This document shows positions 1-45,617 of a stretch of DNA of 45,617 nucleotides, in pieces. Numbering within the stretch: position 1 is the stretch's first letter; each line of letters starts with the position of its first letter. A model generated the notes under the pieces. The model was not told where the DNA came from. It was given only the letters and a program-made list of their open reading frames with translations, and made no database searches. This stretch comes from Methanobacteriota archaeon (GTDB taxonomy: Archaea > Thermoplasmatota > Poseidoniia > Poseidoniales > Poseidoniaceae), in the NCBI GenBank assembly GCA_002692465.1, contig NZKH01000005.1, forward strand, positions 21,361 through 66,977. Direction: 5' to 3'. The position numbers were made by a program, and so were the translations under genes.

Positions 1-87
1 CAAGAAGTCAGAGATATTAGAATGATAGTTAGAGGGCTTTCAGTTGGATTAGATAAAAGTTTAATTGATGCTCACATAGGTGCCTGA
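1..87 (+). CDS. atpC: A/V-type ATP synthase subunit C, 3' end only
   Basis: Only the last 28 codons are present; the gene starts outside the window. The visible tail reads EVRDIRMIVRGLSVGLDK, which matches the C-terminal 'N(I/L)R.I.RG' helix typical of archaeal V-type subunit C (central-stalk d-like subunit linking the rotor to the c-ring). The stop TGA overlaps the Shine-Dalgarno GAGGTG (86-91) of the next gene, subunit F, so the two are translationally adjacent. Identity rests on this short tail plus the operon order C-F-A-B-D, which is the usual archaeal order. Confidence 0.8.
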   Translation, partial: QEVRDIRMIVRGLSVGLDKSLIDAHIGA

Positions 88-96
88 GGTGAAAAA

Positions 97-396
97 ATGG
101 AAATTGCTGTTGTAGGAAGTTCTGACTTTACACTAGGGTTCCAGCTTGCTGGAATTAATCGCCTATATAATTCAGAATCTGTAGAAGAAAGTGCAGAACA
201 TTTGAAAGAATTACTAAATGATAAAAGTGTTGGTATTGTTGTAGTAAATTCTGAATTATTAACCCAATTACCAGAGCGTCTTCGTGTACGCCTGAGTAAT
301 AGTATTACTCCCACCGTATTAGGTATTGGTACGGAGGAAGACAACACATTAAGAGAATCAATACGAAAAGCAATCGGAGTCGATTTGTGGAAATAA
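97..396 (+). CDS. atpF: A/V-type ATP synthase subunit F
   Basis: A 99-residue soluble protein of the size expected for archaeal AtpF, the small central-stalk subunit on the rotor. It begins MEIAVVGSSDFTLGFQLAGI, matching the family's N-terminal Rossmann-like strand and 'D...GF.LAG' signature; the middle (GIVVVNSELLTQLPERLR) matches the 'I.I.ebl...l...l' region. ATG at 97 lies 5 nt after GAGGTG (86-91). It sits between subunit C and catalytic subunit A. No oddities seen. Confidence 0.93.
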   Translation: MEIAVVGSSDFTLGFQLAGINRLYNSESVEESAEHLKELLNDKSVGIVVVNSELLTQLPERLRVRLSNSITPTVLGIGTEEDNTLRESIRKAIGVDLWK

Positions 397-417
397 TAAA
401 AAAAGGAAGTGGAAAAA

Positions 418-2160
418 ATGAGTAAGAAAGGACAAATTTACCGTATATCGGGACCTGTAGTAACTGCAATAGGAATAAAAGCAGCAATGTTTGATGTTGT
501 TAGAGTAGGTGATGAAGGTTTAATGGGAGAAGTAATTGAATTACATGGTGACAAATGTGTTATCCAAGTATATGAAGAAACCAGTGGAATAAGGCCTGGT
601 GAGCCTGTAATTAATACAGGTGAAACATTATCTGTTGCACTTGGACCAGGTTTACTTACCCAAATTTATGATGGAATTCAGAGACCCCTAGAAGACCTAG
701 AAGAAAAAATGGGTGTTTTCATTACAAGAGGTGTCGATGCTGATGGAATCGTAATGGATAAAAAATGGACATTCAACCCAACTGTAAAAGTTGGCGATGT
801 AGTTAAACCTGGATCTGTCATTGGAACAGTTCAAGAAACTGAGACAATAGAACACAGAATTATGGTTCCACCCAATAAAGAAGGAACTGTTAAAGACATA
901 AAACAAGGAGATTTTAATGTTACAGAAACAGTTTGTACATTAGACGATGGTACAGAACTGCAAATGATGCAAAAATGGCCTGTAAGAACTCCAAGACCAT
1001 TTTTACAAAAATATGCACCAGATACTCCGTTAGTTACTGGTCAAAGAATCCTTGATTTCTTATTCCCTCTTGCTAAAGGTGGAACTTCTGGAATTCCTGG
1101 GCCATTTGGTTCTGGAAAAACAGTTACACAACAACAATTAGCAAAATGGTCCGATGCACAAATCGTAGTATACATTGGATGTGGTGAAAGAGGAAATGAA
1201 ATGACTGAAGTTCTTTCAGAATTCCCTCATTTGATTGACCCAAATACCGAAAAACCATTGATGAATCGTACGGTTATGATTGCAAACACATCAAACATGC
1301 CAGTAGCTGCACGTGAAGCATCAGTATATACTGGAATTACAATTGCTGAATATTTCAGAGACATGGGTTATGATGTTGCTTTAATGGCTGATTCTACAAG
1401 TAGATGGGCAGAAGCAATGCGTGAAATTTCATCAAGGCTAGAAGAAATGCCTGGAGAAGAAGGTTATCCTGCTTATCTATCTAGCAGGCTTGCAGAATTC
1501 TACGAAAGAGCTGGTCGTGTTGAAACAATGTCTGGTGATGATGGTTCAGTTACTGTAATTGGTGCTGTTTCCCCTCCAGGTGGTGACATTTCTGAACCTG
1601 TTTCTCAAGGTACTTTAAGAATTGTAAAAGTGTTTTGGGGATTAGATGCTGGTCTAGCTAGGCAAAGGCATTTCCCATCAATTAATTGGTTAAATTCATA
1701 CAGTTTATACCCAGCATCATTAGATCAATGGTATAGAGATAACATTGCACCAGACTTCCCTGAAAAGAGAACTGAGATTTCAAGTCTGCTACAAGTAGAA
1801 TCAGAATTACAAGAAATCGTTCAACTTGTAGGTTCTGATGCTCTTCCAGTAGATCAACAATTAACCCTTGAAGTGGCTAGAATGATTAGGGAATATTTCT
1901 TGCAACAAAACGCATTCCACGATGTAGATACATTCTCATCTCTAGAACAACAATATAAAATGACTTTAGCAATTTTAAGTTTCCAAGATGAAGCAAAGAA
2001 GGCTATTGCAGCAGGTGCAGCACTTGAAGATGTAGTTAATGTTGAAAGTCGAACAAATTTAATGCGTGCTAGATTTGAACCAGGTTACTTAGAAAAAATA
2101 GATAAATTAGTAGACGAAATGAAAAAAGAAATAAATTCTGCTGTGGAGGCTGAAAACTAA
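418..2160 (+). CDS. atpA: A/V-type ATP synthase catalytic subunit A
   Basis: Catalytic nucleotide-binding subunit of the membrane A1Ao ATP synthase; about 580 residues, normal for the family. The P-loop GPFGSGKTV is intact and uninterrupted: the site where some archaea (e.g. Thermoplasma, Pyrococcus) carry an intein has none. Other hallmarks are the bulge region with [40 protein letters not shown], and [14 protein letters not shown]. An in-frame GTG at 409 could start three residues earlier (MEKMSKK), but ATG 418 sits 5 nt after the purine-rich AAGTGG, the spacing seen elsewhere in this operon, so I chose 418. It works as an A3B3 hexamer with the next gene. Confidence 0.97.
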
Positions 2161-2173
2161 AGAGGTGTTTAAA

Positions 2174-3553
2174 ATGACAGAAAAAGAATATCGTACAATT
2201 ACAGACGTTAAAGGACCACTTGTGTTCTTAAATAAGACTGAACCAGTATCATTTGGTGAAATTGTTTCACTAAGGCTATCAGATGGAAGTACAAAGAATG
2301 GACAAGTTCTAGATACTAGTGACGAAATGGTGGTCGTTCAGGTTTTCGAAGGCACTGCTGGAGTAGACTTAGATACAGGAATTAGATTTATGGGGGATGT
2401 TTTCAAATTACCCGTAAGTAAAGACTTAGTTGGAAGAATTTTAACTGGTGCTGGAAAACCAAGAGATGGTGGTCCAGATATTGTTGCTGAACATAATGCT
2501 GATATTATTGGTGCTGCAATTAACCCATACAGTAGAAGAAGCCCTGAAGAATTCATTCAAACGGGAGTTAGTGCAATTGATTCTTGTACATCATTAGTTA
2601 GGGGACAAAAATTACCAATTTTTAGTGCATCAGGTTTACCACATAATGACATTGCTTTACAAATTGCTAGACAAGCAAAATTAAAAGATAGTGATGAAGA
2701 TTTCGTTGTGGTATTCTGTGCAATGGGAATTACTGCAGAAGAATATAATTTCTTTAGATATGATTTAGAAAGAACAGGAGCATTAGAAAATGCGGTATTA
2801 TTTGTAAACCTTGCTGACGATCCTGCTGTTGAAAGATTAATTACTCCAAGATTAGCACTTACTGCAGCAGAATATCTTGCATTTGAGCACGATTACCACG
2901 TACTGGTTATTTATACAGATATGACAAATTATTGTGAATCTCTAAGACAAATTGGTGCAGCTAGAGAAGAAGTACCTGGTAGACGGGGATATCCTGGATA
3001 TATGTATACAGATTTAGCAATGCTTTACGAACGTGCTGGAATTGTTAAAGGAAAAGAAGGTAGTATTACTCAATTCCCAATCTTGACTATGCCAGGTGAT
3101 GACATTACACACCCAATTCCTGACCTTTCGGGATATATTACAGAAGGTCAAATTGTTATTTCGAGAGAATTACACCAAAAGGGAATTTATCCACCAATTA
3201 ATGTACTTCCATCATTATCAAGATTAATGAATGCTGGTATTGGTCCAAATAAAACTAGAGAAGATCATAAATCTGTTTCTGATCAACTTTATGCTGCTTA
3301 TGCTCAAGGAAGAGAATTAAGAGGTTTAGTAGCAATTGTGGGAGAAGATGCACTAAATGAACGTGATTTACAAATGCTAAAATTTGCAGATTTATTTGAA
3401 AATAAGTTCCTAAGACAAAGTAGAGATGAAGACCGTTCAATTGAAGGCACATTGGATTTAGCTTGGGAATTATTATCTTCAATAAATACAAAATATTTGG
3501 TAAGATTAGATCAAAAATGGATTGATAAATATCATCCTACAGAAAAAAAATAA
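2174..3553 (+). CDS. atpB: A/V-type ATP synthase regulatory subunit B
   Basis: Non-catalytic B subunit of the A1 hexamer, about 459 residues. Recognised from REYRTI-type N-terminus ([16 protein letters not shown]), [32 protein letters not shown] (the degenerate P-loop replacement typical of B), [17 protein letters not shown], and [35 protein letters not shown] split across the conserved central region. An in-frame GTG at 2165 is possible, but ATG 2174 is 6 nt after GAGGTG (2162-2167). Only 13 nt separate it from atpA, consistent with one operon. Confidence 0.97.
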
Positions 3554-3571
3554 TCAAAAAAAGGTGATTTT

Positions 3572-4189
3572 GTGGCTTTAGACATTAAACCAACTCGTTC
3601 AGAACTAATAAATCTGAAAAGAAGAATCAAACAGACACAAAATGGATATAAATTACTGAAAATGAAAAGAGATGGGCTTTTCCACGAATTTAGAACTCTA
3701 CTTTCGGAAATGATTGAAGCAAAACAAGAGCTTTCAGGAACTTATCAACTTGCTCTACAAAGAATAAATCTTGCTAGTGCTGTTGAAGGTGGTTTGGCAG
3801 TAAAAAGTGCAGCATTAGCCAGTTCAACTCATCCAGAAGTTACTGTTCAAAGGCGTAATATAATGGGAGTTGTAGTTCCCTCTGTAGAAGGTATCAATCT
3901 TAGAGTTGATATGGAAAAAAGAGGAATAGGACTCATAGGATCAAGCCCCTATATTGATGAAGCTGCAGATTCATATGGAAAATTAATTGAAAAAATTGTT
4001 AAAGCAGCAGAGATGGAAGCGACATTGAAAAGATTACTGGCTGAAATAGAATCTACCAAACGTAGAGTTAACGCTTTAGAATTCAAAGTAATTCCTGAAA
4101 TGGAAGAAGCGAGAGATTTTATTCAATTACGTCTTGAAGAAATGGAACGTGAAGAAACTTTTAGATTAAAGCGTTTCAAAAATAAATAA
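3572..4189 (+). CDS. atpD: A/V-type ATP synthase subunit D
   Basis: Central-stalk coiled-coil subunit D (gamma-like rotor shaft), 205 residues. The N-terminus IKPTRSELINLKRRIKQTQ followed by GYKLLKMKRDGL is the classic subunit D start, and the C-terminal TKRRVNALEFKVIPEM matches the family's 'RRVNALE...P.l' motif. It starts with GTG at 3572, 5 nt after AAGGTG (3561-3566). It is the last gene of the visible ATP synthase operon; a 54-bp gap follows before the next gene. Confidence 0.96.
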   Translation: MALDIKPTRSELINLKRRIKQTQNGYKLLKMKRDGLFHEFRTLLSEMIEAKQELSGTYQLALQRINLASAVEGGLAVKSAALASSTHPEVTVQRRNIMGVVVPSVEGINLRVDMEKRGIGLIGSSPYIDEAADSYGKLIEKIVKAAEMEATLKRLLAEIESTKRRVNALEFKVIPEMEEARDFIQLRLEEMEREETFRLKRFKNK

Positions 4190-4243
4190 TCCGTATAAAT
4201 GAACCTTATACCGTCCAAACATTTCGGATGATTGGGTGAGACG

Positions 4244-6739
4244 ATGGACAACGAAGAAAATAGTGATGTTTTGCCCTTAAAAGCACATAAAGTTAGATGG
4301 AATCAAAAAGAGTTACTTGGAAGAATAGTTTCGAGACATTTTAATTTGTACGAATCTTTAGGCGGTATTTGGCCATCTTGGGTAGTGGAGCCTATTGATG
4401 ACAAAGATGTTTCAAAGACTTTAGAAGAACTGAATTTACATCTTAAAAAATTAGATTGGATGGCAAAGTTATACCCTGAAAAACCGTATGTAATTAAAAT
4501 TTTACCAATACCAAGAGGTATGTTCATTCTCGGTAAAAAACAATTATTTATTTTTTGGGCACTAGGGTTTTTATCAGTTTTAGGAATGGGAGTACAATGG
4601 ATTGCTGGACATCAAAAAGATTCTTCTATTTTTGATTTAAACATCATTTTAGATTCGCTATTATTTTATGCAATCCCACTAATTGGCATCTTATTTATTG
4701 CAAATATAGTTCAGATATACCTAGCCAAACGTAATAATATAAGAATTGGAAATATGATTCCAATATTATTTCCAATACCCTTACCAATATGGCCATTTGG
4801 TTTGATTGCAATACCTACCCACCCTAGAATGGATTCTATTTGTTGGCCAAATACAAAGAAAATGATTGCAGTTTGTATTAGCGGGCCTGCAATAATGATT
4901 ATTTCTGGAGCTTTATTACTAACAATGGGTATTATTTTATCACCAGATTCAATTACGGGGCTGAATTCATTACCCCTTAAAGCAAACCCACCTCTACTAA
5001 TTGAACTTATATTTTCATTAACATCTAGTCAGTTTTCAGAAAGTTTAGGGTTGTATTGGCTTCACCCCATAGGGCTTGCGGGAATGGCATTAACATTAAT
5101 TGGGTGGATTAATTTATTACCATTGCCAACACTTGCTGGAGGAAGAATCCTTGCTGGTTTAATCGGTTTAGAAGAAATGGCTAAAGCAAGTACACAAATT
5201 GCATTAATGGCATTAATTGTTGTATTTGGTGTATCATATGGGTTCCTTGAGGGAAATTCTCTTTGGACATTCATAGTAATTGGTGGTTTTATGACTTTAT
5301 TTTTACATGGTACTGATCAAAGACTTCCAATAATTCTTGATGAGTCTAAAAAAATAGATGATGGGGCAATGAAAAATTTTGCATCATTTTTTGTCATTCT
5401 ACTTTTACTATTATTGCCTGCGAAAATGCCATTAGAACCAATAGAGGATTGGGATTCAGAAATTGAAATCCAATTAAACTCACAATATTATTTTGATGAA
5501 AATAATGAAATCATATTGACGATTACGAATCCTTCTCTAATTAACAAAGAACTCATGCTAAATTTTTGGTTAGAAACTACACAAAACATTACATTTGAGA
5601 TTTCATGTTTACATAACCACATTATTGAGGTATGCGAGAAAATTACAATTAAACCCCTTAGCACTATAGAAATAAAGATTTCTTCAAACAAAGACGTTAA
5701 ACCAAATCAAAGTATCGATGCAATATTATTAATTGAGAATCTGGGTTTAAAAGAATATCACCATATGACATTAATCCCTAATCAGCAAATATTTACGACA
5801 TCAGCAAGATGGGAATCAAACAATAACATTATTTCTCCAGAACTTTGCACTACAATAAATAATACAATTGATGAAGTGGAAATTCACTCATCTCCTTTTT
5901 GGGAACTCAATTTAATCGACGAAATTTTAAATTATGGAGACACAAGAGTTTGTGTTTTAGGAAATGCAGGTTTTCTTTTATCAAATACTGAAAATATAAA
6001 AACACCGTCAATATATTACAATATTAACAATACTACATACTCAATTAACTTACTTCCTCCAATAAATTCGAAATTAATACTTTCACCATCTAATGGTATA
6101 AATTTTACAAATAATTTTACAAATATTAGTCCCTTTGAGCCTGGTAAAGAATTAGAGATATCAAATCAAAATGAATTACTATGTTCAAACAACACTGCTC
6201 ATCCACTAATGAGCAGTTCTGAACAAATTTTTTGGAATGCAACTTCTTCAACTTCAAGAAAAATATTGCCAGCAGAAATAAACAAAACATTATTAATTGA
6301 ACTCCCAAAAAAGGGTAATTTAATTGAATGTAATCGAAATAACCCTTTTGAATCAGGATTTTATTCCATTAAAGAAGGGCCCCTAATTTTAGTTAATGGG
6401 ACTGACTCAAAAATTGCATGGGGTAATACCCCATTATGGGAATTAAGTGAGTGTAATAATTGCTCATATGAAGATTTAAATGGATTTATTAATTTTTCAA
6501 TGTTTGGGCCAAATGATGACTTTTCAGTCTCTACTAGATTTCATGGGGATGTTGTTCCATGGAAAATAACCCTTGATGAAGAAAATTTAACATCAACTAC
6601 TTTAATCACTTCAAATAATGAAATTGATGTTTCAATCTCGTGGGAAATGGTGGGTTTAGATGTGTTCCTAATGGCTTGGTTAGATTACAATTCAGATACT
6701 CTTGAAATTCATTTAGCTGCTTGGTCTGGTGTAATATAA
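4244..6739 (+). CDS. Site-2-protease-like multi-pass membrane protein lacking catalytic motifs, with large ectodomain
   Basis: An 831-residue protein. Residues 1-90 are a soluble N-domain; about 95-390 hold some seven hydrophobic segments; after the last one (near 385-400) comes a roughly 430-residue Asn/Thr/Ser-rich domain, probably outside the cell, with many N-x-S/T sites. The membrane part resembles EGY-type site-2 proteases (M50): a buried helix followed by YLAKRNNIRI, then WPFGLIAIPT, a SGPAIMIISG segment, and HPIGLAG...INLLPLPTLAGGR. The HExxH slot reads NIVQI (154-158) and the LDGGH slot reads LAGGR (297-301), so zinc ligands and the catalytic Glu are gone. It is probably a pseudoprotease; ligand and role are unknown. 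ATG 4244 follows GGTGAG; a TTG at 4232 is less likely. The stop overlaps the panE start (TAATG). Confidence 0.7.
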   Translation: MDNEENSDVLPLKAHKVRWNQKELLGRIVSRHFNLYESLGGIWPSWVVEPIDDKDVSKTLEELNLHLKKLDWMAKLYPEKPYVIKILPIPRGMFILGKKQLFIFWALGFLSVLGMGVQWIAGHQKDSSIFDLNIILDSLLFYAIPLIGILFIANIVQIYLAKRNNIRIGNMIPILFPIPLPIWPFGLIAIPTHPRMDSICWPNTKKMIAVCISGPAIMIISGALLLTMGIILSPDSITGLNSLPLKANPPLLIELIFSLTSSQFSESLGLYWLHPIGLAGMALTLIGWINLLPLPTLAGGRILAGLIGLEEMAKASTQIALMALIVVFGVSYGFLEGNSLWTFIVIGGFMTLFLHGTDQRLPIILDESKKIDDGAMKNFASFFVILLLLLLPAKMPLEPIEDWDSEIEIQLNSQYYFDENNEIILTITNPSLINKELMLNFWLETTQNITFEISCLHNHIIEVCEKITIKPLSTIEIKISSNKDVKPNQSIDAILLIENLGLKEYHHMTLIPNQQIFTTSARWESNNNIISPELCTTINNTIDEVEIHSSPFWELNLIDEILNYGDTRVCVLGNAGFLLSNTENIKTPSIYYNINNTTYSINLLPPINSKLILSPSNGINFTNNFTNISPFEPGKELEISNQNELLCSNNTAHPLMSSSEQIFWNATSSTSRKILPAEINKTLLIELPKKGNLIECNRNNPFESGFYSIKEGPLILVNGTDSKIAWGNTPLWELSECNNCSYEDLNGFINFSMFGPNDDFSVSTRFHGDVVPWKITLDEENLTSTTLITSNNEIDVSISWEMVGLDVFLMAWLDYNSDTLEIHLAAWSGVI

Positions 6740-7701
6740 TGAAAATTGGGGTTATTGGAATTGGATCCATAGGTGGCTTAATTGCAGGTTCAATAGCAAA
6801 TAATGAAGAGCACCAACTAATTTTATTTACTAATTCTGAGATTCAAAAATTTGAGTTAGTCACAAATGGTTTGACTTTAAATATTTTAGAAAAGAATCAA
6901 AAAATAAATATTGATCCCGAACAATTTAGAATTTATTCAAAAAATGAAAAAATAGATTCAGAATGGGAAAACTCATGTGATTTGATCTTAATTTGTACAA
7001 AGTCGTTTTCTACATTAGAAGCAGCAAATATTTCAAAAAAGTTAATTTCGAATAACGGCTTTTGTATTAGTATTCAAAATGGCATTGGAAATGAAAACAT
7101 CATTTCGTCAGTTTTGGGTTTTGAATCTGTATTAGGAGGAATCATCACACATGGTGCAAATAAAGAAAATTCTACTACAATTAATTGGGCAGGACAGGGC
7201 GAAATTATCATTGGAAAAATGCCATTAACAAAAATAAAAAATAAGACATTAGATGAAGTTACAAAATTATTAGACGATGCTGGATTAAATGCTTCTAATG
7301 TTCAAGACATTCGATCAAAACTTTGGACTAAATTATCTATAAATGCTGCAGTAAATCCACTAGCGGCAATTTGTGGAGTGAAAAATGGAGAATTACTTAC
7401 TCCCCAATTATTCAATTGTGCATCTTCAGTAATGTTTGAGGTATTAAATGTTGCAAGAGAGAGTGGGATTGATGTTCCAGATAATTTTGAAATGGTAGAT
7501 TTATTAACACAGATATTAACATCAACTAAAGAAAATAAATGTAGCATGTTACAAGATGTAATGAAAGGTAAAAGAACAGAAATAAATTCCATTTGTGGTG
7601 AAGTCATTAAAAAAGCAGAACAACTAGGAATTCCAACACCAATTAATTCTACATTAATGGCAATTATTTCAGAAATTTCAATTTCACATATTAATGATTA
7701 A
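6739..7701 (+). CDS. panE: 2-dehydropantoate 2-reductase (ketopantoate reductase)
   Basis: NADPH-dependent reduction of ketopantoate to pantoate, a step in coenzyme A synthesis; soluble, 320 residues. The Rossmann motif GVIGIGSIGG is at residues 4-13; ICTKSF with the conserved Lys at about 88; the catalytic Lys lies in KLWTKLSINAAVNPLAA (about K198), and the substrate-binding Glu in KRTEINSICG (about E281), both as in E. coli PanE. ATG 6739 overlaps the preceding stop by one base, implying translational coupling with the membrane protein upstream, though no functional link is obvious. Its 3' end overlaps the convergent nadB by 11 bp. Confidence 0.9.
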   Translation: MKIGVIGIGSIGGLIAGSIANNEEHQLILFTNSEIQKFELVTNGLTLNILEKNQKINIDPEQFRIYSKNEKIDSEWENSCDLILICTKSFSTLEAANISKKLISNNGFCISIQNGIGNENIISSVLGFESVLGGIITHGANKENSTTINWAGQGEIIIGKMPLTKIKNKTLDEVTKLLDDAGLNASNVQDIRSKLWTKLSINAAVNPLAAICGVKNGELLTPQLFNCASSVMFEVLNVARESGIDVPDNFEMVDLLTQILTSTKENKCSMLQDVMKGKRTEINSICGEVIKKAEQLGIPTPINSTLMAIISEISISHIND

Positions 7702-9301
7702 AATTATCTTCATTATAGTGTAAACCAATATTCTTGATTCTATTTAATGCTGAATTAATAATAATAAGAGATATTTGAACCATATTTCTTAACTCTATTA
7801 AAGACCTTGTCGGAACACTAGATAACCAAACCATGTTTACTTCTTTTTCAATTAAATTAACTCTTCTTAAAGCTCGATTTAAACGTTTATTTGAACGAAC
7901 AACCCCTACATCTCTTGTCATTGTCATTTTCAGTGTTTTCAAATCATCAATTAAGGAATAATGTTCTACCAAATTTTCTAAACCGTCTGCCCTCCAATCT
8001 GGAAGTTCATTTGTAGTTTCAACATTATATTTTGAAATGTTTTCATTTAAACTCAAAGATGCTCTAGAAGAATAAACTACTGCTTCAAGAAGGCTATTCG
8101 ATGCTAAACGGTTTGCACCATGCATTCCGGTACAAGCCACTTCACCAATTGCATACAAATTATTAATCACATTTCCATTTGATTTGTTAATTACCTGGCC
8201 TAATCGATTAACCGAAATTCCTCCCACAAAATAATGGGCTGCTGGAACAACTGGAATGGGGTCTACCCCTAAAGTAATGCCATACTTTAACAAAAAATCA
8301 TTAATTGTAGGGAACCTTTTTTGTAATTCTATTTTATCTAGGTGTTCAGTAATTAACAAAACATAATCTTCACCTGAAAAATTTAATTCCTGATCAATTG
8401 CCCTTGCCAAAATATCCCTAGTAGCTAATGAACCTAAATCAGAATATTTCTTTGTAAATGAAAACTCTTCGGGATTCTTAATATCATCTTGATCTTTCCA
8501 ATCTTTAAACTCTATAGAAGTCATCAATACTCCTCCAAAACCTCTTACTGCTTCACTAATTAAAAACGGCCTATCACTATTTACTGCTGCAGATGTAGGA
8601 TGAAACTGTACAAATTCCATATCTCTCAATTCTGCACCTGCCCTATTTGCCATTGCCATTCCATCGGCAGTAGATACACTAGGATTTGTTGTTCTAGAAA
8701 ATAATTGGCCACCTCCACCTGTTGCTAAAATAACTGCATCAGCAGAAAATGTTTCTACAACTTCTTTTTCTATATCGTAAACCCATAAACCAATAATTTT
8801 TTTATCTACCGAATTTCTATCTTCAAGTATTAAATCCAAGGCTAAGTGATTAGATAAAAGTTCAATTCTCGGATGATTAATAGCCTTAGACAATAGTGCT
8901 GTTTCAATTTCTTTACCTGTCGAATCTTTAGAATGTAAGATTATTTTTTGAGAATGCCCGCCTTCCTTTATTAAATCATAATTTCCTTCTACATCAGTTT
9001 GAAAATTAACACCAATATTAATTAAGTCTCTAATTCTATCTCCAGCTTCATCAACGACCTCTCTAACTACTTTTTCATCACAATAACCGTCTCCTGCATC
9101 AAGTGTATCCTTGATATGTATTTCTTTACCTTCTGAATTAGTTTTATCTAAAATTCCTGCAATACCTCCTTGAGCATAATTAGTACTAGATTCTTCTAAA
9201 CTTTGTTTGGTTATTACACAAACATCCCAACCCGCATCAGCACAATTTAAAGCGGCAAATAATCCTGCAATTCCGCTACCAGCCAGAACAACTTTGGGCA
9301 T
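7691..9301 (-). CDS. nadB: L-aspartate oxidase
   Basis: FAD-dependent oxidation of L-aspartate to iminoaspartate, the first step of de novo NAD synthesis. About 536 residues. The FAD dinucleotide motif VVLAGSGIAGLFAALNCADAG is at the N-terminus; SSTNYAQGGIAG, ATGGGGQLFSRTTNP, ELRDMEFVQFHPT, and GEVACTGMHGANRLASNSLLEAVV follow in the order of NadB and the succinate dehydrogenase flavoprotein family. The NadB-type short C-terminal helical domain ends in RNMVQISLIIINSAL, without the longer SdhA tail. ATG 9301 leaves one residue plus the first strand; an upstream extension to 9352 is possible but adds no conserved residues. There is no Shine-Dalgarno; an AATTATAG box about 27 bp upstream suggests a leaderless message. 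nadA and nadC are not in the window. Confidence 0.92.
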   Translation of the reverse strand: MPKVVLAGSGIAGLFAALNCADAGWDVCVITKQSLEESSTNYAQGGIAGILDKTNSEGKEIHIKDTLDAGDGYCDEKVVREVVDEAGDRIRDLINIGVNFQTDVEGNYDLIKEGGHSQKIILHSKDSTGKEIETALLSKAINHPRIELLSNHLALDLILEDRNSVDKKIIGLWVYDIEKEVVETFSADAVILATGGGGQLFSRTTNPSVSTADGMAMANRAGAELRDMEFVQFHPTSAAVNSDRPFLISEAVRGFGGVLMTSIEFKDWKDQDDIKNPEEFSFTKKYSDLGSLATRDILARAIDQELNFSGEDYVLLITEHLDKIELQKRFPTINDFLLKYGITLGVDPIPVVPAAHYFVGGISVNRLGQVINKSNGNVINNLYAIGEVACTGMHGANRLASNSLLEAVVYSSRASLSLNENISKYNVETTNELPDWRADGLENLVEHYSLIDDLKTLKMTMTRDVGVVRSNKRLNRALRRVNLIEKEVNMVWLSSVPTRSLIELRNMVQISLIIINSALNRIKNIGLHYNEDNFNH

Positions 9302-9324
9302 GTTTTCGTTTAGGCGACTGAGTT

Positions 9325-9332
9325 CTATAATT
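9325..9332 (-). promoter_or_regulatory. Putative TATA box for nadB (leaderless)
   Basis: On the minus strand the box reads AATTATAG, centred about 27 bp before the nadB ATG at 9301. Archaeal TATA boxes sit about 25-27 bp before the transcription start, so the transcript would begin at or next to the start codon, in keeping with the absence of a Shine-Dalgarno sequence. Inferred by spacing only. Confidence 0.35.
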
Positions 9333-9402
9333 GAACGTTTTCTTAATATCAAAATTAAAAATCTTCCGATATTGCTATTTGGGTACAGTCATCACTCGGT
9401 AC

Positions 9403-10263
9403 ATGCGCAGGGGTCTTTCACTGCTACTTGCCTTGCTTGGGGCGAGCATTCTTGTAATTTCTATTTATAATGTACAAGTTGGAATAGTGAAAGATATTTA
9501 CACCGAAAATACTCCAAGATATAAATTAGACATTCCTGCATTTATTACTTCAGAGGAATGTTCAGACAGTACTGTTTCAGCCGGATTTGCTAAAGGAAAC
9601 CCTGCTGATTGTGCTAGATCTGTTGGCGTTTGGGAAACTCCTGACTTCCTAGGAATCGGAGTAGGTATTGGGCTAATTTTACTTTCTCGTAAATTTAAAA
9701 GTAATGTGAGGAGTAGGGCATCAAGAGGTTCGACTGAAAGAAAATTAAAAAGAAAAAGAAGAAATGCAAAAATAAGATTTGGATTTGGTTTAGGTTTACT
9801 TTCTTTTGGTTTCGCAGATTTAAATGGATTAACAGGCCCAAATGGATCATTAGATTGGTCAGCCATAATTGGTTTTCCAGTTCCAGCAATTTCGATCGAT
9901 TTAAGCCTAATCATGTATGGTTCATTTTTTATGTATCGTTCGATGAGATTCTTATCTAGAACAAGTGGTGCTGCTAATATGTTTTCAGAAGCAAGAAGAA
10001 AGAATATTGGCCAAGATGATTCATTTTTCGAAGGTGGCAAAAGGAGTAGAAGGAAATTCAAAGGTGGTTTAGAATCACTTGGTAAGACAAATGCTACCGT
10101 TTCAGATTTATACAGCCAATTAGGATTAAGTGATTATGAAGATGACTTTGAAAGAAATTTGTATGATGATTATAATTCTGGGGAAATGAAAGTTGGCAGA
10201 ACTTGCCACCTATGTAATGGTCAAGGATGTGCAAGATGTAATCAAACAGGAATGTTGGATTAG
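9403..10263 (+). CDS. Multi-pass membrane protein with C-terminal cysteine-rich (zinc-knuckle-like) tail
   Basis: I do not recognise a family. About 286 residues from ATG 9403 (MRRGLSLLLALLGASIL), which begins with a typical positive start and a membrane helix; upstream in-frame codons back to 9331 look non-coding. Hydrophobic segments lie at about 3-23, 85-100 (LGIGVGIGLILLS), 125-145 and 155-180, with a very basic loop (RKFKSNVRSRASRG and KRKRRNAK) between the second and third. The tail reads GRTCHLCNGQGCARCNQTG, a CxxC-x(4)-CxxC arrangement like one half of a DnaJ zinc centre. Divergent from nadB, and followed by a 136-bp gap before smc. Confidence 0.7.
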   Translation: MRRGLSLLLALLGASILVISIYNVQVGIVKDIYTENTPRYKLDIPAFITSEECSDSTVSAGFAKGNPADCARSVGVWETPDFLGIGVGIGLILLSRKFKSNVRSRASRGSTERKLKRKRRNAKIRFGFGLGLLSFGFADLNGLTGPNGSLDWSAIIGFPVPAISIDLSLIMYGSFFMYRSMRFLSRTSGAANMFSEARRKNIGQDDSFFEGGKRSRRKFKGGLESLGKTNATVSDLYSQLGLSDYEDDFERNLYDDYNSGEMKVGRTCHLCNGQGCARCNQTGMLD

Positions 10264-10399
10264 TTGGCAACTGAAATTTACCCTAAAATAAGCAACATGA
10301 AAGCCTAAGGAAGGGCATTGTTTATAGTCAGCAAATTACCCTCAACCTCTTAATGTGTTTGTTCGTATAATACTTTCAACATATTAGGATGGGAAATTG

Positions 10400-13300
10400 A
10401 TGTATCTAAAACGCCTCGAAATGGAGAACTTTAAATCATTCAAAGGCGAAGTTGTAGTTCCTTATGAAAGAGGGTTTACTGCAATTACTGGACCTAATGG
10501 TTCTGGAAAAAGTAATTGTGGTGATGCCATACAATTCGTCCTTGGATATAAATCAGCAAAAGATGTTCGTGCAAGTAATGTACTTGATCTTTTATTTAAT
10601 GGTGGGAAAAATAACAAACCAGCAAAATATTGTAAGGTTTCACTAATTTTTGATAACCCAGAAGATTCTGACGGCAGCAGAAGACTAAAAATTGATGCTG
10701 ACGAAGTTCATTTTACTAGAACTGTAAAGAAAACACGTTCAGGTGCGGCTTCATCAAATTATTACTTAAATGGAGAGCCAAGCAGCCAAAGGCAATTTAA
10801 ATTATTACTTTCAAGCGCCAATGCAAGAGCAGATGGTTACAACATAGTGCTTCAAGGAATGGTTACCGAATTAGCAACAATGACTGCCATAAATCGTAGA
10901 AAAGTGCTTGAAGAAGTAGCAGGAGTTACTTCTTATGATGATGAAATACGCAAGGCAGATAGACAAAGAAAAAGGGTTGAAGAATACTTAGAGAGGATTG
11001 AACTCCTAGAAGAAGAATTAAAAATAAGACTTAAAGATTTGAAAGCCGAAAGAACGCAGGCTCTAAAATACAAGGAATTGAAAAATGAATTAGATGATGC
11101 TAGAATCTTATTACACCAATCGAAATATTGCAGCGCTCAAGCAGAAATTGAATATGTTGCTCAAGAACAAAGTAATTGTATTAAAGAATCAAAAGAAGCC
11201 GCACAAAAAGCACAAGATGGCGAAAAGCAATTAATGAACATTGAAGAAAAGGTAATCGCAATTGAAAAACAAATGAGAGAATTATTAGGCGATGAAAGTA
11301 GTTCATTAATGGATAAATTAAACCAATTAAGATTAGAAATTGATAGGAGATCTGACAAAATTTCAGAAGCTGAACAAGCAATTGAGGAGAATTTAGACAA
11401 TATTGGTTATTACGGAGAAGATGCTGAAGAAGCAGCAAAAAACCTTAATGAACATATATCCAAACAAGAAGAGGCAAAGAAATCACTACAAGAAGCAAAA
11501 GATGCGTTCAAAAAAGCAGAAAAAGATGAAAATGATGCTAAAAAAGCACTCATGGCAGGTGATAAAGAAACAAATTCCCTCACTAGAGAATTAGGTAAGG
11601 CAAATCAAAAAGTAAGTGACTCCGCTGCAGAATTAACAAAAATACAACTAGAATTTGATAGGTCTGAACAAGCATATGATTTGTCATTAAAACACTTGGC
11701 AGCCCTACAAGAAGGCGAAGAAGAAGCCAGATTATCAAGAGACGATTTATTAATGCAGGGTGAAGAAATAAAAACAGAAGATTCCGGAGAAGATAGGGAA
11801 AGTTTAGCAACTCAATTAACTCAAAGACAAAGAGAAGAGCAAAAACTCAAAGAAGAACATGATACAATCAATAGCAAATTGATTTCTTCTGAAAGAGATT
11901 TAGCAAAAGCAAGAGCAGAAATGGAAAATAAAAGTGGAATCAGAGGTGGAATGGCAATGGCCGTTTCATCACTCCTAACTCAAAGAGATGAGGGGAAGAT
12001 CAAAGGAATATTAGGAACTTTAAGTCAATTAGCAAAACCAAAAGATCATGCTCATGAAAATGCTTTGGCAACTGCAATAGGCGCTGGAATGCAAAGCATT
12101 ATCGTAGAAACAGACGAAGTAGCAGCAAGATGCATTGCTTGGCTTAGAGAAAATAAAGCAGGTAGAGCAACATTTTTACCACTAAACAAATTACAAGTTA
12201 GAAGACCAAGTGGAAAAGCATTAATGCTAACTAAAGAAGAAAATGTAGAAGGTTTTGCCTGGGAATTATTAGATTATGATCCAAGAATTGAATTGGCAAT
12301 AAAATATGCACTAAAAGATACATTACTAGTTAGTAACCTTTCAACCGCTAGAAAACATATGGGCGGAGTCAGAATGGTTACTTTAAAAGGCGACTTAACT
12401 GAAGCCGGAGGGGCCATGGTTGGAGGAAATCAAAGAAGGAATCGTATTCTTTTTGGCGGTCAAATCGCAGGAAGTGGAGAAGTAGAAAGACTAGAAGCTG
12501 AAATAAATAGATTGCAATTACTTAGTGATACTGTTCAATCTGCATTAATAGAATCAAGAAAACAACAACAACTAGTACATCAAAAAATTAACAATCTAAC
12601 CACAAATGATAGTATTGCTAAAGTTAAACAATGGAAGATAGAACTTGATGCTGCCGAAGATAAATTACAAAAAATAACAAAAGAGATCTCCAACGCTCAA
12701 AAATCAGTAAATGAATCAAAGAGAACAAGAGACAATAGTGAGGAAAAATTAATTTCAGCAAATAAGGCATGCCAAGATGCTGAACAAGAGAGGCAAAATG
12801 CAAATTTAGAATTACAAAAAGCAAGCCCAGAACACTTACAAAAAACTTTGAGAGAAGTGCAAGAACTTAGAGTAAATGCACAAGGAATTCAAGTTAAAGC
12901 TGAAGCGCAATTGTCTGGTGGAGAAGAACATACAAAAATTCTAAACGATAGGTTAAATGAATTAAATTCAAAAATTAAATCATTTAAACAAGATTCAGAA
13001 ACTAAGAAAAATTCAATTGTTGAATGGAAGAATCAACAAAAATCACTAAAAAGTGAATTAAAGGAACTTGAAGACAAATATTCTACAATTTCAGAAGAAA
13101 ATAAAGAACTAGAAAATTCAAGGGTTAAATTAGTAGAAGAAAGAGGTAGTTTAAGAACTACAGTAAATCAACTAATTCAACAATCGGAATCTGCTAGAAG
13201 GAGGGCTTCCGAACATACAATCACACTAGAAAGTAAAAGAGAATTATTAACTTCATTAATTGAAGAAATGGAAATAGCTGGAGTTAACCCCCCAGAAGCC

Positions 13301-14311
13301 GGTGCATCAATACCTACAGTCGCACAAGCAGAAAATAAAATCAGAGGAATTGAAAAGAGATTAGAGTTTATTGGCAATGTAAACATGCTTTCTATAGAAC
13401 AATATGATAAAACTGAAACTAGGTTAGATGAATTAAAAACAGACAATAAATTATGCCAAGCAAGAAGGAAATCACTAATCGATATTTCTGAAAAACTTGA
13501 AAAGCAACGTAAAAAACGTTTGATTGCTGTGTTTAAAGAAGTTAATAAGAATTTCAAAGAAGTATATAGATTACTTTCAGATGGTGGAAGGGGTGAGTTG
13601 AAACTAGAAAACCCTGAAAACCCATTCAAAGGTGGTTTAGAAATGTGGTGTCAACCAAAAGGGAAAAGTTCCAGGGCAAAACTAAACGGTCTTTCTGGAG
13701 GTGAAAAATCGATGGCAGCGTTGTCTCTTATTTTTGCTGTTCAAGATCATGACCCATCCCCATTCTACTATTTTGATGAAGTTGATCAAAACTTGGATGC
13801 ATTCAATGCAGAGAGAATCGCAAGACTATGTAGGGCAAGAGCAAATAGCGCTCAATTCCTAATGGTTACTCTAAGAAAAGTAAGTTTACAATTGGCCGAC
13901 CACCACATAGGCATTACACATGCAGGAGATGGTTGTAGTAGAAGAATCGCTGATTTCAATAGAGAAAGAGCAATAGAACTAGGCGAAAAGGCAGAAAAGA
14001 TTCGAGAAAAAGCAGATAAAGCGATGAATGAAAAGAGAGAGAAGTTAGCTCATCTTCCAACTGAAAAAGACATGCCTGAAGTTCCTGAACCATTATCAGC
14101 ACCACCAAGTCTAGGTGGTCTAGATATTGAGATTAAAGGAGAAGTACCATTAAAGAAAGATTCTTCAATTGCAGCACTTTCTGAAAGGGCTGAAGAATTA
14201 AAAGAAGATATTGAAGAATTACAAGAATTAAAAGAAGCAATAAGAGAAGTTGAAGCAATAGAAAATGAAGAAATCCAAATTAATCAGTTAGAGCAAACTG
14301 AGGAGCCCTGA
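10400..14311 (+). CDS. smc: Chromosome segregation protein SMC, with an extra C-terminal tail
   Basis: SMC ATPase that compacts and organises the chromosome with ScpA and ScpB encoded just downstream. 1303 residues. N-terminal head: YLKRLEMENFKSFKGEV and Walker A TGPNGSGKSN; long coiled coils either side of a hinge (about 520-680; includes GILGTLSQLAKPKDH and GGAMVGGNQRR); C-terminal head with signature LNGLSGGEKSMAALSLIF and Walker B FYYFDEVDQNLD. The head ends near residue 1183 (HAGDGCSRRI); about 120 further residues form a charged helix, a Pro-rich stretch (PEVPEPLSAPPS) and an acidic coiled coil, which normal SMCs of about 1180 residues lack. Start taken as ATG 10400; TTG 10397 is adjacent. 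Confidence 0.95.
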   Translation: MYLKRLEMENFKSFKGEVVVPYERGFTAITGPNGSGKSNCGDAIQFVLGYKSAKDVRASNVLDLLFNGGKNNKPAKYCKVSLIFDNPEDSDGSRRLKIDADEVHFTRTVKKTRSGAASSNYYLNGEPSSQRQFKLLLSSANARADGYNIVLQGMVTELATMTAINRRKVLEEVAGVTSYDDEIRKADRQRKRVEEYLERIELLEEELKIRLKDLKAERTQALKYKELKNELDDARILLHQSKYCSAQAEIEYVAQEQSNCIKESKEAAQKAQDGEKQLMNIEEKVIAIEKQMRELLGDESSSLMDKLNQLRLEIDRRSDKISEAEQAIEENLDNIGYYGEDAEEAAKNLNEHISKQEEAKKSLQEAKDAFKKAEKDENDAKKALMAGDKETNSLTRELGKANQKVSDSAAELTKIQLEFDRSEQAYDLSLKHLAALQEGEEEARLSRDDLLMQGEEIKTEDSGEDRESLATQLTQRQREEQKLKEEHDTINSKLISSERDLAKARAEMENKSGIRGGMAMAVSSLLTQRDEGKIKGILGTLSQLAKPKDHAHENALATAIGAGMQSIIVETDEVAARCIAWLRENKAGRATFLPLNKLQVRRPSGKALMLTKEENVEGFAWELLDYDPRIELAIKYALKDTLLVSNLSTARKHMGGVRMVTLKGDLTEAGGAMVGGNQRRNRILFGGQIAGSGEVERLEAEINRLQLLSDTVQSALIESRKQQQLVHQKINNLTTNDSIAKVKQWKIELDAAEDKLQKITKEISNAQKSVNESKRTRDNSEEKLISANKACQDAEQERQNANLELQKASPEHLQKTLREVQELRVNAQGIQVKAEAQLSGGEEHTKILNDRLNELNSKIKSFKQDSETKKNSIVEWKNQQKSLKSELKELEDKYSTISEENKELENSRVKLVEERGSLRTTVNQLIQQSESARRRASEHTITLESKRELLTSLIEEMEIAGVNPPEAGASIPTVAQAENKIRGIEKRLEFIGNVNMLSIEQYDKTETRLDELKTDNKLCQARRKSLIDISEKLEKQRKKRLIAVFKEVNKNFKEVYRLLSDGGRGELKLENPENPFKGGLEMWCQPKGKSSRAKLNGLSGGEKSMAALSLIFAVQDHDPSPFYYFDEVDQNLDAFNAERIARLCRARANSAQFLMVTLRKVSLQLADHHIGITHAGDGCSRRIADFNRERAIELGEKAEKIREKADKAMNEKREKLAHLPTEKDMPEVPEPLSAPPSLGGLDIEIKGEVPLKKDSSIAALSERAEELKEDIEELQELKEAIREVEAIENEEIQINQLEQTEEP

Positions 14312-14325
14312 GAGGTGGTTGATAA

Positions 14326-15345
14326 ATGCAATCAAAACTTGATTCATACTTCATTCGAGAAGACATAATTAACAATTTATTGGAAAATAGAGAGGAAACC
14401 AGAGAGGAAGCAATAGATTATGCTGATCGTTTATTAACTATTGCAGAAATGGAAAATGCGGAATACTCTTCATTAGTTGACCCCTTTGATCGTTCAGTAG
14501 CTTTAGTTTTTGAATTAGTTAAAGATGCTGAGTTAGATCCTTGGAATATTGACTTGACTTCTTTTGTTAATTTATTCAGTGAAAGAATAAAAAAGAATTC
14601 AGATAATATTGATTTACCTTCATGTGGAAGATTGCTTAGGTTGGCATGGGCTGTTTTAAGAGGACAAGTCGAAGATTTATTAGATCGTCAGAATAAAGCA
14701 GACATGGATGATGAAATTGATGATTACTTTATCGACGAGGGTTGGATGACTGATTTTGATGATAATGAATTTAATTTCACAAATAACGTTATTTCTGGAG
14801 AATTGGAAGCAGATCTTAATGGTTTATTTGAGGAAAGGGTCCGTAGAGAAGAAGGCAGACCTGTAACATTAGGTGATTTATTAGGTGCTTTAAGAGGTGC
14901 TTGTGACGATGCTGAAATAAATAAAATTAGAGAAGAAAATAGAATTAAATATAAATTGGAAGTTGAAGAAGCTCTAGGAAATGTAGGAGCAAGAATGCAT
15001 GATGAAAATTTAGAAGGCGATATCGAACTATGCTGGAATTTAATGAGAGAAATGAACAAAGATGGCGAAATTGATTTACAAACATTATCTGATGGAGTTG
15101 CTAAGGAAATTAAAAAGGAAAGTGGTGAAGAAATAGATGTTTCTTCCGAAGCTAAAGTAACTGGGCTCGTTTCTATGTTATTCTTAACTCATAGGGGTTT
15201 TACAGATATTGAACAAAAAGATGTGCCTAATGGAAAAATAAAAATTAAAGATTTATGGCCAAAAATAAAAAGTTGGGAGTCAATTAATGAAAAATTCAAA
15301 GAGGAAAATAATTCTTTTAACGAGGTGGTTGAAGTTGACAGCTGA
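14326..15345 (+). CDS. scpA: Segregation and condensation protein A (kleisin)
   Basis: Kleisin subunit that bridges the SMC heads. 339 residues, longer than bacterial ScpA (about 250). The signature DPFDRSVALVFELVKDAELDPWNIDLTSF (residues about 47-75) and FVNLFSERIKK are typical ScpA. A very acidic insertion (about 125-155, with DDEIDDYF and DFDDNEF) interrupts the middle; the C-terminal winged-helix part has KVTGLVSMLFLTHRGFTDIEQ. ATG 14326 lies 8 nt after GAGGTG (14312-14317), 14 nt after smc ends. Position between smc and scpB supports the call. Confidence 0.9.
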   Translation: MQSKLDSYFIREDIINNLLENREETREEAIDYADRLLTIAEMENAEYSSLVDPFDRSVALVFELVKDAELDPWNIDLTSFVNLFSERIKKNSDNIDLPSCGRLLRLAWAVLRGQVEDLLDRQNKADMDDEIDDYFIDEGWMTDFDDNEFNFTNNVISGELEADLNGLFEERVRREEGRPVTLGDLLGALRGACDDAEINKIREENRIKYKLEVEEALGNVGARMHDENLEGDIELCWNLMREMNKDGEIDLQTLSDGVAKEIKKESGEEIDVSSEAKVTGLVSMLFLTHRGFTDIEQKDVPNGKIKIKDLWPKIKSWESINEKFKEENNSFNEVVEVDS

Positions 15346-15928
15346 ACTTCAAACATTAATTGAAGCAACTCTTTTTGGTGTTGGAAAATCTATGAGCGTT
15401 GAACAACTTTCACAGGGCTTAAAGGCTGACGTCTCCTTAGTAAGTGAAGCATTACTTGGTTTGCAATCATCATTAAAAAGAAGAAGAGGAGGTGCTTTGC
15501 AATTAGTAGAAATTTCTGGGAAATGGGCTTTAGAAGTAAAACCAGCAATTGCCGATAAATTACCTAAAGATGCAAAAACTGAAATTCCTGCAAGGTTACT
15601 TAAAGCAGCTGCTCTAATTGCATACCACCAACCGATGGAACAATCTAGTTTAGTAAAACTTCTCGGAGAAAAGGCATATGGTTACGTAAAAGAATTATCT
15701 GATGCAGGATTAATTGACAGAAGACGTTCGGGAAATACTAGAAGATTAACTACAACGAGAAGATTTTCTGAAGTGTTTGGATGCCCGCATACAAATCATA
15801 AAAAGGTCAGAGAATGGTTTAGAGAAAGATCTGAACAATTAGGAATGAATGATGGAAATTCAACACCTATAGCTCTGGAAGAAGAAATAAACTCAGAAGA
15901 AAATATTGACATCGTGGTAGAAGAATAA
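15335..15928 (+). CDS. scpB: Segregation and condensation protein B
   Basis: ScpB-type tandem winged-helix protein binding ScpA; 197 residues from TTG 15335. The start was chosen because GAGGTG (15322-15327) lies 7 nt upstream and the protein then reads (M)TAELQTLIEATLFGVGKSMS, the usual ScpB opening 'ieA.Lf..g.p.s...L'. The second domain holds RLLKAAALIAYHQPMEQSSL and GLIDRRRSGNTRRLTTTRRFSEVFG, matching the family's 'LlAYrQPvtr..i' and 'G.i....pG.p..Y.TT..Fl..fG'. Overlaps the scpA end by 11 bp, indicating coupled translation. A short acidic tail follows. Confidence 0.9.
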   Translation: MTAELQTLIEATLFGVGKSMSVEQLSQGLKADVSLVSEALLGLQSSLKRRRGGALQLVEISGKWALEVKPAIADKLPKDAKTEIPARLLKAAALIAYHQPMEQSSLVKLLGEKAYGYVKELSDAGLIDRRRSGNTRRLTTTRRFSEVFGCPHTNHKKVREWFRERSEQLGMNDGNSTPIALEEEINSEENIDIVVEE

Positions 15929-15976
15929 TCCACTAAAGATATTATATTATAAATTCTACAAGACCATCTGAAACAG

Positions 15977-16606
15977 ATGAGTTTTTCCAAGTCAATTTTT
16001 TATGGAGTGAAATTGTATTTTTTCGTTTCATTAGCGATTGGTTTGAGTTTTTTCATAGACATTCAACGTAATGATCTTAAAGGAAATCTTGAAGCAAGTT
16101 TTTCCTACATACAAGACTCTATAGATATTTTGACTCTTGCTTTCCCATTATTTTGTTTCTACATAGGTTCAAAACAATCAAATTTAATTAAAAGAAAAAC
16201 AGACTCTGGATTCGCTGCCGCAATTAGTGCTGGTATTGGATTTTTAATGATAACATACATGAATTGGGGAATTACGTACGGTAGTTTATTAATTGCTGAT
16301 GCAATTGAAATAATTGAAAATAATGATAATACATTTAATTTAGAATCAATTAATGAAATTATTTGGAGGATTATACCAGCAATTTTAGCTGGTTTATTCG
16401 CAGCCATAATTAACAGTAATAACGAAATCACTATTCAATCAGGTTCAAAAAAATCAATTAAAAATGAAACTGAAGAATCATCTCCTACACCCTGGGTTTA
16501 TTCAGTAGGTACCATTGATGAACATGGATTTGAATGGATCAAACACAACAATAAACAATGGTATAGAGCAGCAAATAGTGGTAACGAATGGAAAGAATAT
16601 TCTTAA
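15977..16606 (+). CDS. Small four-helix membrane protein with aromatic C-terminal domain
   Basis: Unrecognised. 209 residues with four likely membrane helices: about 11-30, 50-70 (LTLAFPLFCFYIG), 80-105 (AAISAGIGFLMITYMNWGI) and 125-145 (IPAILAGLFAAII). After a polar linker, the last 40 residues contain spaced tryptophans and tyrosines (WVYSVGTIDEHGFEWIKH, then NKQWYRAA and NEWKEYS), which looks like a small beta domain. It follows scpB by 48 bp on the same strand and ends 1 bp from the convergent HMG-CoA reductase gene. Function unknown. Confidence 0.65.
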   Translation: MSFSKSIFYGVKLYFFVSLAIGLSFFIDIQRNDLKGNLEASFSYIQDSIDILTLAFPLFCFYIGSKQSNLIKRKTDSGFAAAISAGIGFLMITYMNWGITYGSLLIADAIEIIENNDNTFNLESINEIIWRIIPAILAGLFAAIINSNNEITIQSGSKKSIKNETEESSPTPWVYSVGTIDEHGFEWIKHNNKQWYRAANSGNEWKEYS

Positions 16607-16607
16607 A

Positions 16608-17909
16608 TTAACTAGACGAACGATATTTAGCCAAACAATCTTCAATTAATTTTGCTGTAATTCTTTCTCCACTCGAATGTGCTAAACTAACTACGGCATC
16701 TACTTCATCATCATTAGCACCCGCAGTTACAGCCATATTTCTTGCATGTAATTTCATATGTCCTGCCTGAATACCTACTGTAGCTAATGCTCTCAAAGCA
16801 CCCAAATTTTGGGCTAATCCTGCCGCAGCCATTACTTTAGCAAGGTCATTTGCAGAATTAATACCCAATAAGGCAACATTTGTTTGTGCTGCAGGGTGAA
16901 CTCTTACTGCACCTCCAACTAAACCAACTGCCATTGGTATCTCTATAGAACCAAATAAATCACCATCATCATTCTTTTCCCAATGTGTCATTGAACCATA
17001 TTCTCTATTATAAGAAGCATAACTATGTGCCCCAGATTCAATAGCTCTCCAATCTTGTCCACATGCTATAGCAATTGGAGAAATAGCATTCATTATTCCC
17101 TTATTATGAGTTGTAGCCCTAAATGGATCTGCTGCAGCAAAATGATAAGCCTGAATTACACCATCAATAATCTCTTCACCTCTTTTTACGTCTTTACCAT
17201 CATCTGACATTTCCTCACGCGTAAAAATTGCACTTACTCTAGCCAATCTATGCACCGCTAAATTAGAAATTATCCTTAAAATTACAGTTCCTCCGGTGAT
17301 TGATTCAACCTTTGGTGCTATAGTTTCTGCCATTGTATTTACTGCATTTGCACCCATTGCATCTCTACAATCAACTAATAAATGTAAAATCAACATGTTT
17401 CCAGAGTTTGTTTCAATGATTCTAGCTTCAATATCTTTACATCCACCACCAAATTTTACTAAGATAGGATCCACTTCATTACATAATTCAATTAAATGCT
17501 CTTTTTGGGATAATATTGCTTCTTTAGAAGCATTAACATCAGTGCAATGAACTACCTGTATCTGCCCAATCATTACAGGATCATCATTATTTGAAGTAAA
17601 ACCACCCTTGATTTGACATCTTTTAGCCATATTACTTGCTGCCGCAACTACAGAAGGCTCTTCTAATACGAAAGGAATAAGATAATGTTCATCATCAATA
17701 ACAAAATTAGTAGCGACTCCTATTGGTAAAGAATACGTTCCAATTACATTTTCAATCATTTTATCTGCAGCTGATTCCGATAATTCACCTGTACTTGCCC
17801 ATGCTGAAACTTGTTCATCATTCAAACCAGCAATTTCTGCTAATAAATTTCTTCTTTCTGAGACACTCAATTTGTAAAAACCTTGAAGCCGACTATTGTT
17901 AACTGCCAT
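16608..17909 (-). CDS. mvaA: Hydroxymethylglutaryl-CoA reductase, class II type
   Basis: Makes (or in some bacteria degrades) mevalonate; in an archaeon it should feed isoprenoid membrane-lipid synthesis. 433 residues. Close in pattern to Pseudomonas mevalonii class II enzyme: SADKMIENVIGTYSLPIG (class I/II ENVIG motif), VEEPS-like LEEPSVVAAASNMAKRC, DCRDAMGANAVNTMAE (NAD(P)-binding DAMG.N), THNKGIMNAISPIAIACGQDWRAIE split over the catalytic Lys region, IPMAVGLVGGAVRVHP, and the C-terminal flap with QAGHMKLHARN (catalytic His). ATG 17909 follows GGTGAGG. Class II enzymes in Thermoplasmatales-like archaea are known as transfers from bacteria. Divergent from the repeat array and AAA gene. Confidence 0.93.
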   Translation of the reverse strand: MAVNNSRLQGFYKLSVSERRNLLAEIAGLNDEQVSAWASTGELSESAADKMIENVIGTYSLPIGVATNFVIDDEHYLIPFVLEEPSVVAAASNMAKRCQIKGGFTSNNDDPVMIGQIQVVHCTDVNASKEAILSQKEHLIELCNEVDPILVKFGGGCKDIEARIIETNSGNMLILHLLVDCRDAMGANAVNTMAETIAPKVESITGGTVILRIISNLAVHRLARVSAIFTREEMSDDGKDVKRGEEIIDGVIQAYHFAAADPFRATTHNKGIMNAISPIAIACGQDWRAIESGAHSYASYNREYGSMTHWEKNDDGDLFGSIEIPMAVGLVGGAVRVHPAAQTNVALLGINSANDLAKVMAAAGLAQNLGALRALATVGIQAGHMKLHARNMAVTAGANDDEVDAVVSLAHSSGERITAKLIEDCLAKYRSSS

Positions 17910-17966
17910 GTTCCTCACCACGTGCTATTGATTATATCCCTAAATCATTCCGCTTCTTCTTTGATG

Positions 17967-18026
17967 GATTAACGCAAATTAACGCGTTAATCAAGCGTTA
18001 ATTAAGCGTTAATCAAGCGTTAATTG
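17967..18026 (+). repeat. Phased 11-bp repeat array, left cluster (GCGTTAAT iterons)
   Basis: Four direct copies of GCGTTAA start at 17984, 17995, 18006 and 18017, exactly 11 bp apart; the units alternate GCGTTAATCAA and GCGTTAATTAA. Two inverted copies (TTAACGC) start at 17969 and 17979, and the inner one forms a perfect 14-bp palindrome with the first direct copy (17978-17991). One-turn-of-helix spacing would present every site on one face of the DNA. It lies in the gap between the divergent HMG-CoA reductase and AAA/winged-helix genes. Candidate binding sites for an initiator or regulator; which protein binds is unknown. Confidence 0.85.
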
Positions 18027-18071
18027 ATATATTTTAAAATTTATTGTATTGATTAAAAATGCTTTGGGTGA
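18027..18071. other. AT-rich core between the two repeat clusters
   Basis: The stretch up to 18060 is almost pure A/T with only isolated G, including a run TATATTTTAAAATTTATTG. It lies between the left and right repeat clusters. Its placement resembles a DNA unwinding element in a replication origin, but an AT-rich promoter spacer would look the same. Confidence 0.4.
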
Positions 18072-18118
18072 TGCGTTTTTATACGTTAATCATACGTTAA
18101 CAATGCGTTATTAACGCA
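18072..18118 (+). repeat. Phased 11-bp repeat array, right cluster
   Basis: Three degenerate copies of the same unit start at 18082 (TACGTTAATCA), 18093 (TACGTTAACAA) and 18104 (TGCGTTATTAA), again 11 bp apart, preceded by a weaker TGCGTTTTTA at 18072. The last overlaps an inverted copy TTAACGCA, giving GCGTTA-T-TAACGC (18105-18117). The cluster is 66 bp (6 x 11) downstream of the left one, so both share one helical phase. It covers a possible TATA element TTTTTATA (18076-18083) and would overlap the transcription start of the gene at 18153, as an autoregulatory operator would. Confidence 0.75.
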
Positions 18119-18152
18119 ACCTTGTTAAACCTATTATAATTCTGAGGGTGTT

Positions 18153-19772
18153 ATGGTAGATGCAAAACATATTCCCTTTGATTTACCTAATATGAGAATC
18201 AACCCCTTTAACATTAAACCACTGAATCCTAAAGACAAACCACTTCTTGTTGGGAGAAATGAAATCATTTCGAAAATTATTGGGTGGTGCAAGCACAGAT
18301 CTTCCAGGATGATACTACTTATAGGAAATAGAGGCACCGGAAGGACTTCTTTGCTAAATTTAGTAGGAAATGAAGCATATAAGCACTTTCAATTCAACCT
18401 ATTTCCTACAAAAGACCCTATGAAGAACCTTTTAGAGGAATTATATATCACAATAGTATCTGATTTTGAAGTTCCAAGAATGCATCAACAATTACAAGAA
18501 AATTTAATCAATTCCATCCCAGAAACTGGAAGGTTGCCAATATTGAGTTTTGATTACCCCAATATTGCAGGAAGTGAAATTGCTGATGTTTTCAAACAAT
18601 TATCCCAAATTTTAAGATCATTGGATGCAGTCTCAATCATAGCTTTAACGCCCGCGCAATTAGCAACTTGGCCACAAGAACTAATTGATGAATTTGATGA
18701 AGAAATAAAAATAAATTCATTTAATAATTCTGAAATAAATGAAATGATTGCAAAAAGAGTTAATTCCACATGTAGAGAAAAATGGAAACCAACCAAAGGT
18801 TTAGTTGAGGAAATCCAAGAAAGAACATCAGGGCACCCTTCTGAATCAATTAAATTAATGAGAAAAATAGTACATAATGTAAAAAATAAAGAAGATTATG
18901 ATTCTGAATTAAATCAATTATTTTCAAATATTAATTCGAAAACAAATGATTATTCCATCGAGAATGAAGAAAAAATTCAAGATGAACAAATCGAAGAAGA
19001 AAACATAGATGATTCTGAAAACATAGATACTAGTTTTGAGGAATCCGAAGAAATTCAAGAAGAAATAGAGTATGAGCATCATGAAGAATTTGAAACACCT
19101 CAAATAATTGATGAAAAAATAGATTTTGTAGATGATGATGAAGAATATAATAAAATAATACCTGAAGAACTTGATGAACCTCCATTGCCTACTGGCGTGT
19201 TTGGGAAATTAGGTGGGAGGACAAGAGATAGGAACAAATCAATGAGGAAAGATGGTTTTGCAGTTTTCCGCTCGGATTTAGAAACCATGAAAAAACTACA
19301 AGATAATACCCCCGCAGAAACACCAATATTAGAAACTGAAGATGGTAATATATTATGGATTGATGATCAAATTATTTCAAAAACAACTTTTGGCAATGAA
19401 TTTGAACACAAAAAATTACAAACTGGAATTAATATCCAAGAACAGAATTCATTTGAAAATACATTGATGGGAATTCAAGAAAACAAGACATTTTCTCCGC
19501 CAGAACAATCATTTAATCTAGACATTGAAAAATTAAGATCATTAGATAGTAACGAAATAAAAGTAATTCAACTATGTTCTAAACGTGAAATTTCACCCTC
19601 AGACGAAGAAATGAGAAATATGCTAGGAGGAATTGGAAGAACTAGGCTTTCTCAAATATGTAATGGACTACACAAGCAGGGCATTTTAAGTGTTAAAAAA
19701 ATAGGACGATCGAGAATGTTCTATTTATCAAACAGTGCAAAATCACAACTTATGGCGTGGGGTAACTTGTGA
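18153..19772 (+). CDS. Divergent AAA-type ATPase with C-terminal winged helix
   Basis: 539 residues. N-domain: INPFNIKPLNPKDKPLLVGR then a P-loop-like GNRGTGRTS (58-66) in which the usual Lys is Arg64; a Walker-B-like RLPILSFDYPN has a single acidic residue; an AAA lid with ERTSGHPSESIKLMRKI follows. Residues about 255-345 are a highly acidic, low-complexity linker. The C-terminus (about 465-539) is a winged helix: DSNEIKVIQLCSKREISPS, GRTRLSQICNGLHKQGIL, KKIGRSRMFYLS. The order AAA then winged helix recalls Orc1/Cdc6, but I cannot call it an orthologue. GAGGGTG (18143-18149) precedes ATG 18153. The repeat array directly upstream could be its binding site. Regulator or initiator are both possible. 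Confidence 0.7.
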   Translation: MVDAKHIPFDLPNMRINPFNIKPLNPKDKPLLVGRNEIISKIIGWCKHRSSRMILLIGNRGTGRTSLLNLVGNEAYKHFQFNLFPTKDPMKNLLEELYITIVSDFEVPRMHQQLQENLINSIPETGRLPILSFDYPNIAGSEIADVFKQLSQILRSLDAVSIIALTPAQLATWPQELIDEFDEEIKINSFNNSEINEMIAKRVNSTCREKWKPTKGLVEEIQERTSGHPSESIKLMRKIVHNVKNKEDYDSELNQLFSNINSKTNDYSIENEEKIQDEQIEEENIDDSENIDTSFEESEEIQEEIEYEHHEEFETPQIIDEKIDFVDDDEEYNKIIPEELDEPPLPTGVFGKLGGRTRDRNKSMRKDGFAVFRSDLETMKKLQDNTPAETPILETEDGNILWIDDQIISKTTFGNEFEHKKLQTGINIQEQNSFENTLMGIQENKTFSPPEQSFNLDIEKLRSLDSNEIKVIQLCSKREISPSDEEMRNMLGGIGRTRLSQICNGLHKQGILSVKKIGRSRMFYLSNSAKSQLMAWGNL

Positions 19773-19782
19773 GGGACATTTT

Positions 19783-20778
19783 ATGCTAAAATGGGAAGTT
19801 TTTTATAGCCATAAATTTCAAGGAGTGGTGACTTCTATAGAATTTAATCAGACTGGTATTGCCATTTCAAATGAAAAACATATTTGTTTCTTAGATTTTG
19901 ATGGAAAACAAAAATGGAGAATAAAAATGCCATTCAAACCATATAAAATAAGAACTAATGAAAATTTGCTTGGTGTTTTAATGGGTAATGGATTTGTAGT
20001 AATTGATTCTAATAATGGAGAACAGTTGCATGAAGGAAGATCAACACAAGGAGGTTTTTCAGACATCATACATAGGCCTGGCGGAGGATGGATACTATCC
20101 GATCGTCATGAACAATTACATATTTTCAACAATCAAGGGTTTGGAATTAAAAGATTGTTCTCTGGCAAAATTAGAAAATTATTAGGATGGATTGATAGAG
20201 ATCACCTAATAATACATGATGGAGATGGTTGCTTACGTTGTATAAGGTTGAAAATGAGTACAACACAAAGACAAATTGAAGATAGGGTTTGGTCCTGGTC
20301 ATCAGAATTAAAAAACGGGGAAGTATTAGTTCAATCACTAGATGGGAATATTTGGAAGGGGAGACCAAATATTTCTGGTTGGGATAGTCTTGAGCTTTTT
20401 GATGAAAATTGTTTAGAACCATTTAAGTCGATATGGACTATAGATGGATGGTGGATTTTAGATATGGAAAATAAAATTTTTAATAAAAAAATAGAACAAA
20501 ATTTCAATAATTTTGGCGATATAGTTGCAAGTAACTCTGAAAATTTATTTACAATTGCAAATAGAGAAGGCCTAATTAGAATTATAGGTTCTGGGGATTT
20601 AATTAAAAAGAAAAAGGAAAAAATAAGATTTGAATATGAAAATATGAAATTGTCGTTAAATTCTGAAAAAAGAGAGAAAATATTCAAAATGGCTAAAAAT
20701 GCAGAGTTAATGAATGATTTTGAAAGAGCAAATGAATTATTTAAATCAATAGGAATTGAATACGAGGAAGGTGTTTAA
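19783..20778 (+). CDS. Beta-propeller-like protein of unknown function
   Basis: 331 residues, no signal peptide or membrane segment, so probably cytoplasmic. It shows repeated short beta-strand blocks typical of WD40/PQQ-like propellers: GIAISNEKHICFLDFDGKQKWRI, GVLMGNGFVVIDSNNGEQL, GWILSDRHEQLHIFNNQG, and DHLIIHDGDGCLRCIRL. The last 45 residues are helical and charged (KREKIFKMAKNAELMNDF, then ERANELFKSIGIEYEE). The start at ATG 19783 gives MLKWEVFYSHKFQG, 10 bp after the AAA gene ends. It lies in a likely operon with the AAA/winged-helix gene and a DUF357 gene. Specific role unknown. Confidence 0.65.
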   Translation: MLKWEVFYSHKFQGVVTSIEFNQTGIAISNEKHICFLDFDGKQKWRIKMPFKPYKIRTNENLLGVLMGNGFVVIDSNNGEQLHEGRSTQGGFSDIIHRPGGGWILSDRHEQLHIFNNQGFGIKRLFSGKIRKLLGWIDRDHLIIHDGDGCLRCIRLKMSTTQRQIEDRVWSWSSELKNGEVLVQSLDGNIWKGRPNISGWDSLELFDENCLEPFKSIWTIDGWWILDMENKIFNKKIEQNFNNFGDIVASNSENLFTIANREGLIRIIGSGDLIKKKKEKIRFEYENMKLSLNSEKREKIFKMAKNAELMNDFERANELFKSIGIEYEEGV

Positions 20779-20779
20779 A

Positions 20780-21073
20780 TTGAATAATTTGGAATTAAGT
20801 GAGAGTTTAGTAAAGCATTATATTGAACTAACAACAAAGGCGTTTGAAAAAGCCACTCCCTTAGTTGAAAAAGGAAGTGAAGATGGAAAAAAACTTGATT
20901 CAATGTTGAAAATGTCCTTGGATTATCTTAATGATGCAAAATATTTCTTAGAAAAGGGAGATCTTCTAAGAGCTTATGGGGCAATAAACTATTCCCATGC
21001 TTGGATTGATGCAGGAGTAAGGATAAAGTTACTTGATGGACATGGAGATGATGAACTATTTACACTTCCATAA
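20780..21073 (+). CDS. DUF357 family protein
   Basis: A 97-residue all-helical protein matching the archaeal DUF357 pattern: two long helices with MLKMSLDYLNDAKYFLEKGD then LLRAYGAINYSHAWIDAGVR, where the 'D..YFle.gd...A...i.Y.h.wlDag.rl' signature is clear. TTG 20780 is chosen because AAGGTG (20768-20773) is 6 nt upstream; it begins one base after the previous stop. The family is widespread in archaea, without an established biochemical role that I can state. It ends 1 bp from the convergent PIN gene. Confidence 0.85.
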   Translation: MNNLELSESLVKHYIELTTKAFEKATPLVEKGSEDGKKLDSMLKMSLDYLNDAKYFLEKGDLLRAYGAINYSHAWIDAGVRIKLLDGHGDDELFTLP

Positions 21074-21074
21074 T

Positions 21075-21446
21075 TTAAGAAACTAATTCTAGTTTTTTTC
21101 CACCCAATACTTGAATGACTGGGCAATTAGAATCAAATAACCTTTTTTTTAATTTTTTATCAACCGTAAGCACTGGCCATCCAAATTCTTTTGAAAGATT
21201 AAATAGAGTATCGTCTGAATGGCTTTTTTCAATAATGTTAAATTCTAAAGGTTTAGATTTATTCCTTAAAAGCTCTAAAAGAATAGATTTACTACTACTT
21301 TCCTGAAATTTATTTAATTCAGACCATACAGAATCTATAACTATAAATTCATATTTACCAACAATTTCCAACAATGATAAATCAATATTTATCTCTGCAT
21401 CAATTACAGCAATCCATCCACAAGAGTCAACCAATATCTTTGGCAG
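21075..21446 (-). CDS. PIN-domain nuclease (Fcf1/VapC9-like), probable CTG start
   Basis: A 123-residue PIN domain, a Mg-dependent RNase fold. Acidic active-site positions are present: the first Asp in KILVDSCGWI, a Glu in DSVWSELNKF, and SDDTLFNLSKEF plus LTVDKKLKKRL. The best start is CTG at 21446 (MPKILVDS...), 5 nt after a perfect GAGGTG (21452-21457) that overlaps the eIF2-gamma stop; the first canonical codon, TTG 21434, is 17 nt away and would cut the first strand. It sits directly downstream of eIF2-gamma on the same strand. No antitoxin partner is seen, so a role in RNA processing rather than toxin-antitoxin is more likely. Confidence 0.8.
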   Translation of the reverse strand: MPKILVDSCGWIAVIDAEINIDLSLLEIVGKYEFIVIDSVWSELNKFQESSSKSILLELLRNKSKPLEFNIIEKSHSDDTLFNLSKEFGWPVLTVDKKLKKRLFDSNCPVIQVLGGKKLELVS

Positions 21447-21455
21447 ATTAACACC

Positions 21456-22688
21456 TCAATCTACAATGCTAGCATGGCCAATTAATCTCCATCTTGTACC
21501 CACCCTTCTTGAAAGACTTAAACGACTTCCAATATTTGCACAAATGGGTAATTTTAGATTTAAGAATACTTTATTTTTTTGATTATTCGAAACCGTTCCA
21601 ACTGATTTTGCAGTTGCGACTGTAACCATAAGAGTTTCACCATGCCTTAAAGGATAAACTTCTGTAGAGTCTCCTCCAGCACCAACCATTTCTGTTAATA
21701 AAGATACATCTAACTCAACCTTTTGTCTAATTGGTGGTAAATTTCCTTTGATTGCTACAACTTGACCTGATAAATTGTCACTTTTTGAAAAGTTAGGATC
21801 TAATTTAGTAGCCATTCCACAAAGTCCACCAGCATTCATTGAATCCAAATTTAAACCCCCACCTTTAATACTTGATATAGTAGATTCTATAGGTATCCAA
21901 ATATCTTTTCCTGAAACTCTTCTACCTGGGCCTATTTCTATTTCATCTCCAACTTTAAATTGTCCTGAAACAATGCTTCCACCAATTATCCCTCCTTGCA
22001 AATCATTAGGCCTTGTACCTGGCCTATTTACATCGAATGACCTAGCAACATACAACAATGCATCTTCTTTATCATTCCTTTCTGGCGTCGGTATCACATT
22101 TTCAATTGTACTAATTAATACATCCAAATTAACATCGTGATGAGCAGAAATAGGAATTATCGGTGCATTTTCAGCAATAGTTCCTTTCAAAAAATCTTTT
22201 ATTTCCTTATGATTTTGGATAGCTTTTTCCTTACTTATCAAATCTATTTTGTTTTGAACTACTATTATATTCTTTATTCCTGCTATTTCTAAAGCCATTA
22301 AATGTTCTCTAGTTTGTGGTTGAGGGCACGTTTCATTTGCTGCCACCATCAACAAGGCTCCATCCATAATACTAGCTCCACTAATCATGATTGCCATCAA
22401 AGTTTCATGCCCTGGTGCATCTACAAAAGAAACTACACGTTCCAACTCAACTGGATCATCTTTTTCTCCATCAGGATGTTTCCCTGAAGCATAATATTCA
22501 CCTTTTTTGGTCTTATAGAATGCTGTATCGGCATATCCTAATTTTATGCTGATTCCTCTCTTTAATTCTTCTGAATGTGTATCTGTCCAAACACCAGACA
22601 GAGCTTTTGTAAGTGTTGTTTTCCCATGATCTACATGACCAACCAATCCAATATTTACTTCGGGTTGCTTTGGTAACTTTTTCGCCAG
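21456..22688 (-). CDS. eif2g: Translation initiation factor aIF2 subunit gamma, probable CTG start and no zinc knuckle
   Basis: GTPase core of aIF2 that delivers initiator tRNA. All G motifs are present: GLVGHVDHGKTT, LKRGISIKLGYAD, VDAPGHETLM, VVQNKIDL, and PISAHHD; domains II-III follow (RSFDVNRPGTRPNDLQGG, GTRWRLIGHA). The zinc knuckle normally between switch I and G3 is replaced by a Cys-free stretch (residues about 57-82, with YKTKKGEYY and PDGEKDD). No ATG, GTG or TTG exists upstream of the first strand; TTG 22646 would delete VNIGL, so CTG 22688 (MAKKLPKQPEVNIG), 5 nt after GGGGGAT, is the likely start. About 410 residues. The S6e-aIF2-gamma pairing is common in archaea. Confidence 0.93.
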   Translation of the reverse strand: MAKKLPKQPEVNIGLVGHVDHGKTTLTKALSGVWTDTHSEELKRGISIKLGYADTAFYKTKKGEYYASGKHPDGEKDDPVELERVVSFVDAPGHETLMAIMISGASIMDGALLMVAANETCPQPQTREHLMALEIAGIKNIIVVQNKIDLISKEKAIQNHKEIKDFLKGTIAENAPIIPISAHHDVNLDVLISTIENVIPTPERNDKEDALLYVARSFDVNRPGTRPNDLQGGIIGGSIVSGQFKVGDEIEIGPGRRVSGKDIWIPIESTISSIKGGGLNLDSMNAGGLCGMATKLDPNFSKSDNLSGQVVAIKGNLPPIRQKVELDVSLLTEMVGAGGDSTEVYPLRHGETLMVTVATAKSVGTVSNNQKNKVFLNLKLPICANIGSRLSLSRRVGTRWRLIGHASIVD

Positions 22689-22720
22689 TTTAAATCCCCC
22701 GTTGTATAATAAGATAATTT

Positions 22721-23203
22721 TTAGTTTTCTTCGGAACTTTCAGTTCCTGAAATTTCAGCTAAAGATTTCTTACCTTTTCCAACAACTTTTAGATTTATTT
22801 GCCTAGTCTCATTTGTAATAGTAGAACCACGGAATTTTTTACGCATTCGTAATCCTTCATGCTTAGTTCTGTATCTTTGGCCTTTTTTCATAAATATATT
22901 ATGTCCCTTAAATCCTGTTCCAGATGTAACCAAAATAGGTTTTTTAGATCCGCCATCTAAGTCCCTACGCATTGGAGTTCCAACTTTATCACAACCACCC
23001 GTAATTTCCAACTTGTATCCATCCAAAGGTTCTTCTGAATCTTTACTCTTTACAAACTGGCCTTCTACAACATCTCCAATTTTTTTCCCAATGAATTGAT
23101 TATAATCACTACCAGAGATACTAAATGGGTAACTTTTACCCCCATTTTTTGGATCTGTGTCGTTAACTACAGCAACAAATGTATTATCCTCGCCTTTAGC
23201 CAT
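22721..23203 (-). CDS. rps6e: Ribosomal protein S6e
   Basis: Small-subunit ribosomal protein eS6, 160 residues, longer than many archaeal versions of about 125 because of a Ser/Glu tail (EISGTESSEEN). Family signatures: FVAVVNDTDPKNGGKSYPF, GYKLEITGGCDKVGTPMRRD (usually GG.D..GFPM..D), and GLRMRKKFRGSTITNETRQIN. AAGGAG lies 7 nt before ATG 23203. It is followed 32 bp later by aIF2-gamma in the same direction, the common archaeal arrangement. Confidence 0.94.
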   Translation of the reverse strand: MAKGEDNTFVAVVNDTDPKNGGKSYPFSISGSDYNQFIGKKIGDVVEGQFVKSKDSEEPLDGYKLEITGGCDKVGTPMRRDLDGGSKKPILVTSGTGFKGHNIFMKKGQRYRTKHEGLRMRKKFRGSTITNETRQINLKVVGKGKKSLAEISGTESSEEN

Positions 23204-23236
23204 ATCATATCTCCTTGCGACTCGCCCACTCTAGGT

Positions 23237-23246
23237 CTATTTATTA
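23237..23246 (-). promoter_or_regulatory. Putative TATA box for the S6e-aIF2-gamma operon
   Basis: Minus-strand AATAAATAG-like element about 39 bp before the S6e ATG. A transcription start some 25 bp on would leave a very short leader containing the AAGGAG ribosome binding site. Based on spacing and composition only. Confidence 0.35.
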
Positions 23247-23263
23247 CCTCATCGGGTCCAACA

Positions 23264-24451
23264 TCAAATATTAAATTGCCGATTAAGGTTTAATTCAAGC
23301 CTATTTATCAAATCAGAAGGCAAGATATTAGGCATCGATAAAAGTTGAGTTCTACCCCTTCCTTGAGGCATGGAACCGTATTTACTGGATAAAAAGTCAT
23401 TATTTTCTAAATTTTTAATATATTTCCATAATGTTGTATGTCCCTTTGGTGTTTGATTATATTCTTCGCATACAACTTTATACAATTGTTCTGCATCTCC
23501 ACTTGTAATTTCTGATTCTTTTTTCAAACGCCTACAAATTGCTAATAATAATAATTGTAAATGTGGTCTTAAAGTATCAACAACATGTGGTTCTACTGCT
23601 ATTACTTCCTTACTAGATATTGTCTGTATATCTTCTGGAATGATATGCTTCCTACCTTCTTTTTCAGCATTTTTTGCTGCACCTTCTATTAAATGTAAAA
23701 CGTTTCTTGCATCACCTTTTGAAGCTGCAGAACTTGCTATTAAATCCAATACTTCATCATCATAAGATTCTTTAAACAATGATAATTCAGCTCTTTGCTT
23801 AGCAATTTCAAATAAACCATCTTTATTATAACCACTAAGCCTAATATGATTACCGACACCTAACCTTGAAATTACTGCACCTTCCAATAAATTCAAAACT
23901 ATCTCTTCTTGGCTAATTAAAATCAAGGATAATGTCCCCTTACCTTGTTTATCCTCATCAATTCTTAATAATTTGTAAAGAATATCATTTCCTTCCTTCA
24001 TCAAAATATGATTTACTTCATCTAATATTATCAAAAAATGTTGATTTAAATTCCTCAGAATTTTTCTAATACTTGAAAGCACTTCACTAGAAGATAAACC
24101 CCTAACAGGATAGCCAGGGTCTAATTTTGTTATCACTTTATGAAGGACTTGAGGAGATGTATTGAAATTTCTACAATTTATATGAACATGAGATATACTC
24201 CTTTTATTTGAAAAATTAAGTTCAAGATCTTTAGCAAATACCTTTGCTAATGCAGTTTTACCAGAACCAACTGGACCAGTTATTAACACATTACAACTAG
24301 TTTCAGGTAAAATAATTGTGCTAAATTTTGTAGCTAAATCAACTAATTTGTCATCCCTCCCAACTAAAGATGTAGGTATATAATCAAAACTTAATGGTTC
24401 TACATCTTTCAGTACCAAACCAGCACCTATTCGGTCAAGATATCCAGCCAT
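23264..24451 (-). CDS. cdc6: Orc1/Cdc6 replication initiator
   Basis: 395 residues. AAA+ module: SLVGRDDKLVDLA, Walker A GPVGSGKTALAK (59-70), Walker B FLIILDEVNHI, sensor 1 SLILISQE, arginine-finger region AVISRLGVG, and sensor 2 KGDARNVLHLIEGAA; then a C-terminal winged helix with QTPKGHTTLWKYIKNLE and PQGRGRTQLLSMP. In archaea these proteins bind origins and load MCM; the gene often lies close to an origin. Here a small inverted repeat lies immediately upstream (24471-24501), and the phased repeat array is about 6 kb away. ATG 24451 is the natural start (MAGYLDRIGAGLVL). Confidence 0.9.
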   Translation of the reverse strand: MAGYLDRIGAGLVLKDVEPLSFDYIPTSLVGRDDKLVDLATKFSTIILPETSCNVLITGPVGSGKTALAKVFAKDLELNFSNKRSISHVHINCRNFNTSPQVLHKVITKLDPGYPVRGLSSSEVLSSIRKILRNLNQHFLIILDEVNHILMKEGNDILYKLLRIDEDKQGKGTLSLILISQEEIVLNLLEGAVISRLGVGNHIRLSGYNKDGLFEIAKQRAELSLFKESYDDEVLDLIASSAASKGDARNVLHLIEGAAKNAEKEGRKHIIPEDIQTISSKEVIAVEPHVVDTLRPHLQLLLLAICRRLKKESEITSGDAEQLYKVVCEEYNQTPKGHTTLWKYIKNLENNDFLSSKYGSMPQGRGRTQLLSMPNILPSDLINRLELNLNRQFNI

Positions 24452-24470
24452 TCAATTGATGTTAACACCG

Positions 24471-24501
24471 ATTGTTATTAGAGATTCTGAACGATAACAA
24501 T
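24471..24501. promoter_or_regulatory. Inverted repeat upstream of cdc6
   Basis: ATTGTTAT (24471-24478) and ATAACAAT (24494-24501) are perfect 8-bp inverted arms around a 15-bp spacer, 20 bp before the cdc6 start codon in an AT-rich 74-bp gap. A TTTATATC-like element on the minus strand lies just beyond it. It could be an operator, an initiator site or simple chance in AT-rich DNA. No classical ORB box (with a G-string element) is visible. Confidence 0.4.
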
Positions 24502-24525
24502 TAAATTAATCGATATAAATTAAAA

Positions 24526-25632
24526 TCAATGAATTTCATCAAACTTATAGCCATCTTCCCATTTTTTCTCGCCCAAAACAACTTCAAGTTCATAAGGAGT
24601 TATCATGGGTTTAGCATATTTAACAGCATCATCAATTGCAATTCTTGGACAAGCAGTATTTACAAACACGTCTACGGGATAGAAATCAATTAATTCAGGC
24701 CCTACATGCTCCATAGCTAACAAATATCCTTTCTTACCATGTTTCTCTAGTTTATTTTTCATTCGAAGTGCTAAGTTCCTTCTCATTTGACCTGGTTTGG
24801 CCCCTATAAGAATTCCAAACCTTTCTTTATCCATTGAAGACATTATTAATCCTGATCTTTGTCTAAGAATACGTTCTATACGTTCTCGACCCATTTCTTT
24901 TGCTTCTCCAGTATAAGGATCTAGCATAGCCAATGGTTTTCCAGTGTGTAAGACTAATCCAATTGGATGAAAATCACCACTACCAAGGAAGATATAATGT
25001 CCTATTGAAGAATCATCGCCTGAGTAATTACAACCAAGAACTTGCCCAGGGAAAGTTAAACGAGCACCCCCAATAGGTACAATAACATCAAATCCTGCTT
25101 CTTCAAAGTATTTTTTGTAAGTCGGAAGTAAATGTAAGTGCTGAATACTTCCTACTAATCCTAATTTAACGTCTTTCAGGGGAGATATCCTACCAACCAT
25201 ATCCTCAAACTTGTCAAGTGCCTCTAATTCAGATAAAACGGGCCCTGAGGGATTGTTAAGCCTCTCAATTGCAATATTTCTATGAGCATGAAGAAATGGC
25301 ATAACCGGAGCAATCTCTGGCACGCCATCATAAGTTACAGGTATGAATTGAGTAGGCATTCCAGAATCTATATTCATCTGTGAGTGCCCCATATGAGCAA
25401 CTAATTCAACTCCAATATTTTGCATCTTATCGTGAACTAAATCACAAGCACCATAACAGGGATCCGCAGAAAGTACTACTCTTGCAGAGGTTTCCGATTC
25501 AATTTGGTCCATCATCTCTAAAGCCTGCATTTTAAGTCCTTCTGGAACTTGTAGCGCGACTAATCGAGTATCATTCTTCTTAATTCTCTCGACTAAATCA
25601 TCGAGTTCAAATTCATGTCTACTCAAGTCCAA
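24526..25632 (-). CDS. dph2: Diphthamide biosynthesis protein Dph2
   Basis: Non-classical radical SAM enzyme that transfers the 3-amino-3-carboxypropyl group to a histidine of elongation factor 2. 368 residues. Three iron-sulfur cysteines can be placed: ADPCYGACD (C59), VLGCNYSG (C201) and NTACPRIAIDD (C328), with LVALQVPEGLK and HMGHSQM as further family motifs. The start is TTG 25632, with AGGTGAT just upstream and in register; the only other nearby Met lies too far in. The upstream phosphoribosyltransferase gene ends 8 bp before it, so the two probably share a transcript. Confidence 0.93.
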   Translation of the reverse strand: MDLSRHEFELDDLVERIKKNDTRLVALQVPEGLKMQALEMMDQIESETSARVVLSADPCYGACDLVHDKMQNIGVELVAHMGHSQMNIDSGMPTQFIPVTYDGVPEIAPVMPFLHAHRNIAIERLNNPSGPVLSELEALDKFEDMVGRISPLKDVKLGLVGSIQHLHLLPTYKKYFEEAGFDVIVPIGGARLTFPGQVLGCNYSGDDSSIGHYIFLGSGDFHPIGLVLHTGKPLAMLDPYTGEAKEMGRERIERILRQRSGLIMSSMDKERFGILIGAKPGQMRRNLALRMKNKLEKHGKKGYLLAMEHVGPELIDFYPVDVFVNTACPRIAIDDAVKYAKPMITPYELEVVLGEKKWEDGYKFDEIH

Positions 25633-25640
25633 AATATCAC

Positions 25641-26204
25641 CTATAAGAAAACGACGTTCTCACCGTCCATATCAACCCTTATCAAAGATTGTATGTTTTC
25701 ATTTGTTTTTTCCTTCAATTGTTCTAGTCCGTTACCTTTTTCAAAAATTATTATTATTTCTGAAATTATTGCCTTAGATTCTTTTACACCATTGATTATT
25801 GAATACATAGTCCCGCCAGTAGACAAAACATCATCCACAATTAAAATTCTCTCTCCAGGCTTTATATCGTTGATATATAATTCCCCTTTTGAATATCCTG
25901 TACTCTGATCTACACAAATCTCGCCTTCAAGCCCATAACTTCTTTTTCTAGCAACAATCATTGGTTTCTTCATTTTATATGCTAGCAAGGTACTAATCGG
26001 AAGCCCCATAGCCTCTATACCTAAAATTACATCAACTTCATCCCAATTTACCATTTTAATAATTGATTCCAAAACTAAATCCATCAATTCATAATTTAAT
26101 CTAGGGACTCCATCCGATAAAGGGTTCACAAAATAAGCATATTCGCCCTTCCACACTATTGGAGAATTTTCAAGACTCTTTCTAAGAGCCTCTTTCAAAT
26201 CCAT
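25641..26204 (-). CDS. hpt: Purine phosphoribosyltransferase (archaeal Hpt-type)
   Basis: 187 residues. The PRPP-binding loop RILIVDDVLSTGGTMYSII is clear; IVWKGEYAYFVNPLSDGVPRL, MIVARKRSYGLEGE and DQSTGYSKGELYIN match archaeal hypoxanthine/guanine phosphoribosyltransferases, which salvage purines with PRPP. Members of this family are often labelled adenine phosphoribosyltransferase, and the base preference cannot be fixed from sequence by eye. ATG 26204 is the natural start, 22 bp after L10e ends on the same strand. Confidence 0.85.
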   Translation of the reverse strand: MDLKEALRKSLENSPIVWKGEYAYFVNPLSDGVPRLNYELMDLVLESIIKMVNWDEVDVILGIEAMGLPISTLLAYKMKKPMIVARKRSYGLEGEICVDQSTGYSKGELYINDIKPGERILIVDDVLSTGGTMYSIINGVKESKAIISEIIIIFEKGNGLEQLKEKTNENIQSLIRVDMDGENVVFL

Positions 26205-26226
26205 TTTTGCACGACCCTTGGAAAAA

Positions 26227-26766
26227 TTAAGCCAAACCTTTTACATGTTCGTGGCCACTTACAAGAGATATCTTACAAGGAGTTGGGAATTTCATACTTG
26301 CTTTCCTTAATGCCGATTTTGCTTCTAGAAAATCTTTAGGAGTGCATTTTAATGAAATTATTACCTGTCCTCTCTTTACCCTAGCTGCAGTTCCTACATT
26401 CTTTCCAAATGATTGCCTCATACCCATTGAAACACGGTCTGCACCTGCACCAGTTGCTTGTTTATTTTCTCTCAAAACATGATGTGGATATGTGTGTATC
26501 TTCAAAGAATAACCATCAACACCTGCAGCACTTCTAATCGTTGAATTAGAAATAACCCTAGCAGCTTCCAAAGCAGTATGTCTTATTTGACAAGATTCTT
26601 TAGCAATGAGATTTAATTCTAATTCAAATCCACCTAATTCTGCAAGTCTCCTATTACCTGTATGGAATTGCAAAATACGATTATTTGGTACACCACCCAT
26701 ATACTTTCGTCTAGTATATGCAGGACCTGAAATTCTGCGATACATCTTTGCGGGTTTACGTGCCAT
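26227..26766 (-). CDS. rpl10e: Ribosomal protein L10e (uL16)
   Basis: Large-subunit protein near the peptidyl transferase centre and tRNA site. 179 residues, normal length. Begins ARKPAKMYRRISGPAYTRRKY (split for length: the first part ARKPAKMYR is the family signature); HHVLRENKQATGAGADRVS and MRQSFGKNVGTAARVKRGQ are the conserved loop. It heads the L10e-hpt-dph2 block on the minus strand and has a well-placed TATA element upstream. Confidence 0.95.
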   Translation of the reverse strand: MARKPAKMYRRISGPAYTRRKYMGGVPNNRILQFHTGNRRLAELGGFELELNLIAKESCQIRHTALEAARVISNSTIRSAAGVDGYSLKIHTYPHHVLRENKQATGAGADRVSMGMRQSFGKNVGTAARVKRGQVIISLKCTPKDFLEAKSALRKASMKFPTPCKISLVSGHEHVKGLA

Positions 26767-26803
26767 TTCTAACCAACTCGGAACAAGCCGACTAGCGAGG
26801 CGT

Positions 26804-26809
26804 ATATAA
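26804..26809 (-). promoter_or_regulatory. Putative TATA box for the L10e operon
   Basis: TATATAA on the plus strand (TTATATA on the minus strand) lies inside a near-palindrome GCGTATATAACGC, about 38 bp before the L10e ATG. That would give a leader of roughly 10-15 nt. It sits in the 110-bp divergent gap before the beta-propeller membrane protein and might also serve that gene. Confidence 0.45.
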
Positions 26810-26876
26810 CGCTAATTGGGTTAAGAAAACAGGTTAAGTTTCGGCAAGATACTTCAAGTACACCCATACTCGGGGA

Positions 26877-28160
26877 ATGAGGGCGATGTACGATAAACCG
26901 GATGAAGAAAAGTCATTTTTAGAAAAAATGCAATATTGGCTTAGAGAAGAAAGTGACATGCAATGGTTGTCAATAGGTGTTTTCTTCATGATTGTAATCG
27001 CTGGAGCATTCTTTTTTGACCATTCAAATGTGATACCAGGATGGGTACAATCAGATGTTGCAGAACAAGGCACACTAATGGACATAGATTGGAATGATGA
27101 AGGGGATAAAGCATTAGCAATTTTTTTGGATAATGGGACTAAAAATTTAATGAGTTGGGATGTTGAAAACGGTTGGAAATCAATTGAACATGATTCAGAA
27201 CCAAATGCTGTTGATTTCTCTGGATTGGATCAATGGTTTATTGGAACAAATGATGGGATAGAATTATGGACAGGAGTTGGAGAATCATCTACATCTTGGG
27301 TTATGAATTGGGCTGACAATTCATCAAGTAAAAGAATTGTAGACATAAGTAGTTTAGGCGGTGTTTCTGGATTTATAATTACACAATCCATGGATGGTTC
27401 TGAAGTGCATTACTTTAGCGGCACTGAAGTTTCTAGTGGAACAACCCCCCCATCTACTGGAAGTGATGGGAATGGTGAAGGACATGTTCAATTAACTCAT
27501 GTAGAAATGATTGGTACTCAAAGAGCACTAGTTATTGGTTCTTCTTCAGTATTCGGAGTTAATCCAACAAATGCACTTACAATCGGAACACTATACGATG
27601 TTTCGGCAGCAGACACAGGAAGTCCGAATGTACAATTAATTCACTCTAAAGCAGGAGTTGAATTATCGCAAATTATTTCATTAAATGACAAATTCTGGGG
27701 AGATGAATATATCGCAGCCGTTATTGGACCAACAGACTGTCTAATAATTAGCATGGATGGTATTGTTTCAAAGCTCTGTGATGAAGGTGGATCTTCTGCA
27801 GCAATAGATTCATATGGAGCATTATGGATCTCTTCTGCCACAAATTCATTAGAAGTAAATAAAATAACACCAAATGAAGACAAGGATGGAGAAATTTCCT
27901 ATGTAACTAGAAACTTACAATTGCCTGAAAATTATGAAATCAATTCAAGATTAGCAAAAAGTAGTGGGGAAAAAGTTCATTTTTATGGAACAAACGACAA
28001 TGGCATTGAAGTTAAAGGGGTCTTAGATTCAGAAGCAAGTCAATCTGTTTTAAGAAGTTTGGATATGCTTGGGCAATTAGTTGTATTTGTTATTGCAATT
28101 TCTGTATTTGGTGCAACTGCATGGCAATTTTATGAAAATAGAGGCAGAGGTTCTTGGTAA
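26877..28160 (+). CDS. Membrane-anchored beta-propeller-like protein
   Basis: 427 residues. A short charged N-terminus is followed by a membrane helix (about 30-47, WLSIGVFFMIVIAGAFFF), then a large domain of repeated strands (MDIDWNDEGDKALAIFLDNG, WFIGTNDGIELWTGVG, DCLIISMDGIVSKLCDEG, AALWISS-like SYGALWISSATNSLEV), and a second helix near the C-terminus (about 397-417, LVVFVIAISVFGATAWQF) with a basic tail. The propeller probably lies outside the cell. ATG 26877 is taken; ATG 26886 (MYDKPDEE) is equally possible. No known family assigned; Marine Group II genomes carry many such exported propellers (general knowledge). Confidence 0.65.
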   Translation: MRAMYDKPDEEKSFLEKMQYWLREESDMQWLSIGVFFMIVIAGAFFFDHSNVIPGWVQSDVAEQGTLMDIDWNDEGDKALAIFLDNGTKNLMSWDVENGWKSIEHDSEPNAVDFSGLDQWFIGTNDGIELWTGVGESSTSWVMNWADNSSSKRIVDISSLGGVSGFIITQSMDGSEVHYFSGTEVSSGTTPPSTGSDGNGEGHVQLTHVEMIGTQRALVIGSSSVFGVNPTNALTIGTLYDVSAADTGSPNVQLIHSKAGVELSQIISLNDKFWGDEYIAAVIGPTDCLIISMDGIVSKLCDEGGSSAAIDSYGALWISSATNSLEVNKITPNEDKDGEISYVTRNLQLPENYEINSRLAKSSGEKVHFYGTNDNGIEVKGVLDSEASQSVLRSLDMLGQLVVFVIAISVFGATAWQFYENRGRGSW

Positions 28161-28229
28161 ATTTTCACAATCGGCAATGTCATGAACCTCCTGTAGTCTG
28201 TTGTGCTTCCAAGAGAGGAGTTGTGCACG

Positions 28230-30896
28230 TTGAGTCGTAATATGATGGACCAATATTTCGAGATAAAGGAAGCACATCCGGACACAGTTTTATTTTTTAG
28301 AATGGGTGATTTTTACGAAATGTTTTATGAGGATGCTGAGATAGTATCTAAAGAATTAGGACTTACTCTTACTAGTAGAGATAAAAAAGCTGACAATCCA
28401 ATACCTATGGCAGGATTCCCTTGGCACGCTTTAGAAGAAAATCTAAAAAAAATGGTTACAAGAGGGTATAAAATCACCTTATGTGAACAAGAACAAGAAT
28501 TAAGGCCCGGAGCAAAATTATTGGAAAGAATAGTTACTAGAGTCTATACTCCTGGAAGTTTATATGAAGAAGATTTACTTGAACAAGATAAAGCTTCTAG
28601 ACTTGCTTCAATTATAATTAAAAAAGGAATTATCGGCATTGCAATCATCGATGTTTCTACCAGTGAAGTTTGGTCCATGGAATTCAGAGGCACTGATTAT
28701 TTAAATCAATGCTCAAATGAATTAATGAGATGGGAATTAACTGAATTGGTAATGAGGAAAAATACAGCTAATAATAACAATATTAACTCAATAATTTCAT
28801 CTATTGAAGTATTAAGCACATCACAACATGAAATTTCTACTAAAAAATCAATAGAATTTGTAAAAGAAAATTTCAGATTAAAAGATTTAGGTTCTCTCGG
28901 ACTTGATGATTCTGAAATTTGTTTAGATGCACTAGGATTAGCTGCATCATATTTAGACAATTTATACAAAAATGAAAAATTACAATTAAGAGATCCTCAA
29001 TTACAACAAGAAGAAGATCTTGTTACATTAGACAACACGACATTAAGAAATCTAGAGTTAATAAAAACATTAAATAATGAAAGTGAGGGTTCATTATTGC
29101 ATTCTATAGATAATACAAGAACCTGGATGGGAAGAAGAAGAATGAGGAATTGGATCATGAGGCCATTAAAAGATATTTCAAAAATTGAAAAAAGACAGGC
29201 CGCTATTGCTGATTTAATTAGATCAAATAGAAGATTACACGAAATAAGGGATGTTTTGAAAGGGATGAGGGATTTAGAAAGATTAGCTACAAAATTATCT
29301 TATGGAAACATTTCAAGCAGAGATTTAGTTGCAATATCCATTGCATTAGAAAAAATGCCAAAAATAAAAAACATACTTTTACAATCAAAAAACTTGTTTC
29401 TCCTTGAGATAGGAGCAGATTTAGACTTATTAGAAAATATGAAATTAAAAATTAAAGATGCCTTATTGGATGAACAACCAGTTGGGATTAGAGATGGAAA
29501 TATGTTCAAAGACAACTATTCAAGTGAATTAGATGCGTTTAGAAAAAATGTTTCAAATGGCATTGAATGGTTACAAAATCTAGAAACTAATGAAAGGGAA
29601 AGATTGGAAATACCCTCACTAAAAGTAAGGCATAATCGTCAATTTGGTTGGTTTATAGAAGTAACAAAAACCCACCTAAATAAAGTCCCAGAGAACTATA
29701 GAAGAAAACAAACAATGACAAATGCAGAGAGATTTATTACTGAAGAACTTAAAGAAAAAGAAGATATTTTATTCAATGCAGATGAAAAAGGTAAAAAATT
29801 AGAATATGAATTGTTTTGCAAATTAAGAGATGAATGTAGAATCGAAGCCCCTTACCTCATCCAAATTGCTGATTCTATTTCATCATTAGATGTAATCTCA
29901 AGCTTAGCTGAAACAGCAAGAAAAAGAAATTGGTGCAAACCAGAATTAAAAGAGGGGAATAAAATTGAAATCATTAAGGGAAGGCATCCCGTTTTAGAAA
30001 AAATGGCTGAATTTGTTAGTAATGATTTGAAAATGAATGATAAAAGAAGATTGTTATTAATTACTGGTCCAAATATGGGAGGTAAATCAACGTACTTAAG
30101 ACAAAATGCATTGATAGTGATTCTTGCTCAAATGGGTTCTTTTGTACCTGCAAACAAAGCAACAATAGGCGTTGTAGATAGAATATTTACCAGAGTTGGT
30201 GCAAGTGATGATTTGAAAAGAGGAAGGTCGACATTCATGTTAGAAATGATTGAAGTAGCACACATATTAAGAAGAGCCACTTCAAAAAGTTTAATTTTAC
30301 TTGATGAAGTTGGCAGAGGGACTTCAACTTTTGATGGTTTATCAATTGCATGGGCTGTATGTGAAGATATTGAATCTCGATTAAAATCGAGAGCATTGTT
30401 TGCTACCCATTACCATCAATTAGTAGGTTTAGAAGACAAACTTGAAGCATTTACTAATGTTCATGTTAGAATTGCAGAATTAGAGAGTGGTTTGAAATTT
30501 TTGTATAATGTAAGTGATGGATCATGCGATGAATCTTATGGCATTCAAGTAGGAGCATTAGCGGGCCTACCATCACATATTGTAGAAAGGGCTGCAGAAT
30601 TACTCTCATTTTTAGAATCACAAGCATCTGGTGCAAAAGCAGGTACTGGTCAGCCTGAAAAGAGGGAAATAGGTCAAACTAGCCTTTTGAGATATGTCAT
30701 TTCAAATGACATGAAAGAAATCTCTCTAGAATCAATGCAAGAATCTAATGATTCAAAATTAAATTCATGCGAAATTGCAACTATAAAATATTTAGAAGAA
30801 ATTGATCCTGATTTATTATCTCCAAGAGATGCATTAGAAAAAATGTATAAATTAAAAAGATTATTAGAAGGTAAACATGAATTAATGGAGGAGTAA
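28230..30896 (+). CDS. mutS: DNA mismatch repair protein MutS
   Basis: Mismatch recognition ATPase, about 888 residues. Domain I carries the mismatch-sensing Phe-x-Glu in RMGDFYEMFYEDA; the ATPase has Walker A GPNMGGKSTYLRQ (about 612-624), the FVPA motif, DDLKRGRSTFMLEM, Walker B LILLDEVGRGTSTFDG, and ALFATHYHQL. The helix-turn-helix and short C-terminal tail follow. Start is TTG 28230, 9 nt after GAGAGGAG; GTG 28203 or ATG 28242 are alternatives. mutL begins 2 bp after its stop. A full MutS1-MutL pair is unusual among archaea and is generally read as bacterial acquisition. Confidence 0.95.
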   Translation: MSRNMMDQYFEIKEAHPDTVLFFRMGDFYEMFYEDAEIVSKELGLTLTSRDKKADNPIPMAGFPWHALEENLKKMVTRGYKITLCEQEQELRPGAKLLERIVTRVYTPGSLYEEDLLEQDKASRLASIIIKKGIIGIAIIDVSTSEVWSMEFRGTDYLNQCSNELMRWELTELVMRKNTANNNNINSIISSIEVLSTSQHEISTKKSIEFVKENFRLKDLGSLGLDDSEICLDALGLAASYLDNLYKNEKLQLRDPQLQQEEDLVTLDNTTLRNLELIKTLNNESEGSLLHSIDNTRTWMGRRRMRNWIMRPLKDISKIEKRQAAIADLIRSNRRLHEIRDVLKGMRDLERLATKLSYGNISSRDLVAISIALEKMPKIKNILLQSKNLFLLEIGADLDLLENMKLKIKDALLDEQPVGIRDGNMFKDNYSSELDAFRKNVSNGIEWLQNLETNERERLEIPSLKVRHNRQFGWFIEVTKTHLNKVPENYRRKQTMTNAERFITEELKEKEDILFNADEKGKKLEYELFCKLRDECRIEAPYLIQIADSISSLDVISSLAETARKRNWCKPELKEGNKIEIIKGRHPVLEKMAEFVSNDLKMNDKRRLLLITGPNMGGKSTYLRQNALIVILAQMGSFVPANKATIGVVDRIFTRVGASDDLKRGRSTFMLEMIEVAHILRRATSKSLILLDEVGRGTSTFDGLSIAWAVCEDIESRLKSRALFATHYHQLVGLEDKLEAFTNVHVRIAELESGLKFLYNVSDGSCDESYGIQVGALAGLPSHIVERAAELLSFLESQASGAKAGTGQPEKREIGQTSLLRYVISNDMKEISLESMQESNDSKLNSCEIATIKYLEEIDPDLLSPRDALEKMYKLKRLLEGKHELMEE

Positions 30897-30898
30897 AT

Positions 30899-32818
30899 TT
30901 GCCTAAAATTCAAAAATTAGATGATAATACAATTTCAAAAATTGCTGCTGGAGAAGTTGTAGAAAGACCTGCACAAGTTGTTAAAGAATTAATTGAAAAT
31001 AGTATTGATGCAGGTTCTACAGAAATAATTATTGAAATAGAAAATGGTGGTTTTGATTCAATAAAAATAACAGACGATGGAGTTGGAATAAACAAAGATG
31101 AGTTGGAATTATCTATAGAAAGGCATGCTACCAGTAAATTATTAAAGATTGAGGACCTTCATGAAATATATAGCCTTGGTTTTAGAGGTGAAGCTCTTTC
31201 TTCTATTGCTTCAATTTCTAAACTAAAAATTTCCAGTAGGCAGGAAGGTAAAGATGGCTATCAATTAAATGTGTCAGGAGGTCAAATTGGAAATATTGAA
31301 CCTTGTGCAATGAATCAAGGCACTATTGTAAAAATTGATGATATATTCTTTAATGTTCCTGCAAGACTTGCATTTCAAAGAAGGCCTGCAACTGAATCTG
31401 CAAAAATTGTTGAAATTGCAGTAGAGCACGCAATGGCACATCCAAGTATTTCATTTAATTTAAAAAATGAAGGAAGGTTAATGCTAAATGTCCCTTCAGC
31501 AGACAATTTACAAGATAGATTGTTTGATTTACTAGGATTATCAGCAAATAATCTAATTGAATTGAAATCACCTCCTGAAGACATAAATGCACCTGGTGAT
31601 GAATTATGGTCTGGTTGGATTTCTCCACCAGAATTATCAAGAGGAAGGAATGATGAAGTTCATGTATTAGTCAATAATAGAGTAGTAACAAGCCAACCAT
31701 TTTCAGAAGCAATTCGAAGAGGATATCATACTAGATTAATGGTGGGAAGACATCCAGTGGCAATCTTAAATTTAAAAATACCAGCAAATGAGCTAGACAT
31801 AAATGTACATCCGACAAAGAGAGAAATAAGATTAAAACATTCATGGAGAGTTCTTCAAAGACTAGAGAGATCAATTCAATACACTCTTTCTAAAGTACCT
31901 ACACAACCCGAGGAAAAAGGCAAATTAACTGGAATCACAAAAGTCAGTGACAATGAATTAAGTAATAATTTAATGGAGTCAAAAAAACCTAAATGGGTAG
32001 AATCTGCAGGAAAGCAATTATCTTTGGACAATGAAATCATTAATGAAGAAAAGGAAATTAAAAAGTCTAAAATACAAATAAGCACATCTCCATCAAATCA
32101 AAAAACATTACCTCAAATGAATGAATCTCCCACCTCTGCACCTCTTTCTATAGAGGAAAGGGCTCTCCACAGACATTCAGGAAAAATAGCTAGTGTTAGT
32201 CCTGTAAATGAGCCCAAACTTTCTAATTCAAATAATACGCAATTACCTGAAATGGTTCCATTATGTCAATTTGCAAATTCATACATAGTTGTACAAACTG
32301 GTAAAGAATTACTTCTAGTTGATCAACATGCATTACATGAAAGGATTAGGTTTGAAAGATTGCGTTATTCTAAACAATCTTGGGTCCCACAAACTAGATT
32401 AGAGCCTTTGAAATTAGAATTAAATGCCATTCAATCAGAAAGATTGAGATCTCAAAAAGAAAAAGTAAAAGAAGTCGGTTTCTTAATTGATGAAATTAAT
32501 GGCGAATGGTTCTTAAATGGGCAACCAGCAATATTATCTCCTGAAAAAATCTTGAGTTTTATTAATGATTTAATCCAAGATCTAGGTGATGAAGATCGAA
32601 TTCTAAACTCTGTTCAAAACTTGAAAGATCATGTTGCATTTATGCAATCTTGTCGAGGTGCAGTAAAGGCTAATCAAATTCTTACTCTTCCTGAGATGAG
32701 ACGTTTGCTTTCTGATATGCGTGATATTGAAAATCCATGGGCATGTGTTCATGGCCGACCTACTGCATTAAAAATATCAATAGATGAGCTGGATCGGCAT
32801 TTTGGAAGGCATGGTTAG
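30899..32818 (+). CDS. mutL: DNA mismatch repair protein MutL with endonuclease motif
   Basis: GHKL ATPase acting after MutS; 639 residues. N-terminal motifs: IAAGEVVERPAQVVKELIEN, ENGGFDSIKITDDGVGI, RHATSKL, GFRGEALSSIASIS. A linker rich in Ser/Lys/Glu (about 340-440) leads to the C-terminal domain, which has the metal-dependent nicking motif DQHALHERIRFE (DQHA-x2-E-x4-E) at about residue 475, plus SCRGAVKANQIL and CVHGRPT. It should therefore nick DNA itself, fitting the absence of mutH. TTG 30899 follows GGAGGAG that overlaps the mutS end. It overlaps convergent aroA by 4 bp. Confidence 0.95.
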   Translation: MPKIQKLDDNTISKIAAGEVVERPAQVVKELIENSIDAGSTEIIIEIENGGFDSIKITDDGVGINKDELELSIERHATSKLLKIEDLHEIYSLGFRGEALSSIASISKLKISSRQEGKDGYQLNVSGGQIGNIEPCAMNQGTIVKIDDIFFNVPARLAFQRRPATESAKIVEIAVEHAMAHPSISFNLKNEGRLMLNVPSADNLQDRLFDLLGLSANNLIELKSPPEDINAPGDELWSGWISPPELSRGRNDEVHVLVNNRVVTSQPFSEAIRRGYHTRLMVGRHPVAILNLKIPANELDINVHPTKREIRLKHSWRVLQRLERSIQYTLSKVPTQPEEKGKLTGITKVSDNELSNNLMESKKPKWVESAGKQLSLDNEIINEEKEIKKSKIQISTSPSNQKTLPQMNESPTSAPLSIEERALHRHSGKIASVSPVNEPKLSNSNNTQLPEMVPLCQFANSYIVVQTGKELLLVDQHALHERIRFERLRYSKQSWVPQTRLEPLKLELNAIQSERLRSQKEKVKEVGFLIDEINGEWFLNGQPAILSPEKILSFINDLIQDLGDEDRILNSVQNLKDHVAFMQSCRGAVKANQILTLPEMRRLLSDMRDIENPWACVHGRPTALKISIDELDRHFGRHG

Positions 32819-34161
32819 TATATACTTACTCCATATGATTGTAATCTCTCAACAAATTCTGGATCACTATTTTCATACCATGGATTTGATTCTGAAGTAC
32901 CCCCAGTAAAACTAAGCAGAATTAATGCTGACATTTGTAAACGATGATCACCATAAGCATAAATTGTTTTTTCAGGAATAGATAAGTTAGATTTTGATAT
33001 TACTAATTCCTCTGATAAATTTAATTTTAATCCGAATTTTTCGAACAATTCAATAGTTGTTTCAATGCGATTTGATTCTTTATTTTTTGCATGGGAAATT
33101 CCTTTCAATGAACCTCCTCCTGATAAAGACATCAAAATAGACAATGGAGTTATTAAATCAATGTTATTAGTTATATCAAGGGATACAAATGAATCATTGC
33201 CAACATTATTTACCATAATTTTATTTTCATCGATATTCCATTTTAAACCAAAATGTGGAAGATAATTACCTAATAGTTCAAAACCCAAGTTTTCATCTAT
33301 TTGTGACCAGTTCTCAACCAAAACATCAATATCATGTAATTTACAGAATAATATTGGAAAAATAACTAGAGATGCTTCGCCAAAAATAATTACAGAATTA
33401 TTTATTTTAGGAACCCAGGAATTTAATTCAATAATATCATCATTAATATTTATTATCGCTCCCGTTTCCTTACAAATCTGTAATGTTAATTCAAAATAAG
33501 GTTTTGAAACCATTTTCCCACTAATTAATAGCTTATTTTCTCCGTTAATGCTTGGCATAGTAATAATGAGACCGGAAAGCAATTGTGATGTTTTTTTAAC
33601 AGAAACATCAATCAAATTTAAATTAAATTTTCCTTGAACGCTAAATGGTAAAAATCCCTTATTATTTTCATGTTTTACTATAACGCCTCCTTTTTCTAAA
33701 ATTTTAATTAACTGTGAAAAATTCCTCTTACTTAATGATTCATCTCCAATAACCTTAGCATTAATTCCATTTCTAACCAATAAGAATGTCAAAAAGCGCA
33801 ATGTAGTGGCACTATTACCGCAATCCAACACACCTGGATTCATATTGAATTTACCTTTTTCACAACCTATGATTTCCCAATAATTTTTATTTTTTTTAAT
33901 TTTAACACCTAATTTTTCTAAAACATTGGCGCAAGATAAGACATCTTTACCTATTTTACTTGTAAATATAATCTTTGTTTTTTTACTTGTTTGAGCGGAA
34001 ATAAATAACCATCGAATAAAATGACTTTTTGAACAAGGCAATCTCCAGATTATTTTTTTATTGGTTATTTTTTTAATTCTTTTGAAATGAAACACATCGG
34101 CAATATTTGAATCATCATGTAATTCTGATAATTCGGTCTTTGAACGCGCATTAAGGCCCAT
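32815..34161 (-). CDS. aroA: 3-phosphoshikimate 1-carboxyvinyltransferase (EPSP synthase)
   Basis: Sixth step of the shikimate pathway (shikimate-3-phosphate plus PEP). 448 residues, somewhat diverged. Recognised by RLPCSKSHFIRWLFISAQ (usually LPGSKS, with Gly changed to Cys), LDCGNSATTLRFLTFLL, GDESLSKRNFSQL, VKKTSQLLSGLIITMP (S.Q...l.l.), NNIDLITPLSIL, HAKNKESNRIETT (KESdRi) and YGDHRLQMSALIL. The Lys, Gly of GNSATT, Glu and Arg positions for substrate binding are kept. It stands alone, with no other shikimate genes nearby, and has a possible TATA (ACTATAG) about 30 bp upstream of ATG 34161. Confidence 0.92.
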   Translation of the reverse strand: MGLNARSKTELSELHDDSNIADVFHFKRIKKITNKKIIWRLPCSKSHFIRWLFISAQTSKKTKIIFTSKIGKDVLSCANVLEKLGVKIKKNKNYWEIIGCEKGKFNMNPGVLDCGNSATTLRFLTFLLVRNGINAKVIGDESLSKRNFSQLIKILEKGGVIVKHENNKGFLPFSVQGKFNLNLIDVSVKKTSQLLSGLIITMPSINGENKLLISGKMVSKPYFELTLQICKETGAIININDDIIELNSWVPKINNSVIIFGEASLVIFPILFCKLHDIDVLVENWSQIDENLGFELLGNYLPHFGLKWNIDENKIMVNNVGNDSFVSLDITNNIDLITPLSILMSLSGGGSLKGISHAKNKESNRIETTIELFEKFGLKLNLSEELVISKSNLSIPEKTIYAYGDHRLQMSALILLSFTGGTSESNPWYENSDPEFVERLQSYGVSIY

Positions 34162-34214
34162 GAATAGTTAACCCACAACAAAACTTGACTATAGTAATTT
34201 AAGCGTAATTACAA

Positions 34215-34222
34215 TCTATATC
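34215..34222 (+). promoter_or_regulatory. Putative TATA box for moaA
   Basis: TCTATATC is centred about 26 bp before position 34245, which is the first in-frame codon after the stop at 34242 that precedes the moaA reading frame. It suggests a leaderless transcript starting at or close to 34245. Inferred by spacing only. Confidence 0.35.
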
Positions 34223-34289
34223 CTAGTGTCTGCAATTAAACTGAGTTGATACTATCGCCAGAGACAAATTAGGTAGAAACCTACAAGAT

Positions 34290-35249
34290 TTGCGGATTTC
34301 AATTACAGACAAATGTAATTTCAGATGCAGATACTGTATGCCTAGAGAAGTTTTTGATGAGAATTGGAAGTTTTTGCCCCGAGATGAAATGTTAACTTAT
34401 GAGGAAATTATTACTTTGTTAGACTCTTTTGTCAAATTAGGTCTTAAAAAAGTAAGAATCACTGGTGGAGAGCCATTAATTAGAAGAGATCTTGATAAAT
34501 TAATTAATTTAATTAGTTCTACTTATCCCAAAATAGAAATCGCCCTTACAACGAATGGGTCATTATTAACTCGCCATAGCAAAATCCTAAAAGAATCGGG
34601 TTTAGATAGAATTACTATTTCCCTCGATGCTCTTGAAAACAAATTATTTCAAGAAATGAATGATACAAAAATACATGTTTCTAAAGTTTTAAACGGCATT
34701 GATTCAGCAATAGATGCTGGATTTAAAAATATTAAAATTAATTGTGTGGTTAAAAAAGGTACGAATGAAAATCAAATTTTACCATTAATTGAATATTTCA
34801 AAAATAAAAATGTGATTCTAAGGTTTATTGAATTCATGGATGTTGGAAATACAAACAATTGGAATCTTAATCAAGTAATGACTAAGAAAGAAATTCTCTC
34901 ACTAATTAATTCAAAATTTGAATTTACGCATATCGGAAGAAATAAAAAATCTGATGTTGCAGAACAATGGATAGAAAAACATAGTTCTCAAAAAATAGAG
35001 GTTATTTCTTCTATTTCTGAACCTTTTTGTTCAAATTGTACTAGGGCTAGAATTTCTTCTGATGGTAAATTATACACATGCCTATTTGGGTTCATAGGTT
35101 ACGATTTAAAGAAGATTTTAAGGGAAAATAAGGATGTTATGTCTGAAATAAAAAGAATTTGGGAAGGAAGGGACGATAGATTTTCAGAAATAAGAACTGA
35201 ATTTATTACAAAACCTAAAAAAATAGAGATGTCTTATATTGGAGGATAA
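34290..35249 (+). CDS. moaA: GTP 3',8-cyclase MoaA (molybdenum cofactor)
   Basis: Radical SAM enzyme of molybdopterin synthesis. N-terminal 4Fe-4S motif CNFRCRYC in LRISITDKCNFRCRYCMP; VRITGGEPLIRRDL; TTNGSLL; a C-terminal cluster motif CSNC-x13-C (FCSNCTRARISSDGKLYTC); and the C-terminal GG (MSYIGG) needed for the reaction. From TTG 34290 it has 319 residues, but the frame upstream still reads family-like residues (ARDKLGRNLQD) back to 34245, after the stop at 34242. No ATG, GTG or TTG is available there, so the true start may be a non-canonical GTT or ATC, or the sequence has a one-base error. No other Mo-cofactor genes are in the window. Confidence 0.92.
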   Translation: MRISITDKCNFRCRYCMPREVFDENWKFLPRDEMLTYEEIITLLDSFVKLGLKKVRITGGEPLIRRDLDKLINLISSTYPKIEIALTTNGSLLTRHSKILKESGLDRITISLDALENKLFQEMNDTKIHVSKVLNGIDSAIDAGFKNIKINCVVKKGTNENQILPLIEYFKNKNVILRFIEFMDVGNTNNWNLNQVMTKKEILSLINSKFEFTHIGRNKKSDVAEQWIEKHSSQKIEVISSISEPFCSNCTRARISSDGKLYTCLFGFIGYDLKKILRENKDVMSEIKRIWEGRDDRFSEIRTEFITKPKKIEMSYIGG

Positions 35250-35783
35250 TTACAAAGCAGGCAATCTTATTTCTGATAATTCTGAATTTGACCTTAGATA
35301 ATAAAGTCTCATAATCCACATCCCATCATCTGTTCCAGCGGCTGTAGAATTAATAATGAAATAATCGCCCTCATTGACAGTATACATCGCATCCTTATCG
35401 TGAAAGGCAATTACAGATCCAATCCTACCGTAGACATCTGAATCACCTGCAAATCCTTTAATTCCGGACATATTGGAATCTTCTGAGTGATAGATGTTAA
35501 ATTCCACCATATCAGGATCTAAATGTTTATTTAAACCTGTAAATTTAACAATTTGAAAACCGTTATCTAAACCAGTAACGCTAACTTCAGCTATTGGTGG
35601 TGCTTTTTCTGCCGTATTTATACTGCCTGAAATTAAAATAACCACAATAGTAGTCAACAATACAGTAATTGCAAGCAAAAGTACTGTTGCGATGACCGGA
35701 CTTACTGCTGATTCATCCGATTCAAGATTTCTTCGCATTCTAACCACTTTACGCCCTCTGAGCGCTCCAGTGTTACAAACCAT
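35250..35783 (-). CDS. Archaeal type IV pilin-like protein
   Basis: 177 residues. The N-terminus carries ESDESAVSPVIATVLLLAIT, the archaeal Pilin_N signature (D/E-x-AVSPVI-ATVL) where the prepilin peptidase would cut before the hydrophobic helix; the rest is a beta-rich domain (VEFNIYHSEDSN, GRIGSVIAFHDKDAMYTV). ATG 35783 (MVCNTGALRG) lies 6 nt after GGAGGT; an ATG at 35801 overlapping the upstream stop is less likely. It is the last gene of a five-gene minus-strand cluster with three RecA/KaiC-fold proteins and a second pilin-like protein. Confidence 0.82.
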   Translation of the reverse strand: MVCNTGALRGRKVVRMRRNLESDESAVSPVIATVLLLAITVLLTTIVVILISGSINTAEKAPPIAEVSVTGLDNGFQIVKFTGLNKHLDPDMVEFNIYHSEDSNMSGIKGFAGDSDVYGRIGSVIAFHDKDAMYTVNEGDYFIINSTAAGTDDGMWIMRLYYLRSNSELSEIRLPAL

Positions 35784-35797
35784 ACTAAAACCTCCGC

Positions 35798-36607
35798 TCA
35801 TGCAATTCTTTGCACTGTTTCTGGAGTAATTCCCTCTTCAGGGGTTACTCTATAAGTCATTACAGACAGATTTTCCGGCGCATTTCTAAATTTTCTAACA
35901 ATCATTCTAGTTTCAAATTCACTTCCAATCATATGAACTCCGAAAGTCAAAACCATATCTGCTATTGAAGACATCTCTCTTTCTATAGAGGTATCTAATG
36001 AATCTGTACTAACACAAAGTAACAAAATACCTCTAGCCATTTGAGTATGTGCTTGCATCATCCTTAGCATTGAAATTACTCTGCTTTTATCATAACGTTG
36101 AAAGAAGAAATCTAAATTTTCAACAGCACAACGGAAAAAGGGACCTCTTTCCATTACACTATTGGCCATTTCTGTAAGAAAGTCTTCCGTTTCATCATCC
36201 ACAAATCTAGTTTGTGACAATCTTTGAATATCATTCATATTAAATCCTTCTAATCTATATTTACTGGCTTGTAATTCCTTACCTAATACTCTATTGTTAT
36301 ATTCCGAACCAATACTAATTATTTGCAATTCATTTAACCAATTATATTTGTCATAAACCTGCATAATTTCATCAGATGTTTCATTTGTTGAAATATACAT
36401 CGTATTTTCTGGCTCTTCGCATGGAGAAAGGAATTGTTTGGCAAATAATTCTGCACCAGCACCAGGATCCGTTAAGGCAAGTATTGTGAAACCTCTTGGT
36501 ACTCCTCCGTTCATAATTTTATCAAATTTAGGAATTCCGAAGCTTCCCATTTTCCCGAAAAATTGTTCGTCCTCTCGGGAAATTTCAAATTTAGTATTTA
36601 TTGTCAA
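35798..36607 (-). CDS. KaiC/RecA-fold protein with degenerate P-loop
   Basis: 269 residues. Overall pattern of a KaiC/FlaH-like domain: GIPKFDKIMNGGVPRGFTILAL, then TDPGAGAELFAKQFL where GPPGSGKTT is expected; Lys and Thr of Walker A are replaced by Ala52 and Glu53. ENTMYISTNETSDEIMQVY matches the 'yiS.e.....i' strand; the Walker B position reads FFRCAVENLDFFF; a later ADMVLTFG strand is typical for the family. It is probably not an ATPase and may be a regulator or scaffold. TTG 36607 follows AAGGAGGT. The downstream pilin start region overlaps its stop. Confidence 0.72.
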   Translation of the reverse strand: MTINTKFEISREDEQFFGKMGSFGIPKFDKIMNGGVPRGFTILALTDPGAGAELFAKQFLSPCEEPENTMYISTNETSDEIMQVYDKYNWLNELQIISIGSEYNNRVLGKELQASKYRLEGFNMNDIQRLSQTRFVDDETEDFLTEMANSVMERGPFFRCAVENLDFFFQRYDKSRVISMLRMMQAHTQMARGILLLCVSTDSLDTSIEREMSSIADMVLTFGVHMIGSEFETRMIVRKFRNAPENLSVMTYRVTPEEGITPETVQRIA

Positions 36608-36620
36608 AGTTTCAACCTCC

Positions 36621-37205
36621 TTAATTTATCACTATTTGACCTCTGTCAATTAAATCTGTACAATACAAGTCTAAATTTGCCAAAACCCCTGGAGGGGTTT
36701 GATCTGGAACATTAATTATTACTGACAATACTTCTCTCTGTCTAAAAGTATTTACAAATGTGTGTAAATATTCCGCTAGCATTCTTTCTTCATTATAAAT
36801 TGCTAGTGCATTTACACTATCTAAAATTACAAAATTTCTTTCTGTTAATTTTTTCCTGAAATGATACATTGTCCTGAGTAATGCACTTTCTAACATAATT
36901 GGTGAATCAATATATGATATGTTAGTATGCTCAGTATTCGTACCACCTAAAATACCTGATGAAACCATATCTAAAAACTGTATATTGCCTGTTGGAATAC
37001 CTAATGATTCTAAACCTTCAATAATTTCATTTGCACCTCTAGAAGCCGAAATATAAACCCCGCCCATTTCAAAAACGTTAATCAATGGATTAAGTATACT
37101 TGCAGTTACTGTAAATGAATTTGAGGTGCCACACCTTACCTGCATTGAACTATTTAATCCAACATCACTCAATTGTTCTGCTATTTTTTGATCTAATTCT
37201 ATCAT
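36621..37205 (-). CDS. RecA/KaiC-fold protein lacking Walker A
   Basis: 194 residues, short for the family. VYISASRGANEIIEGLESLGI and NFVILDSVNALAIYNEERML (Walker-B-like LDS) match the KaiC/FlaH core, as do the MLAEYLHTFVNTFRQREV helix and LSVIINVPDQTPPGVL strand. The N-terminal segment with the P-loop is replaced by GTSNSFTVTASILNPL, which has no GxxxxGK. ATG 37205 lies 6 nt after GAGGTG, itself overlapping the preceding gene's end (12-bp spacing). Likely a second non-catalytic partner of the intact ATPase at 37217-37978. Confidence 0.68.
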   Translation of the reverse strand: MIELDQKIAEQLSDVGLNSSMQVRCGTSNSFTVTASILNPLINVFEMGGVYISASRGANEIIEGLESLGIPTGNIQFLDMVSSGILGGTNTEHTNISYIDSPIMLESALLRTMYHFRKKLTERNFVILDSVNALAIYNEERMLAEYLHTFVNTFRQREVLSVIINVPDQTPPGVLANLDLYCTDLIDRGQIVIN

Positions 37206-37216
37206 TTAATTCACCT

Positions 37217-37978
37217 CTAGCCAGAAGAACCCCACTTTAACATCGGAGTAAGCATCACTCCAATCGATGTTAATTCAACGGCATACTTTGCTCTACTATG
37301 AGAGGTCCCCCTCATCTTAACAACTTGTAAAAATCTTAGTAAATGCCCCATTCTTTCAACATCACCCAATACAATTATTCCATCACTAATTGCTTCTTCA
37401 ACACCGAAAGAAGACCACATATTAACTCCTGATTTTTCAGATGTAATCTCAGAAATCAATAATGTAGTGCATCCTAAAGTAGATAATTTCTTACCTAAAG
37501 TAAAAAGAAAATCTCTAATCAATTGTTCACTTTGAATTTTATAACATAATGTTGTCACCGAATCAATCACTAATCTAGTAACTCCAATTGTATTTACTAT
37601 GTCTGTAATGGCTTTAATTAAAGCATGAATATCGCCCAAATCAAACGTTGCTTTGGTTAACCCTAACCAAGAATATAATACGTCCATATCAAAAACATTG
37701 ATTAGGCCTTTATCGACCATTCTCATATCAAAAAAGTCGTATTGACGCACATTATCCAATAATTTTACAGATGGTTCTGTAGCAGTAAAATGGGCACATG
37801 CCTCTCCATTTTCAGCACCTCTAACTAAAAACTCTAAACCTAACGTAGTCTTTCCACAACCACATGATCCAGCAGCTAAAACTGTAGAGCCATAGGGTAT
37901 TCCTCCACGCAATATTTCATCAAGACCGTGTATTCCTGTTACACATCTGTCTCGGACATAACCGGTAGCGGATTCCAT
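37217..37978 (-). CDS. KaiC-like ATPase (FlaH/RecA superfamily), intact P-loop
   Basis: 253 residues, a single KaiC domain. CVTGIHGLDEILRGGIPYGS is the family start; Walker A GSCGCGKTT (37-45) is intact; ACAHFTATEPSVKLLDN and Walker B RLVIDSVTTLCYK follow; the C-terminal strand VVKMRGTSHSRAKY(AVEL) is the classic KaiC 'v.K.Rg..h' motif. Archaellum protein FlaH/ArlH has the same fold. A 10-bp near-perfect inverted repeat lies 3 bp upstream of ATG 37978. It heads the three-ATPase set and is the only member able to bind and hydrolyse ATP by sequence. Confidence 0.82.
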   Translation of the reverse strand: MESATGYVRDRCVTGIHGLDEILRGGIPYGSTVLAAGSCGCGKTTLGLEFLVRGAENGEACAHFTATEPSVKLLDNVRQYDFFDMRMVDKGLINVFDMDVLYSWLGLTKATFDLGDIHALIKAITDIVNTIGVTRLVIDSVTTLCYKIQSEQLIRDFLFTLGKKLSTLGCTTLLISEITSEKSGVNMWSSFGVEEAISDGIIVLGDVERMGHLLRFLQVVKMRGTSHSRAKYAVELTSIGVMLTPMLKWGSSG

Positions 37979-37981
37979 GTG

Positions 37982-38004
37982 ATTCGTTACATCGTGTAAT
38001 GAAT
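37982..38004 (-). promoter_or_regulatory. Near-perfect inverted repeat before the KaiC-like gene
   Basis: ATTCGTTACA (37982-37991) and TGTAATGAAT (37995-38004) are inverted with one mismatch around a 3-bp centre. On the minus strand this ends 3 nt before the start codon at 37978, where no Shine-Dalgarno sequence is visible. It could be a protein operator or an RNA hairpin that covers the start of the message. Confidence 0.5.
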
Positions 38005-38023
38005 AGGTTCATGAAATCATGGG

Positions 38024-39127
38024 TTATATTGAACCCGGAGTGCCGTCTTCTAAAGGAATCCAATTAGAGGAGTTTGAAAATTCACCATAATTCCACACTA
38101 AAGAATACCCCACATTAATATTCCAAGTATTATCCCAATGAAAATTAATTAAATCATATGTTAATGCTGAGTTAAATTCTGCATATTGAAATGAAATATG
38201 ACCTCCACTCGACTCTATTGAATCAATTAGGCCACTACCTAATACTCCTGAAACTCCTAAATCAACAACTAATGCATCTCCTAAATTTTGTTGGATTGAA
38301 GGGTTTCCTGAAAGTAAAAGATGGCTTTCCCCTGGAACTACTCCAGAAGTAATTAATTCATGCGCTGAAACAACACCGTTAGTAATTTTAGAAACACTCC
38401 AACCAGATAAATTCACTGCAAACTGATCGGGATTATACAATTCAATCCATTCTGGCCCCCCAGAGGCAGGGTCAATCATAATTTCTGTCATTAACAACTT
38501 ATCAGTAAATCCGGCACCCAAGTGTACTTCTAAACTAACTAAAACAACTTCATCTGCCATATGCAAAGTCCTACTTATTGAAACACTTGAAAATGAACTA
38601 TTTCTGTGAGTTCCATCATCAAATAATAATTCACCAATTCTTGATGAATCTGGTGAGGATTCAACGCGAACTAATAGCCTAACATCATAATCCTCATTCA
38701 ATCCTAAACCCTTACTAAAAGTATCTTCTGTTAAAGATTTCAAGGAATCTACTTTCATTGTGGATAATCTACCCCTTTCACTTAAAAGGCCAGGAATTAA
38801 TGCACCTGAATTTAGTTCTTCGGGGGATAATAAATGCCAATCAACAGTTGCATTTCCAACATCTTTTATTCCATTTTCAAATGGAATATGATATCCCTCG
38901 CTTCCCGTAAGCTTGTCCATTGCCTCTACTGCAGATCTCTCCAATCTATCAATATCTGGTGTATTAGGCCCTAATTGTAACTGTGCGAGTGACAAAAATG
39001 CTGTTACCAACATGAGGAACAAAATGAATGCAGATAAAAATTCAATTACAGCAGTCATTGCATTTTCATCGCGGGAAAACTCGTCTTGGCCTCTCTTCAC
39101 AAAACTAAGAGGTTTGGCAAAGGACAT
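38024..39127 (-). CDS. Pilin-like membrane protein with lamin-tail domain
   Basis: 367 residues. Residues about 19-50 (RDENAMTAVIEFLSAFILF, then LMLVTAFLSLAQLQLG) form one hydrophobic helix preceded by an acidic D-E-N, like the pilin-type anchors of haloarchaeal and Marine Group proteins. A middle domain (about 60-205) is beta-rich. Residues 211-330 resemble a lamin-tail domain: LLMTEIMIDPASGGPEWIEL, YNPDQFAVNLSGWSVSK, LLLSGNPS. Such domains are beta-sandwiches found on exported proteins. ATG 39127 has no Shine-Dalgarno. It is the first gene of the minus-strand cluster, 46 bp before the KaiC-like ATPase. Confidence 0.72.
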   Translation of the reverse strand: MSFAKPLSFVKRGQDEFSRDENAMTAVIEFLSAFILFLMLVTAFLSLAQLQLGPNTPDIDRLERSAVEAMDKLTGSEGYHIPFENGIKDVGNATVDWHLLSPEELNSGALIPGLLSERGRLSTMKVDSLKSLTEDTFSKGLGLNEDYDVRLLVRVESSPDSSRIGELLFDDGTHRNSSFSSVSISRTLHMADEVVLVSLEVHLGAGFTDKLLMTEIMIDPASGGPEWIELYNPDQFAVNLSGWSVSKITNGVVSAHELITSGVVPGESHLLLSGNPSIQQNLGDALVVDLGVSGVLGSGLIDSIESSGGHISFQYAEFNSALTYDLINFHWDNTWNINVGYSLVWNYGEFSNSSNWIPLEDGTPGSI

Positions 39128-39272
39128 AAGACTGATGTTGATAAATTAAAAAAATTAACCAAAATATTTGAAAATAAAATGTTTTCAAAAAAAAATTAAA
39201 TGTTCGAAATCGGACTCTTTTCCCATCATGTAACCGTTTGATATTTACGATATTAATGAGTCCTATTAATTC

Positions 39273-42200
39273 GTGGGTTATACAAGCGAGGGTATTGCTG
39301 ATTTCTCGGCCAACAAAAAAATGGCAAGAATTAGCCTATTTTTAGTTGCAATGTTTTCATTATCAATAATCCCAATTAGTACCGTTTCTGCAAACGCAAA
39401 TATTGATTTAGGGTTTGAAGAAACTGAAAATCTTCAAAATGGAGTTAGTTACCCAATTGAAGATTTAATCACAATAGAAATATATGTTAAAAATCTAGAT
39501 AATGATGAAGCATTTAATGCAATTAAGTGGATTGAATGGGATTTTTGCTCCGGAGACATGTCTGCAACAGGGTGCGACGAAAATAATATTATTGAAAACG
39601 GAACAAAATTTACTGCAAACATAGCACCTAATTCAAGAAAATTAATCTCCTTTAGTACATTTCAACCGGTCAATAGTGGAGATTATACTTTAGAAGTTCG
39701 ATTCGAAGATAATGATGTAAATCCTACAAATGATGAAATGTATGTAGTAATTACAATAGTTGATGCATTTACAGATTTTGTTGTAGATACAAGTTATGAC
39801 ATTCTACCTGAAGTAGCTAATTTAAACGTTTACAACGGAGATACAATTTATAATTCAAATAAAGATTATCCTCTTTTCTTAAATGGATCTGTTGAGAATT
39901 GGCAACAAAATAGTCCTGCTCAAATAGGCTGGCAACTACTGGATGGAGATGTTGTTTTTGCTGAAGCGATGACAAATACAATAAATTTCCCAACTCAAAC
40001 TGAAGAATTAACCTCATTTAGTATAGAATTACCGTTTCTAAATTCTCCAAGAGAAGGTGTCTTTTGGCTAAAATATGGTTTATTTACTCCGGGAGAGGAT
40101 ATGAATCATCTAAATAATCAACACTCAAGACGAATAATTTTTGATGACACATTAGACATTACAATCAATACACCTGAATCAGTCATTAACCCTGAAGATG
40201 GAGTCTGGTACGCTGGTTTAAATTCAATGAAAGTTGTTGTGAAAAACAATGGAAACGTTTCTTCATATAATTATGATCTTGAACTTGAACAAATATATGA
40301 TGGAAGTTATACTGACATTATACAAATTTGTGGAGATATAGATTTACATCCTGGTGAATCAGAAATATGTTATTTTGATCTTTTGAATCCCGGATTAACA
40401 AACCTAACACTAACTATTGACGAAGCATACCAATCATATTATGATGAAAATACTGAAGATAACAGGATTCTCATACCCACTGAAATAATTGCAGGTGAAT
40501 TAAACGCATCTGTAATTTTAGAAAGAGAGGATGGGATTTTTACATTTGACGATACAATCCATTTAGTTGCTTCAGTCAGTTCTAATGCACCAACACCTTT
40601 GACATTTGATTGGGCACGTAATGGATGGTCAATGGCAAGTGGAGATGATGTGAATTTAACTGCAAGACATATGGGTACAGGAACCCATCAAATGACACTA
40701 ACTGTAACTGATTCATTAGACCGTGTAATCTTTGTAGATTTTGAATTAGTTATTGTTAACACTACTTTCTTCTCATATGGTGGAGATATGATTTATGGTG
40801 TTGCGCCTACAAGGTCCACTGCATATGTTGATATTGATTTTGAACTAGTGCCTGAACTCTTCAAGTATTCAATTGACGAAAGCCTTACTCCATTGTATAC
40901 TTTAGATGTAGACGCAATTAACAGTTTAAATCCAGGTCAAGACCCTGGTTTGGAAAGATTAGAAATGACTCTAGATTTAGATAAATTATTACCTAAAGAA
41001 GTAGTAGATAATAGTTCAATAAAGTTATATTGGATTGAAAATATTACTGACGATACTCCCGTAGAATTAAATGCAGATTACATAACTCTAGTTCAAGATG
41101 ATGGTTTGTACAATATCAAAACACCAACAGATGGGATGTTCTTAATTGCTGCAAATTTCGCATCAATTAATCTCTCAATAGAGAATTTAGAGGCAGTACC
41201 ATACAAAGCAGGTGGAATGACACTACAATGGAATGTAATTGGAGACATAAATAATCCATTTGTTTTAGATTGGCAAATATATAGAAATATTGGGACTGAA
41301 GGTCTTTTAATCCCATTTAATTCATTAAATGATACATCAGCTGAAGATTGGGAACAACTGACAAATGGTAAATTGTCAGATTCAATTAAAATCAACACAC
41401 CCCTCATACTTACTTCTAGTGAAACAGAAATTGCAGTCCAATGCGTAGATCAATTAGATTCTAATGATCAAAACTATAGTTTAGAAGTTGAAAATTGTTA
41501 CAAGCAAGATTTTGACCAAAGATGGCATGATCCAAAACCCTTAGATGCCGACATTTGTGCATCTTATGTAATCGTGGCGACAAATAGACAAGGAGAAACA
41601 TTATGGCAGAATGGTGGAGTTTCAGGCATTAAAGAAAATGGCCTAGGGGAAGGTGTTTGTGGAGATAATAAGGCACCATTAATCATATTAAGTAATCTAA
41701 ATCAAGAAGTTATTTATGACAATTCTTCTTCCTGCTTGGAAGAAAATTTGGATTATTCACGTTGTTATTCTGTTAAATTAAAATGGAACTGGCCAATGAC
41801 AATCTCAGAGTCTGTTGATTTCAAACTCTATAGGACTGAACAATATGTAACTGATTTACAATTTGCAATACCCCTAGAAACATATGAAAGTATTACTCCT
41901 GGAGCATCTATTGAATACATTGACACAGGAACAAATGTTTTGACAACATATACAGATGGAGAATTTGAAAATATCGAAATAGACATAGGAATAAGGCCAG
42001 ATAGGGTTTATTATTACTATTTAGCACCAACTGACGCTCTTGGAAATGAACGAACATCTCCTATTCAAGGCAATTGGGTTGAAGTTCAAGTGGACGAAGT
42101 CAGTGTTTCAGAATACCATCCTGAATGGATACCGCCACCACCTGCCCCACCAGAAACAATTACTGGAACTGATTTTGAAGCAGAGTTGTTAGATTATTTA

Positions 42201-42371
42201 GAAAAATCAACCTTCCAAGTTGCTGGATTAATTACAATCATAATCATTTGTTTAAATTGTGTATTAATACCATATTCTATACAGCAAAGGAAGAAAGCTA
42301 GTCGTAGAATTGATCACTTGATTAAATCTGGTGCATGGGATATGTATGACGAAGATGAAGATGATTATTGA
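39273..42371 (+). CDS. Large secreted/anchored surface protein
   Basis: 1032 residues. A signal peptide is visible (KKMARISLFLVAMFSLS, then IIPISTVSANA); the body is beta-rich with CARDB/PKD-like blocks (VSYPIEDLITIEIYVKNLDN, VVVKNNGNVSSYNY, FDWARNGWSMASGDDVNL, HQMTLTVTDSLDR) and fibronectin-like parts (ALGNERTSPIQGN). A membrane helix near the end (AGLITIIIICLNCVLIP) is followed by a basic then acidic tail. GTG 39273 or ATG 39321 may be the start; a TATA-like element about 26 bp before 39273 suggests a leaderless GTG. Cell-surface role inferred; no specific function claimed. Confidence 0.7.
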   Translation: MGYTSEGIADFSANKKMARISLFLVAMFSLSIIPISTVSANANIDLGFEETENLQNGVSYPIEDLITIEIYVKNLDNDEAFNAIKWIEWDFCSGDMSATGCDENNIIENGTKFTANIAPNSRKLISFSTFQPVNSGDYTLEVRFEDNDVNPTNDEMYVVITIVDAFTDFVVDTSYDILPEVANLNVYNGDTIYNSNKDYPLFLNGSVENWQQNSPAQIGWQLLDGDVVFAEAMTNTINFPTQTEELTSFSIELPFLNSPREGVFWLKYGLFTPGEDMNHLNNQHSRRIIFDDTLDITINTPESVINPEDGVWYAGLNSMKVVVKNNGNVSSYNYDLELEQIYDGSYTDIIQICGDIDLHPGESEICYFDLLNPGLTNLTLTIDEAYQSYYDENTEDNRILIPTEIIAGELNASVILEREDGIFTFDDTIHLVASVSSNAPTPLTFDWARNGWSMASGDDVNLTARHMGTGTHQMTLTVTDSLDRVIFVDFELVIVNTTFFSYGGDMIYGVAPTRSTAYVDIDFELVPELFKYSIDESLTPLYTLDVDAINSLNPGQDPGLERLEMTLDLDKLLPKEVVDNSSIKLYWIENITDDTPVELNADYITLVQDDGLYNIKTPTDGMFLIAANFASINLSIENLEAVPYKAGGMTLQWNVIGDINNPFVLDWQIYRNIGTEGLLIPFNSLNDTSAEDWEQLTNGKLSDSIKINTPLILTSSETEIAVQCVDQLDSNDQNYSLEVENCYKQDFDQRWHDPKPLDADICASYVIVATNRQGETLWQNGGVSGIKENGLGEGVCGDNKAPLIILSNLNQEVIYDNSSSCLEENLDYSRCYSVKLKWNWPMTISESVDFKLYRTEQYVTDLQFAIPLETYESITPGASIEYIDTGTNVLTTYTDGEFENIEIDIGIRPDRVYYYYLAPTDALGNERTSPIQGNWVEVQVDEVSVSEYHPEWIPPPPAPPETITGTDFEAELLDYLEKSTFQVAGLITIIIICLNCVLIPYSIQQRKKASRRIDHLIKSGAWDMYDEDEDDY

Positions 42372-42391
42372 TAATCAAAAATAATAAATTT

Positions 42392-43300
42392 TTAACTATC
42401 AGATTCTTCTTCGTTTTCATCTAATTGACATTCTCGCCTATCTTCTATCCAAGTCCCGCCCCGTTCTTCACAATCTTCTTGTGGAGTGTTTTCAGATGTT
42501 TCTTCCTCTTCACGATCTTCTTCATCATTAAAGTCACAATAGTATTCTCCATCACGATCAGGTGCTTCTGTCCAAGTCCCTCCTCGTCTTTCGCAATCTT
42601 CTTGGGTTATGTTTGAATCTTCACGATCTCTAAATTCACAATATGAAACACCATCACGATCAGGTGCTTCTGTCCAAGTTCCACCTCTTTCTTCACACAT
42701 TTCCTGCGTAATTTCAAACTCTTCCCCATTACTAAAACTACACCAAGAAGGTCTAGTATTAATTATAATGTCATCTTGGCTCCTTACCAATTCAGCTATG
42801 CTTAACTCACCATCTGAATCAAAATCAAGTTCATTAAATGATGTTAAAATTTCAGTATAATTTTGAGACTCATTAGTTAAATTTTCATCTTCTACAGAAT
42901 TCCAAATCTGAACAAATTCATCCCAGTCAAGACCACTAGAATTATCATTGTCGTAATCTTCTATTGAATTATTATCTATTACCCCTCCCATTTTTCTAAT
43001 AGTGCTCATAGCATAACTAGTATTTCCACTACGGTCTTCAATTACTTCAACCCAAATACCACCTTCTCTTTCACATTCTTCTTGAGTCATATTTTCACTC
43101 AAAATAGGAGATGGATTTAATGGTGTAATAGGACGCATTGTAGAAATTTCTGTAGAAGATTCATTAGCAACTATTCTATCCTCCATTTTCCTTAAATCAT
43201 CAGTTTTTTCAACTTTTTGTTCTTCACGAATATCTTCAACACATCCTGCTAAAGATGAAAAAATCAATACTGAAAAAATTAAAATCGTTCTAAGTTGCAT
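42392..43300 (-). CDS. Lipoprotein with EF-hand-like motifs and cysteine-rich repeats
   Basis: 302 residues. Signal peptide and lipobox end in FSSLAGC (Cys20), so it is probably lipid-anchored. Two calcium-loop-like segments: DYDNDNSSGLDWDEF and DFDSDGELSIAEL. Four copies of a unit 'QE(x)CE(x)RGG(T/I)W' (QEECEREGGIW, QEMCEERGGTW, QEDCERRGGTW, QEDCEERGGTW) occur; the second and third continue identically into TEAPDRDG and then (S/Y)YC(E/D)F. Middle and end are strongly acidic. It starts at ATG 43300 and follows the YHYH-domain gene on the same strand by 17 bp. Confidence 0.7.
   Translation of the reverse strand: MQLRTILIFSVLIFSSLAGCVEDIREEQKVEKTDDLRKMEDRIVANESSTEISTMRPITPLNPSPILSENMTQEECEREGGIWVEVIEDRSGNTSYAMSTIRKMGGVIDNNSIEDYDNDNSSGLDWDEFVQIWNSVEDENLTNESQNYTEILTSFNELDFDSDGELSIAELVRSQDDIIINTRPSWCSFSNGEEFEITQEMCEERGGTWTEAPDRDGVSYCEFRDREDSNITQEDCERRGGTWTEAPDRDGEYYCDFNDEEDREEEETSENTPQEDCEERGGTWIEDRRECQLDENEEESDS
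42440..43085 (-). repeat. Coding repeats for the QE-CE-RGGTW units
   Basis: The two best-matching units share the DNA run ATCACGATCAGGTGCTTCTG followed by TCCAAGT, at 42551-42577 and 42653-42679, 102 bp apart. Two more diverged units flank them (about 42450 and 43050). This points to tandem duplication of a segment of about 34 codons. Confidence 0.6.
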
Positions 43301-43317
43301 GAATGAACCAAAAAGGT

Positions 43318-45609
43318 TTATGATTTAACAGAATCGGTATTTTCATTTCTAAAGTAAAACAAACTCTTTGAAAACAAAAAAGTTACAATTCCAATTGAAA
43401 ACAATATTAGATAATTAAAATTATTATTTATTTCATTGATTTTTACACTTTGTGAACTTTGTGAATTGTAACTATATCCTTGAGTTGATTGTGGTCCTCC
43501 GCCACAACCTTCTGGGGGAGGTCCTATCCCTGGACCCCATGTTTCTCCATGGCCTGAACAATCCGGATCATCTCCTCCGCCCCCTTGGCCTCCTCCTGAT
43601 GTTTGTTCATTCACATTAGCGATTCCGTGATAACAAAGTAAAAAGTAAGGGAAGCCAATCATTGCGACCTGATTTCCATCAGTATCAGTTACTAAAGTAG
43701 GATCTCCAGAAAGTGGTGTACTTACATAGTGATAAATCCCTTCGGGATATTCTGGTGTAGGTCCGAATCGGCCATTGCATTCATCTAAATCACCAAGCCC
43801 CTCATTATAATTCCAATCATCAATCCCATTATATCCTTGATCTCCACCTTCTTGAGTTCTTTCAACAGCATAAGATGATGTTATTGCCTTGATTGTTTGA
43901 CCGTCTTCTCCATACCCATACATTCCATAAATTGGATATCCATCAAATGCCCATCCTATAATTGGACTATGCTGTGTGTCATCAAGCTCTGAAATTCCAT
44001 AATTACTCATATCATCTCCTACTGGAGGTTCCCAAAATTGACATTGGGCATCATAGTGATAATGAAAATTACTTCCAGCAGAATGACTTGTACAATATCC
44101 TAAGAATATTGGTTGTCTATCTTCATCAAAATAATCGAAGTGTAATGCGACTGCATCTCCACCAGGACCTTCTTCTGGCCCATAAATAGGAACTCCATTT
44201 ACTGCGACAGCTACGGCACCCCGATCAGGTGCACATTCCCATCTTCCTTCAGAAGCTGGGCAATTAGTTGATGTGTGCCCCCCTGTTGTATCATTCACGG
44301 GATTAAGTGTAATGTGCCACTCAAGGTCAACTTCATCAGCACAACAACCCATTGTAGAAATAAAATCATGATTAGGAATACCATTAGAATTTACAACCAT
44401 TTCACCATCTGTTGTAGTTACTTGATTTTTACACTGGAACCATGGGCCTGCATTATCATCACTACCTCCAGCACTACTTGCACCGTTATTATTAGCACTA
44501 TATCCTTCTTCCGAATTATAATCTTTGACCCAAGGACCTGTTCCATTTTGACATAACCAAGAATCTTGGGGAGTCCATGTTATTGGTGCTTCATCAGGGC
44601 AGCCGTCATCATCCTGATATCCATTCTGTGTCTCTGAATCATATTTACATTGATCAATTTCATCATTTATTCCATCTCCATCAGAATCAATAATATCATC
44701 ACAACCATCAACAATATTGTCATTATCAAGATCTATATTGTCATCATGTCCATCACATTGATCTTCAGAGTCATTTACTCCATCTCCATCTGAATCTATT
44801 TGGTCTTCACTACATCCATCGGGATTAACAAAACCATTTGAATTAGGGCATTTGTCCTCCGAATCTATAATTCCGTCTAAATCTGAATCCTCATCAGAGA
44901 TATTTTCCTCATTTACAGGTATTTGATATGGAATACTTACTGTTGTTAATGTCCAAATTCCACAAATCGCAATAATATTTCCTGTTTTATTGATTTGAGA
45001 AGAAACGTGTATATTGAATGTATAATTTTCGGAATCTACAACTCCATTAATTACCCCGCCAATTGAAGGAAAATAGGAAATGGAGCAAGATTCTACAGAA
45101 ACATGGTTAATACTTCCAAAAATTATCCCTCCTAAAATACTATTTTCATCTTCTTCTTCTTGATAAGCAACTAACAATCTTGCTTCTTCCTCTAAAGGAT
45201 ATTCTATAGTGTAGATAATCTCTTTCTCATCACCTATTTTCCCATCAGAATCTGTAATTTTAGCAGTAACAATATATTGTCCCGGGTCTGATAAATTTAA
45301 ATCCAGATTCCACACATCACTACTTGGTTTAATTGTAAATGTAAATACATTAGTATCATTATAAATTTCATAAACTGTAATCTCTATGGTATTTTGATCT
45401 ATAAATTCATCCCACAATGTACCTGTAAGTAATGATTGAGAACCATATGATATCTGTTGGTCCCACATCATTACAACGGGTGCAAGGTTAGTAGGTTCTG
45501 GCTTATTATCGTTGGATTCTTCTAAAGATCCCTCAAGGTCATCCCCAAAACATCCTGAAAAATATGGCGTGAAAATCAACAAAGTGATTAGAATGACAAA
45601 TCGTTTCAT
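43318..45609 (-). CDS. YHYH-domain lipoprotein with thrombospondin type 3 repeats
   Basis: 763 residues, apparently complete: ATG at 45609. Lipobox YFSGC (Cys20). Residues about 45-135 form a PKD-like domain; about 235-340 hold thrombospondin type 3-like acidic repeats (DSDLDGIIDSEDKCP, DSDGDGVNDSEDQC, DSDGDGINDEIDQC), likely calcium-binding. A YHYH domain follows: AVAVNGVPIYGPEEG, SNFHYHYDAQC, GWAFDGYPIYGMYGYG, GIYHYV. A Gly-rich linker and a C-terminal membrane helix (LILFSIGIVTFLFS) with a basic end come last, so both ends may contact the membrane. Biochemical role of YHYH domains is poorly known. Confidence 0.8.
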   Translation of the reverse strand: MKRFVILITLLIFTPYFSGCFGDDLEGSLEESNDNKPEPTNLAPVVMMWDQQISYGSQSLLTGTLWDEFIDQNTIEITVYEIYNDTNVFTFTIKPSSDVWNLDLNLSDPGQYIVTAKITDSDGKIGDEKEIIYTIEYPLEEEARLLVAYQEEEDENSILGGIIFGSINHVSVESCSISYFPSIGGVINGVVDSENYTFNIHVSSQINKTGNIIAICGIWTLTTVSIPYQIPVNEENISDEDSDLDGIIDSEDKCPNSNGFVNPDGCSEDQIDSDGDGVNDSEDQCDGHDDNIDLDNDNIVDGCDDIIDSDGDGINDEIDQCKYDSETQNGYQDDDGCPDEAPITWTPQDSWLCQNGTGPWVKDYNSEEGYSANNNGASSAGGSDDNAGPWFQCKNQVTTTDGEMVVNSNGIPNHDFISTMGCCADEVDLEWHITLNPVNDTTGGHTSTNCPASEGRWECAPDRGAVAVAVNGVPIYGPEEGPGGDAVALHFDYFDEDRQPIFLGYCTSHSAGSNFHYHYDAQCQFWEPPVGDDMSNYGISELDDTQHSPIIGWAFDGYPIYGMYGYGEDGQTIKAITSSYAVERTQEGGDQGYNGIDDWNYNEGLGDLDECNGRFGPTPEYPEGIYHYVSTPLSGDPTLVTDTDGNQVAMIGFPYFLLCYHGIANVNEQTSGGGQGGGGDDPDCSGHGETWGPGIGPPPEGCGGGPQSTQGYSYNSQSSQSVKINEINNNFNYLILFSIGIVTFLFSKSLFYFRNENTDSVKS

Positions 45610-45617
45610 AAAATTAA

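Follow-up and report, generated by a model that had tools for sequence, protein, structure and literature searches.

Our data show that in the order Poseidoniales (marine Group II) an array of GCGTTA(A) boxes lies directly upstream of the gene at 18153 and its orthologues, at a single place in each chromosome, and is conserved in two families and some 20 genera. We consider it probable, at roughly 60%, that this element is a two-cluster, helically phased operator of the 18153 gene, bound by the gene's own product. The boxes lie at the promoter of the gene for their putative binder, are conserved together with it and are tied to it in position. An operator for this gene was one of two functions proposed in the sequence-only reading of this DNA, and it gains support from the presence of one locus per genome, the fixed distance to the gene, the contact with the promoter in many genera and the ArsR-type winged helix of the product.

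The window, the whole 45,617-nucleotide stretch analysed here, spans positions 21361-66977 of contig 5 of a MAG of 1.50 Mb in 90 contigs. Ten boxes are found between the HMG-CoA reductase gene on the minus strand and the gene for a 539-aa protein on the plus strand, a pair of inverted ones preceding a run of four direct boxes, followed by a second run of three that an inverted box closes (Table 1). Direct boxes follow each other at an 11-bp step inside each run, and the last distal direct box (18017) is separated from the first proximal one (18083) by 66 bp. The sequence-only reading had described most of this correctly: the four GCGTTAA boxes with their 11-bp steps, the 66 bp between the clusters and the three inverted copies are all present where it placed them. 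Its three weaker copies do have 11-bp steps, but each begins one base later than it had stated (18082, 18093 and 18104), and the near-pure A/T core that it reported is an AT-rich spacer (79% A+T versus 60% and 67% in the flanks) in which nearly pure A/T is limited to about 18023-18058. An additional partial box, GCGTT at 18073, is out of register. The expectation of a four-box 11-bp array in 100 dinucleotide shuffles of the window is 0, and GCGTTAA occurs 9 times in the window against 1.9 expected. The back-to-back pair TAACGCGTTA recurs across relatives, in 26 cases (offset 4). A search for structured RNA gave no Rfam match within 16500-20000.

Table 1. Coordinates of the array and its neighbours (positions in the window)
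Feature	Position	Strand	Remark
HMG-CoA reductase, divergent neighbour	16608..17921	-	in place in 48/48 relatives examined
Inverted box TTAACGC	17969..17975	-	outer edge of distal cluster A
Inverted box	17979..17985	-	forms palindrome TTAACGCGTTAA with next box
Cluster A, four GCGTTAA boxes at 17984, 17995, 18006, 18017	17984..18023	+	direct, 11-bp step
Spacer between clusters	18024..18082		79% AT in source genome
Cluster B, promoter-proximal: ACGTTAA 18083, ACGTTAA 18094, GCGTTA 18105	18083..18110	+	direct boxes, phased with cluster A
Inverted box closing cluster B	18111..18117	-	adjoins core promoter
Presumed core promoter and short leader of AAA/wH gene	18118..18152	+	TATA-like stretch; leaderless or nearly so
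539-aa protein: AAA+ (about 25-245), disordered linker (about 276-450), winged helix (about 455-539)	18153..19772	+	proposed array binder
Second orc1/cdc6 gene (orc1b), Walker A and B intact	23264..24451	-	linked to array throughout order

The array is strongly associated with one gene. When a strict box pair (GCGTTAN5GCGTTA) was searched in 58 relatives from the order, 66 of the 68 matches were found directly upstream of the 18153 orthologue, within 300 bp of its start, in 41 genomes. In a wider sample the strict pattern is present in 167 of 244 order genomes, mostly in 1-3 copies, and the reversed control is mostly zero. Genomes that lack a strict pair have, where inspected, degenerate arrays at the same place, and divergent genera carry reduced arrays upstream of the orthologue. 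In G014, a complete relative, the array pair scores 25.7 and the next best pair of the genome 16.7. Lack of conservation of the array in relatives had been named beforehand among the outcomes that would refute the sequence-only reading, and the opposite is decisively the case, since the array is kept across the order. The single location is not accompanied by avoidance of the box elsewhere: this idea was rejected by the observed/expected ratios in G014 (0.89 for GCGTTA, 1.05 for GCGTTAA). We likewise rejected the idea that genus g19 had lost the gene together with its array, since most g19 genomes have the gene with reduced arrays; where the gene is absent orc1b is absent too, so that the whole segment is probably either unassembled or missing. 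Five genomes (G049, G366, G376, G422 and G304) are without both the AAA/wH gene and orc1b, the segment being either unassembled or lost with both genes together.

We also looked for a link to viruses and rejected it. Matches to the array pattern turned up in 58 viral contigs, which is nothing special given that control words and spacings gave 38 to more than 120, and no viral homologue of the 18153 protein was found. Six viral contigs (L229, L230, L252, L257, L258 and L279) have GCGTTAC arrays with 11-bp steps inside phage genes; of 8 ORFs tested, 6 match replication initiation proteins in PHROG. Such intragenic arrays resemble iterons of the lambda-O type and bear no relation to the archaeal 18153 protein.

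Spacing of the boxes follows the DNA helix also in relatives. Pooled distances between same-strand boxes peak near 11, 22, 42, 53, 77, 88, 109, 120, 130 and 142 bp. For inter-box distances above 45 bp, taken from one genome per genus in 17 genera, cluster-to-cluster phasing reaches R=0.68 at a period of 10.8 bp; with the proximal cluster shifted randomly by up to 5 bp R is 0.32 +/- 0.09, and 0 of 2000 trials reach 0.68, a p-value that is too small because the genera are related and their independence is overstated, although the effect is large.

The product of the adjacent gene is, as had been recognised from its translation, an AAA/winged-helix protein: its AAA+ part is identified by fold and its winged helix is of the ArsR type. 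AlphaFold models of 42 homologues have a confident AAA+ module and a confident winged helix with a disordered middle. The best Foldseek match of the whole protein is the Cdc6/Orc1 heterodimer on origin DNA (2qby_A, E 4.4e-7), followed by MuB, RuvB, ORC and clamp loaders, which places the AAA+ module in the initiator clade by fold. Sequence libraries return weak AAA_16/AAA_22 matches below the cut-off, and in the libraries searched the protein has no Orc1/Cdc6 family match (Cdc6_lid, Cdc6_C, TIGR02928). The Walker-A Lys is replaced by Arg, and the Walker-B Glu after Asp134 is absent, in 42 of 42 homologues, so that a functional pair of Walker A (GxxGxGKT) and Walker B (DE) is found in none of them; judging by these residues, ATP hydrolysis is unlikely. 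Taken alone, the winged helix matches ArsR/SmtB repressors in a profile search (BigR, E 4e-5; HlyU) and Rv0081, HlyU, CzrA and SmtB in a fold search. The near-invariant sequence of its recognition region, GRPRLSQI.NGL, agrees with the equal conservation of the box. Homologues are present in 56 of the 58 order relatives, with strong matches confined to the order; none was found in five genomes of the sister family of the same class, and the rest of the phylum gives weak matches. On these searches the protein is restricted to Poseidoniales, and neither its family nor the boxes match a described family in the libraries searched.

Our results show that the position of the array is tied to the start of the 18153 gene and not to that of the divergent HMG-CoA reductase gene. 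Measured from cluster A, the distance to the AAA/wH start has a standard deviation of 6 bp in family f2 and 18 bp in family f1, compared with 37 bp and 46 bp, respectively, for the distance to the HMG-CoA reductase start. The core promoter was presumed from a BRE/TATA-like motif that relatives conserve some 30 nt ahead of the start codon. Boxes or their GYGTGA variants abut this TATA-like motif in many genera (family f2 and genera g1, g2 and g15), in the divergent genus g19 GTGAAT doublets lie just before it, and in genera g9-g11 boxes end 30-40 bp upstream of it. These distances bear on the view that the array is a shared operator whose main target is the HMG-CoA reductase of isoprenoid lipid synthesis, with the regulator gene adjoining its target. 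The two genes are divergent and adjacent in 48 of 48 relatives, and regulators are commonly encoded divergently from their targets. However, whereas the AAA/wH start lies at a nearly constant distance from the array, the distance to the start of HMG-CoA reductase differs by more than 100 bp, and in f2 the array lies about 110-250 bp away from the HMG-CoA reductase start, so we hold it highly improbable that this gene is the main target.

The surrounding gene order is itself conserved: SDH-SMC-ScpA-ScpB-HMGR-array-AAA/wH-DUF357-PIN-eIF2gamma-orc1b-Dph2-MutS-MutL. An orc1/cdc6 gene about 6 kb from the array had been pointed out earlier, rightly; this second gene, orc1b, is 5-7 kb from the array in 8 of 8 genomes tested and in nearly all loci mapped, and the canonical orc1/cdc6 gene is located elsewhere. 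In two loci of genus g17 (L211 and L212) the PIN-eIF2gamma-orc1b block is inverted, so that orc1b adjoins DUF357, and the array with its gene is unchanged. Upstream of the canonical orc1 in L084, L087, L090 and L091 we noticed a conserved CTTAT...GGACTCGGACTC, which may be a promoter or a binding site.

Such a neighbourhood invites the view that the array is a main or secondary replication origin and an operator of the initiator gene at once, as in iteron plasmids, with the AAA/wH protein or Orc1b as the initiator at the boxes and the AT-rich spacer as the unwinding region. It is one site per chromosome, an initiator gene is linked to it throughout the order, the AAA+ fold is closest to Cdc6/Orc1 bound to origin DNA, and the two box clusters surround a spacer with a mean AT of 65% versus 57% in the flanks. 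Archaeal ORB origins bound by Orc1/Cdc6 likewise have clustered boxes on both sides of a spacer and an Orc-like gene next to them, but the sequence and spacing of the boxes look unlike ORB when compared by eye, the array of the complete relative is without a skew breakpoint, and the spacer is not consistently AT-rich, its AT content being just 39-57% where relatives are GC-rich. As the raw GC skew was too faint to interpret, gene-direction-corrected skew at fourfold sites was used in G014, the sole complete relative (one contig of 2,064,136 bp, an assembly with 4173 Ns). G+C skew is too weak for use by itself there, and the T-A skew describes a two-part chromosome that breaks at about 55 kb (broadly, 0-130 kb) and sharply at 1225 kb, with an untidy stretch from 0 to 0.55 Mb in which 320 kb is nearly as good a break as 55 kb; the strands of tRNA genes show the same tendency. 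With the array at 695 kb, 0.5-0.6 Mb from both breakpoints, an origin forced to this position lowers the log-likelihood by 54 units (by 35 with G+T-A-C skew). Taken over 17 loci, the local step in skew at the array is -0.038 +/- 0.009, its sign opposite to that of an origin, a value confounded by gene content since the same genes flank the array on the same strands in every genome; in G014 this step is extreme at 10-30 kb arms. The AAA+ catalytic residues, moreover, are missing in 42 of 42 homologues. A chromosome origin at the array is thus disfavoured, and we regard a main or secondary origin here as quite unlikely. The origin-like element seen by the sequence-only reading is not supported, given a degenerate AAA+ module, an AT core that is mild and lost in GC-rich relatives, and breaks at about 0.06 and 1.23 Mb in a chromosome with the array at 0.695 Mb; the skew extremum that it suggested looking for is not at the array in this one complete genome. 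The regions 1.217-1.225 Mb and 0-0.13 Mb of G014 are likely its terminus and origin regions, respectively, and its orc1/cdc6 genes, at 0.70 and 1.83 Mb, are at neither skew breakpoint. A repeat scan of G014 intergenic regions gave no convincing other origin candidate, and in the library searched we found no paper on Poseidoniales with a replication origin or orc1.

Another possible explanation is a centromere-like or condensin-loading site, at which a protein complex on the phased repeats would couple the chromosome to SMC-ScpAB and repress the gene as ParR does on parC. In parC of plasmid R1 two clusters of 11-bp phased direct repeats, bound by ParR, lie beside the promoter of the binder's own gene and mediate its autorepression. 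The array has the same two-cluster 11-bp layout beside the promoter of a putative binder gene, it is a single chromosomal site, and SMC-ScpA-ScpB is conserved upstream of it in nearly all loci examined. Yet the array is chromosomal, its predicted binder is a winged helix and not a ribbon-helix-helix protein, a scan of the neighbouring genes revealed neither a ParM-like partner nor another recognisable ATPase or filament gene of a par system, the linkage of genes is circumstantial, and the array lies about 0.6 Mb from the G014 skew minimum; we find this explanation very doubtful. The SMC, ScpA and ScpB genes form a block at 10397-15925 of the window, in which the match of ScpA is weak (Pfam 17.5 bits, below cut-off).

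The reading as an operator of the 18153 gene has known parallels, none of them exact. Plasmid Rep operators combine direct iterons and inverted boxes at the promoter of a gene for a winged-helix binder; our array is without evidence of replication and the 18153 protein without Rep homology. The C-terminal winged helix finds its closest matches, in sequence and in fold, among ArsR/SmtB proteins, but these are small sensors that stand alone and have one or two operators, whereas the 18153 domain is fused to an AAA+ module and faces a ten-box array. Orc1-2 of Saccharolobus islandicus, a non-initiator Orc1 paralogue, is a global transcription regulator (PMC9738581). It shares with the 18153 protein an AAA+ module of the Orc1/Cdc6 fold clade and a winged helix, and it binds promoter DNA, not origins, so Orc1-fold proteins are already known as promoter regulators. 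Orc1-2 is, however, a true member of the Orc1 family with a working ATPase, a winged helix of the Cdc6 type and many target promoters; the 18153 protein has a degenerate AAA+ module, an ArsR-type winged helix after a long disordered linker and a single dense target.

As to mechanism, we infer that the 18153 protein binds the boxes, that binding represses the gene and that wrapping or looping of the DNA occurs. The protein most likely binds GCGTTA(A) boxes, and several copies could bind side by side, touching through their AAA+ domains, since the boxes share one helical face both inside each cluster and from one cluster to the other. Bound copies would wrap or loop the 150-bp region, and occupancy of the promoter-proximal boxes would block or remodel transcription start, so that the protein might be held at a set level. 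Simple occlusion cannot be the mechanism everywhere, as in g9-g11 the boxes stop 30-40 bp short of the TATA-like motif.

It is more difficult to explain the number of boxes. A single dense target at its own promoter is unusual for a dedicated regulator, and six or more phased boxes exceed what autoregulation normally needs. Either single boxes at further targets escape detection, or this site serves a second purpose in the chromosome. Many boxes at one site are less well explained by an operator, which leaves room for the latter; that the array is the order's single chromosomal centromere or a secondary origin is nevertheless unlikely in our opinion. If this were true, a phased complex of a lineage-specific, Orc-like, ArsR-fused protein would set its own level and mark the chromosome for SMC loading, segregation or replication. 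For similar loci our results call for caution, since iteron-like arrays near orc1/cdc6 genes should not be named origins from their layout alone. The combination of a conserved element with a fusion of a degenerate Orc-like AAA+ module and a bacterial-type repressor offers a testable entry to gene control or chromosome biology in Poseidoniales.
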